Source: Adineta ricciae (taxonomy: Eukaryota; Rotifera; Eurotatoria; Adinetida; Adinetidae). From it: DNA of 64,000 nt. Under the pieces are notes generated by a model, which saw nothing but the letters and a program-made list of their open reading frames with translations, did not search any database and had not been told where the DNA came from. Positions 1 to 64,000 of this stretch are shown here, piece by piece. The stretch is from contig CAJNOJ010000161.1 in the NCBI GenBank assembly GCA_905250025.1, positions 65,560 to 129,559 on the forward strand, written 5' to 3'. The first letter of the stretch is position 1. Every line of letters starts with the position of its first letter. The position numbers and the translations under genes were made by a program.

Positions 1-7
1 AATTTAG

Positions 8-199
8 TTTGGTGTTCCAATGTATGTAAAATTGACTCATAATGCATGTTTGAACTATCCGGCGTGGATAAAGGATAAACAGGCGAAATTACCTAATGTG
101 CCTGATGAAATCGACGAGATCGATCGTGCTGCAACTGCCGAAGCCGCTGCGATCATGGCGTCGAACGAAATCGTACAAAACGACAATGAAGAAGAATAA
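8..199 (+). CDS. 3' terminal exon of an unrecognised gene
   Basis: An open frame runs from an acceptor-like TTTAG (3-7) to a TAA at 197-199 and encodes about 63 residues, beginning FGVPMYVKLTHNAC and ending in a very acidic EEE tail with an alanine-rich stretch before it. The upstream part lies outside the window, so the protein cannot be named; I recognise no family. The stop codon lies inside an AATAAA (195-200), which would give an extremely short 3' UTR. The next gene is on the opposite strand and its stop codon is only 10 bp away. The exon reading is inferred from the in-frame stop before the acceptor and the sustained frame after it. Confidence 0.55.
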   Translation, partial: FGVPMYVKLTHNACLNYPAWIKDKQAKLPNVPDEIDEIDRAATAEAAAIMASNEIVQNDNEEE

Positions 200-209
200 A
201 CTTTTTTTT

Positions 210-1337
210 TTATTGAAAGATTCGTTTCATTTTCAAACGTAATTCAGAAAGCATTGCATCGGTATTGTCGATAAATAAATCAGTACTACCAATTCGTGGT
301 AATTGTCGAATTTGAGCATTTTCGATCTGAGCAAATGTGATATCAGCAATTGCACCTCCATTTATTACGTAGAATGGTCGACCGTGAAATTGACTTATTT
401 CACTAGAGATCGAATATTTCGTTGAATCAATTATATCCGATAGTTTTTCTTTAGTTAGCAGTGCCAATCGCTCATATGCTTGATTGATATACTGTTCACG
501 TTCTTGCCACGTTTGTGCTAGTTGTACCTGTCGTAGTATGGGTTCCAGCGATGAACCATGTGTAGTACATCGCCGAAATGCAGTACCAAACCATTTTGCA
601 TATGGACAGTACTGTTTTTCTAGGAGAAAAGTAAGTCGCATGACATCGCGTATCAGTCGGCTGGCAATGATGGCTGAACCGAGTTCGTCTTCGGCTTGTC
701 CAGCACGACACATCAAATGTTCTTCTTGACCTATACGTTGCCAACAGCAGCCGATTAAATACAACCAAACGTCTTTCGGATAGTAAGCCAGTTGTGTTCG
801 AATGCGAGCTATATTCAAACGGCTGCAATCATGAAAAACACGACCTCGAACGATAGTCAATAGATGCTGACTTGGAAATGTTAACCAATCTTCAAGCGTT
901 GGCTCGCCAGTTCCAATTTGCCAATCAAGATAGCTGACAAAGAATTGTTTCATTGTCATAATACGGATACCATGACAAGTACTTTCATCGTCATCTGGAG
1001 TATTAATCAGAGTAGTAGCCCCGTCTTGTTCCGTGAATCGTTGAAATTGTGTGGAATAGCCACAAATAAGTTTTCCACGTAAGTGTTTGCTGAAAAATGT
1101 GTTTAATTCATCAATATGCTGTTCATCTTCAAGGAGAAGATCGAATTTCGGTCCCCAATCATGGTCCCGAGATTGATTCGTATCGAAACCAAGCACATCA
1201 GAACCTTCTCCAAGTCGACAAGCTACATATTCGAGTGATGGATAGTCTTTGTCAAGTAATGGTTTAACAAGATCGAAGAAAAATCGTTCACATAGATCAA
1301 GTCCAGGTATGAATGGGACATTATCTGGATACGGCAT
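210..1337 (-). CDS. DUF4037-family protein (nucleotidyltransferase-like), intronless
   Basis: A single uninterrupted frame of 375 residues starting MPYPDNVPFIPG; the frame extends five codons further upstream but without an ATG. Near residues 45-61 it has GSDVLGFDTNQSRDHDWGP. This matches the GSD...HDW signature of the DUF4037 family, best known from bacteria and fungi, whose fold is related to nucleotidyltransferases; substrate and reaction are not known. The rest of the length fits the usual C-terminal helical part of the family. Most other conserved genes here have several short introns, so the intronless state and the family distribution suggest horizontal acquisition. An acceptor-like TTGTTCTAG lies about 21 bp upstream of the ATG, so the mRNA may nevertheless be trans-spliced. 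The stop codon is inside AATAAA (209-214). Confidence 0.75.
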   Translation of the reverse strand: MPYPDNVPFIPGLDLCERFFFDLVKPLLDKDYPSLEYVACRLGEGSDVLGFDTNQSRDHDWGPKFDLLLEDEQHIDELNTFFSKHLRGKLICGYSTQFQRFTEQDGATTLINTPDDDESTCHGIRIMTMKQFFVSYLDWQIGTGEPTLEDWLTFPSQHLLTIVRGRVFHDCSRLNIARIRTQLAYYPKDVWLYLIGCCWQRIGQEEHLMCRAGQAEDELGSAIIASRLIRDVMRLTFLLEKQYCPYAKWFGTAFRRCTTHGSSLEPILRQVQLAQTWQEREQYINQAYERLALLTKEKLSDIIDSTKYSISSEISQFHGRPFYVINGGAIADITFAQIENAQIRQLPRIGSTDLFIDNTDAMLSELRLKMKRIFQ

Positions 1338-4300
1338 AGGATTCACTAGCAAACTACTAGAACAAAAAGTGCATCATAACAATTCTCCTTTTTTTTAATG
1401 ATTCATCTGATACCTCAATTGGTAGATCAACAATCATAGGTATTTCATTAAAAAAGATGTAGCTCTCGTCCATAAAAACGAGTCCATTGAGCGTACAACT
1501 TTGATTCACTCTGCTAGCGTCGAGAGAAAAAATGACGAATTAGTGAAGAATTATGTTAGATGAAAAATACCTATAAAAAAATTAACTAGTGTATAGATCC
1601 ATACCCACGTCACAAAAATCCGGTGCGGAAGTGCCCGGATCCAGAACCGACAGCAATTTTCCGTCAAGTTTCCACTCTTTTGTCTCGGTCTTTCACATTA
1701 CCAAACAACATCTCAGTTAACCCCTCCTCATCCGAAACTGCCAGATCAAATTTTAGGGCGGTCATCGAGATTCTGGGATCCGATCGGTTGGGTATCCGAT
1801 AACAATTTAGCTAATTTTTGTGCCGGCCGGTTCTGTCGGGAACTGGACGGATTGAGGTGGAAAAGATGTGCAGTTCTGCGTTATTTGCTTTTCAAAACGT
1901 TTGAATGTGTTCAGCATTAGGAGAATTCTTTCAGAAAAGAGTCGGCTGATGAGCATTACTTGTTAATAAATAAGTGCTTCGTTCAGTATGATTCTAATGG
2001 TGGAATGTGTTGTTCATTACGATAAAAACAAAATATTCTAAGACGGAAAGAAATCATTGCAGCATGCAGCTTTAACATTGGCATTCATTGATATTATTAT
2101 CATCAATACTATTGCTGAAAATCCCTTCATATTTCGTCAGATTCAGTGAGAAGTTGTTTTAAAATGAATAAACCAAAAGGATGTGAATATGTTGATGGAA
2201 ATATATTATCATTTCTTGATTTCTATTTAAATTTACCGTAGAGTTTGAAGAAGTATTCGATGAATATGCGAATTTTATATGAAGATATTATAATTTGAAT
2301 TCGCGTTTTACAGTTATGCTAAAAGACGAAATAAATTGATGCAAAGCTTTACAAACAACATGAATCTATTCATCCATTAATTATTAATCTCCATTCAAGG
2401 ATTTAGAACGATTAATTATGTGCGTAAACATTTTCAATTGTATTATTTTTGGCATTGATCTATTAATTAATAGCTTTTGCTCAAAGTTTTACAATAAATA
2501 GATGCAAATAGTATAAGTCTTTCGTCTCGCAATTCTACAACACTGTGACAGAAATTGATCTGGCAAATTCCTTTGCTTAAATACAATTTCTTACGTACAT
2601 AAATCATTTTCAATTGTATGATCAATGTATTCTTTGTAATTACAGAAGAATCAAACCTTTTTTCATTGCGTATACATATCTCATGCAATTACTGTATAAG
2701 GTGAGTCATTGATGCATCATTTTCTTACGAGACTCGAATTAATGATGATGGGAATGTGAGGGAAAAAACAAGTAATTCTTGAACTCAGAATATTACACCC
2801 CGTTTTGCACAGTCCGACTAATCGTGATACTACCACTGTTCTATAGTGACTTTTTGTGTATTTTTATGTTCAACAATCATCAATTTCCCACACTCTCGTT
2901 CTGAATGTTAATATTTCTGAAGTTAAAAGAATGATTTAATCCTGATGATTTGTATTGATGAATAATGACAAATACCAATCGAAATGACGACAACAAATGA
3001 GTTTCATCATAATGTTTTAGAACAGAGGAAAGCTTTTAGTTATAAGATACTGAAAATGATTTCACTTTTTAAGAAGCAACAGTCAAAATCCAATATTCGA
3101 AGTAAACGTCAACAAATGAAAACAAAATGATAATAATGAATTGTAGATGATTATAGTCAGACTTATGCGGCAAATCTTTCTAATCATTGAATAACGAGCT
3201 AATGGAGTGAAGGAACAAATATCAAATCGAATGTCTGTTGTATTTATTTATCATGTAACTTGAAAGGAAACCTTTATTTTTTTCAAAATCTCAAAATAAA
3301 TTTTCAAATCGAGCGAAAACAAAACTGAAATTCTTAAGTAACTATTGAAAATCACTTTTATCCGAATTTTTCAGATTGACTATACAAAAGGAAAGATTTC
3401 TTCATATTTTCTTCTGTCCATCAACTGATTGTTTCACGATTCATGGCTACAAGTTGCTTCTCCTCTTTAAAATATTTCTATTTACCTCGATACATTAATA
3501 ATTCATACAATTTTATGATCTAATAATTTTGTTGAAAGACTTCCATTTTGATTTGATTCTATTGGTTCAAAAACGTTTTCTCCATTTGAATTTTTTATAT
3601 TCCTATCACAGCCAATTCCAACAAGAAATCTAATAGTTCCATGTCAACAATCACTCGAACTTTCAAACATGTATATAAAAAAAATTGACCATCCCGTCAT
3701 CAAATGAACATTATCATCTGTATTTTCTCGATTATTTAAATAGTAATGTATGTGTTGAAGATCATTTTTCTTTCAAAAGTTAACAAAAGCTTATTTAAAT
3801 GTTTGATTATCTCAATATTTCACATGGTGCTATTACTGTTCGATTGTATTCATCAAATACTAAATTGAATATTTCCATTAGTACACTATGAATAGACAAT
3901 CCATTCTAATATTGGGAAAAGTAATTTTCAAGCCCATAATTCATCATTATCTATCTGTTTTTGACCTTCTATAATAGGTATTTAACTATAGAATATTTTG
4001 AGAGTGTGAGTAGTAATGGTTTTATTGTAGAAAGCATTACAGCAGTGAAACAAAAAAAAGACATAAAATCTTATTTTTGGAAACTATACATGAAGGAGAA
4101 AACAAGGCACACGACAGCGTAAAAATCGCAAAACAAATAACTGCTGGAGTGTACATATTAATGACAAGAAAAATATTAGAGAAAAGCTATAAGGTAAAAC
4201 TAGATAAAAGAAAAAACAATTGTAACATCATATGGTATGGCAAAAGTGATATTGATGAAAAAGAGGAAAAATATTAGTTTTAGAAGATGTTACTACCGTC

Positions 4301-4471
4301 GAAAACGACACAGGCAGTCATATATTTATGTAGAGTAGAACAGGATATGGAAGGTGATTAATTCGATCTCAAATCTGCTAGCAAATCTATTTCTCCCCAT
4401 AAATCCAAAAGGACTCGGAAGACTATTAAATGTAATGGTCGCGTTGAAAGCTTAATGAGAAGACTTATTTG
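1338..4471. other. Non-coding stretch, no gene recognised
   Basis: About 3.1 kb of A+T-rich sequence with dense stops in all frames. A more G+C-rich patch at about 1615-1860 differs in composition from its surroundings and could be an old repeat remnant. I saw no convincing exon, tRNA or rRNA. The short plus-strand frame at 4077-4277 is lysine/asparagine-rich and looks like chance. Confidence 0.5.
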
Positions 4472-5135
4472 GATCAATGAAAGATGAGCGAAAGAAAGAT
4501 GAACACATGAAAGATAAGCGTCAAGAATCGTTGGCGAATGACTAATTGAGCATGACTCCTAATTATAGATATACATAGAAATGTAATTAAATTAACTGAT
4601 AGACAATCTATTGAATTAGTGAGAAACTGAAATTTATTTTTATAGAGAAATACTATAGGCAATCGAATTGGTAATTATACAGGTGTGTAGACGAAAATGA
4701 CAGCTATCAGATTTATAATTAATGCAACGCCAGTAAACTTTTTCACCGTAAGGTCGGTCTTGGATGTATGAATGACCATTAAGATCTAATCGTGCTTTTG
4801 CTTTGTTGTACCGTTTTCAGAGATATTCGACATTGTCAATTAACAAGAAATTGAAGTTATATACATCATGTAACATTATTTATATTTTTGTGAATTAATT
4901 ACATCGTTAGACTTAAGTTGACATAGTTTATTATCCAATTCCCTGTATAAACATGTTCCTTAGCGTTCTGAGTATATCCAATTTAGTGATGAACATAATG
5001 CTCTGTACATTTGATAATTGGTGTTGTGCTTAATTAGTCGGGTGCTGATTATTCCTTTCGCTTATCTTTCATGTGCTCAACTTTCTGTACTCATCTTTCC
5101 GTGCTCATCTTTCCGTGCTCATCTTGCCGATTCCC
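4472..5135. mobile_element. Possible MITE-like element with inverted ends
   Basis: Near the left end (about 4478-4521) and, inverted, near the right end (about 5059-5123) lie matching arms containing CACATGAAAGATAAGCG and copies of GAAAGATGAGC. The inner 17 bp match exactly as an inverted repeat (4505-4521 versus 5059-5075) and the outer parts match imperfectly. The 664-bp segment is flanked by an identical 10-bp direct repeat, GACTTATTTG, at 4462-4471 and 5136-5145, which could be a target-site duplication. There is no transposase frame inside, so it would be non-autonomous. The outermost bases of the two arms do not match well, which weakens the case. Confidence 0.45.
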
Positions 5136-5210
5136 GACTTATTTGATTACTTATTCCTTATAATTTTTTCGTTTTAACTACAAATACTTTCTTTTTTTGG
5201 AGTCAACGCT

Positions 5211-8200
5211 TTATTTGTAATTAAACAACCAGTTTACAGGAAAGGAAAAAAACAGACCGAAAAGAGAGAGAAGAAAACAAACAACGGACAGACTGAGTAT
5301 AAAGCTGGCAGGAGAGAAAAGATTTTTAAAAAATACAGTTACAAAGTTTGGGGCGTTGGTTGCGTTCGCACGCGATGTGTTGGAAGGTATAAGATTCTGT
5401 CTTGACCATTTATAACCTTCCCAATCCTTAAAATATTCCACTAGTCGCTCACCGAGTTCACTTTCATCGTCTTCTAACTCAATTGGCTCTTTATTACCAT
5501 AAACTGTAATAATACCATCCCTAACAGTCATACCATATTCATGATCTATAAATAATTTCTTAATAATGGGTAGCCAAGATTCCATCTTCGTTTTCAGAAA
5601 AAAAACAACAAATTCATGTAGAGAACTATGCTTCAAAATCAGAGAGTCCATCTTCTGAACGCACATTGACAGTTTCTTAACTCTAGATTCCTCCTGCCAA
5701 TCTAGTAAGGATGGGGAGAATTGAAAAATCTTTCCAATCATAGATCTTATCTCGTATGTGTTGAAGTTTCCATAGTCTACACACGTATCCAAAAATGTTT
5801 CTATCACTTCTTTGGTCATTGCTTTCTCACCGATTTGTGCGAGAGTCTCACATGCGCTAAGTCTGACCGTAGCATCTTCATTCCCACAAACCAGGATTGA
5901 AAGTTCCTTAATTATTACATCGGTTTCTGCTTTTTCACCAATTTTGGCAAGACTGCTGCATGCAAATCCTCTGACATCCTCACTGCTGTCACCAAGCAAA
6001 TTTAAGAGCATCTGAATTACTTCATTAGTTGCTGCTTTTTCACCCATTTTCTCGAGAGTTTTGTACGCAAATCGTCTGACATACGCATTGTTGTCACAAA
6101 GTAAATCTAAGAGCTTCTGAACTACTTCATTAGTTGCTGCTTTTTCACCCATTTTCTCAAGTGTCTGACACGCAGATTCTCTGACATCCGATTCCTGGTC
6201 ACCCACTAAAAGTAAGAGCTTCTGAATTACTTCATTAGTTGCTGCTTTTTCACCCATTTCCTTAAGAGTCCAGCACGCATATCCTCTGACATACCAATCC
6301 TTGTCTTCCAGTAAAAGTAAGAGCTTCTGAATGACTTCGCCAGTTGCTGCTTTTTCACCCATTTTCGCGAGAGTCTGGCACGCAGATCGTCTGACATCCG
6401 CACTGTTGTCACCCAGTAAAAGTAAGAGCTTCTGAATTACTTCACTAGTTGCTGCTTTTTCACCCATTTTCTCAAGAGTCTGGCACGCAGATCGTCTGAC
6501 ATCCTCACTGTTGTCACCCAGTAAAAGTAAGAGCTTCTGAATTACTTCACTAGTTGCTGCTTTTTCACCCATTTTCTCGAGAGTCAGGCATGCATATCGT
6601 CTGACATACCCTTCCTTGTCACCGAGTAAATCTAAGAACTTCTGAATTACTTCATTAGTTGCTGCTTTTTCATCCATTTCCTTAAGAGTCCGGCGCGCAA
6701 ATGCTCTGACATTCCAATCCTTGTCATCCAGTAAAACTAAGAGCTTCTGAATTACTTCGCCAGTTGCTGCTTTTTCACCCATTTTCTTAAGAGTCCGGCA
6801 CGCAAATGCTCTGACATTCCAATCCTTGTCATCCAGTAAAACTAAGAGCTTCTGAATTACTTCGCCAGTTGCTGCTTTTTCACCCATTTTCGCGAGAGCC
6901 TCGTACGCATATTCTCTGACATACCAATCCTTGTCACCCAGTAAAACTAAGAGCTTCTGAATTACTTCATTAGTTGCTGCTTTTTCACCCATTTTCTCGA
7001 GAGTCTGGCACGCAGATCGTCTGACACCCTCACTGTTATCACCCAGTAAAAGTACGAGCTTCTGAATTACTTCGCCAGTTGCTGCTTTTTCACCCATTTT
7101 CTTAAGAGTGGAGCACGCAGATTCTCTGACATTCCAATCCTTGTCATCGAGTAAAACTAAGAGCTTCTGAATTACTTCATTAGTTGCTGCTTTTTCACCC
7201 ATTTTCTCGAGAGTCTGGCACGCAGATTGTCTGACATCCTCACTGTTATCACCCAGTAAAAGTACGAGCTTCTGAATTACTTCGCCAGTTGCTGCTTTTT
7301 CACCCATTTTCTTAAGAGTGCAGCACGCAGATTCTCTGACATTCCAATCCTTGTCATCGAGTAAAACTAGGAGCTTCTGAATTACTTCATCAGTTGCTGC
7401 TATCTTGCCTAGCTCTCGGAGAAGCGCATTCATACCATTTTTTAGAGGAGTGTCCATATGATGAAGTCGTGTCATAATTCTATTGATCGTTTTATTCCCT
7501 ACGTCGCTTCGTAGGATATTCATGATGACATCGTGTGCGGTATATTGTAGCTCACGTTTGGAATCCATTTCGGTGTCGTTATCATGTCGATGTCTGTTAA
7601 AATACTCATTGTCCGCATTGTATCGCATGTGATCGGCTGTACCACAAGATAATTTAATAAGCGTATCGATTATCTGATCGGATAATGCGTCTGGGTGCAT
7701 GGTTTCAAACACTCGACAAGCACGCTCTTTAAAATCCAGTTCTCCACCGATAAGTACTTTTGAATGAAAGTCAATCCATTTTGAGTATGTATTAGAAGTC
7801 GGTAAATTCGCAACAATTGAATATACTGCGCGTCTTTTGTCAGTATTTTGAGTATCGTACAGCCGTATAAAGAAATCAACTATTTCTGGCCGATTTACTA
7901 ATGACGGACTTCTTTCGAGTAATGGTAAGAATAAATGATTTGAACCATAATATTGCGTAGTTATTTCATATTGGATCCGTTGGATTATTGAATGAATTAA
8001 CTCATCAAAGTATGGAACGCTTTCGTCACACCCAGTCGCTTCTAAACAAGTAATAACAATCTGAACATGTCTGAAACCAACGACATCTAATGGGTCTTCC
8101 ATCAATGTTTTCCAGAATAAATTCATCCATTGTTGATCATTGTCATGAAACAGAAGACCAGATAGAAAAGTGAAAACTAACTCAAAGCGTTGATTATATT

Positions 8201-11052
8201 TTAGTGACTGAATGAGTGTGATTGCTTTTTTCTTCTGATGCTGATCTTTATTCTTTAATGTTCTCAATAAATATCGTGCTGCAAAATATTCTTGAAAACT
8301 GAGATGAATAAAGTAATGATCTTTTTCTACTTCGATTTGGGTGCCAGTTAACTTGTGACCATCGCATGATTTTAATATACCAATTTTGAGTATATTGGCA
8401 AAGAGCTTTGAGTACTTTGTCGTTCTGAAAACGTTTTTCAGTAGTTTTGAACTTAGAATAATGTTGTTGTTCTCCATTCCTTTAAATGCTAATATTTCCA
8501 AAAATTTCAGTGGTTCATCACAAACTCCAAGAAGAAGGTCATCTATCATTTGGATATCTTTGTTTTCTCTTCCCCTATATCGTCGACATAGCCATACTGT
8601 AATTTTGTAGTATAATCTTGTGATTGTTATTATCTCACTTTCTTGCCAGTTAGTATCACCCCAAATAGTACAAATAAGTTCAAGATTGATTGGAATATGT
8701 CCAATACCCCAAATCTTTGGATTTCCTTTCAAGAAGTTCAGCAACTTCTCATCTTGTTCCGATGAGTTTTGTGTCTCATTCCCTAATTGATTGAAGAATT
8801 GTTCGACATATTTTCGGATATTTTCATCCGTAAAACCTGTAATTTCCATTTGTACAGAATATGATAAAGTATTCATATATGGACGAGATGTAATGATGTG
8901 ATTTGGAGTGTTTTGTAGCCGATCAAGTAAGCGTTTAATATGACGTGAATCATCCGAAGCTATTTCATCATAGCCATCGAGAAGCCACAGAATTCGACTT
9001 GTCTGAACTAGTTCTTTCAAAAGCTTTTCAACTTCGTCTGACGAAGATAGGTAAGAAAAATATTCATTTTTCAGAATGTCAATGAGAGAATAATCTTTAT
9101 TATCTTTATATGGTGCTAATGCTAAGGATCGCAGAGGAACGAGCACAACTAATTCATATTCTGACCATATTGCACCAGTTGCCCATTGATAAGTAGCATA
9201 GCGACAAAATGTTGATTTTCCGATACCAGCACGACCGAATACTAAGATCTTTCTGTTCTGATCTTTGAATTTTTGGAAAATATCTTTGATATCGATAGGA
9301 GTTTTACTTCCATAAATATTTTCATAAGTCTCCAATATTGCATCGATACTATGAGTATTACGGAATTCTTTTTCTTTTTCTTTAGTTTCTTTCGTTTCTA
9401 CTATAGCCAAATTGATATAACTCTGCTCGATTGGAAACGTTTTCGATGGATTCATGAAGCGTTCCATTTTGTTGTCACATAGATATTTGTATTTAATTAA
9501 TTCGAAAAGATAATTTGGTGGACCAATTGATTCTGTTGAGACGTTCTTCGATGAAGAATGTTTTTTGTTCAAATAACTGATCAAATTCTCTAAATGCATT
9601 TTGTCCTTATTCTGAATTTCCTTGATATTATAACAGTGAAGAGATCCAACTACTGTCATTAACCAAGAAGAATCTTCCCAGAATTTCTTGTCGTCGAACA
9701 AACACGGGATAATTAGTTTTCTCCGCTTATGTGCATATTGTAGTTCAAGTTTACAAACTGGTGACCTTTCATAATCTGGTGTCAAAAAACAAAAAACTGC
9801 TGCAGCGTTCTCTACTCCATTAGTCAAACTAAAAGAATAATGCAATTGAAAGAAACAATGTAGAGAGAGAGAAAGAATATATAATTTAAAACACATACCT
9901 ATCGTGCAGGCTATCTGTGGTGAAATTTCCTGATTGGTTGATCCAAACTGGCATCTTCTGATTTCGTAAAAACTCGTAAATTTGAAATACGATTTCTTTA
10001 TGATTGATATTGTAAGATAACATGATGTGTTGTCCAGCAGGAATCACAGTACTAAAAGATGAAAATTAAACGCTTCTAAATACTGAAATTGTAACAAATA
10101 TAGCTATAAAACAATGCTTTTTCATGTCTGCATGACTGATAAGATACTTTGTAGAAAACATTCGACATACAGATGAATTTATTTTACACGATCAAGTTAT
10201 TATATATTTTGCATTGCTATGTATTTACTGAGATATTCTTCAGATCGTCTATTCGAACATCCGTATTTAAATGTAAATACATGGAACATAACCTCTTCTT
10301 TTTACGAGACATTATCTTAGGTATTTGAAGAATTTGGTTTTTGGAATATCTGTCTTGATTAGAAGTAAAACATATTGCCAATAGACTCACCATTCTTCCA
10401 AAACAATCGTGGAGAGATCAGAAGGCCATGCAGATTTGACACGCAAGCGAGTACCAGGCATAAGAATTATTTCTTTTTCTTCTGGTTTTGCAGAATACAT
10501 ACTAATGTCTTTACCATTGATTGCGTAAATCGAAAACAGAGTGCCCTTAAAATCAGCAAAACATCTCGCTGCATTCTGATTAGATGAACAGGAATTTATG
10601 CTCCACCAAGTGTGTTCGGTACCTTCAACAAACTCTTCTCCAAAATTATCTCCAACGCCTCGCCATATCACCGATATTGTACATGGTGGTAATTTTTTTA
10701 AAGCAGTTGTGAATAACTTCAAGAAGTCGAACCATGGTTTTAATGCTTCTGGATTCTTGAAACGAAGTGCTTCGTTAAGACGCTCGAAGAAGTTCACCGG
10801 CATTGTGTAAAGATAGATTGATGCTGATTCATCTCTTGTTAAATGTGTATTTTGTTTACGTTTTTTCATGGCTTTATTGACATATTCTTCCACGTTAGGC
10901 ACGATATGGACGACACTTTTTACTGCAATTTCTAGTGATTTCACAGGCACATCGTCGTACCCAAATATTGGATTGCCATTCGCTTCTTGAAATTCAGCAA
11001 AAGTACTCGTCGCAAAGCGATTGTTTGTTTTATCAACATTTTGTTGAGACAT
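5211..11052 (-). CDS. ART-TIR-NACHT-HEAT repeat protein with C-terminal membrane segment
   Basis: Exons: 10391-11052, 9899-10051, 5211-9828, joined by GT-AG introns with matching phase; 1,810 residues predicted. Residues 1-220 form an arginine-type ADP-ribosyltransferase domain (R131 in WRG, S151/S154, E192-x-E194 in EEKEIILMPG). Residues about 222-340 form a TIR domain (HIMLSYN start; SPVCKLELQYA with a Glu near 300 at the catalytic position of NAD-cleaving TIRs). A NACHT-type NTPase follows: GRAGIGKST near 470, LLDGYDE near 554, HIITSRP near 580. About 15-16 HEAT-like repeats of 35 residues cover roughly 1080-1620. A hydrophobic segment near 1782-1804 could anchor the C-terminus. This is the layout of a STAND-type sensor: repeats for recognition, NACHT for oligomerisation, and two NAD-using effector domains. 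Without exon 2, the third exon alone would appear to start with a false Met near 9896. The stop is embedded in AATAAA. The function is inferred, not known. Confidence 0.85.
5790..7415 (-). repeat. Tandem 105-bp coding repeats (HEAT units)
   Basis: About 15 head-to-tail units of 105 bp inside the large third exon of the ART-TIR-NACHT-HEAT gene. Each encodes a 35-residue unit around MGEKAATxEVIQKLL. Units fall into two main types that partly alternate, one with DDKDWNVR and one with GDNSEDVR at the inter-helix loop. Neighbouring units are nearly identical at DNA level, and 210-bp dimers recur (units 1-2 versus 3-4). The last one or two units, toward the C-terminus, are degenerate. Confidence 0.9.
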
Positions 11053-11978
11053 GGTTATAAATATTTTATTGGATCAAGTGATTTACTAGAAGAAAAAATA
11101 AAGTAACTATGTCATTTCTTTTCCGTTATATCAAAAGGGGGAAAAGTGAAGAAAATAAAAAATTTTCAATCCTACAGCAAAAGTAACGAAACTCAATGCT
11201 AGTTCTCGCTCTGAACTTTTAATAGTAAATAATCAAGTTCTTTTCTATCAATTTCTATACGCACAAGAAGTAATCTTCTGAAAACAATTAGAACTATAGT
11301 CTTTTTTAATATACAACTATCGAGAACTGTTTCCAAAATTCTCATAAAGCTTTTTAAAAATCGTTAACTGTCATCTAATGTTTGCTTCCTCTGAATGATT
11401 ATCGATAATAAAGTTTCGCTTCTACATCAAGCTCTATGTTTTTTTTATATTCATAGACACTCATATCACTATCAACAACTCTTAAATCAGTCTTTTTAGT
11501 AGTATAAAATATCAAAGTGACTTTATCTACTGTTTCATTTGTTTCTATTTGATAATATTTGTATAGTGAAAAAGTCGCTTCTATCTCTGCGCTTATTTAT
11601 CTAAGTCATGTGCGTTCGATAAAATGGGTGATTCCCATGATGTAATGACTCAACTAAAGTATTAAACTTTGTATACACGTAGGATATCTTCGGGCAGGAT
11701 TCGACACTTTCTTGAGCGGGTTCGTTTTAGCGTAGGTTCCAACCTAACCAACACTGGTTCAAATTACAACTTGATGAGCTCTATCGCTTCCAAAAATAGA
11801 ATTTCCCAAAAAGCTCTTTTTTCACTCTCAAAGCCTAAAAAACCTGAAAATAGCACCCAAAAAACCCAAAACTAGAGAAAAACCGGGCGAATTCGTTCTA
11901 GAACCGCCGATTCCGATTTTAACACTGGTCCCAGATCAAACTCGACGAGCTCTATCGGTTCCAGACATAAAAACTTTT
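11053..11978. other. Non-coding stretch with a degenerate direct repeat
   Basis: Upstream of the ART-TIR-NACHT gene; no exon recognised. Around 11748-11795 and 11923-11970 two copies of a motif of about 45 bp containing GAGCTCTATCG and AACACTGGT occur about 175 bp apart with roughly three quarters identity. The short plus-strand frame at 11669-11875 covers this repeat and is not supported as a gene. Confidence 0.5.
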
Positions 11979-12096
11979 CACCCCACCCACACCCACCCCC
12001 CACCCTCACCCACACCCTCACCCCACCCTCACCCACACCCTCACCCCACCCTCACCCACACCCTCACCCTCTCACCCTCACCCACCCCCTCACCCT
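11979..12096. repeat. C-rich telomere-like minisatellite
   Basis: About 118 bp without a single G on the plus strand, built from CCACCC, CTCACCC and CCCACA words. The core is a 23-bp unit, CCACCCTCACCCACACCCTC plus ACC, repeated three times almost exactly. CCCACA is the complement of TGTGGG, the telomeric repeat reported for bdelloid rotifers. The opposite strand reads as runs of GGG separated by 2-3 bases, which could form a G-quadruplex. Confidence 0.85.
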
Positions 12097-12566
12097 TTAA
12101 ATCGCTGAAATGTTTATAAATTAGATGTTTATTTATAAATGGATCGAATTTAAAAACTAATCAAGTATTTATAAATCTCTGATGCGTTTATAAATTGAAA
12201 TAAAATGTTTAAATATATATACAAATGGACTCGATTTATAAACGTCGAAAATGTTTGTAACTATTTTATATCTTCGCATGGAAAATTTATCGTTTTAAAA
12301 CCGATTTTTATATCAATTTATACATCGCTTACTTTCGGACTCACGAGTGCTTCCGATTCGTTTTTTTTTCAATCAAGCTAGATGAAATTTCGTTTTATTC
12401 ACAGGCACAACTGTAAAAAAATATGAATGAGAGAAAAAGAAAATCTAGAATGATGGAACTCCAGTAGTTCAACGAATATTCGTCGAAAAAGAGAAGAAAG
12501 AGGCAAAAGAGAAAAAATTAGCAGAAAAGAGGACGAAGAAGATGAATTTTGAGAAAAAGAGGATCA
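12097..12566. other. A+T-rich stretch with degenerate TTTATAAAT repeats
   Basis: Between about 12107 and 12260 the word GTTTATAAAT or a close variant recurs five or six times at irregular spacing, directly next to the C-rich minisatellite. A purine-rich stretch of GAGAAAAAGA type follows up to the assembly gap. No gene seen. Confidence 0.55.
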
Positions 12567-12585
12567 NNNNNNNNNNNNNNNNNNN
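12567..12585. other. Assembly gap (19 N)
   Basis: A run of 19 undetermined bases. It follows repeat-rich sequence, so continuity across it and the true gap size are uncertain. Confidence 0.99.
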
Positions 12586-13379
12586 GACTGCCTTCAAACT
12601 GACAAGTATTTTAGACAATCTGCATATGTGAATGAGAAACGCCTACTTTGCTTTGTCTTTTCATTTCAATACTTATCGAACAAGTATGTTGATTGAACGC
12701 GTGTTCAAATCTAATCGCCGAGCAGAAGGTGATTAGTCTTTTGACGCCAATGATTGAATCATCAGATGTTTTCAGATTGAAGGACAAAAAGAACAACGCC
12801 TTAGGAAACAACAGTCGAGAGACTCATTCAGATAATTATGATAAGAATTTAGACTATTTCTTTCTAAAAAAAGGGCCTCATGCGATTAGAATCTCTTCTA
12901 CCTAGTCATTTACAAGATTATATCTTCAAGTCATGAGCTAATAGCAAAATCTTACAGTTCTATTCATTGTAAATTTCGATCAGTCAAAAAAGAGAGGGAC
13001 TGATCTGATAAATTCAATTAAATCTTTCCGATACGATTAAATAGAAAAGAAGCTATACGAATGCCTTTTATCGATAATAGAATCAATGGAAAGTAACTAT
13101 CGATTGGTTTTTAATAGGATGATCTGAAGGCAAAATGCGACATTCGAAAATCGACTTTTCTCGAATTACATTGTTGTTACGTCCAGGACGATGTTTATCA
13201 CAGTCACATGCTCTATGTTTAATATGAATAGAAAGAAAAATAGAAGAGTGGACGATCGAAGAGTGTTATCTCGGATTCTCTCGATCGTATATCTAGGTAT
13301 ACAGTAGACAGTGTTTGTGTTTATTTTAACTTTTTCTACTACGTCGTCCGCATCGTAAATTCGCGAGAAAAAGTCAACT
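12586..13379. other. Non-coding stretch upstream of a small secreted-protein gene
   Basis: No exon, RNA gene or repeat recognised between the assembly gap and the start codon at 13380. Short frames on both strands overlap one another and look like chance. Confidence 0.5.
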
Positions 13380-13814
13380 ATGATTGCCCGTCAAGTTAAG
13401 TTCGTATTTGTGTCTTTACTTTTCGTCTTTGTGATCAATATTTCATCAGCTCCGATACCTGACGATCAATTGATTACAAAGCAAACAGTAACGTCCGCAA
13501 CAAGTGAACCAATCAATTATGATACTGACATTGATAAAAGCGAATCGAACGAAACATCGATGGAAGAAAATACTACTACTTTCGCAACAATTCAACAATC
13601 CAGTACAACTGTTTCAGACATAGAAGTAGTAACCAAAGATTATCCATTGATAATCTCACACTTATTAGCGTTTGATGTTGCTGAGATCCTTAATGGAACT
13701 GATCCTTTTCCCGTGGAAAGTGAAATGGGATTACCCGCAACACCAACTACAGACTTTCCCCAATGGATTGAAACTAACACAATGGTTTATGAACAGATTG
13801 ATAACAGCAATTAA
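13380..13814 (+). CDS. Small secreted protein, Ser/Thr-rich, unknown function
   Basis: A single-exon frame of 144 residues. It opens with a classical signal peptide (basic MIARQVK, hydrophobic FVFVSLLFVFVIN, likely cut after ISSA). The mature part is acidic and rich in Ser, Thr, Glu and Asn with several N-glycosylation sites (NET, NTT, NGT) and no cysteines, so it is probably an extended, glycosylated extracellular protein. I recognise no family. An AATAAA follows at about 13876. Coding status rests on the signal peptide and the clean start and stop; it could be a lineage-specific gene. Confidence 0.6.
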   Translation: MIARQVKFVFVSLLFVFVINISSAPIPDDQLITKQTVTSATSEPINYDTDIDKSESNETSMEENTTTFATIQQSSTTVSDIEVVTKDYPLIISHLLAFDVAEILNGTDPFPVESEMGLPATPTTDFPQWIETNTMVYEQIDNSN

Positions 13815-14182
13815 CTTGAAATCTCCTCGGGATACATGAACACTTGTTTTTGTTTCGTTTTATACATGTCGAACTTAATAAACTTGCTCTTGATTTCATT
13901 GCATTGAAGACGTTTGCATGTCACATTCTATCAGTGGTGGTGGTGGTATTTGAGAGGAAACATACGTACACGACGTACTTTCATTCTTGTCTTTATTTTT
14001 CAAACGACAACCAACACAATTTTCATACAAATAAATAGATTTTATATACATAAAATATGAAATCACATATTTGATTATTTGTTAAGTTTTCATTTTTGTT
14101 ACTACAACACAACAACAAGACGTCACCGGCTATCGCAAGAGAAGAACAACAAAACGACAAAGATCATTCCTTGAATTTCATT

Positions 14183-15594
14183 TCAGTCAGGCTCGAGTAG
14201 TGACATTAGATGATGCTGATTATTAAGGGTTTTCTCATTATTCGTTGCAAATAATTTGTTCATATTGACCAATTCGATATTCTTCTGAACACTTGATGTT
14301 GTAACATCGATGACAATATCATTCATTGGCGTTGTCGTTGATGGGCGTGGTCCGAATTTGAATTGATTATTGAAATAGAGTGTGATAAATGGACATTTAC
14401 CAAGAATAATCTCAAACAAATCACGTCGTAAACCAAACCACCCTAGAGGAAAAGAAGAAAAACAACATAAATCATACTCGTCACAGATATTTACACGGAT
14501 TGCTATCCGTTGCGCCGAAGGAAAACGTCGACCATGCTATTAGAGCAATCCACAATGGTATGGCCACGACCGTGTAAGATGTTTTTCCTATTTGTTCACT
14601 GTCTCCAAGGTCTAGACGATCGACAAGTAAAATCTGAAGATATTCAACATTGTAATCACATGAGAATTTGATTAATCTGTCCTACCGCAAAAATGCTAAT
14701 TGGAATGAACATAACTGCATAAACAATTGCTTCCGTAATGGTACTTGATTCACGTTGATTAGGCACTAAGCGACGAGAACATCGGTGTATGATTGCGAGA
14801 ATCAATTTTGATATGACAAATAATAAAGCAATACATAAAGATATCCAGACTGGAATAAAGACGACCTAGAATGATATTTACGTGGAATTATTCAATGAGA
14901 GGAGTCAAAACAAACGTACGACATATCGCCATGTAATTGAAGAGTCCAAACGAAGAGGCAGAAATAGAAAGAAAAGCCCATTCGCTGAGATAAATGCTTG
15001 TATCTGAACGAAACGAAATCAATGTTCAGAGAGAGAAGTTTCAAGTGAAAATACATACGAGAAAGTTTCTTTGCACTTTCAGTGACCATAGGCATGATAT
15101 AAAGGCAAGAAATGTACAGAGAAATAATGGAACAAAGCATACAGTCCAGGGAATTTCTGGGCGATTTTCTAATTTGTCACATATAAGAATTTCGAATATA
15201 AAGATAAGCAAATGAAGAAAAAAGTAAATGATTAATGCTCGACAATCATTGTCTGGTGAGCGAATGATTCTATTCAACGAGAATACGTGTACAACTTCTT
15301 CTAATCACCATCAGCTTACCTATGTCGTTCGCCATGTTTACACCAGAAGAAGATGCCTGTGCAGGCACCGAAAACCACCAGCATTTTCCAGATAAATAGT
15401 GGTAGGAACACCAGCCAGTAGCTGATTTGAATGTATCCATCAAGTTGTAATGCGAATAAGATGGAAAAGATCAGAAGTGAAAAAGTCACAACAAAACGTC
15501 TAGAAGGAAAAGTTCTCGGTGTTCACTTCTTCTCCATAGTAACGCGAAATTCTTACGCAGGATTACACGACTGAATATACCTCGAGGTGTCCAT
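14183..15594 (-). CDS. TMEM185: TMEM185-like multi-pass membrane protein (copy A)
   Basis: Seven exons: 15557-15594, 15320-15499, 15059-15269, 14920-15003, 14686-14865, 14495-14633, 14183-14442; 363 residues. The order of segments matches vertebrate TMEM185A/B: an NPARF start, LQLDGYIQISYWLVFLPLFIWK, FEILICDKLE, LRLDSSITW, ILLVDRLD, then WWFGLRRDLFEI before a cytosolic tail ending in EPD. This Pfam Tmemb_185A family is widespread in eukaryotes and has no settled biochemical role. The gene lies 79 bp downstream of a tandem paralogue on the same strand, and an acceptor-like GTTTTAG lies about 16 bp upstream of its ATG, as expected for a downstream gene of a trans-spliced operon. The first exon has the same length (38 bp) as in copy B. 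Confidence 0.85.
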
Positions 15595-15673
15595 CCATCG
15601 TCAATTCATCTAAAACGAAAGCGGAAGTTCTTACATGAATAAAAAAACGGTTTATTTCCACTGCTTTCATTTA

Positions 15674-17162
15674 TTAATCAGGCTCATGCAATTTTAAAAT
15701 ATTCGTAGGTGATAATAATATAGGTGTTAAACGTTCGTTTTCGTCGTGACCATCCTTCGATTGATCACAGAATGAAGAGGACTTTTTCTTGAAAAAAATG
15801 CGACGATTTGATTGCATATTTCGATTCAATTGTCTGGTAGGATTCACAGTTGTTGATGGAGAATCGTTTGTAGTAAAATGATATTCAATATTAGCATAGG
15901 TTTCAAATATCGGACATATATGTAAAAGCCACGTACACGTATCTTGTCGTAGACCAAACCACCCTTCGGAAGAGATAACGAGAAAGTGATGAATGTTCGT
16001 CTCAGAAGAGAACTTTTGTCTTACAATGATTTGCGGGTACTCGACTACCAAATGACATGTAAATGAGTAGTAGTAATGCAATATACAATGGTAAACACAC
16101 GACAATAAATGAAAGATCAACAGAGCGTTCCAGATAGAAGACTAAAAGGATCTAAATATAGCAGAAGCATACTCATCATTGTGAGTTTCGTTTTGTTTGA
16201 GTTAAAAGTGAAGTTTTACTTGAAAAATGAGTAGAAAGAAAAGAATGCATATATGGCCAACTGTTGGACTTGCGAGAATTTGACAACAAGGTCGATGTAA
16301 ATAATGCTGACCAGATGAATTTGATTGATTTTCATTACGATAATAATGTAAAAACGTCCAGATTATCCGACCGATACAAAATATAATCGAGATACCCATG
16401 ACAATCCACAACGGAATAAATACTGCCTACAATACCTCTATCAATCAAAAGAAAACTCGTACAAAGTCAACAAACCGCATAGCTCCACGTTAAAATACTA
16501 TTATCTAATTTTAATGCAAAGAAAATGAATTGAAGAATATTAACAACAAATAAAGCTTGAATCTAAAGAGAGAAGAATTTCATTTGAAGCTCACGAACGC
16601 GTTTCACTCTACCTCCCAAGAACGACCATGGCGTAGTAACCAAACATAGGTGAATACTGAGATAATTGAAAGAACAATTAAGGGTAAAAAGCAAACAATC
16701 CAAGTTAAACGATATTCCGGATCATTCGGCTGTTCAAGATTATAACACACTAAGATTTCAAATATGAGCAAGAGTATTGTTTCGATGAGATTCAAAAATA
16801 ATGCTCGACATTGAATCGGAGAATTTCGCTCACGACTAAAACAGAAAATCCAACGAACAATCAAGCCATTGTATTTTTTGTTGAACTCACTTTCTCGATC
16901 GAACACAACAATAGGTTAGTATTCCAACAACTGCGCCAACGATGCCCAAGAACTTCCAAATAAATAGTGGAAGGAAGACTAACCAGTACGGCCAAAGTAT
17001 AAGTAACTGTTCACGAAAAGCATAGAATAGACTGAAGGTTAACAAGCAAAATGAAACAAGAAATTGACTAGATAAAATAACAAACAATTCAGTTGTTTTT
17101 CTTTGGTATAAATAAGATCGTTACCATGCATTGAATTCCTGCCAAACTGAAACTCTGTTCAT
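15674..17162 (-). CDS. TMEM185: TMEM185-like multi-pass membrane protein (copy B)
   Basis: Seven exons: 17125-17162, 16891-17067, 16613-16835, 16476-16562, 16220-16426, 16025-16151, 15674-15963; 382 residues. Same architecture as copy A: YWLVFLPLFIWKFLG, FEILVCYNLE, NILQFIFFALKLDNSI, ILLVFYLERS and WWFGLRQDTCTWLL, with a longer basic tail that also ends in EPD. Six introns fall at equivalent positions in both copies, showing an old tandem duplication before the sequences diverged. The stop TAA overlaps an AATAAA. It is probably the promoter-proximal gene of a two-gene unit. The exon 4 donor (GTTTGT) departs from consensus. Confidence 0.85.
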
Positions 17163-17568
17163 CGAGTCATTCGATATTGGCGAAAGTTTATTTTCTACAA
17201 GACTACATTCTTCTTCAAAAAATACTTCATCTGAAAGTAGAAATTATCATGAAGCATTGTCGCAGTTTTTATTACTTTTTTTCTTCTCTTCTCTTGTCCT
17301 TGTTGTTCTTACTAAACTTAATCAGTCATACGCCTTCCATCACCAATGTAGAAATGAGTATACATTTTTCTGAGTAGATGGCGCTAGAAATATGAGTACG
17401 CAGATCTATTATTGCTCTGTTGCTTGCTCATAGTCTCGTTGCGACTGACTTAGGACGATTCCAGAGATCAGAACTGAGACAATTTCGAACTTTAATCTTT
17501 TCTCTTTTGCATTTTATTTATTTTTAATTTTCTTACGAATGAAAGAAAAAGAAAGATGGAAACAAGGA
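17163..17568. other. Intergenic spacer
   Basis: About 400 bp between TMEM177 and the upstream TMEM185-like gene. It probably holds the promoter of copy B and the 3' UTR of TMEM177, whose AATAAA signals lie at about 17510-17530 on the minus strand. No other feature seen. Confidence 0.5.
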
Positions 17569-19009
17569 CTATTCAATGGTAGATGTTGATCTTTTTAGTA
17601 AAGTGGGTTTGGGATTTGGTTTAAATATTGTTTGTCGTGCTTCGAGTTCAGATAAACTCATTAATTGGTCCATTTTAGCTCGTAATCGTTTCAATCGATA
17701 ACTAATCAATGGACTCCATCGATACATTGGAATAGACAATTCCGAAAAGTATGGAAATCGAACGCGTGTCTTCGTACGTTCACCATCTGCATCAAATAGA
17801 TCTTTTCCATTTGGTAACAATTCACGTAGGATGCGATTTCTTTGCAATTGTTTGTCGAGAAATTCGATTCCACCGTCGAGTAAATCTAGACCGTTGGATA
17901 TTGTTGACGAATCACGGATCCGACTAACTTGCATGTTGATAAGACGACCGAGAAATGGTGATAGATATAAGCATAATAAACCATTGGAGAGAAGAAAGTG
18001 GAAAAAGAGAAAACGCTTGAAGCGCGTTCGAAAATGTAAACGTAAACGGGTGTAGAGTGTAAATGGAAGAAAAAATGAGCCAGCAACAACGAACCATGGT
18101 ATCAAAAACCATGGACCAGATGCCATTTCGAGTTGATCCCCTAGAGCGTATTTTTTTGCATCGTCCGATAGATAGAATGTCTCAATTAGCTTTTGTACGA
18201 GCATTGTTTCACCTATAATGAATCGTAAACAATTTGTGGTATCGTTGAAAGAACGAAATGATGCAGTCTTACGCGTCATGGGCGGAACAGGAGTTGGCTG
18301 AGAAGGTTCTTGCACTGACACTGGTGGTGGAGATGACGGTGTTGGAGAATTGTCGAACCATCGACTGAACCAAGGTTTTGATTTATTCGATTTTGTGGTT
18401 GTTTCTTGTGGTTGTGGTGTTAGTTTTTCGCTTTGATTCGAAGCAAAGTTCAATTTGCTTAGATCAACACGAGATAAATCGATATTAGAAAAATCAATTT
18501 CTTGACCGTTAATGTTTATTTTGACTTTTTTCAAGTCCTCTATTGACGATAGATTTGCCCATTGCGGAACCATCACATAAACAACACCGCTGAATAGTGG
18601 TGAAAAGTTACCATTAAGATCAAAATCAAGACCCGTGTGTACAGCTGGACGAATATCAAAATTGGGTGTACGGCGCATTTGTTCGGGTAGTTTCATTCGA
18701 ACAGCAACCTACAAATGACAACAATAATACATTTTAGTCAACCAAAACATTCTTATACTTCAGTTGCCAATCGATTATACGACGAATCAACTTTTAGAAA
18801 TTCTCCTTCTTCATTTGTTGGTCGTTGAAATAGATATTTCAATGATTTTTCAGGTCGAACCATTGTATAAAAGTAGGGACCTATGATGACACCTGAACGA
18901 AGAAAGCTCGAATTGTGAGATGAACACTGAACAAATGTTGTTACATACCTGCACATGCAAATGCACGAACTAGCTTTCCTATTTGTCCCCTCTGTGCTTG
19001 AAAATTCAT
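17569..19009 (-). CDS. TMEM177: TMEM177-like mitochondrial inner-membrane protein
   Basis: Three exons: 18949-19009, 18759-18892, 17569-18708; 444 residues. The N-terminus has a short hydrophobic segment (AFACAGVIIGPYFYTMV), and two membrane helices lie in the middle (GPWFLIPWFVVAGSFFLPF and FFHFLLSNGLLCLYLSPF). The motifs SDDAKKYALGDQLEMAS, GGIEFLDKQLQRNRILREL and the FPYFSEL end resemble vertebrate TMEM177, which helps stabilise COX20 and mature COX2 in complex IV assembly. It is longer than the human protein (311 residues) because of a Pro/Ser/Thr-rich insertion near the middle. The ATG directly follows TTCTAG, an apparent trans-splice acceptor, 70 bp after the CDK10 stop, so the two genes may be co-transcribed. 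Confidence 0.75.
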
Positions 19010-19079
19010 CTAGAATAATGGAAATTGTACAGTATGTACATTAGAGTAGACAACAGACAATCATTTCGACAAGATTTTA

Positions 19080-20455
19080 TTAAGATTTTCGTACACGTTT
19101 TACATCAACACAACCAACGCGAAGCGGAGGTAGATTCTGTCTTTTACGAGTATCATTTGCATTCGAACTCGAATCATTGGATGGACGCGATGGATTTGAT
19201 GAGGATGATTTCTGATTTCGATGTTGTGGGAATGAAGGCATCAGTTCAGGCTCACAAGGTAATGGTGCTTCTTTGAAGTACGAACTTCGTAAGCAATCTT
19301 CCGCCGTTGCTCTAAATGGTATGAACAATATGAAACACATTAAAATACGATGAACAAAGACGTACCGTTTGGCCGGATCGTACATAAACATAAAGTTAAT
19401 AAGACGCAAGCCTGCACTTGATAACCATGAAAATGTCTGTTTGACATTGTTGTACGGTTGCTGACGTAAGGTAAAATTTTTCAATGATGGTAATTCATTT
19501 AATCCCGGCCAGATTTTCTCAGTCGGCGTTCCAAACATATCAATAATCAAATCAATCTGCTGGATTTCCGAGCGGCCAGGTAACAATGGACGATGACAGA
19601 GTAATTCTCCAAGTACACAGCCTGCCGACCAGATATCGATGGCTGTGGTTTGGTATTTTGAACCTAAAGAAAATGAATGACATCTTCAATGATATTTCAA
19701 TTGTAGTTCGTCTTCGTTTCGTACCGAACAGAAGTTCAGGTGCTCGATACCAAAGTGTGACAACCATTGGTGTCATTGTACCATTTGGTAATGTGAACTG
19801 TCTCGCTAAACCGAAATCCGCTATTTTCAAACAGCCACTATCTGTTAATAACAGATTCGACACTTTTATATCACGATGTACAATGAAGCGTTTGTGAACA
19901 TAATTTAATCCACGGAATAATTGTAATGCGATGCATTTGACTTGTGCTTCAGTGAACGGCTGAGACATATGATCCAATAAGGACGCTAGATCTTGTTCAC
20001 AATAAGTCATCACAAGAAATATTGACCGTAAGGATCTTCCGACAGCTATTTCGCGTAATTCAACGATATTTTCATGACGTAGATTTAACAGAAGGTTTAT
20101 TTCACGCATGGAACTTATTGGTAAACCCCACTGTTCATTTTCCATTCGAACTTTTTTCAAAGCAACAATCTCCTGGCTGACTTTATCTCGGCCGCGATAC
20201 ACAACGCCATATGTGCCTTTGCCGATGCAATTCAATTTTTCAAATTCAGATACTGGCCTAAACGAAATTATGTAAGACAATCTCTGCGCTCAATGCGACC
20301 ACAACTCTTCATCGACTTTCTACTAGACTCAGATCTTACCTACATGTACCAAACAGATACGCGTCAGGTATTGTGATAGGCTGATCAGTAAGCATGGAAT
20401 AAATCGTCGTTTTGTTCTCTTCATTAATACTATTATTTGCTCCTGACGAAGTCAT
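19080..20455 (-). CDS. CDK10: Cyclin-dependent kinase 10
   Basis: Four exons: 20340-20455, 19725-20257, 19366-19663, 19080-19311; 392 residues. All kinase landmarks are present: [11 protein letters not shown] glycine loop, ALKKVR lysine, PISSMRE (the CDK10 helix, PISSLRE in human), [10 protein letters not shown] catalytic loop, [18 protein letters not shown] activation segment. The C-terminal stretch [20 protein letters not shown] is diagnostic of CDK10. With cyclin M it phosphorylates ETS2 and affects ciliogenesis and transcription in vertebrates. The ATG immediately follows ATCTAG, an acceptor-like sequence. The stop TAA overlaps AATAAA. TMEM177 follows after 70 bp. Confidence 0.95.
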
Positions 20456-21523
20456 CTAGATAAGTTTTTATTTTCTAAAGTAGGAAAAACAAGTCAGATC
20501 TCTTTTCGAACATTCATCTGCAATCGATCTTGTTTGAATAAATGAAAATGAGATAAATTTTTCCGTTGGTCAGCGTTTTCACTGGAACCAACATTCGCAA
20601 TGGGTCGGTTTTATTCCGAAAAAGTGCAGCCATCACACATATAAATATATATCTGCTAATTCTACATAGATACGCTTTTTTCCTTTCGGGCTGGCTCGAA
20701 CAGATAGAAAAAGTGACACATAGGCAAAGTTTGCACAAAGAGAAGAACAACAACAAAATGATGTTTTTTTGTAAGAAAAAATAGTTCGCAATCATGTGAG
20801 TTAGAGCCAAACAAACAATAATGAAAGAAGAAGAAAGAAGAAAAAAAGATGAACACACGCGCACACACACACGAAAAATAAAGGAAAAAAAAGAGACATG
20901 TGAATGCCAATATATGTACAAAAGAAGTCGAACTGTGAAGAAAGTTAGAACCAATATATATTGCACACAGGGTCGAGTAAAAGAAGGCTTAAGGAATAAG
21001 ATGTCTCTTGTCTTCGTAGGTTCACTGAAAAAGCACTAAAAAAGGGGATGTGTATGAGAATCTTGGAGGGAAAGAATGAGTGGAAGAAGACAAGAAGACG
21101 CGCACGCAAAATGAAATTACTGATATTTTTTATACGTGTTTACAAAAAAAGGTCTTTTTTATCTTTTTTTGGTTGAATTTTTTTCATGATTTTTTTTCGA
21201 TTTTTTTGTAAAGTTTTTTTTCCTGGAAGGTATAGTTGCATAGATTAGAGCGTTTTTTCGCATAGAGAAGGAAAGACAATGGGAGAGAAACAGGGAAAAT
21301 ACGAAGATGAAAGAAAGAAAGACATAGGTGTTGTACGTTGCTGAGCCGAGGAAAGGAAAGGAAATGAACAAAAAATAGATATGTATGACGAGAAGATGAG
21401 AAAAAAAATAAATAGAAGTGAAAGGGAAACGATAATAACGACAACAAGAGATATTTGACTGGATTTTATCTTCACCATTATGTATATCATTACATCTCCT
21501 CTTACACACATATACACCGTTTT
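20456..21523. other. Intergenic stretch, low complexity
   Basis: About 1.1 kb between CDK10 and the TENT4-like gene. The plus strand is rich in A/G tracts with a CA-type dinucleotide patch near 20855-20875. Long minus-strand frames here (for example 20514-20966 and 21159-21517) are Phe/Ser/Leu translations of these purine tracts and are not supported as genes. Confidence 0.55.
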
Positions 21524-23852
<2,329 letters not shown>

Positions 23853-25095
23853 TGTTTTTTCTTTCTCGATCAATGACTTGTCACTGAAACAAAATTAGTT
23901 CAAATAAATATTAGAAAAAGCAATTGTCGGCTGATTCTTCAGACATATACCTATTCGTTAAATGATTTATTTCGAATGGTAATACTAGAAATAGAGAGAA
24001 AGAAAAATATATTTAAATCCAGGGTTCGAATAGTTAAAGTAGAGAAAAGAGAGAGAGAGTGAACCATACTTGAATAGCATCGTTTCGCCTTATGTTAAAT
24101 GTATCTTCGAAAATGACATACGAATAAGCGAGGAAAAGGACGAAGAAAAAGTCGAGAACGAGATGTTCTCTGAAAAGAATTATTTATACACACTACAATA
24201 ACGAAGATTAACAGTAGATCGCAAACAACCACAAATGTAAATATACATATAGAGAATACAGATTCTTCGTTATGAGAGTAACAACACAACACGTGTGTTT
24301 AGATTCTATGAATATACAGTTTGTAAGTGAAGGTGACGATTGGTTCGCGACTATCCAATCGGTGGTATGGTATAATTCTCTTTCTAAAATAATGATAGAA
24401 ACGTGATAAACAATCGAGATCTTCAGCAGTCAGTTGTTGTAACGGCAAGAAGTACTCTTTTAACTGAATTTGAATCAGCACTAAAAAACATTTTCTACGA
24501 AGTAGAACGATGTCGACGAATAATTAACGCTTGAAATTTACTTTCAAAAGTATGACTTCAGAGATGTGGAAAAATATGTTTCATTTAATAAGTATATAAA
24601 ATCTTCCAGAAAATCGAAACTAAATTTCAGTTGACATCACATGTCTTCGTTTCTACTGCATGGATATCAGGCAAACAATGTTACTGGCATATTTCATGTG
24701 ATTTTTTACTAATTATTGTCCTCTTTCAAAAATAATATTCTGTTGGTTGACTTTCAATTCAAGTTCTAATTTATAAAATTGAAATCAATACATTGATAAC
24801 GTGCTTACTAACTAGTACTCTTATAATTAATTACATGCACAAAACATAGTTCGGTGATGATTGAGGTTTTCATCATCATTATGTTTTCTCAATGAAAATT
24901 AATTATTTAGTGCATGATATCATGTCGACAAAACAAAGTGAACTATTATAGTGTATTGATTAGATATCATGAAGTAGAAACAAGAGTACTGGATGGGGAA
25001 ACTTTGATAAAGAAATTTTTACGTATTTGAAGGGTTGAGAATCTGTTTGATAAGATTTTATTCGCTACTAAACACATACAAAACGAACAGATGAC
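23853..25095. other. 5' region of TENT4-like gene and intergenic spacer
   Basis: Contains a possible upstream exon at 23951-23984 of the TENT4-like gene. The rest, up to the EMC3 stop, is A+T-rich without a recognisable exon or RNA gene. Confidence 0.45.
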
Positions 25096-26133
25096 CTAGC
25101 GTGAACGGAAATACGATCGTTGAGACATAACATCATTTTCGACATTTCTAAATGCCCACTGATGATCAACAACCAATAGACCTTCTCGCTCAGCTTTAAA
25201 TGCTTTTGCTGAATCTTGTGGCATTGATACAGCGGCCATATTCATTTGATCTTGCATCATCTTTGTTTGATCAGCAGCATTGTTCTCTCCGAGAAGCAGA
25301 TTGTTGACACCACGTTGTCCAAATATATTGATAGCATACCAGGAAACTGACGATAGCCTAGTCAAAGAATAGCATATAATCATTTTCCTAAAGAACACAT
25401 AGAAACTTTGCTACTGACCAACTAGCGTCAAGAGTTGCTAATTCGACACCACGTTGCAACATTGGTTTAAAACGGTATGTTAATGGGAATGGTACTTTAG
25501 CTAAAAATATCGACAAAAAAATTTTATAAAATCGGATTCGAATTCTTGAAATACATACTGCAAAGAAAACCACTAAATGCCCAGTTGATCACACCACCAA
25601 TGACAATCATAGGTACCATATTTGAGATGTTATTTTTGAGCATTTCTGTCATCATCGTCGGATCTATTGAATTTGACACATGTAATGTATTGATATCGTT
25701 TTCCGTTCGACTCTACCTGTAATTGGATTTCGAATAGGTTGTTGTCGGCCTTGTTGCGTAGTAAGATAACCATTTTCTTCGTTAACAAAAAAATGTTTTC
25801 GCATAACGAATCCCTAATATAGAAAACCGATAATAGAAAAAAAACTATTCGTTCAACAGCAAATGAAACCTCTTTTGGAATATATTTTCCATTTTCACGT
25901 AAGATTCGCGTACGGATAAGTGCTTGACTGAAACAAACGAATAACTATGATTGCAGACATATTCCATGCGAATTGCATCACTACCTGTCGGCTATTTGTT
26001 GTTTATCAACCGGTTTCTCACCAGCTGTAATAATTGTAATATAGTGCCGTAGCATACCGACAAAAAACGTTATGACGACAATAGGCATAAAAACCCAAAA
26101 TCGAATAGCTGAATCAAGTAATAATTCAACCAT
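25096..26133 (-). CDS. EMC3: ER membrane protein complex subunit 3
   Basis: Six exons: 25985-26133, 25870-25927, 25717-25813, 25559-25663, 25419-25500, 25096-25357; 250 residues (human 261). EMC3 is the Oxa1/YidC-like core of the EMC insertase, which puts tail-anchored and multi-pass proteins into the ER membrane. Seen here: [20 protein letters not shown] (first helix), [56 protein letters not shown] and [14 protein letters not shown], all matching animal EMC3 in order. An acceptor-like GTTTTAG lies about 10 bp before the ATG. Introns are 55-62 bp. Confidence 0.95.
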
Positions 26134-26376
26134 GTTCGTATATCTAAAACACAAATTAGAAAACATTACATGTGCTCTCTTCAACAGAAAGAGATTCTTC
26201 AATTATTTGCTCATAATCCTGATTATGATTAGTTTTTTTTTATTACAGAGATCAAGATGATGTGTAATATTTTCTTGATTTGTTTTTGACGACATTGTCA
26301 GCCACGATGAGCGATGCTCGATTCATTTATTCGAGGATATGAGAATCTTGATATCGAATGAAATAAGTACGTCCTA

Positions 26377-27193
26377 TTATCGTTCATCATCACCATAGGT
26401 ATACGAATCTTCATCGTCAAAATATCCTTCTTCTTCGTCACGTTCACGAATTTTCATATCGTCAAGATTTTCGTTGTTATCAATCGATGCATAATCAATA
26501 TTCGAGTCTTCACCATTGAGAAATTTCTCTAAACGAAGTAGAAAGTCATAGACATTATTCTTTAACATATAAGGAAAAGAATTGATTATTACCTTTCTGA
26601 ATAGCAAGAAATTCTTTTCTATACAATTCTCTTTGTGCATTGGAACATTCATTATCATCTTCATCTTCTTCACTTTCGCTGTCCTCCTCGCGACGTGCCC
26701 GTTCCTCTTTTTGAAATTCTTCTTCAACTCTTTCTTGATGATTTATAGCTTCTAGATGTTCCATATAAAAATCAGCTAAGGGACCATTCGCAGTTCTTGT
26801 CACTAATTGTTTATTTGTGTCATTAATTTCGTATCTACCAATCATTTGTTCATATAGTAGTGGTGAACGTTCTTTCATTGCCTCATCGCTGAAATACGAT
26901 CCGTTTGCAACTAGTTGTTGCATGTATGTATATCGACGATTTGCGCGTTGTTTATGGCGTTGTGGAGTGGCTATTTGACGAATATAATCAGCATTTGGAT
27001 CAAAATATCGTTGTAAATCATCGTCAGTTAACAGTGAACCGAACCGATAGATAAATGTGGCTGGATTTGTCGAATATAACTGTTGAAGGATATGATATTT
27101 CTGTTCCTGTGTAAAATCTGGTTCGTCACGTTGTTGCGATGCAATGACGACGTTACTTGCACATATTCGATCGAACATAGATGTTATATCCAT
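26377..27193 (-). CDS. CCDC97: CCDC97 homologue
   Basis: Two exons: 26593-27193 and 26377-26528; 250 residues. The N-terminal RSQQRGEP-like motif (IASQQRDEPDFTQ), NRRYTYMQQL, GSYFSDEAMKERSPLLYEQM and the acidic end KFLNGEDSNIDYASIDNNE...RDEEEGYFDDE match vertebrate CCDC97, found with SF3B splicing complexes. A helical, strongly charged region (EEEFQKEERARREED) lies in the middle. The ATG directly follows TTCTAG, only 43 bp after the NUDT2 stop, so the pair looks like an operon with a trans-spliced second gene. Confidence 0.85.
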
Positions 27194-27236
27194 CTAGAAA
27201 AAAAGAGAGAAAATGAAGAAAAAATGAACGGATAAA

Positions 27237-27746
27237 TCATTGATTTTTAAGAAAATCGTCTGCTTTTCGCAAAATCGTTTGCATATTTTCGTATTTTACT
27301 AAATCACAGGCTTCTTGTAAACTTGACCAACTCAATGCTTGATGTTCATCAGAGAGACTTATGCTTTGTTCCGGATTGCGGAGACGAGCTAAGTAATAAT
27401 AAACATCTTTGGGCTTTCCTTTAACATTGTATGTTGTTTTCTCTTCGAATTTCTCATAGCATTCGAAGTCATTTCTAGTTAAACCAGCTTCTTCTTTGGT
27501 TTCTCGTTCAGCTGCTTGCAAAGGAGATTCACCAGCGTCCAAATGACCTAATTCAATATCAAACCTGTTGTATCGAACTTTCTTTCGATAGGACGAACTC
27601 TCCTCAGTCGAATATAACTATTCATCATTTCTCTTACCTTTCGGTGGCGTCCAATGATGTTCACCATAGGATGTTTGTAGTAGCAAGTACTGAATTGGTC
27701 TTCCTACTAATTGTCGGAATATGATGAATCCAGCCGCTGAAGTCAT
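27237..27746 (-). CDS. NUDT2: Diadenosine tetraphosphate hydrolase (Nudix)
   Basis: Two exons: 27638-27746 and 27237-27547; 139 residues (human 147). It has the Nudix box across the exon junction: GHLDAGESPLQAAERETKEE followed by AGL, with the catalytic glutamates of REtkEEaG intact. HHWTPPKG before it and KPKDVYYYLARL after it are typical of asymmetric Ap4A hydrolases, which cleave Ap4A to ATP and AMP. An acceptor-like TTTTGTAG sits about 14 bp before the ATG. Confidence 0.92.
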
Positions 27747-28127
27747 ACTCTCAAAATCTACAAAAACAAAAAAGTTTTACGATCATTGTAACCCATGTTT
27801 TATATGTATATATTATATCGTTTGGCGTAAAAAAAAGAGCAACAGCAACAACAAGCAAAAACAATATTTATTTTGAGACGAAAAGAAAATGGGTAGAAGA
27901 GAAAGTAATGAACAACTACGAGTAAAATGAACAATCACACAAGAAAACGTGCAGAAGAGTAGAACTGAGAGAAAGAAAGAAAAATAGAAGAACTTTTCGT
28001 TCATTTATTTATTTATTCCCAAATGAGACAAAGTCAAGGCATACAGATGTTACTAGTAAAATAAGTTTTCTCGTTCTTTTCCCTTTGAATTTCTTTTATG
28101 ATTCATTGAAACTTTCTTTCTTTCTTT
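27747..28127. other. Intergenic spacer
   Basis: About 380 bp between TM9SF4 and NUDT2, pyrimidine-rich on the minus strand. The minus-strand frame at 27813-28004 is a translation of this tract and is not supported. Confidence 0.5.
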
Positions 28128-31057
28128 TTATTCTATTTTCACAGCAGCATAAATTTTTCTAACGAAGATGTACGATGCGATAAAACCGATTGTGCCAGTC
28201 AAAATCCAAAATGTGAAACAGATCAACAATGTATAACCAAAATAAAGCATTGATGGAACTAATTCAGTGATGTCCAACTAGAACAACGAATCGTTTTTGT
28301 TGAAAAATCAAATGTACGCAAGATTCTTACTTTAGTAAAGAAGTAAAAGATTGAATAAGTAAAGACATAGAATGCTGAGCCTCCTGATGCAATAAATGAT
28401 CGCCACCACCAATGATAATCTTCTCCGCATAGTTGAAAATAAGTTATAACAATGGAAATTTGAGAGCATGATACTAAAATACAAATGAATTCAACGGATA
28501 AATTCTTCTCTTGTCATACTTACCAATGATAATTATAAAGACGAGGAAAAGAAAACCAAAGAGATAATAGTATTGATTTTCCCAAATAGCTGAGAAGATA
28601 AAGAACAACTCAATGAACATGGCACCGAATGGCAGAACGCCTAAAGAATAAAGAATTCTTGAGAAAGTTTCTTTCGTCATTAGCATTTACTTACCAGCCA
28701 TCAAAGTGCTGAAATAGATAGAAAATGAAGAGGATTTCTTTATCAAATCGGTATTTTGTTTCGTTATTTACCTTAAAACTGGATGTAAGAACCATTGTTG
28801 TTCGGGTACTTGTCGTGGAATCTGATTAGTTCGAACTGGTTGTTCATAAGGCTAAATGATAATTCCTTTTTGTATCGGAAAAATGGATCGTGTATTTTCT
28901 CGGACATACCTGTTTACGATAGCCGAAATAAAAGCCAAGGCAAACTAATGGAAATGAGATACCTAACCACATGACAAGTATAGCTAACATAGTAGAAAAT
29001 GGAACAGCGCCTGATGAACGTCTTCCCCAAATGAAAAAATTCAGAAAGAAACCAACGCTGAATACGACTGCTGGATAAAGTGTTGCAGTCTAATGGCGAA
29101 ACAAATTCAATTAGTTGCACGTACACATTAATCATCTGTGTGCCTACCAAAGCAGCTGTCCGCTTCCAGTTTGAACCTTTGATTGTCTTGTAGATTCGTC
29201 CAGAATAAAAACCAGCAACAAGACTAGAGAAAGTTATGTTGAAAATGAACTTTTATTTCGATGGACTTACCCCATAAATACATAGAGAAAACAAGCTGCT
29301 GTTATCAGAGCACCACGCGATGATGGTGAAAGCATTCCAAGTGCAGCAAAGACTATAAAGAGAAATTTTTAATTGACTTTTAATCAGTGAAATTTTAAAA
29401 GACAAACCAATGACGATAAATGACATTAAAAATATCTGGATACCAGAGCCAATCAATGCGGCAAGGACGTTCTTACGGCGAGGTGGTCGAAAGACATCGC
29501 CGTGCACTCTTAAAAACGAACACAATCAATCTGAATACGAATATGAAGAAAATACATACAATTTCCAGCCAGTTTCTTCGGTAACATCATCCTAAATAAG
29601 AAAATCAAGTCAAGTTTCATCTCGATTTTCAATTCTATACTCACGGAATCTTCTTGATTGTATCGGGCGATGTCACGACGAAGTGTTTTGACAATGATCA
29701 TCGATAGTATACCAGCGAGGAAAAACACCACGATAACCGAATTGACAATTGAAAACCAATGAATTTGTACATCAGTCATGGTTAAATAAGTATCCCAGCT
29801 ATGAATAACAAAAACAACATCGATTCAATTCATTTCCTATCGAATCGGGAAAAGCTCAAATTCAATAAATTTTCTGAGCGATGATGTGGCAGAATCATAA
29901 CGTCACTATTATCATGACAAAGACTTATTCATGATTCATTCGGCGAGTGTTTGAAAAAATGACTCATACTATATACTTTCTGAATACGTACCGACTTGCC
30001 CAACGTGTTTCGCTTGCTGACCATTCAATTTCATAGGTCATTGTCACTTTATTTTCTCCTACGAAACAACAGATAGTTCAAGTTCGAAAGCTAACAAATT
30101 AATTCTACCTTTGGGATCGATTTTTTGAGTAGTTTTGCCATTTTGAATCGTACACGAGCCATCATCACTAACAGTTATACGTTTTGAGTCGATACTTTTT
30201 GGTTCTACTTCGAATCCAACCACACGATAGAGTTCTCTGAAGAATTTCAACACAGACATGGCGAAAGTATGTATGCAGAATTGATTTACTCAGATTCCTT
30301 GTGGTAAAACAATTTGATGACTAAATGATTATTTAAGAATGCCTCATCGCTTTCTTTTGTATACATTCCTAAGCGATAGCCATGCTCATATAAAACTTCA
30401 TGTGTTTGAACACTTTGAAATTTTGTTGCACATGGAAGATTATCGACGAGACTAAAATGAAACATTTCTCTTGTATCGAGTGAAAGAAAAACAAATGTTT
30501 CGTTGTATATACAGATGAACATAATAATTATTTCGAATACGTTTTCCCAGTGTGGCACTTTGTTCCTGATTTAGAGTAATATCTTTACAGAGCGTTTGAC
30601 ATTGAACATTGACATCCATTTCCACCTAAATAAGTCCACAAATTCGATCGAAGAAATTCTCTATCACGCCGTTACTTTGTACTTGGTATTGACAATTCGA
30701 TCACCTCGAAGAATTTCGCCTAAAAAGAAAACATCAGTTTGGTTCAATGTGATGTCAAACTATCATCTGCTTATACCAAGGTTTTCCGATTTATATTTTG
30801 TTCCATTCAATGGCTTACAATGGACAGCAACGTCATAATAATCATAGGGTAATTGTGTCTTTGTACTGGTCATTTTAACAGCCTGAAAGGAAACGAAATT
30901 CTCATGTGAAAACGAAGCAGACATTTACTCCTACTTTAACTTCGACATTTTCTCCTTTGTGGAAATCTAGTGGTGCAACACCGGGGATGTAGAATGTTGC
31001 ATGCGGTTTCAGTAGAAACCCGATGCATACAAAGAGAATAAATACTGTATGAGCCAT
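28128..31057 (-). CDS. TM9SF4: Transmembrane 9 superfamily member 4 (nonaspanin)
   Basis: Eighteen exons can be chained in phase, from 30929-31057 to the exon containing the stop at 28128-28130. The protein starts with a signal peptide ([18 protein letters not shown]) followed by FYIPGVAP, the family N-terminus. [70 protein letters not shown] and [20 protein letters not shown] point to TM9SF4 rather than TM9SF2. It ends in KIYAAVKIE, close to the Golgi-retention tail of the family (KxD/E). TM9SF4 acts in Golgi and endosomal sorting of membrane proteins. The ATG directly follows GATTCTAG. One exon is only 14 bp (about 28715). The stop is inside AATAAA. Confidence 0.93.
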
Positions 31058-32291
31058 CTAGAATCGGTGAAACGTAAAAATACTTCGATGAGTAATCCAG
31101 GTGTTTTTTTTTGAATCTGATGGATAAAAATGGTTAGCGTAGCAAAAAATACTCGAGTAGAACAGACGAAAATGTCAAAGATAGAAAAACATAATAAGTA
31201 AATATATGTGCATAGTGCATTATCTAATGTATGCCTAGTGTAGAAATGATGTTTATTTACAAAAAAAAAGAAAAAGTATGTGTTTTTCTTCTATGGAAGA
31301 AATTTTTTCTGGAAAGGAAAAATTTTCGATTTGAAACATAAGTTTACTATGCACAGAAGACAAATGCATTCAAGAATTGATCATTGTAGAGGGCGTTGTT
31401 AAGCACACATGTCGATAATGGTTAATGATTGGAAGAGGAATTTACAGACATAACTTTCGATTTAGATAATTGATTGATCGAAAAAATCGTAAATTTTCTT
31501 TTAGACAATATTTGATATATTTGCGTAGGATTTTTTCTCCTCTCGCCAATAATCTGGTTAAAAATAGATCTTCACCTGTGTTCTATGACATGTTAGTTAA
31601 TCTGAAATAATTTATGTGTGTGGGAGTATGTATCCAATTCTTCCGAATGAGAAACAAGAACTACTCACTAATGAATATCTAGAAAGTAGCATATGAATTC
31701 GACACAAACGAAAACCAATTGATCACACAAGCGAATGTCATTGTACTCTGTTTCTTACAGGTACATCTTACTTTATACCGATCATAAAACGATCGTTGTG
31801 ACGAATATAATAAGCAACTATTGTTATGACCTATTAGTATTTGTTTATATGAGTAAGATCAACTCAAGGCAAAAGATTTTATTAATGAAATCCCCAAGGA
31901 AATGACTTTCTATTTAATAATGACCTCAAATATCTTTGGCGGAGTTATTTACGGCGTAATTTCAATGAAAATAATTAAATTTGAAATCTAATATCCTCAT
32001 CGACAATTGAAATCCCATATAAGATTAATTACAACGGTGTATCACGTAGGCAAAGCACTCGCTTGTTCTTTCTCGTCAGACATATCACGCTGACGACGGC
32101 AAGTTCTTTCAAACGAAGATCTATTTCGAGCAACTTCAAAGCAATGTACCAAGACCAACAATTCACCTTTGATACGTACTATAAGGAAGATTATAAGCAT
32201 CGTCATTCTAGCTTTCGTTTTATTTGACTTCAAGATACGATTATGTTTATACAAATAGATAGACGAACAGGAACAAAAAAGCGAAACAAAA
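31058..32291. other. Intergenic stretch, no gene recognised
   Basis: About 1.2 kb upstream of TM9SF4 and downstream of the GPCR gene. A+T-rich, stops in all frames; the small minus-strand frame at 32042-32254 has no supporting features. Confidence 0.5.
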
Positions 32292-33770
32292 TTAGTTCGA
32301 TTGAGAGAGACGTGTCAACGAACTAGGCTTCAATCGATGACTTAAATAGATGCTATCCTGGCGGTCTTGAGATTTGCTTTGATATCTTATGTTGAAATAC
32401 CGGCAAATTACTGAACAACTAAACAATCGAACGACTTCATTACGAAAACGTTGGCCACATATGGCATAGACGAAGAAATTGACACAAAAAGATGCGAAAA
32501 ACCAAAGACGAGCAATATTTACAGCGTTGAGCATCCATGGCGGCTGATGTTGATTGAGCAAGAAACAGAATAACAATAGATGATAGGGTAGATTAAAAAC
32601 AAGAAAGACGGTCGAAGCTGCTAAGAGCATTTTAGTTGTTTTAGCCGACGCTGTTGCACGGCATTGAGTCGAACGAATACGAAACGATGCGTTTGTGTAG
32701 TACATTGATGTACGTCGTTGCAGTGGTGGTACTATCGATGGCGCAAACCGGTTTGATCCACTTTTATACTGATCCGTCGGTCGAACGGCCAATAGTGAAC
32801 GATTATGTTGATGGACAAGGCAATGTGTTTCGCTATTATTGTTGGTAGAATTCATTTGAGATGATTGAACACTATCACTAGCTGATTGCCCGGATGAATT
32901 CGTGGATTGAGGCATCGTGGGTGTCTTTCGCACGTAGGCAAATTTTCCTTGAAGTTTATATACAATCGCCAAATTCATGCATGTGATCATGGTAAATGGA
33001 ATGATAAATGTAAATAATGTATCGAAGAAAAGAAACGGAAATAATATTTTATTGTGTCGATCTTCTTCGCAGTGGACAACATTAGTTGTATTCGAACGTA
33101 ATGTCGTTGTTGTTACAGGAAATGACAAAGAATAGAATATCGACGCGAATGTTAATAAGGTCAGTGCGAGAAAACGATTAGTGCGCTGTTTTAAAAATGT
33201 TGTTGATTTCATTGGAAAGAAAACAGCAATGAGGCGATGAGTTGTATAAGCCAACGTGAAATTCGACGATAAAAATGAGGCTATATGACTGAAATAGATG
33301 GTTAGCACACAAACAGGTGCTGTCATTATCGGAATTTGTAATTCATCGAGGAGAGCGAGGACAAGTATGAGAATGAAGATAAGATCAGTTATAGCGAGGC
33401 AAGTCAAAAAAAACGACGAACGTAATGATCGTAGTCGACGTTGCGAGAAAACGAATATGGTTGTTGTATTACCAATAAGACCAGTTAAAGCAATAGTGAT
33501 ATAATAGGCAAGTTGAAGTTGCGCTGGTAGTGTCATTCTTGCATTCTCAACTCGTAAAGTAAATGAAGACGATAGTATTGACGCCGGCGAAGCCGATAAA
33601 GTAACAGGCAAAAAGATTGACGTTAATGAGAGGAGTGAATCGCTTGACACATTGAATGCATCGAGTGAACTGTAAATAGAAAAAAAAAGAGATGGACTTC
33701 GAAATTGTGAAGAAAATGTATACGTATATCTAGATGTACGAGGTTTTTACTTGCCTAATATCTCTCGCAT
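32292..33770 (-). CDS. Class A (rhodopsin-like) GPCR, probable peptide receptor
   Basis: Main exon 32292-33669; a 20-bp first exon at 33751-33770 (MREILGN) joins in phase through a GT-AG intron, giving 465 residues. Seven hydrophobic segments are visible: first YYITIALTGLIGNTTTIFVF with the conserved GN, second LTCLAITDLIFILILVLALL with the Asp. A cysteine before TM3 (APVC) pairs with one in ECL2 (VVHC). TM6 has FNLPYHLLLFCFLL, and TM7 ends VNFFVYAICGQRFR. The DRY site reads THR and NPxxY reads VNFFVY, so micro-switch residues differ from the textbook. A Ser/Asn-rich third loop of about 100 residues is long. The profile resembles FMRFamide-type neuropeptide receptors, but the ligand is unknown. 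Confidence 0.8.
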
Positions 33771-36700
33771 TTTCTCGCTAATTAACATCGGAGATTGGTA
33801 ACGACGAAAAAAAAACAATCTTTTTCAATTAGGCTAGTCGGTTTATATTACACATAATACTTTGAAATGAGAGAACGAAAAACAACATAAATTACAGTTT
33901 ATCTCTGAATTTATCTGCTAGGAAAAGCGTTCCGAAAAACACAAATGCCTACAACATTTTCACAGAAGAAAGAAAGCAAGAACTACTTATCCGTTCTTTC
34001 AATTACTAGTGAATATGTCAAAATTCATCTCGTCTTCTCTTACTCATTTACCTTGCGTGTTATGCATATCAGATGAAACTGTTTCTCTCTGAAATATTCA
34101 CGGAAAAAGAACAGGTCGAAAATCTATACTAAGTCTTCGTCGAGAAGAAAAATCTCATGTCACCTGTGCTTATCGATCTCGATGAATTTCACTTGTTTGC
34201 CGTTCGGAGATTATTAGAAGTGAAGAGACATACTTAGCGATCGAGAAATTGGATGTAAATATAGCTGGAATCTATCACCTTTTGCTTCCTTCGTTTAGTG
34301 AAACATGTTACTTCCAGTCATGTTAACAAACATCTAGCATGTTCATATGTTTAAAATACATCGTTTCCAGGACGTGTCGACGTTCTTTTATCCTAATTGC
34401 ACGAACTCATTTTGTCTTGATATCAGCAGATTATTCAGTTTTTCTTCTAGTAACAATGAACGCCATATCATTAGAGGAAACTCGCCGTGATAAATGAGTT
34501 TTTCTTCTTCTTCATCATCTCCAGTTAATGTCCTGTGTCATATGTTAGTGGGTCGTTATACTTATTCTCTGAATGTCAAGTTGGGGGAGATGAAGAAATT
34601 GAAATTCATAGGAACTGAAATGGAAGAAGCACGTACGCCGAGTCTTACCGCAAATTTTTAATGAAATGTGGATAAAATGAGAACGAATGTTACCTATTTG
34701 TGTATTTCTTCATTTCTTCGATCGAGTTTACGTGTTTTTTTTTCTCTTTTGCTGATTGATTAATCGTTTTGATTTATGCAACCCCATCAATCGTATATTC
34801 TTCCTTTCCGATTACTTATACGCTTTGATGTGTTAGCATAGAAATGCATAAGAAGACGTCTTTACTGACTCACACACTAGTTTACTGATTTGCTCTTGTC
34901 ATGTCTTTCTTTTCTGCCTATTGTTATTCTTAGTCGACTATCAAACGTGACTTTACTTTGTATTATAACAAATACGCAACAGTAACAATAAGGCGAAGGT
35001 CAAGAAGTCGCTTTACATCGCATGCTTTTTTTTCTACTCGAGATTATGATCAATCTAACATTCATTTGATTTAGCTCTGATTACTCCGCTAGGAATATCT
35101 ACGTAACTAGCCGCATGTTCGACTGATGAGAACATGAGGTGGTTTTATAGAGTATTACTTAATGGAAAACTCCTCCGCAATGCGCACATATTAAAATTGT
35201 GTACGAATAGAAGACAGTCAAGAGTCAAATACACAGAAATCTGATCCACGATGTTTTGAAATGACACGTGTCTTGGATAACGTGAGATACTTTCTTTTTC
35301 ATCATTTTGCGAACTTGACATTGCCAGTTTTTCAGTGGTAGTTAACATTGAAGTATCCCTGCTGTGCATCTTCGGATAATTGAACAGAAAAATAAGAGCA
35401 AAGTTCTGCGACTTTAGTACCGTGATGTAATTATGTTTTCTTGCTTCTGTTTTCTAACAAAAAATACACATGATCTGTTTCAACATTGATCTGCATATAT
35501 GCATTCCAAAAACAACGTTCAATAACCTTGTTATGAATAAAAGATTTCATCTTGACATGTATGAAAATAGAAAATACAAGAAGTAGACTTGAAAATCTCG
35601 TCTATTAGTTTTAGTTGAGATGATCTCTTTCAATGTTTTATCTTAATTAACTTTATTCCGCGGATGAATATGAAGGAAACAATCACGAATAAAAGGCATG
35701 CTGAGAGCAAGACAAAGGTGAATAGGCATTAATATTACACTCACGTCTCGATATTTCCACTCCATTGAATGTCTGATAGACCATACGTGTGGAATCGTTC
35801 TGTTGCAAATAGTTGTGAATCAATAGTAAAGGAATCAATAGAAGAAAAATGATTGCTTATGGAATATGAAAGGCGTAGAAAGTAGAAACATAGGAAAGTA
35901 CTCATCGCTTGTCGTGTAGAAAGCAGATTGAACGAGTTCCTGATGATTGCTTGACGAAAACGAACGGAATATTTGAGAGGAGAAGAAAACATGATTTAGG
36001 ATGATGTATGAACATGTCAATAGTTGAATTTCCAATTAGTTATACAAGAATATCCTTGTCAAATCTGATTAATATCAACTTTCCTCTTGCGCTGACGAGA
36101 AAATAGTCACAAACATATACTCGACGATCTCTCTTTCACAATTCGATGATATAATGGCAATATGAAACTCATCAAAACAATACAACTACAAAAATGAATA
36201 TTTTAATTTTACTTCACAGACGCAGACAGGATTTTCTGCTATAATTACCATTCAGCTAAGACGAAGAAATGCCGGGAGGAAAATAATAATGTATGCGTTA
36301 ATTATAGCACATTTCCCCTTTTTATTTATATATATATAAACAATTTGATTACTTCTACAGACATTTCGATTACCAAACAATGAACAATAACTTTTGTTGT
36401 ATTTGCCGATTGATTTTCTTCGATAGAATGTTTTATATTTCGATATTGTCTATCATGTGAAATATCCACCACCTGCTGTGCAATCATTCAATCAATCAAA
36501 AGCACTCCTCCTTTCTCTCCTTCATGTCAACTAGGCATTTGACAGTTTCCAACTGTGCAATATTGAATTAAACATGAATATCCACACATTCATGTAGATG
36601 TACGAAACGATTGACTGATAACTTCGTCTTTCGTTTTTTCTTTCCTATTGATGATTATTGTCTTCAGTGACATTGACGTATTAATTAGTTCAATGCACGA

Positions 36701-36818
36701 GTTCCCCGTTGTTTTAACTTTCTCGCTTTCCAACTGTTCCCCTCTTTCATGACATACAGATTCAATTGAAGGTAATGCTTTTAAAATCATTTGACGTTTA
36801 TATCAACTCGGTTGAAGC
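33771..36818. other. Long non-coding stretch upstream of a bHLH gene
   Basis: About 3 kb between the divergently placed GPCR and bHLH genes. Probably holds the promoters and enhancers of both; long flanks are common for developmental transcription factors. The minus-strand frames at 35145-35369 and 35741-36035 lack domains; the second ends at a donor-like GTGAGT and might be an exon of an unrecognised gene, but I could not extend it. Confidence 0.4.
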
Positions 36819-37202
36819 ATGGAAAAAATGAAGGCTCTTTCACAAACACAATCGTCAACCAAAATCAACAATAAGAAACGTTCACCGACATTTGTGGTCA
36901 AACGCGCATCATCGACGATCGTGCAAGTAGAGAAAACTCGTCGAATTGCAGCAAATGCGCGCGAACGTCGTCGAATGAACGGTCTCAACACAGCATTTGA
37001 TCGTCTTCGTACTGTTTTACCATCGTCGATGTTTCAGCAACAACGGCGCTTTTCCAAATATGAAACTTTACAAATGGCTCAAAGCTATATAGCTGCACTT
37101 CAATCAATTCTGGAGTTGAACACCTCAACAACTACCGAGCGAAATCTATCCAATGTGAGTAGCACTACCGATGAAGATATGGACAATTCCGCACATGATT
37201 AA
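36819..37202 (+). CDS. Atonal-type bHLH transcription factor
   Basis: A single exon of 127 residues. The basic region and first helix read [20 protein letters not shown] and continue DRLRTVLPS; the second helix is [24 protein letters not shown] is typical of the ATOH1/ATOH7/atonal group, and [10 protein letters not shown] is closest to ATOH7. These proteins bind E-boxes as dimers with E proteins and promote neural and sensory cell fates. The loop appears about two residues longer than in ATOH1. The tail is short and Ser/Thr-rich. AATAAA lies about 65 bp after the stop. Assignment to a single orthologue is not possible by eye. Confidence 0.88.
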
Positions 37203-37430
37203 TTGCTTTCATTTGCCTGTATTATAATCATAATTATTGTATTTTATCAAAAGAGAAAAAGACAAAATAAAGAGCAATAAAGCAAAAAATGAAGAGAAAG
37301 AGAGAGAGAGATAAAGCACGGAACCTGATATATAGAAGTATAAGAAAGGCACAAGTTGGTGGATGAAAAGCGAAAATGAAAGCAAAGAACAGCAAAAAAA
37401 AAAGGAAAACACGAATAGATCATTGATAAT

Positions 37431-40400
37431 CTAATCGAAACGATTCGTTCGATGTCGTCGATGGGATTGCAAAGTTTTTGTAGGTGTTTGGTAGATCTTG
37501 TTTGACTCTTTCAAATGATATTCCATATTCGAACGAGCTTTTTGCAAAGCATCTAATGTTGGCCGGACTAAAACAAAGCAACAAAGTCAAATCAATCTTG
37601 CACCGATTCGTCGTCGTTATTTTCTTCTCAGTACAAATTTAGTTTATGTAATCTTCTTACATCCTCAGATGCAATTCTCTATTAAAATCTAATCTTCGAT
37701 AAAAATAGTACTCATGCAAAACGTGACTTTCGCATCGAATCCTGAATGTTGAGTTTTAGTTGGAAGAGCACACAACTATTAGCATTAAAAACACACCCGA
37801 CACACAGAACAAACAATAAGATGATGTCAAGCAAATGAACACAATAGTCATTCATGCGAACTATATAGATACATGCATGAAAACAATCATTTGAACGATT
37901 AGTGAAATTCTATGGACAACACAAGTGCAAGGGAAAGAAAAGAGATGAACTTTTGATCGAGATGAATGTGTGCTGTTTGCCGGTGCAACGAGAAAACTTA
38001 CGTAGCAAAGCCAAATAATCGTCTGTATTAGATTTTTTGTAGTTTGCTTTCTGCAAAAAGTTTAGATGAAATAACCAGAACGAAACGGATGCCAGAAGAA
38101 TCTCTCGTACATATCTTGTATGCAATCAAATGAAGGTGGAAGACTTACCGTTAATTGCCCTAAGACTTGTTCGAGATGAACCGTTTGATCTTTGTATTTT
38201 TGCTTCAATGATTGCAAATCTTGCGAACATTTCGATAGAGATTGTCGAAGTTCTTTATTCTAATCATATTGAATGTAAAAATGAATGTAAATCTTCGGAA
38301 ATATTTACTTCAGCTACGAGACGTTCATCAGAGTTCGTCTTAGCTGGTAGTTGTGTCGTACGGTATGTTTCAACGAGCTGATAGATTCGTTCGAGAAGTG
38401 TCACACATTGATTGAGTGCTTGTAAACGTTGTTCAAGCCATTGAACCGATGGATCAGCAATCGATGAAATCTAAAAATATGCCTTGGGAAAGAACTGATC
38501 GAGTGAAAACATCTTCGCATACAGTTTTTGATCGAGCTCGTTCTTGGAGTTGGCTTTCGACTGCTTTCAATTGATTTCTAATTTCAACAATCAATCGTCG
38601 AAGATTTTCATGATTTTCCAGTTCACCAATTGCATATAATTTATCTAAACTGCCTGTTCGTTCAGTTTCTACAAATCCGAACACTTCAATCGAACTTTCC
38701 AATCCAAAATTTTACCCTACCGAATTCAATGGTCGACGAACCCAAAGGTCTCGAACGCTTTTCTTCCGTCATACTGGTGATAAAATAGTTCTCCGCGCTA
38801 CTCACTGATGCTGACGCATCAATTACACGAAGATCAGGATATGAAACACCGCGACCAGAAAATGTAAATTCACGTGGCGCTTTTGTTAGACGAATGTTCT
38901 CATCTAATTTGATCTGCAATTCATTCTGTCGATTGATACTTCCTTCGAGATCCTGACGGAGATGACGCATTTCTTCCAATAATCCAGACATTTCATTCGT
39001 TCGGACAGTCATTTCACCTTTGCCATTATCTAAATAGATTTTTCTGTAAAATCACAACTGATTCCATGCGGAATTCTACCACGCGAAGAGATTTGTTTTT
39101 CCAGTAAACTAATTTGCTTGTCATAATGCGCAATTAGTTCCTTTTGACTTGACAGTTCATGTTGTAGTGATTTAATTTCATTACGTAATCTGAAATTCAC
39201 GTGAAACATTTGATACCGATGCAAAGAAAACCATTACCTCTGATTTTGATCTTGCGCTTGTTCAAGTTGCTGTTGAGTGGCTTTTAACTGTTCATTCTGT
39301 TTACCATTTTGACTCTCAATTTGAATTCTTTCGTATTTACGTTGATATTGATTCATTTCATTTTCATGTGCTTTTCTTAAACTAAATTTGACGGAGATAA
39401 ACTGCACAACTTCAGATAACATCGACTGTCTTACTCGCTCAATTGTTTCTGAAGCTGCCGAATTTCATCATCTTTTTCATTTATCAGTTGTTGATAATCG
39501 TTTTTCATGGATGTGTAACGTGCACTAGGAAAACCCGCAAAATGTGAATGAATGATTTCCCTTCGAAGATCGAATACCTGTCGATCGTGCTGACAGCAGC
39601 TGTTTCTTTTTTGTTGATCGATGTTTCTAAAGAGAATAGGAAGTTGAATTTGTTGAACTCATGTGTAAGCAGTCAAGTGATGATTAAGACATGAAAGTGA
39701 AAACGACAAACATGATATCTGAATGACTTTTTCTCAGCGAAAGTCTAGAGCAGCAGGAGCAATTGGTGAGATCAGTGAATAGTGTGTAGCAGAAAAGAAA
39801 GATTTGAAAACAATTAGAATGTGTTTGGGAAATCAAGGTGTGAAAGTACAATATATTTCTCCTTCTCTGTCTTTTATCTAAATAAACATGCAAGTTGAAT
39901 CATCATCATCATCAACAGAATACAAGAGAAAGAAATACTTGTCGGATTATCGTCGATTGGTAAAATATCAATATCTAAATTGATTATTAAGTCTTCGAGC
40001 TTGTTGAATACTTGTTCGGATGAGAGGAAGCTTTGTTTCTAAAATAACAATCATAGATTGTTTATATTTTATTTATCAAACGAACTGTGGATGATTGTTC
40101 ACGTTGCTGAAGTCGATAGTTGATTTGATCAATGTACTTCTGTTGATCTTTAATAACATTTTCATACTGTTTCAATGCTCCGCGGCTGTATTCAATAGTT
40201 GAGTAGTTTTTGTTAAGTTCACATTTCAATGCCTCTGTTTCAGCTTTGTACGTATCGCTAACAAGATGCAATTTCTAGAAATTCCAACATTAACAATCTC
40301 GATAAATGAATTGAACATACCTTGTTTTCTTCCGTTAGTTTCTCTAATGTTGATGATTGAAGTATATCAGGTGTAGAGATCTGAACGCGTGTCTGAAGTT

Positions 40401-43400
40401 GTTGGATATGCTGGTTTTGCTGACGAATAATGTTTTGAAGTTCTTCTAATTTACGTTTATATTCAGAACAAACGATTTCTTCATTTGATTTCTTCGTAAT
40501 TAAAGCTTTGTGTTGCGATTCTTCTTCATAATCACGAAACTGTCGTTTCGAAGAAGAATCGCGTAGATCTAAACAATATATTCATTGAATTTTTATAAAG
40601 AATATGTTACGTTTAGTAATAAGCTATCCCAACTACTATTTCTTGATTTTATCTAATGGGAAAAGGAACTTCTAACTCGAGAACTATGTCGTTTTAGTTT
40701 CTTCAAAAACTAATTTATACAAACCTGTACAACATCGCGAATATCTTGCCGTCGAAGTCTTGTCGATGTTGATGGTAATTCATTATATCGTCACAGACAG
40801 AGAAGGAAGAAATATGCAATCAGTGGAATTAATGAGAGGAACAAGCGCAAGCAAAGGTGAGGTAAGCGAGGAGTCAGATCTGCACACATATAGAAGAGTA
40901 GTCAGGGTGCGAAGTGGAAGAACAACAATCAATCGACAAACACCTGATGATGTTCTCGAACTCAAGTTGGGTGCAGAAACATAAACGGTACTGCTACCAT
41001 ATTGTTTCGACTTCAACGCTTCGAGTTCGGGTTGATAGTTGACTAATTCATCAGCTAATTCAGCTCGAGTATTTGAACCATAGATATCACTTAAGGCGTC
41101 AAGTTTTCTCCATAGAACTTGATTGACATACTTTTGTCGTGCTAGTTCTTTGCGTATGACGACTATTTGATTGTGTAATTCGGTTATGTTAGGTGATTTC
41201 TCTGTTAATTATACACCCAAGTTATAGAAAAAGATTGAATATTTCTTTTAATAGAAAGCATAAGAAGCAGAAATGATTGCTCTTGTTTCTACTTCTACGG
41301 AGAGAGAGAGAGAGAAAACAAACAAATCCGAATGACTTACGTGCTAATTGTTTAATTAGTTCTTCGTTTTGTTGTAAAGCCATGTCAAGTTCATATTGAA
41401 GTTCTTCACGATTCAATTGAGAGAAATTCTTCGAATCAAGACGAGCTGAAAAGCGAAGAGAATTAGATCGAGGTTGGAATCAAACATAACTCACGTCGAA
41501 TTTCGATGCGTCGAGCATATTCATAGTTGGAAGATTTGGTCTGAAAGAAAGAACTCATCTTTCATTGTTATTTTACATGAACTCAACCTACCTGTCCAAC
41601 AGGAGATCTGCTCTTATTCGCTTGATCTAATTTTCGTTTTAATTCATCAATAACCTAGAAGAATAATGATCATCAATTCGAAAGTTCAATCAAATTCGTC
41701 AATTTTTACTTCGTCTCTCTTTTGAATTTCTAATTTCCATGACTGATCCGTAGGAACTAATGCTCCTATGGTACTGTATTTCGAATCTTGTTCTTTTCTT
41801 GCTAGTTTAGTTTGTAATGAATCGATAGTTTGATCACGCGCTGTTAATTCGGCCTTGTATTGTTTATCCATTTGCTAAAAATTGCAAAAGATAGATTCGA
41901 TCTTATCGAATTCAACTGATACTTCATAACGAAGTTGCATTCTGCTATGTTCGCTGTGAAGTGTGTCGTAAATATGGCGAGTTTCTTTTAATTCACTATC
42001 ACAATCAGCAATCGTTCGTTGAAGACCCTGAAACAGTTACAGATAGAAAAATCTCCTCAACAACACGCGTCATTTCAAGAAAAAAGGAAGAAGAAAAATA
42101 AAAATTGATGCTTGTTGCTGTTAGAAACTTGATGAATGTTCTATTCTTTGACTCTCAATTGATAAAATAGTTTACATTTTCCTTCTTTTCTTTTCATGGC
42201 TGAACGTGAAAAACGGTACTTTTTACCTTGAGTGAATCTTCGCGTTGTCGAAGTTGAGCTTTGAGGTCTTCGATAACGGTTTGTAAATGAAGAGTTTGTT
42301 CTGATGTTTGAGTGCGATTCTAATACGAAAAAAATAAGTGGCAATTCGATTTAGAACGATCATTTAACTTACAGAAGTTCCTTCAAGTTTCTTTTCTAAA
42401 TGTTTAATTCGTTCTAAATGAGCCTAGAAGATGAAAACAAAACATCAGTCTGTTGGATATGTGGTTTTTCCATGAAATTCACTTCGTTTTGTTCAATTGC
42501 AACGTTCAACTTGATGTTTGAATTGTCAAGTTTTTGTCGACAGTCTTTTAATTCACGTTGTTGAGTCTGAAGAAAGGAAAACAATGATTATGATGGAATT
42601 ACAACATGAAAATCTTGCTTTTACATCATATTCACGTTCAATCTGGCGTAGTTTATCGTTTATATCAACGATTTCACGTTCTCGATCGCGAATAACAACT
42701 TGTAATTCGTTTATCTGCCGTTCGAATCCACTAACATCATATTTTTTATCATTTGCGATCTTTTCAATTTGTCGATCTCGCTTTTGAATTTCAATTTGCA
42801 ATGTTTCAATTGTATTCGTAGTGCTATTCTCACTCTATTCAAACGCGTCAGATGATTTTTATAGAAAAGGATCAAAGGTCTTTACTTCTTGAATTTTGTC
42901 CCGAAGTTTTTCGATTTGTCGTTCTTTGTCTCGAACAGTTTGATCGAAGTTTTGAATTGAGCGTTCTTGTCGATGAATCTCTTCTTCTAATTGTTCAATA
43001 CGAATCTACATCGAAAAGCAAATACAAAAATATCAACCTCTTCGTTTTCAAATTTACTTCAAGTTCAAATCGAAGATCTTTCGGTTCGTATGACGCAAGC
43101 TCCTGTTGAAGTTTCTACAAGAAACATTTCGATTTCATTCGTCATTTCAACGTTCCAATTACCTTGATTTGATTATCTCGTTCGCGTAGTTGACTTTCAA
43201 GTTCTGCAATCTAAATGACATTGAAAACAGATGTTTTTATTTTTATGGTAAGCCATCCGTCTGTAACAGCGTCCTTCACTGTGAAAAACATTTACGGGAT
43301 TTGTGCCTGTCTTATACTAGATACACTTTTTCAAGTTAAAAATAAACATAACTTGATTTGTGAATCGATGAGGTATTTTCTTTTTTCATAAGAAAAAACT

Positions 43401-46400
43401 TTGATTTTTCTTTCCTGTTCCATTAGAAGGTGTATCGTGGTATGGGGAGGAGCAAATGCTTGAGTTTTGTTCTTTTTTTTTAAATATTTGAACCGATCGA
43501 TCGGAAGTATAATAACGCCTCTGGTTTTCTCTTACCAGTTCTTGTTTGTTTTCAATAGCTGCGAGAACCTCTCGTCGAATATGTTCTTCATACAATGTTG
43601 AATTTTTCTACAAATGAAATCAATATTGATTTTAATCAACAATGAAAGATATACATACCTTTGCAACATCATCGATGTGCTTTTGTTGCTCGTATCGATA
43701 CTGATCGAAATCATGTTGAAGACGATCGTTGCACTCGATCTGTTTGGCTTTTTCTGCTCGAAGATCCTGTATTGTTATCTCATACTAAAACAAACGCGTC
43801 CTCTCCCCGTGAGAAAACCATAATCTCTGTCCATACTTGACTTAATTGGCTTTCCAGTGCGCGATATTTATTCTCGAAGTCCTACAATTCACATAATTAA
43901 GATCATTAAGAAAATATTCGAGATGATCTGTACTTGTAAACGATTAGTCTTTGATTTCAATTCGGTGGTATACGCCCGAGAGATTTCCCGTTCGATTTGT
44001 TCGGTTCGTTCCTGTGATGTATTGATCGCTTGTTTCAAACGTTTGATATCATTTTCGTAGTCCTACAGTGAAAAAGGAACGGACGATCGTGTCGAGCAAT
44101 AGAGAAACTCAACGAACGGCTATAGTTTGATTAGCTTGTTTTAAGTTGTATTCAACTGATTGCAATCGATCGGTTAACTGAATAAAATCGAAGATTTGAT
44201 AGACGAAAGGAGATTCTCTTTGAATACTTACGCGTTGCTTTTCAATATTCGACTGTTCGAGGTCAAATAGAATAGCTCGTTTGTCTTTTTCAGTATTCTA
44301 TGAATTAGAAAGAAGGTTATGGAAATGATTGAGAGGATGGTTTACTTGGATTTGCGATTCTGTACGAGCACTTAATTGGCGAAGCTAAAAGAGAACAGTT
44401 TATCCATTTCGTGAAGAAGATTCTTCTTACTTCTTCTTCGTATTCCGTTTGAATTTGTATACGAATTTGCACGGATAATTCGTCAATTTCACGTTTGAGT
44501 TGCTAAACAAACACGATTATTTCGAGAAATCTATTGAAGATTTGTAATTACAGTATTTTCGTGTTGGATATTCTTGTTTTCGATTCCGATCTTTTCGATG
44601 GTAGTTTGGGTGTCGCTGAAATTCAATTTGACGGTTTCATATCTTCGTCTTGTTTCCTAAAAAATACGGCAATTATGCGATTATCCTTTTGTTTCACTTA
44701 CATTTATTTCACGAGTTAAATTCTCATTTTCTCGTGTTATTTCTTGTAGTTCATTCTGTAATCGAGCATTTTCATTTCGATGTCGTCGATCACTGTCTTC
44801 CGTATCTTGAAAACGATGTTCGTACACAGACACTTGAGATTTGAACTATAACACAATTAGAAAGCAATCAGTAATTACTAAAACGGGTATTTAGTCCGTT
44901 ACATCCTCGTTTCTTCGGGTTAAGTCATGTAATTTATTTTCACTAACACGTAAACTCTCTTGCAACGACTAAAAATGAACGAAGTAGAAAAATCGGATCG
45001 AACAAATTCGAAAGTTACTTGATTTTCTCGTCTGAGAGTTTGTAGTTCATCACCTGAGTGTTCTTTGATCTAAAACACTCCATCGAGATTCATAATGAAT
45101 AAGGTTTTTCAATGTAAAGTTACTCGATCGAAATCCGCTTGTAATTCTGAATAGCGTCGATTGGTTGTGTTCAGTGTATTTTGAATTTCAATTGATTTAT
45201 TCTTTTCGAACTAAAATAGACGAATTGAGATTATGTGACAGAATTTCAGTGAAGATTTACATCTCTTTCACGTTCGAGTTGACGTCGTTCCTGAAAATCA
45301 ATGAAATTTGAATGAAGAAATCATTGGAAAGAAGACGTTTTACAGTAAGAAAAGTATTCTCCATTTCACGGATTTGAACATTGAATGTTTCGATTTGTCT
45401 TCGTTGTTTCTTGAAAATAAACAGAGAATGTCAAGAAGATTACTAAAAATGACACTTTACTTGAATTTCTTGTTCCATTTGTTCGACTTGAGTTTCGCTC
45501 GTTGATGTCTAACGCAAAGCAATAAAGAGAAAAAAAACGTTCTAATCTTCTCTCAAAAACTCTTCATACAATTTTTTCGTATTTTCGTTGTAAATCATCA
45601 AATCGTCTTCGTTCATTTTCCAATTCCCGTTTCAGATCGTTGCGTGCATTTTCAAGTTCCTGAATGACGATGATTCTCGATATTGAAGTCTTCTCAACTA
45701 GATACATACTCTCAATTGACCTTGAAGATTCTGTTTCTCCTAATAAGAAATATAAATAAACTACTTGTGAAATCAAGGTTAAGTAACGAACTTGATTATG
45801 AATATTATCAAATTTTTCATAATCTTTTCGTGATTGACTTCGAAGAGTTTCCTTTTCCATTCGAATCTCATTCATTGAACGTTCGCGATCTCTAAGCTGA
45901 ATTTCAAAGTATGTCAACCAATGGAATTCAATACAGATGCAAACCTGATCTTGTAGAGTTTTGATCTCACGTTGTAATGTTTCGATTTGTACGGAATATT
46001 GTTGATGACCTTGATTTTCATATTCACGTTCGCGTTTTTCCAATTGCTAGAGAGGAGAAATGAAACAGAGACGAGAGATGGAAAACACGTACCAGAATTC
46101 GAGTTGTTTTTTGTTCAAGCTCATCTTGTAATCGATTGATTTTGTATTGCCACTAAAGATCAACGACTGATTGAAGTTTGGAAAAGTTTGTCGTTCATTT
46201 ACTTCATCCCGATCTCGTAGAATTTGTGCAACGCGGTTTGTTAAACCAGAGACGTTTTCTGCATCACTTCGAAGTTGTAATGTGATTTGAACGATTGCAG
46301 TTTGCAGAGCCTATTTCGAATAGATGACATCAAGACGCTGATCAGACATCTGCTTACTTCGAGTTGTTGTGCGTCTTCAATGTTATCAATGGCCTAGTCA

Positions 46401-49400
46401 ATCAAATGAATGAAGATATGTTCAACAGGGAAAATAAAAGAGAAACCTTTGGTGTCGAAGAAGATGGACGAGGTAGTGGAGGTAACTGTGGAATGAAAAG
46501 AACAACAACATAGACAAAAGAACACAATGGAGAATGAGGTGATCTACTTCAGGATTGCGAACAGGTGTGTTGATTAGATGAGTTAATCCGTCGATTTGAT
46601 TTCGTAGATGTTTTTCACCTTGACGAAGTTCGATACATTCAGCTCGTAATTGCTAAAACAACTTCATTTGAATATTCATGCGATTTTCAAACATTTTATA
46701 CCTCAATTGTCTCCAAATGGCTTTGCATCTGTGTATTTAATTCCTGAATTAGGTTTTGACTTTTCTGTACAAAACCAAATTGAAAGTTGTTCATCAAGTA
46801 ATGGAAAAGGCTACTCACTTCATCTTGCCAACCTGTGGAAGTCACAGTCGATGAAAGCATCAATGTGAATGGCGTCCGTAACCGAGTTGTGATTTCCGCG
46901 ATCGCTTCTTCTAATTGCTATGAAAATTTCCATTAGTTTCCAATGACTTTCTCGCAACTCTTACTTCGATTATTCGGTCTCGATTATTCAACGCCTGTTG
47001 GTACTCATCGATGTTCACATTCGCACTCATTTGATCGTGCTACAAGAGAACAAACAAATGTTAACATTCGAAACTTGAATAAAAGAAATATTTGTTTTTT
47101 GACACTTGAAATGCAAAGAACGAGTTAGTTGAGTGAAAGAGAGTAATATCAAGGATTTGAAAGCAATTTAGATACTAACCGTAGGATAAGAAAGACGAAT
47201 TCGAGCTATTAATGACTAAAAGAGAGAATCGTCGCAGAAGATGATTATTCGAGCAACGAGTCTACTTTACCTCTTGACGATACTTTTCATAATCAGCCGT
47301 TTGGTTTTGCTGTTGCTCAACCAATCGCTAGAACATAAAACGATTTTCATTGAAAATTTAGTTTGAGATGTTTTACAGATATTTGCGCATCATATTCCGA
47401 TTGTAAACGTTGGAGAACTCGTTCGGCTTTCGATTGTTGTTGCTGATAATTTTGAATTTCGATTTCAAATTGCTGAATCTGTCGACGAGCATGATCGAGT
47501 TCGGCAATCGTCTAGATAAAAGCAAAAACATCAACTGAAAATATTGTTTGACAATTGATATTGGTTTACTTTGTTTAAATCGTTCAATTTCGGTTTCGAT
47601 GAGTCAAGTTGCTGTGAAAACATGCTGTTAAAATGTGAAAAAATGAATTTCGTTCTTCTTACTTGTCGTAATGAATAAACTTGCTCTTGTAATTTTCTCT
47701 CTCGTTCTTTACTTTCGTCTAATTCTACCTGCAAACTATTCGAATTGAAAAATGTACTTGACATTCCAGACGGCGTTTTGTCTAACGCTGAATCGACCGA
47801 TGTTGCCATGGTCAGAGTACTTTGCCCAAGTCGATTGTCGGCTTGTGCCTTGTACCGATGCAACATTTGACGGAGCTGTTCGTTATCTTTACGATATTTT
47901 TCCAATTCTTCGCGAAATGCCCGTCGTTCATCGTCGTAGCCGAAGTTGTAAACTGTTTGAGGGACAACATCACTTTGTGTTGATTGGGAACAAAGGCTTG
48001 AGAAGAAAAGACAAAAAAAGAAAACGAAATCATTCAATTGTTCGTTCGAGGTTAAGTATTTTAAGAATGATTCTGTTGTTTCAATATTGTCAGAGCTGAA
48101 CTTATGGAAATGACCTTGAGTCTTTTCGAATGATATCCTTTGTCTCATATCCGACATCTTGTATGACTAAAAGAACTGAACATACCGTCGGCGAAGTTGT
48201 TCGAGTTCATTTTCGAGTTGATGCACGTATGTCTAAGAAATGATCATTTTCGGAGAGAAACAAGCAAGAGAATTTTTGACATACTGTTCGCGTTGCATAT
48301 TCATGACTTCCAGCGACTTGATTTTGTTCTTCGAGAAAATAAATACGTAATTTCAAATTAAAATTTTCCCGTTTCAGATCTTGAACTTCCTAGAAAAGAA
48401 ATGAGCCATTGAACAATGAGAAGTTCGGATTCGTTTTCAGCCAACCTCGTCTGCCATCTTGTACTTTATCTCTCGAGTGTTATACTATCAAACCGAGCAC
48501 ATTACAGACATAAAAGTATACGCATTGAGATATCTTTTTCCTCTCTTCCGATCAGCCGAATGCACAATAGACGATATACCGAGGCCAATAAATGAAAAAA
48601 AAAACCACTGATATCAAGCGTAAAAAATACCTTTGTTATTCGCTGAGAAAGGAGAAAACGAGGTAATATGACATAAATATACACAGATATATAGACACCG
48701 ACGATAAAGGAGAAAAGGATGGAATGTGTCAATATATAATCGAAGAAGAAGAAGAAGAAGAAAAATTTAATCTGTCAACTACAGGGTCATGCAAGACGAT
48801 TAATATTACAAAGTAGGATTTAAGTGTACATATCATTCGTTCTCTCGTGTTAATAATCCTTCATGAATATGTTGAAATTTAATGATGCTTATAATTTCAA
48901 GCTATTTGTTTCGTTGAAAAACATTGATCTATTTGTAATTCTTTGAATAGGATCGGATGGATGACAAAAGATTTCGTTTTTTCTTCTCCTACGCTGGCGA
49001 TTTATTGAAGGTTCTTATCAATTTTCTTCGTTGTTCTTTTCAACAACCATCTATAAATTCTTTCAATCGTAAAATGAACTGAGGAATGTAAGAATCATGA
49101 AAACGAATGGCGAATATCATAAAAGTTAATTGTCATCTTCGACTTGCATATCATTCGACATGAAAAAGAAAACGCTTTTGGTGGTTTCGAAAAAACATCG
49201 CGAGTAGACTTTCGACAAATCAAGAAGTAGTTGTTATAAATTCATATATCTCGATGAGAAAAAGAAAAGAAATAACAACCTTCAGATGTGGTTTTAATCG
49301 TTTGGTAATTCAACGCAGATCGCTACTTTCTCATTGAAATAAGATCTTTGTGTTGTGTTGTTTTATTTTACGACAAAAAATACTCACATGCATTGTCCTT

Positions 49401-49649
49401 CAAACGCGCACATATTTGGATTCTTATCGAATAACTTCTCAGAAAACAATGTCATTCAAGCGATTGATATCTTACTTTATCATAATCACGAACTGTTAAC
49501 AGTGTTAATGTGGAACCTAATTCCGATGATGGTGCATTTGTTGATGGATGATCTGAAACAATACAGTTGAAGATTTACATAAAATGAGAAAAAATATTGA
49601 CACCTTCAGTTTCTTGTGATAGGACGATTTCTTGACTGTTGTTTTCCAT
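37431..49649 (-). CDS. Centrosomin/CDK5RAP2-type coiled-coil protein with N-terminal CM1 motif
   Basis: A 12-kb gene of several dozen small exons separated mostly by 40-60-bp introns. Exon 1 (49604-49649) starts MENNSQEIVLSQ; exon 2 (49476-49552) ends TVRDYDK; exon 3 (48285-48389) continues EVQDLKRENFNLKLRIYFLE. Joined in phase 0, this is the CM1 motif that binds and activates the gamma-tubulin ring complex in centrosomin, CDK5RAP2 and myomegalin. Nearly every later exon encodes Glu/Gln/Arg-rich heptad-like coiled coil. The last exon is 37431-37567 and ends in a basic tail, HRRHRTNRFD. It should act in centrosome or basal-body microtubule nucleation. I did not resolve every internal exon, so the length is not given. 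The ATG is preceded by ATTCTAG and six bases. Intron 2 (48390-49475) is unusually long. Confidence 0.82.
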
Positions 49650-50412
49650 GATGATCTAGAATTAAGGATAACGAATTACCGCCGATTATCGGCTCATTCC
49701 TTGTTGCTAGGAACGACGTTGTAATCAGATATCCTGCGATGTCATCTACAACATATCTTTTATATTTTTAAAAGTAAAACTTATTCATTAGGAATAAATT
49801 TGACATTAAAAATTCACTTTTCTTTTGCAGTGGACTAGATGGCGCTTTTCTTCATGTTACTTTAATGTATGGATTGTCTTCATGGATAACGATGCCTATA
49901 GAACTGTGAAATTGAGATTGACACATGCATTTTTCTTCTTCTCATCTTTTAGAAAGTAAAGATAAATGACGCAAAATCTTACCTATAGATATATTTGTAT
50001 TTGATACTGTCTTATTGCATTCAAAACAATCGTATTATCTGTGATTTGTTGTCACTATTGACTTGATGGCTATACTTTTTCATTTGACTGACATATTCTT
50101 TTGATTCTGTAAATGCTTTTTAAAAAGAGACAAAAATGAGAGCGATTGTAACTGTTCTCCATTTGGCATCATTCCCTTAGTCGTCATCATTGACATACCG
50201 TCGTATTGTTCGGCTTGAAACAAGAGACACACAATGGTAGAGAGAGAAAGACCATACGTAAGCGGACAATACTAAGATACGAGAGAGATACATCTGAGTC
50301 ATACAATAAAACCTCTTGTATCAATTACAAAATGTGATGTATTGTGAATAGTTATCGACTCGAATACCTTAATGAATAAATGTTGCCATTGTACACGTAA
50401 TCATGAAAGATT
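49650..50412. other. Intergenic spacer
   Basis: About 760 bp between the centrosomin-like gene and the first ankyrin-ART gene; probably the promoter of the former and 3' end of the latter. No exon or RNA gene seen. Confidence 0.5.
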
Positions 50413-51537
50413 TTATTTTAATTCGTTTATCGTTTTACGTAAAATATCATGTGATACAGGTATGTTTTTCAGTTCCATAATAACAAGATCGGAAGAATCA
50501 TTTGATGATGGCTGCTCTAGCGATACGACTTCGAAGAATGTTCCCGGTAAAATTACAACCTCTTCTTCCATTTCATATTCAGAAAGGGACGGCGTACTCG
50601 GTGAAATACGCGTCAGATCTATAGCCGTCTGACACTGTTCAGTAAAATGAATTATCATAAGTACACCAACCATATTATTCTCGGTTAAGTCGTGTCCTGC
50701 AAACCACTCTGCCACTTGGCGATTCTTACTCCAAGGACTGATCGAACGCAACTCAATAAAACTTGTAGGATGATCGCACGTCCACTTATAAAAAACCAGC
50801 TCACTTGCCAACACTTTCATTCCTCGATAGACTGTGCCAATATAGAATCTATTTTTAAATGTCATCAAACCAACTAACAGTTCCATAACATATACCTCAG
50901 TTTCGGATGCATATTGAGAGAAAGGTGTTTCCAATGTATAAACTCTAAGTAAATCCGAAGGATCGCCATCTGTTATATATCTATGAAGAAGCCTTGAAAC
51001 TTGAGCATAAGAACGGTGTGTCGAGGGTATATACTGAAGAATCGATTGTTTTAGATGTTCAGCTCGGCTTGGTCCATTAATTTTAAACTGTTGAGTTAAA
51101 TATGTTCTGAGACGCATTTTTAAAATCTTCGTTGCGACAATTGATTTATTTTCATTGCTGACATTCTCATAAAGTCGGCACCATTTTGAATTGGGAGCAT
51201 CTTCATTCACTTGGTCACTGTTTACCGACGTGGCTCGTGACGACTCAATTAGCTGACGAATTTGTTCATCAGAACATTCTTGCGCAGCAGTTTTACCATT
51301 TCTGTTAACTGTTATAGTTGAGCAGCCATGTTGAAGAAGTAATTGGACAAGCTCTAAATGACCACGTGAAGCCGCTGCATGTAACGCTGTGCTGCCGTTG
51401 GATTCAATACGATTAATATCCTTCAACTTCATTGTTAACAGCAAACGTTTGACTGCATCGACGTCACCTTCGCTACAAGCGAGATAAAACTTGCTAATCG
51501 AAGTATTCGCTCCCATTCTATCGTTTGAGTTTCCCAT
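50413..51537 (-). CDS. Ankyrin repeat-ADP-ribosyltransferase protein, intronless
   Basis: A single exon. The frame extends upstream to 51621, but similarity to the neighbouring paralogue begins at MGNSNDRMGANTS, so I place the start at 51537 (374 residues) or 51516. Two ankyrin units follow (FYLACSEGDVDAVKRLL; GSTALHAAASRGHLELVQLL). The C-terminal half is an arginine-type ART domain with the R-S-E triad: VYRGM, RSISPWS and EMEEEVVILPGTFFEV, the last carrying the E-x-E that favours arginine as target. Such enzymes transfer ADP-ribose from NAD+ to proteins. The stop TAA is inside AATAAA. The paralogue at 51829-53043 is head-to-head with it, about 290 bp away. Substrate and role are unknown. Confidence 0.88.
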   Translation of the reverse strand: MGNSNDRMGANTSISKFYLACSEGDVDAVKRLLLTMKLKDINRIESNGSTALHAAASRGHLELVQLLLQHGCSTITVNRNGKTAAQECSDEQIRQLIESSRATSVNSDQVNEDAPNSKWCRLYENVSNENKSIVATKILKMRLRTYLTQQFKINGPSRAEHLKQSILQYIPSTHRSYAQVSRLLHRYITDGDPSDLLRVYTLETPFSQYASETEVYVMELLVGLMTFKNRFYIGTVYRGMKVLASELVFYKWTCDHPTSFIELRSISPWSKNRQVAEWFAGHDLTENNMVGVLMIIHFTEQCQTAIDLTRISPSTPSLSEYEMEEEVVILPGTFFEVVSLEQPSSNDSSDLVIMELKNIPVSHDILRKTINELK

Positions 51538-51828
51538 TGAGAATGAATGTTGTCTTGATTGTACAATCAAATAAAATTCAGAGAGGAGAAATCTATTTTT
51601 CGAATGACGGCTTGTTGTCACAATAAATTTAATGTAAAACTCAATGTTTGCTATTGTCGAACGAAGAAATCACAACAAGAGTTCGAATGAAAAGAACAGA
51701 ATTATTTAGCAAAAACGTATTGACATAACATATTTATACGATTTTGACCACGTGTACGTCATCATAACCCTTCTCCAGTCAAGATTTCGTGGATATGATG
51801 TTTTAACGTTTTCCAGAAACATACTTTT

Positions 51829-53043
51829 ATGGGGCAAATATCAAGTACAAATAGTCGTATCGATCTTGAAAACGCTTCTTCAGCCACTCCCAGTGAGTTT
51901 TATCTAGCTTGTCGCAATGGTGATGTTGAATTAGCGCGGGAACTATTGGCACAATTGCACGCAGGTGATATCAATCGTCTTGAACCGAATGGTAGCACAG
52001 CACTGCATGCTGCTTCTTTCTATGGTCACAGGGCTATTGTTGAAATGCTACTTCAACATGGTGCTAAGCCATGGCTCATGAATAAATACCAAATGACACC
52101 TTATGAAGAAGCAGCGAATGAAGAAATTCGTTTGTTATTTCATCGTCCGTTACAAACAGATATCAGTCGATTCGTCGATGACGATGACGTCAATGCGAAT
52201 TGTTTAGAGTTAATTTCAGAAAGGTCACACGAAGGGAGCGCAGAGCACGCTTCGAACAATATACCAAATGGTTGGGTTAGCGGCTATAAACTTATACACA
52301 AATATTTTCGTAGTAAAGACATCAAATTGATCGTTCGTGCCCAAATTATCAAATACTATCTTGCTCGAATGGAACGATCCGATGATTCTGCTCGGCAGTT
52401 ACAAAAGTTATTAAAACAAAGCATTCCATACAATCATCGTGATTATCAGAAAGCATCTTATCTTTTCGATGAATTCTGTTCTCGTAACAACATAGAATAT
52501 CTCATTCGTCTCTACACACTCGAAACGGATTTTTATGGCGCGTTGCACTCGAATGTGGAAATATTTACGATTGAAATTTATTCGCAATTGCAAACACTCA
52601 ATCAACGATTCTTTCAAGGTCAATCTTATCGTGGTCTTTCGATGGCGAATAAAGATATCAGTGAATATGAATGGGCTGCTAAAAATCCAGGAACATTAAT
52701 TGAAATTAAGACATTAACTTCGACATCCGTTGATCCCCAAATTGCTTATGAATTCGCACGCAACAAGAAAACGAATAATTCCGATCGTCACCGAGTGATT
52801 TGTCAGTTTCAATTCGATCAACAATGCTGCACAGCTATTGATTTGCGGCGCAATGATGCCAAGAAACTGTTGTGTTTATCTGCTTATGAAAACGAATCCG
52901 AAATTCTTGTTTTGCCGGGAACTCTATTCGAAGTGCACGAGGTTCGGCGCGATTCGGAAACCGGACGTTTTACAATCTCTTTGCAGAACATTCACGTGCC
53001 ACTACGCACAATTTTAGACGCACTAAAGTATGCCGAAGCATAA
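51829..53043 (+). CDS. Ankyrin repeat-ADP-ribosyltransferase protein, intronless
   Basis: A single exon of 404 residues. The start MGQISSTNSR fits an N-myristoylation signal (G2, S6). Ankyrin units occupy about residues 22-90 (FYLACRNGDVELARELL; GSTALHAASFYGHRAIVEML). The ART domain takes the C-terminal half: R268 in SYRGL, S298-T-S300 in LTSTS, E356-x-E358 in ESEILVLPGTLFEV, so all catalytic positions are present. It shares the whole architecture with the divergent neighbour (RLYTLET, LPGTxFEV), so the two arose by inverted duplication. AATAAA lies about 30 bp after the stop. It is likely cytosolic or at the inner face of a membrane; the target is unknown. Confidence 0.9.
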   Translation: MGQISSTNSRIDLENASSATPSEFYLACRNGDVELARELLAQLHAGDINRLEPNGSTALHAASFYGHRAIVEMLLQHGAKPWLMNKYQMTPYEEAANEEIRLLFHRPLQTDISRFVDDDDVNANCLELISERSHEGSAEHASNNIPNGWVSGYKLIHKYFRSKDIKLIVRAQIIKYYLARMERSDDSARQLQKLLKQSIPYNHRDYQKASYLFDEFCSRNNIEYLIRLYTLETDFYGALHSNVEIFTIEIYSQLQTLNQRFFQGQSYRGLSMANKDISEYEWAAKNPGTLIEIKTLTSTSVDPQIAYEFARNKKTNNSDRHRVICQFQFDQQCCTAIDLRRNDAKKLLCLSAYENESEILVLPGTLFEVHEVRRDSETGRFTISLQNIHVPLRTILDALKYAEA

Positions 53044-53416
53044 ACAAAACTTCTTTTTTTTATTTCTTTCTGAATAAAAAAAATCTACTTATAAAATGAA
53101 ACGAAATGCGCTGGTTTACTTGAAGGGTATTCTAATTGATGATATTTCATTAGATTTCATAGAATTAATCTCATGTCGATCCACAGTAGAGTTGTTCTAA
53201 GGACTTCAACATCACTCGAGCTGTTTGTCCCATGGAATCAACAGCAATCGACCATTGATAGAGCATCATTTTTACCTCATCACTGTTGCTTAAATCGACT
53301 GCCGAAACCGAAGACGCTGTTGGATTCTTTCCAGATTTTTTCGGTATTTTTCGTTTTGCATCAGTGGTAAATTGCTCCTAAAACAATTCAAATAGATACC
53401 CTTGACTGGAAGCAAA
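53044..53416. other. Intergenic spacer between convergent genes
   Basis: About 370 bp between the stop codons of the plus-strand ankyrin-ART gene and the minus-strand secreted-protein gene. The plus-strand frame at 53173-53370 has no recognisable feature. Confidence 0.45.
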
Positions 53417-54235
53417 TCATTCTCGGTTTACTGTTGCCACTCGATTGACATTATTAACAATAATTTCCACTAATTGATCGAACGTCTTCGGTTTATCTGC
53501 TTTCACACCTTGAATGATATTACTCAATGGTGTTAATGCTTGTTGTGTTATCATATTAAATAAATAATTATCATAGCGTTCGGATTTACTCAAAACTTTT
53601 ACCACTCTATATGTAACATTTTTCAATGTCGAAAAGATTCGTTCGACCAACTGAGTGTTCAAATCTGGATGAAGATGTTTTAAAAATCGTTGTGGTAAAG
53701 TACCGTTCGCAAGAAATTGCTCGTGAATAACATCCAACTGAGTAACGTTGATGATACTCGCTACTAAATGTTCCAAATCCAATTCACTTTCAATCGTCGC
53801 CATTATGCCATTGCCAAGTTTTTCATAATCGATTTCACGTATGATCATTCGCATCACTGCTTCCATGTCGATGTTTTGATGGAGTTTATTCATGGTATCG
53901 TTGTTGTTGAAGATTAAAATAGCAACATTGGTAAAATTAACATCACGAATGGTATTGGCAATCATTTGTTCGACTATAGTACCTCGGATATTACCCGAAG
54001 TGCTGCTTTTGCCAGTGATTTCATCTTTTATGAAACGCTTTTGCCGTTGATGAGTGCTTCCTTGACTTGACGAAGAAGCACGATATGATCGCATGGCAAT
54101 CTGCGTAACTTCGGGAATAATTGTTGTTAAACTACTGGCGGTTCGAAGCAAAGCGCATGAGCTTGTACTCAATTGTGCAAACACATCTGTTTGAAACAAT
54201 AACATACAAACGAAGATGATCGCTACTCCACGCAT
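53417..54235 (-). CDS. Secreted protein of unknown function with a furin-like site
   Basis: A single exon of 272 residues. It has a clear signal peptide (MRGVAIIFVCMLLFQTDVFA, cut before QLSTSS) and a basic site HQRQKRF near residue 67 that fits furin-type cleavage (RxKR), so a propeptide of about 45 residues may be removed. The rest is predominantly helical in appearance, with several N-glycosylation sites (NFT, NDT, NVT, NGT) and few cysteines, and contains repeated sections like IDMEAVMRMIIREIDYEKLG. I recognise no family; it may be rotifer-specific. Confidence 0.6.
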   Translation of the reverse strand: MRGVAIIFVCMLLFQTDVFAQLSTSSCALLRTASSLTTIIPEVTQIAMRSYRASSSSQGSTHQRQKRFIKDEITGKSSTSGNIRGTIVEQMIANTIRDVNFTNVAILIFNNNDTMNKLHQNIDMEAVMRMIIREIDYEKLGNGIMATIESELDLEHLVASIINVTQLDVIHEQFLANGTLPQRFLKHLHPDLNTQLVERIFSTLKNVTYRVVKVLSKSERYDNYLFNMITQQALTPLSNIIQGVKADKPKTFDQLVEIIVNNVNRVATVNRE

Positions 54236-54489
54236 ATCTCTTAGAAGATGAAAATAGTATTATGCATATCATGTACAAACTTCTTCTTGTATATATATAT
54301 CGTTGCCAATTATTTCTCAAGTATTTAACAATTACTTGTATGATGATTGGTATGTTAACAACATTCCAAAGTCAACAGATATGAATGGAACTTCTCATCT
54401 ATCATCAGATGCTCGTTTATTACAACAAATTCTTTTTACATTTGAATAGTTTACTGCTACAAATAGTTTACAGGACATTGATAGAGGGT

Positions 54490-55434
54490 TTATAACCGTC
54501 CACGGATTTTCAAAAAATAATATAATGTTCCAGCAAGAGCACCACCGATATGTCCAGCTGATCCAATATTTCCTTGACGATGTGTTACTGCTCGGTAGAG
54601 ATCGTAGGCAACAAATGCGCCTACGGCAGCAATTACTGGCATTGGCACAATGAAAAACAGAAGAACGGGATCGAACGGACGAAGAAATGCATAGAGCATC
54701 GTCATACCCATTGTGACTCCTACAATACAACTCACATCATCCTAAAAAAAATAACTTGCATAACAGAGCAAACCTGATGCACCCACAGCTGGTAGACCAG
54801 GTCTTCGGTCGTAAAATCGTTGATAAAAAATATGTGCAAGTGAACAACCAACAGCGCTAACAAGAAATAACTGAACAAATGCGGGCAAACCAATGTGATT
54901 TAGAACGAGTGGACCTAAACATTCAAACAGTCACTTTCCTAAAAATCCAAACAATATCTTACCAAAACTATATAAAACAAGATTATTAATCAAGAAATGT
55001 GTCAAATCAAAATGACTGAATGCTGAGGTCAGCAATGTCCAAACACGATTTTCCCGCACGACTCCATCCCATGATACCACTAAACAATGAAAATACAAGC
55101 TTTCGTCGGCAATTCAAAGAGACATACTGAAATTTTTCGTCATAAACCATAGCAAACGTTGGTCATGATTCGATCGGAGGTTTGCATACGCGAATCTCCA
55201 ACAAATGAAAACAGCACCATTGACAGCAATGATTCCGAGAATGACGTTTTTCTCATTAATAAAACCAAACGGTCGTTGATTATTCGAACGAGGCGATGAA
55301 GGCTGTGAAGAACGGAATTTCTCTATCAAAGTTGGCGTACGAAATGCTCGACGCTGTTTGTCACTAGCTAACTGACGACGGCAGATAAGGGCAGGAGTCT
55401 GCCGAGAAATAAGTGTTCGTAGTAAATAATTCAT
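54490..55434 (-). CDS. PARL: Rhomboid protease, mitochondrial PARL type
   Basis: Four exons: 55128-55434, 54963-55079, 54774-54914, 54490-54719; 264 residues. The N-terminus is Arg/Ser-rich without acids (a mitochondrial presequence look), then one helix (VILGIIAVNGAVFICW) before the rhomboid core. Core motifs: SAFSHFDLTHFLINN (HxxxN), GASGG with the catalytic Ser split over the third intron, and GHIGGALAG with the catalytic His. The extra N-terminal helix plus six-helix core fits PARL/Pcp1, which cuts PINK1, PGAM5 and other proteins in the inner membrane. An acceptor-like GACTTTTAG lies 16 bp before the ATG, and CCDC43 ends 153 bp upstream on the same strand. Confidence 0.8.
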
Positions 55435-55587
55435 TCTTTATTATATCTAAAAGTCAGTCGAATGAAGTAAGTGGAGACAATAAAAACGAGTCAAGAATAT
55501 GAATATCAGTTCGTTTTTTTTATTAATGCATTTTCAAAACACAGCTCATTCGAAAAGAGGCGGAAGAAACAACACGGATCGAAGTTG

Positions 55588-56477
55588 TTAACGCCGTCTT
55601 TCTTGTTTTTGAGCTCGTTGTTGTGCCTTCTTTTTTCTCTCATCGTCTTTTTGTTTTTGATTGCTAGCATCGATTTTATTCTTCTCTTGCTGCTTTTTGT
55701 GTGTCTAAAACCCAAATCACCTGTTCTCACAAGAAAACTTCTTTTAAATTAAGTCTCACCTCGTGCTGTAATTCACGAACTTTCTTTTCACGATCTTCAA
55801 TATCTTGAGTATTTGTGTTTTGGAATAAAACATTGCTGTTTGCTTCATCGTCATCTCCATAATCGAATTCTTCATCGGAAACTTCCGAATATTTCGCTAA
55901 GACTTGAGACTTATGTTTTTTCAAAGCAGCATCATCGCTTGATTTGTTCCAATTTGTATCACCTGGAGATCTATGTAGCTTTGAAGTTGATTCAATTTGG
56001 TTCATAGCATTTATCAACGCATTGTTGATAGCATCATCATCTTTACTAGTCGCTAAATGAATTGATATTAAAAATTTCATCAGTACGTCTTTCGCGAATG
56101 TAAGACAACGGACAAAATCAAACATCTATTACCTACTCGGTTGTTAGTAGCTTTCGAATGATGATCTAGATCGTTTTGTGATTGATACCATCGATCGAGT
56201 ATTTGTTGGCTGAGTTCACCAACATTGTGATCGTGCTAATCAAATGAAATCGATAGGTCTGTCTAGTTGCATGTTTTGAACTGAAGTTTACTTTTAAATC
56301 AAGATCAGCGAGTAGTTCACCAATGGCTGTTAGTTTTTCGTCATCAGATTCACTGTCACTTGAAACGATTCCGAGTAAATATTGAACGAAATCACTCATA
56401 TCATCGCTGTTTGATTGTAAATCATTGAGTAAGGAACGAATCCATCCCTCGAAGGACGAAGGTAATGCCTCAGCCAT
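55588..56477 (-). CDS. CCDC43: CCDC43 homologue
   Basis: Four exons: 56292-56477, 56133-56235, 55760-56052, 55588-55704; 232 residues (human 224). The N-terminal part (SFEGWIRSLLNDL, YLLGIVSSDSESDDEKLTAI) matches the helical PWI-like region of CCDC43. The middle KSQVLAKYSEVSDEEFDYGD followed by VLFQNTNTQDIEDRE is its most conserved block. The C-terminus is a long charged helix of Lys/Gln/Arg. The role of the family is poorly known. The start MAEALPSS is the first Met that gives the family N-terminus; an acceptor TTTTTAG lies about 29 bp upstream. Confidence 0.85.
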
Positions 56478-57682
56478 TCGCTGTGACTCACGTCTAGATC
56501 TAAAAATGCTGTTCGAAACTCGATGAACTCGTATAATCAATGAAGAATGATATATTCGACTGTTATGATGTCGTAACAATTGAATTGATTAATCATCTCG
56601 ATTTTTAATTGGAGATATAACTAACAAAATATTTCATCTCTCAGACAAAAGATAGTAAATTTATTTGTTTTTTTTTGTTTAAAGAGAAATTTTTGTATGT
56701 TGAATATTATTTCATTTTGTTATTATATACTATTCCGCTATACACTGGTGACATCTACAATGGCTGAGCAGAGCGACGTACATATCTCTAAATCTCTTTA
56801 TTCCCAGGATTGATGACGTTGAAAACGAAAAGTGAACTCAGAAATAGTAGTAGAGATGACTCCTCATATTCTATTTGACTACGGCGTGGGGCGATGATTC
56901 TGATTACACCCACTCTCGCTCTAAGTTAAGCTTTGCCGGTGCAAAAAAAACGGTGTCACTCATTTCTGTCATATATTTATTTGCTTATTATTGATGATTT
57001 ACTGCAATATTTGACCCTGATGACCTTCAGTTCAATTCAAAAGAAAACGTTACGTATTTCAAAGAAGATCAACTTAATTCATTATGACGATAAAGATTGC
57101 ATTTGACTGTATTGGTAACACGTATACTTCCTTTGCTTTTGTACTTGATGCATGTTATCAGTCTTCGCTTCGCACGTACATGAAGTGAATTTTCGTAGAT
57201 AATGTACGTGATATTAAATCCGCAGACTCAATATGTTTACTTTGAGTTGATTAAGAGTTTATGAGTAAAAATCAAAATCATCGTTTTTATCAAAGAATCG
57301 GAAATATTCGTTACAATCGTTAGCTGTTTAACCTTCAGGCACTCGTATTACTGATCATCAAAGTAGAATCAATTCTAATCAGTGTTCTTTTCTAATATCC
57401 TACAACAACAAGAAAAACGTAATCATTGCTCATAAATATATATTGAATACATTCTTTGACCGTTACTCTCTCTCCCTCTCTATCTCTCTCTTTCTGCTTA
57501 TTATTCCTCTTCTTTTCTTCGTTCGTTTTCTTTTTTCAAGTTGTCACCCTGTCACTTTCAATGTTTGTATAAGCTATTTGGCCAGTCAGCGTATATCTGT
57601 ATGTGATTAATGACATTGTTGACAATCGTCGATCTGTACGTATATCCGAACGAATACAAAGTATACAACATCCATTTCTAAC
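56478..57682. other. Intergenic stretch between divergent genes
   Basis: About 1.2 kb between CCDC43 and the TSP1-Ig-protease-like gene. A CT-rich microsatellite lies at about 57465-57500. No exon or RNA gene recognised. Confidence 0.55.
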
Positions 57683-59780
57683 ATGAATCGTTCTATCTTA
57701 TTATTCGTGGTAACATTTCTTCTTGCAAAAGATGCCGATTTCCTCTCAGTCAAATATCGTCGATGGTGTTCACCGTGGAAATTTTGTTCATTGACAGCGT
57801 GGAAAGCGTGGAGTGCATGCGACAAAACATGCGGTGGCGGACAACGAACACGTTATCGACAAATGTGTTCCCTACCTGTCATCGATTTTGCTCAACATGT
57901 GGCAATGTGCAATAGGAAAGCAAGTGATCTGATTGAATATGAAAATTGTTCGCAGACATGCTCACCATACGGTACATGGTCGGATGAATCGAATCGATGC
58001 GTATGTGATGACGAGAGTACTGTCGATTCGTGTTGCATGACTGGTAAGAGAATGTTTGCTAGTGTTTTCAAAAGGAATTCTTTTTATTAAAGATCGTGGA
58101 CGATGGTCCGAATGGTCATCGTGGTCTGGATGTGTTGCCAAGTGCGGAACATATGGCGTACGTAATCGAACACGTATATGCGTATGGAAAAGCGATCTTG
58201 TTCGCCGAGATATCAAGAATATCAATTGTATCGGAGACCGTGTTGAATATGACAGTTGTTTGAAGGATTGTTATGAACCGGGTAGGTTTACATTCGAAAT
58301 TGACTTCGATTGATTGGAATGGAAAACTTTTGCAGAATATGACGAAGAATATTTCGATAAAATGCCAAGTAATATCACCGTCATGATCGGTAAACATGCA
58401 CAATTTGTTTGCAAACAAAAGCGTGGTGCCATCAAATGGTATTGTAACTATGTAATTTCAAATCTACTGAGAATGATTTAGTCACGTGTTCATAGGTTAA
58501 TCAATGGTCAAGATGTATCTATTCTTTCAATCGAAAATCCTTCAATAAAAGTTGTTTCCAATACGACAACACTATTTATCTATCCAGTGACAAACTATTT
58601 CTCGTCTGAAACTCAAATAACTTGTCAAGTAAATATGTCCAATGGTGAACATATCAGTCGTCATGCGTGGATGATAGTTGATACTCACGGAAACGATGCC
58701 GAGAACGCTGTCGACAATCAATGTGCGTTGATTAAACCACTTGAAGCCATTTATTATGTTCGATTAGGTTCAAGTTTTTCGATTCAATGTCAAGCAAAGA
58801 CATCGAACGCCACAATCTCATGGCAAAAGAACGGTGCAATAGTTCAGGGCAATGGTATTGATAATACGCAGATCTTAATTGAATACATGCTATTTATTGA
58901 CACAATTACTCTTAATCATAATACGAGTTATTCATGTACGGTACAAACAACATCGAAATGTAAACAAACATCCTATTGGACTTTATTCGTCTTTGAAAAT
59001 ACTCAACAGATTTCTGATCGATTCCAATCGAATCCATTGAATTTTGTTGGAACACATGGAATCGTTCTTCCCAGTTCATCACCTTGGCACGTGACAATTT
59101 CATATCGCGATGTGTCCTCTCACTTTTCATACGATGCATTTTGTTCGGGTTTATTAATTGACGAAGATACCGTTTTAAGTGTATCCCAGTGCTTCGACCG
59201 ATCTTCTTCATTGCAAACGTTTCTTGAGCAGCAACAACTGACATTCGATTCGACGAAATTAATAATTTACGTTGCCAAATACGATCGCTTGAGTATGAGT
59301 GCATTCGAACGTCAGTCACCTGTTATTCAAATATTCAATTCATCCGATGATTTTGTTATATTAAAAGTTCATTTACTCTTTCTCAGTATCGAATCTCGCC
59401 CACTACCATTGCCTACGATGAACGATATGACAACTTTAATAAACAACATATCTTTGTATGCAACAGGTTGGGGACCATTATCAACAAATTCTGATAAACC
59501 GATACGTCTGAAATATATACAACAACGATTGATACAATGCAATCAAAGTGTGTCATCACCGATGATCTTGTGTACAACAGCAATGGCAATCAAACAAGCG
59601 AATTTATGCCCGGGTGATGCAGGTGGCATACTTTTCGCTCAGACAAATCAACGGATATTTGCTGTTGGCTTGGTATCACGTTTCTCGAAAACATTTTGTG
59701 ATGTGCGTTCAACACAGATTACCACTATCATTCGTCTAGATACGATACTACCTTGGTTGAAACAAAACTCACTAGCGTAG
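57683..59780 (+). CDS. Secreted TSP1-Ig-trypsin-like pseudoprotease
   Basis: Four exons: 57683-58043, 58093-58281, 58336-58438, 58496-59780; 645 residues. Signal peptide MNRSILLFVVTFLLAKD; two thrombospondin type 1 repeats (WKAWSACDKTCGGGQRTR; RWSEWSSWSGCVAKCG); one or two Ig-like domains (ITVMIGKHAQFVCKQ-like segment and SSFSIQCQAK...TSYSCTV); then a C-terminal chymotrypsin-fold domain of about 250 residues. In that domain the histidine site reads SVSQCF instead of AAHC, the aspartate site keeps a D in SSDDFVILKV, and the serine site reads PGDAGG instead of GDSGG. Two of three catalytic residues are therefore lost, so it should bind rather than cut. Likely extracellular recognition or matrix role. 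Confidence 0.85.
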
Positions 59781-62623
59781 AAGTCTTAGACATGTTTCTT
59801 TTTTTTTTTCTTTGTATATTTAAATATTCATTAATTGAATTGCACCCTATTGGATTATATGCATGGTCTAACCTTGACAAGACGGAAGAAAGGGAGTGGG
59901 CTAGATCCGCTACACTGGGATGCCTGCTTATCAATTGAGTTAGTAGATAAGTAATTCAACTATCAACCAGAAGAATCTGTTCGATGTTGACAATGAAGAA
60001 AAGTGATTTTATGTCGGTCAAAGACAGGTAACCTAAGAGAATATTTTTAGAATCGAAGTTAATAGTATTTCTATATCGAACCATAAATCAAATAATTACT
60101 AGACTATTTCAAAGCAGTGTCGTCATCTTTGCACCATCGGTCTACCATATGTTCAGAAACGTTCATTATGCATTATTCATTTTCAGAACTGAAATGAGAC
60201 GTGATATTTTCAAAGAAAATTAGCTTTTTTTAAAATGAGAAACTAACATTCATGATTAAACTCTGTTCTATGACAAAATTACTTCACATCTGCCTTTAAT
60301 ATGATGTCATCCGAAGTTTAAATTTACCCTGGAGCGCTATTCGGATAATATATGCTCTAAATATTGTAGTTTACTATCAGCTAAATCGAAACAAGAACCT
60401 TTTCGTATCAAAATGTGACTGTAACATGCTAAATTTGCTTTCTATTAGAATTCCACTACTGATATGGAAAAACAAATATGAACCTGAAATATTTTACCTG
60501 CAAATGGCGTTAAATAGACTTGTTCTGACATCCGTACGAGGATGACACATCAAAAAGAAGTTTGAGAAGAATAAATGTACTCGAATAGGTTATGAAGAAA
60601 TACAACTGACTAAGAATAAAAGATTCTTTTTCTGAAAATGCATTCACGAAGCGTAGTTCAAGAGTTTTTGCACAACATATTGGTTATTTGACAAATCCTT
60701 ATTCAAATAGCTTGTTAATCTGATTATATATTAAAACGTAAATAGACTTCGAATAACGTGAGCGAAGTGTCAGACTCTAATCAGAACCATTCCGGGAGTA
60801 CATTCAATTCAATAATACAATGATTTTCGCTCTATCTCTAAGAAGACTAACATGAGAAATTATAAATAGATTTTGTAAATTAATTTTCCTCCATAGAACA
60901 TCCCTGGACTTATCATCGCATTGTTCATCCGTCGAAGATGATATCAAATCAAATTGTAGTTTCTCTTCTTTATTAATATTTAATCTGATCGTATGAATAA
61001 ACGATCAGTGCATGAAAAGAAGTTGTTTTCCTTTCCTTCTAAGTTCTTTTTCAACCAATCAGAGACGGTGCCAAATCGTTTTGACGTCTTGTTTCTCTAA
61101 AACATCAAAGTAAGTCTTCGGCAACTTTGCACAGAAGGTCTCTCGAGCATGAAGTGCATCTTTTTTATAGATGAGCAAACCTTTCAGAAGTATGCTTTTC
61201 AAGGAAACCTTATTATAACGCAATATTCTATCATATATACAATACTTGAACAACATGAACACTTGCTTTTCGGAGTACACATGACCTGAACACGGCGCGC
61301 TAAAAGGATTTCTCGCTGTGAATTAGTATTTACTACACCAAAGAAGGTCGCCTTTACTTTCGTGAAAGGAAGCGTCTAGATTATGTTTATCGTTTATTTC
61401 GATCATGAGGTTGTAATTATTACAGATCGTTGTTTTCCTTACTACATCCGATTAGAACTACTGTTGAATCAAATTGACTCTTTTTTAGGGACGATATTTC
61501 AGCGAAAATCTAATCAGGTCATGAGAAGTTTTTCTCCTCCGATGTTCTTTGTTCGATCGGAGAAACTATATCATCGAAGAATATTCCGAAGTACCTCGAA
61601 TATAGTCACATGTCGATCTGCTGACGATCAGTGAATTACATGCGATGACATAGAATATATATTATTAAAAAGAAGACAGTCAAAGATGTTCATGTTTCTT
61701 CACCAAGTCTTTTTAATATTAATTTGATGAGAAATGAATTTGTAGGCAAGCAAAGAAAAACAAATGCACTTACTTTTATTGAAGACGACATACAGTGTGC
61801 TTGTCGACGCATTATTCTGTGTTATCTTTTTTTTTAGATTGCTAAATATTTCAATGTGTCAATTTTGACTTCCACCTGAGAGAAGATTTTATATATTGTT
61901 CATGAAATAAGAAGAAAGAAATGCCGGCAGATTCGACACATCTTTTCTCGCATCATGTTTTATTTCTGATGAAGTAATTCTTTATATAGCGCTCAGATAA
62001 AAGTGAAGGTGTAACATGAAAAAAGAATGTTCTGAGGTCCATAGTTTTGACCATAGCTATTCGTGTTTCTGGTGAGAAAGTAAAAGAAGACATGTTCTTT
62101 GTCGAGAAAGGTTGTTTCTACGAAGTTCTATTTTTATTCTTTTCGCTTGCTCTCTCTTTTTTCTTTTGTTTTCATCTAGATCGTTACTTTTCTCTTCACT
62201 TGTTGCTCGTCTTCCATATGTTCTCTATCGATGCGCTTTGTTTGCAGCCATTAAAAATAATTTTCGTCAAGCTGGAGCTATAATACCTTATTTATTATTA
62301 AGATTAACTCTTTCTTCTCTCTCGCTCCCCTGAAAAGAAACCAACTTGCGTGGTAGCGATTCTTTCAATTGTGTTTCTTCCAGAGAAGCTAGCAGTGTAC
62401 ATCTAATGTTTCTTCTCTCGTCTGCGAATAGTTGACACTTGTAATTATTGGACACTGATTCTTTGCTTCTCTATCATCATCATCATCGTCATCGTAGCCA
62501 AGGTGTTCGTTAGTGTTTGTAATTTATATATAAAACTAAGGTTATATTTTGTCGGAAAACATTTCTCAGTCAATATAAACTCATAAATCTGGTCTAAACG
62601 AGCTTTTTTTTCTTTCATATGAG
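59781..62623. other. Non-coding stretch, no gene recognised
   Basis: About 2.8 kb, A+T-rich. A minus-strand frame at 61059-61280 (73 residues) is the best coding candidate but has no recognisable domain or splice extension; it may be a repeat remnant. A pyrimidine-rich section (62110-62340) and an ATC/GTC repeat near 62474-62497 precede the GPCR gene. Confidence 0.45.
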
Positions 62624-63622
62624 ATGTTTGTCATATCCTGTGCATTTATTGGTTTGTTTTTATTCGTGATCGGTTCGTCCGGGAATGGTTTGTGCATATT
62701 AGTATTCCTTCGTGACAAATTCCGCCATCGAATCATTACGCCTTACTTCATCGTACTTCTTTTTGCTGATTCAATCTATTTGCTATTTCGTTTAACGAAA
62801 TTATTTTACTACTCTCAAACACTCTTCTATTTGAAAGCTGATTCCAATGATTCGTGCTCGAACACATTTCTCGCACGTGCGTATCAACATGCAACACAAA
62901 ATTGGCCACAAACTCTAGTCCCGCTGCTACACTCGGAGACCTACATGCGTTTTTCATTAATATTAATGTGTATCATGACCGTACAACGCACAACATTTAT
63001 CACACGTTCATCGAAACGTTTAGTTCTGCCGAGTGCATTTAGTGATATACACAAGCATAAATGGACATTTCTATTCATCGTGTTAGCTTTTCTCATAGCG
63101 TTTATATTCGAATTTGCCGGTTTAACATTGTTCTGTTCGAAGTCAAATAATCGTGATTTGTCTTTTGAATGGTTTATGTACATGGCGAAACATATGGAAA
63201 ATTCGACTTATCTTCTAACGAATCCCATGCTTGATCAGCCAAGCAAATTCAAATGCGTGACCTATGTTCTGAAAAGCCTGCAAGAACACAATCGAAGCTC
63301 AAAAATTCCTTACAACAACGAGATCTGTACCGAGGAAGAGTTTATGAATATTTTATCGTTTTACTTTGACCAACACCAGAAATCAATCGTGAATCTCATC
63401 GGAAAGATTTTATATAATCTTTCGGGTGTTCGGATAACACGAAATGAAATTCGCCGAAAGTATCATTTTCACGAATGTTTATTTCCTCAAAATCCCAAGT
63501 TTTTCCATCAACATTACGATTTCATGTACAGTCGAAACGTTGGATTTAATCGTCATACATTAATTCTAGGTAAGATGATGCCATTAGCTTTTGAGACGAC
63601 AAATCCTCGAAGTCGATTCTAG
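62624..63622 (+). CDS. Class A GPCR-like protein, 5' part or truncated
   Basis: The frame gives up to 332 residues. Helices 1-4 are visible: FIGLFLFVIGSSGNGLCILV (with GN), PYFIVLLFADSIYLLFRL (with AD), FSLILMCIMTVQRTTFIT (QRT at the DRY site) and KWTFLFIVLAFLIAFIFEFA. About 150 hydrophilic residues follow, which would be a very long second extracellular loop. No helix 5-7 is present. Near 63570 the sequence TTCTAG|GTAAGATG looks like a donor, so the real exon probably stops there and the rest lies in exons beyond the window; alternatively the gene is truncated. The N-terminus before helix 1 is only a few residues. Ligand unknown. Confidence 0.65.
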   Translation: MFVISCAFIGLFLFVIGSSGNGLCILVFLRDKFRHRIITPYFIVLLFADSIYLLFRLTKLFYYSQTLFYLKADSNDSCSNTFLARAYQHATQNWPQTLVPLLHSETYMRFSLILMCIMTVQRTTFITRSSKRLVLPSAFSDIHKHKWTFLFIVLAFLIAFIFEFAGLTLFCSKSNNRDLSFEWFMYMAKHMENSTYLLTNPMLDQPSKFKCVTYVLKSLQEHNRSSKIPYNNEICTEEEFMNILSFYFDQHQKSIVNLIGKILYNLSGVRITRNEIRRKYHFHECLFPQNPKFFHQHYDFMYSRNVGFNRHTLILGKMMPLAFETTNPRSRF

Positions 63623-64000
63623 GATTTCCTATCCGATTAAACATGAGAAATGAAAGTCTGATTATACACTTGATGATTCTCATCGAAAATAATAGAAGAC
63701 ATCGAGTAGAACTTCAAAATTAAGTGGACTATTTAGTAGTCACGTAACATCTATCGAAGAAGAAAAAAAACTAATTGTAGCAGTACCACAATTACAACAA
63801 CTACTCGTGTGTGCGTGTCTGAAAATGTCTAAATACGGCTGATAGTATAAATAAATTCGACAGAGACACATTAATCGCGAGAAAAATACGAAATATCCAT
63901 TGGTAGAGTGCTATAGTGTAACAATTTTCAATAAACGAAGAGTACACGATACCTTTGAAGAGACTTAGGACATAATCATGACTAGATAAGCATTCAGATA
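63623..64000. other. Possible intron of the GPCR-like gene
   Basis: No helix-coding exon or other gene is visible up to the window end. If the donor near 63571 is used, this stretch is intronic. Confidence 0.35.

What the first reader, a model, noticed from the sequence alone, without database searches (positions are those of the whole stretch)
5211..11052. ART-TIR-NACHT-HEAT-membrane fusion: a sensor with two NAD-using effector domains
Seen: three exons joined in phase give one protein with an R-S-ExE ART domain, a TIR domain keeping the Glu of NAD-cleaving TIRs, a NACHT NTPase with Walker A and B, about 15 HEAT repeats and a C-terminal hydrophobic segment. Known: STAND/NLR proteins couple repeat-based recognition to an effector; ART and catalytic TIR domains both consume NAD+. 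Inference: this is an innate-immune or cell-death receptor with a double NAD+ effector. I know of no described family with this exact order.
Basis: partly seen in the sequence, partly recalled or inferred. Interest (0 to 1): 0.87.

Follow-up and report, generated by a model that had tools for sequence, protein, structure and literature searches.

The report
Rotifer NLR-like receptor with two effectors
A bdelloid rotifer gene encodes one long protein that looks like an intracellular immune receptor carrying two different NAD-using enzyme-like domains in front of its switch and a repetitive sensing arm; it belongs to a rotifer gene family and has not been tested experimentally.

Summary
Three minus-strand exons with GT-AG introns join in phase into 1,810 residues with ART, TIR, NACHT and about 15 HEAT units. 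The window lies in Adineta ricciae; a public gene model joins the same exons. The ART|TIR junction is kept in phase in C449 and in four mutually similar paralogs whose ART is about 41% identical. Of 120 listed homologues (242 found), 12 have ART-TIR-NACHT, from two Adineta and two Rotaria species. The ART keeps R-S-ExE and the ART fold. The TIR keeps its Glu and is nearest to the NADase Cat1, but lacks the usual Trp, and one pocket Asp is Asn here. The NACHT is NLR-like. The HEAT units are near-identical with hypervariable positions. The C-terminal hydrophobic segment is not shared by the nearest paralog. Most likely an NLR-type receptor with two NAD+-using effectors: architecture shown; activity, ligand and outcome inferred. 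New variant of a known kind.

The parts
10391..11052 (-). Exon 1: ART domain, N-terminus hydrophilic by eye; R131, S154, E192, E194
   Evidence: PF01129 above cut-off; R131/S154/E194 invariant in 69 aligned rows; AF2 model pLDDT 90.7; Foldseek to ART2.2 TMq 0.69
10052..10390 (-). Intron 1 (339 nt, GT-AG, phase 2); unspliced reading gives ...LEEW-stop
   Evidence: Same junction and phase in C449 (340 nt) and in C868, C148a, C894, C502 (113-114 nt)
9899..10051 (-). Exon 2: N-terminal half of TIR; no in-frame ATG before HI-MLSY
9829..9898 (-). Intron 2 (70 nt, GT-AG)
   Evidence: translated intron seen in metagenome ORFs P0031 and P0063
5211..9828 (-). Exon 3: TIR C-half with E300 (9744-9746), linker, NACHT, winged-helix/HD2-like region, HEAT array, C-terminus
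8790..9251 (-). NACHT core (aa 465-618): Walker A GRAGIGKS, Walker B LLDGYDE
   Evidence: PF05729 57.5 bits; nearest solved NACHT chains NOD2, NLRP3, NLRP1, NAIP, NLRC4 by profile (5irm named as NOD2)
5724..7403 (-). HEAT array, about 15 units of 35 aa, mean nucleotide identity 0.84 over 13 units, 11 hypervariable positions
5229..5336 (-). C-terminal hydrophobic stretch in the window frame; probably not a conserved part
   Evidence: C449 and P0002 end before it; P0001 leaves it out

Best explanation
It is a bdelloid NLR-type (STAND) receptor. The HEAT array is the sensing arm and holds the protein inactive. On binding its ligand, the NACHT switches nucleotide state and oligomerises (inferred from the family). 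Oligomerisation brings together the two N-terminal effector domains: the TIRs, whose NADase sites in Cat1 form between stacked TIRs, and the ART, which would transfer ADP-ribose to arginine or other targets, or simply hydrolyse NAD+. The result would be NAD+ loss, ADP-ribose signals and modified host or invader proteins, hence defence or cell death. Shown here: gene structure, domain order, motifs, folds, presence of the fusion in several species. Inferred: activity of each domain, oligomerisation, ligand, outcome.
For: Fusion: identical public model over residues 1-1604; the annotation pipelines for A. ricciae used RNA-seq (PMC7943196 and PMC5916493, passages), though reads at this junction were not seen; junction in the same phase in C449 and in four loci with about 41% ART identity and introns of 113-114 instead of 339 nt; exon 2 residues before its first in-frame Met (T-x-IP-x-G-x-H) recur in those loci, and a Cys follows the ART at the junction in 9 of the 12 ART-TIR-NACHT proteins, Rotaria P0010 'LEEC-PKISQGKHVM' among them. 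Effector residues: 11 of 12 keep ART R, S, E, E (P0012 lacks that half of its ART) and 12 of 12 the TIR E; the 12 include P0001, the window's own product. ART fold. TIR nearest solved chain Cat1, E 2.6e-5 alone and 9.3e-10 by profile. NACHT NLR-like. HEAT units homogenised with variable positions; coding divergence from C449 (dN 0.063-0.206 by region) exceeds that of intron 1 (0.039) and the 5' flank (0.044).
Against: No transcript, protein or assay. C868, C148a, C894 and C502 are close copies of each other, so they are about one independent comparison. The junction differs in P0004, P0011 and P0053. TIR lacks W at -4 and has N259 at the Cat1 D33 position. NLRC4_HD2 is below its cut-off (27.3 versus 33.1). 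Intron 2 differs by 0.080, as much as dN in most regions, and dS varies 0.06-0.30, so gene conversion or constraint on intron 1 could make the contrast. The hypervariable positions were chosen on the window's own array; in the six arrays from other loci that gave a result (C564, C593, C148a, C148b, C868, C564b) pN/pS there is only 0.8-1.3. Four A. steineri ART-only annotations end in LEEW, so a stand-alone ART product is possible.
Confidence: 0.62

Rival explanations
1. One catalytic effector plus a scaffold: the ART is the only enzyme and the TIR serves to assemble the receptor, as TIRs do in Toll-like receptors.
For: No Trp at the WxxxE position in 83 of 83 rows with a letter there; Asn at the Cat1 D33 position in this copy; ART-NACHT receptors without TIR are common (33 of 120).
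Against: TIR E300 in 83 of 84 rows, S294 in 80 of 83, S233 in 25 of 26; nearest solved relative is an NADase; TIR-NACHT forms without ART exist (72 of 120, though many are metagenome ORFs that may be cut; C398 has its own start and no ART hit in 1.29 kb upstream), so TIR can be the sole effector.
Confidence: 0.2
2. Two neighbouring genes: a stand-alone ART ending LEEW-stop and a TIR-NACHT-HEAT gene starting at M231.
For: In-frame TGA directly after the exon 1 donor; A. steineri ART-only annotations P0139, P0148, P0154, P0155 and the partial A. ricciae P0121 end in LEEW; annotation P0003 starts at the matching Met.
Against: A TG|GTRAGT donor in this phase always reads TGG-TRA, so LEEW-stop is what the donor itself gives; conserved residues lie upstream of the first Met inside exon 2; introns of 113-114 nt leave little room for a second promoter. 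Eleven public ART-TIR-NACHT models besides P0001.
Confidence: 0.1
3. Intron 1 is a switch: retained, it yields a 221-aa ART alone; spliced, the receptor. The cell thus makes a free enzyme and a bound one from one gene.
For: Unspliced reading ends in a stop at once; intron 1 is more alike between C449 and the window (0.039) than intron 2 (0.080) or the coding parts.
Against: Nothing shows that the retained form is made; a stop at the donor follows from the consensus.
Confidence: 0.08

Closest known systems
Animal NLRs (NOD2, NLRP3, NLRC4, NAIP)
   Same: NACHT nearest by profile, N-terminal effector and C-terminal repeat layout
   Different: HEAT instead of LRR; N-terminal ART and TIR instead of CARD/PYD/BIR (names of the latter recalled)
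Cat1, CRISPR-associated TIR NADase
   Same: Nearest solved TIR by sequence; S7, S68, E74 of its pocket match S233, S294, E300 (residue matching by eye on the alignment)
   Different: Sensor is CARF, not NACHT-HEAT; D33 is N259 here; no ART
Mono-ADP-ribosyltransferase ART2.2 and bacterial effector ARTs such as XopAI
   Same: Fold: XopAI ranks first by E-value (4.3e-10), ART2.2 third with the highest TMq of the 50 rows printed (0.69); R-S-ExE here (that ART2.2 has the same motif is recalled)
   Different: No sequence hit in the PDB at E 0.01; no leader by eye; fused to a receptor
Fungal NLRs with high internal repeat conservation (PMC4986451, passages seen)
   Same: NACHT, swappable N-terminal effectors, near-identical repeats with variable positions
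   Different: WD/ANK/TPR repeats; no ART in the passages seen
NACHT-HEAT ORF of a gammaproteobacterial MAG (L044)
   Same: NACHT-HEAT, 36% identity, with an ankyrin + TIR-like ORF just upstream (HEAT, TIR and ankyrin labels by eye)
   Different: No ART seen, separate ORFs, no introns needed

Membership tests
NLR / STAND NACHT receptor | NACHT with Walker A and B | tested here: met
NLR / STAND NACHT receptor | winged-helix/HD2 after NACHT | tested here: inconclusive
   NLRC4_HD2 27.3 bits versus cut-off 33.1; HLSFQEY motif present
NLR / STAND NACHT receptor | C-terminal superstructure repeats | tested here: met
   HEAT, not LRR
NLR / STAND NACHT receptor | ligand-triggered oligomerisation | not testable with these tools
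   -
R-S-ExE ADP-ribosyltransferase (PF01129) | R, S(xS), ExE and ART fold | tested here: met
R-S-ExE ADP-ribosyltransferase (PF01129) | transferase or NADase activity | not testable with these tools
NAD-cleaving TIR | catalytic Glu | tested here: met
   E300; 83 of 84 rows with a letter there
NAD-cleaving TIR | Trp of WxxxE (recalled motif) | tested here: not met
   V296 here; W in 0 of 83 rows
NAD-cleaving TIR | other Cat1 pocket residues | tested here: inconclusive
   S233 and S294 kept, N235 kept, D33 equivalent is N259, N10 equivalent is I236
Toll-like receptor | LRR ectodomain before the TIR | tested here: not met
   ART directly precedes TIR; no LRR among the 25 of 35 families shown

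The most novel reading that the evidence does not exclude
A bdelloid class of NLRs in which one oligomer clusters two different NAD+-consuming enzymes, so that TIR-made ADP-ribose products and ART-made protein marks arise together, with effector modules (ART, TIR or both) gained and lost freely and HEAT arrays kept near-identical yet variable at set positions, a recognition repertoire like that of fungal NLRs but evolved in an asexual animal.
Probability: 0.3. Interest if true: 0.82.

Novelty: new variant of a known kind. Interest (0 to 1): 0.66.

Why it matters
If both domains work, this would be a receptor that puts two NAD+-using effectors in one chain, and it would open the little-studied intracellular immunity of bdelloid rotifers, animals known for asexuality and gene uptake. 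The family is directly testable: natural ART-only, TIR-only and double forms exist in one genome.

Tried and rejected
Bacterial origin of the metagenome hits: unlikely for the two checked, because P0031 and P0063 carry the translated intron 2; many other unnamed ORFs have a TIR match of about 70 residues that begins at residue 1-3, as an ORF starting after intron 2 would. Their 'no ART' label is therefore not reliable, and the 72/33/12/3 tally is approximate; P0012 and P0013 have only part of an ART. Single ancient fusion by tree: not settled. On the quick NACHT tree (120 rows, P0048 left out as short, L044 added) ART-TIR-NACHT needs 8 changes (shuffled mean 11.6); on the ART tree 6 (9.1). The ART tree used 58 rows (10 ART-TIR-NACHT, 12 ART-NACHT, 36 ART-only, 18 of these named) out of 45 ART-bearing hits and 103. 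HEAT statistics: 14 stretches were given to, 9 gave a row (two of them overlap in C449), 5 (C593b, C398, C222, C441, C280) had too few units by my pattern. A repeat-to-helix map gave only one usable unit and is not used. Foldseek with the whole-receptor model returned mainly HEAT proteins, besides NOD2 and NLRP3, so TIR was placed by sequence. That AF2 model is of P0004 (A. steineri), which lacks part of the NACHT, not of the window protein. Papers: I saw no bdelloid ART, ART-NACHT or ART-TIR-NACHT report in the listings (20 of 264 shown; 3; 0; 12; 0; 4; 17 of 19 shown); the library is open-licence PMC only. Passages alone were seen of PMC7159879, PMC7145615, PMC4986451, PMC8195603, PMC7955679, PMC11258130, PMC5916493, PMC7943196 and PMC12162218; PMC11258130, on bdelloid rotifers and a fungal pathogen, has no 'NACHT' or 'ADP-ribos' in its main text.
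Full report
Where it is. The window is G000:C161:65560-129559 of a 130.5 Mb assembly. The best protein hit, P0001, is annotated as Adineta ricciae and its longest contig, 243,971 bases, equals the length of C161, so the window is from that bdelloid rotifer.

The observation. Exons 11052-10391, 10051-9899 and 9828-5211 on the minus strand, with GT-AG introns of 339 and 70 nt, give 1,810 residues without a stop. Pfam finds ART, TIR_2, NACHT and HEAT above their cut-offs. P0001 is identical over residues 1-1604 and differs only near the C-terminus.

Is the fusion real? No reads could be examined. The indirect evidence is good. Next to TIR-NACHT frames of the same genome, the ART exon lies at C449 (86% identical) and at C868, C148, C894 and C502 (about 41%). 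In all six, window included, the junction reads GAAGAATG|GTRAGT ... AG|TAC in the same phase, while the intron is 339-340 nt in two and 113-114 nt in four. The four are close copies of each other, so they count as about one independent case. The second exon has conserved residues before its first in-frame methionine, so its translation must begin upstream. Among the 12 ART-TIR-NACHT proteins a Cys stands at the junction in nine; P0004, P0011 and P0053 differ. Three further loci (C593, C550, C148b) show the end of the ART exon cut by a break of one or two Ns. Four A. steineri ART-only models do end there, so a stand-alone product is not excluded.

The family. Of 242 hits, 120 were listed; my own profiles class them as 72 TIR-NACHT, 33 ART-NACHT, 12 ART-TIR-NACHT and 3 NACHT only, with the caveat that many unnamed ORFs may be cut. 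The 12 come from A. ricciae (5), A. steineri (4), Rotaria socialis (2) and R. magnacalcarata (1) by the names. The organisms named in that list are Adineta, Rotaria and Didymodactylos (bdelloids, recalled); about half of the rows bear no organism. In the window's genome, ART joins NACHT without a listed TIR match at C362, C222 (twice, the second NACHT with a stop) and C133, and C398 is a TIR-NACHT gene with its own start and no ART hit in the 1.29 kb before it. The genome gave 140 TIR_2 matches and 152 matches to the ART exon, pieces counted apart and candidates capped. In GTDB genomes a scan with two peptide patterns found one locus: a gammaproteobacterial NACHT-HEAT ORF at 36% identity; that scan was narrow.

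ART. Of 46 rows (window and its twin P0001 included), R131 is kept in 44 of 45 with a letter there, S154 in 44 of 45, E192 in 43 of 44, E194 in 44 of 44; in a second set R131, S154 and E194 are invariant in 69 rows. The window's own ART exon folds with pLDDT 90.7 and matches ARTs: first by E-value the bacterial effector XopAI (4.3e-10), third ART2.2 (8.4e-10, TMq 0.69, the highest of the 50 rows printed). By sequence it has no PDB hit at E 0.01.

TIR. E300 is kept in 83 of 84 rows. The nearest solved chain is Cat1, which depletes NAD+ and builds its site from two stacked TIRs (PMC12162218, abstract and passages). Of the Cat1 pocket residues, S7, N9, S68 and E74 match S233, N235, S294 and E300; N10 is I236 and D33 is N259 here, the latter Asp in 18 of the 26 family rows that reach that far (59 of 85 do not); the Trp of WxxxE is absent. 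NADase activity is plausible, not shown; a Glu there also occurs in Toll-like receptors (recalled).

NACHT and HEAT. The NACHT is closest to NOD2 and NLRP3 among solved chains. The HEAT array holds about 15 units. Over 13 units the mean nucleotide identity is 0.84; at 11 positions pN is 0.41 against pS 0.14, elsewhere pN is 0.04 against 0.14. The positions were picked on this same array; C449 gives 4.4-4.9, but it is a near copy, and the six arrays from other loci that gave a row give 0.8-1.3. This points to homogenised repeats with tolerated or favoured change at set positions, as in fungal NLRs (PMC4986451, passages); selection is not proven. Against C449, dN is 0.070 in ART, 0.106 in NACHT, 0.206 before the HEAT array and 0.167 within it, while intron 1 differs by 0.039, the 5' flank by 0.044 and intron 2 by 0.080; dS varies from 0.06 to 0.30, so conversion between copies is likely.

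C-terminus. The hydrophobic stretch (aa about 1770-1805) is absent from C449 and P0002, which stop before it, and from P0001. I do not count it as a part of the design.

Reading. The anatomy fits an NLR-type receptor: HEAT senses, NACHT switches and assembles, and two NAD+-using domains act. The first part rests on family knowledge; the double activity is an inference. It is a new variant of the NLR kind rather than a new kind, already present in public databases under an enzyme name, but I found no paper describing it in the searches named in Tried and rejected.

Noticed in passing
window:11978-12096: Degenerate TCACCC/CACCCTCACCCA tandem repeat about 0.9 kb upstream of the ATG.
   Followed up: no
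window:5060-5129: 14-nt tandem repeat (GCTCATCTTTCCGT, 4.9 copies) about 80 nt downstream of the stop codon.
   Followed up: no
   Followed up: partly
window:10052-10390: Intron 1 differs less between the window and C449 (0.039) than intron 2 or the coding parts; regulatory constraint or gene conversion.
   Followed up: partly
L044:128-5881: Gammaproteobacterial MAG with an ankyrin/TIR-like ORF directly before a NACHT-HEAT ORF (domain labels by eye).
   Followed up: partly
A. steineri hits among P0014-P0064: 27 of the 33 ART-NACHT proteins are named A. steineri and 3 A. ricciae; several assemblies may be pooled, so alleles may inflate this.
   Followed up: no
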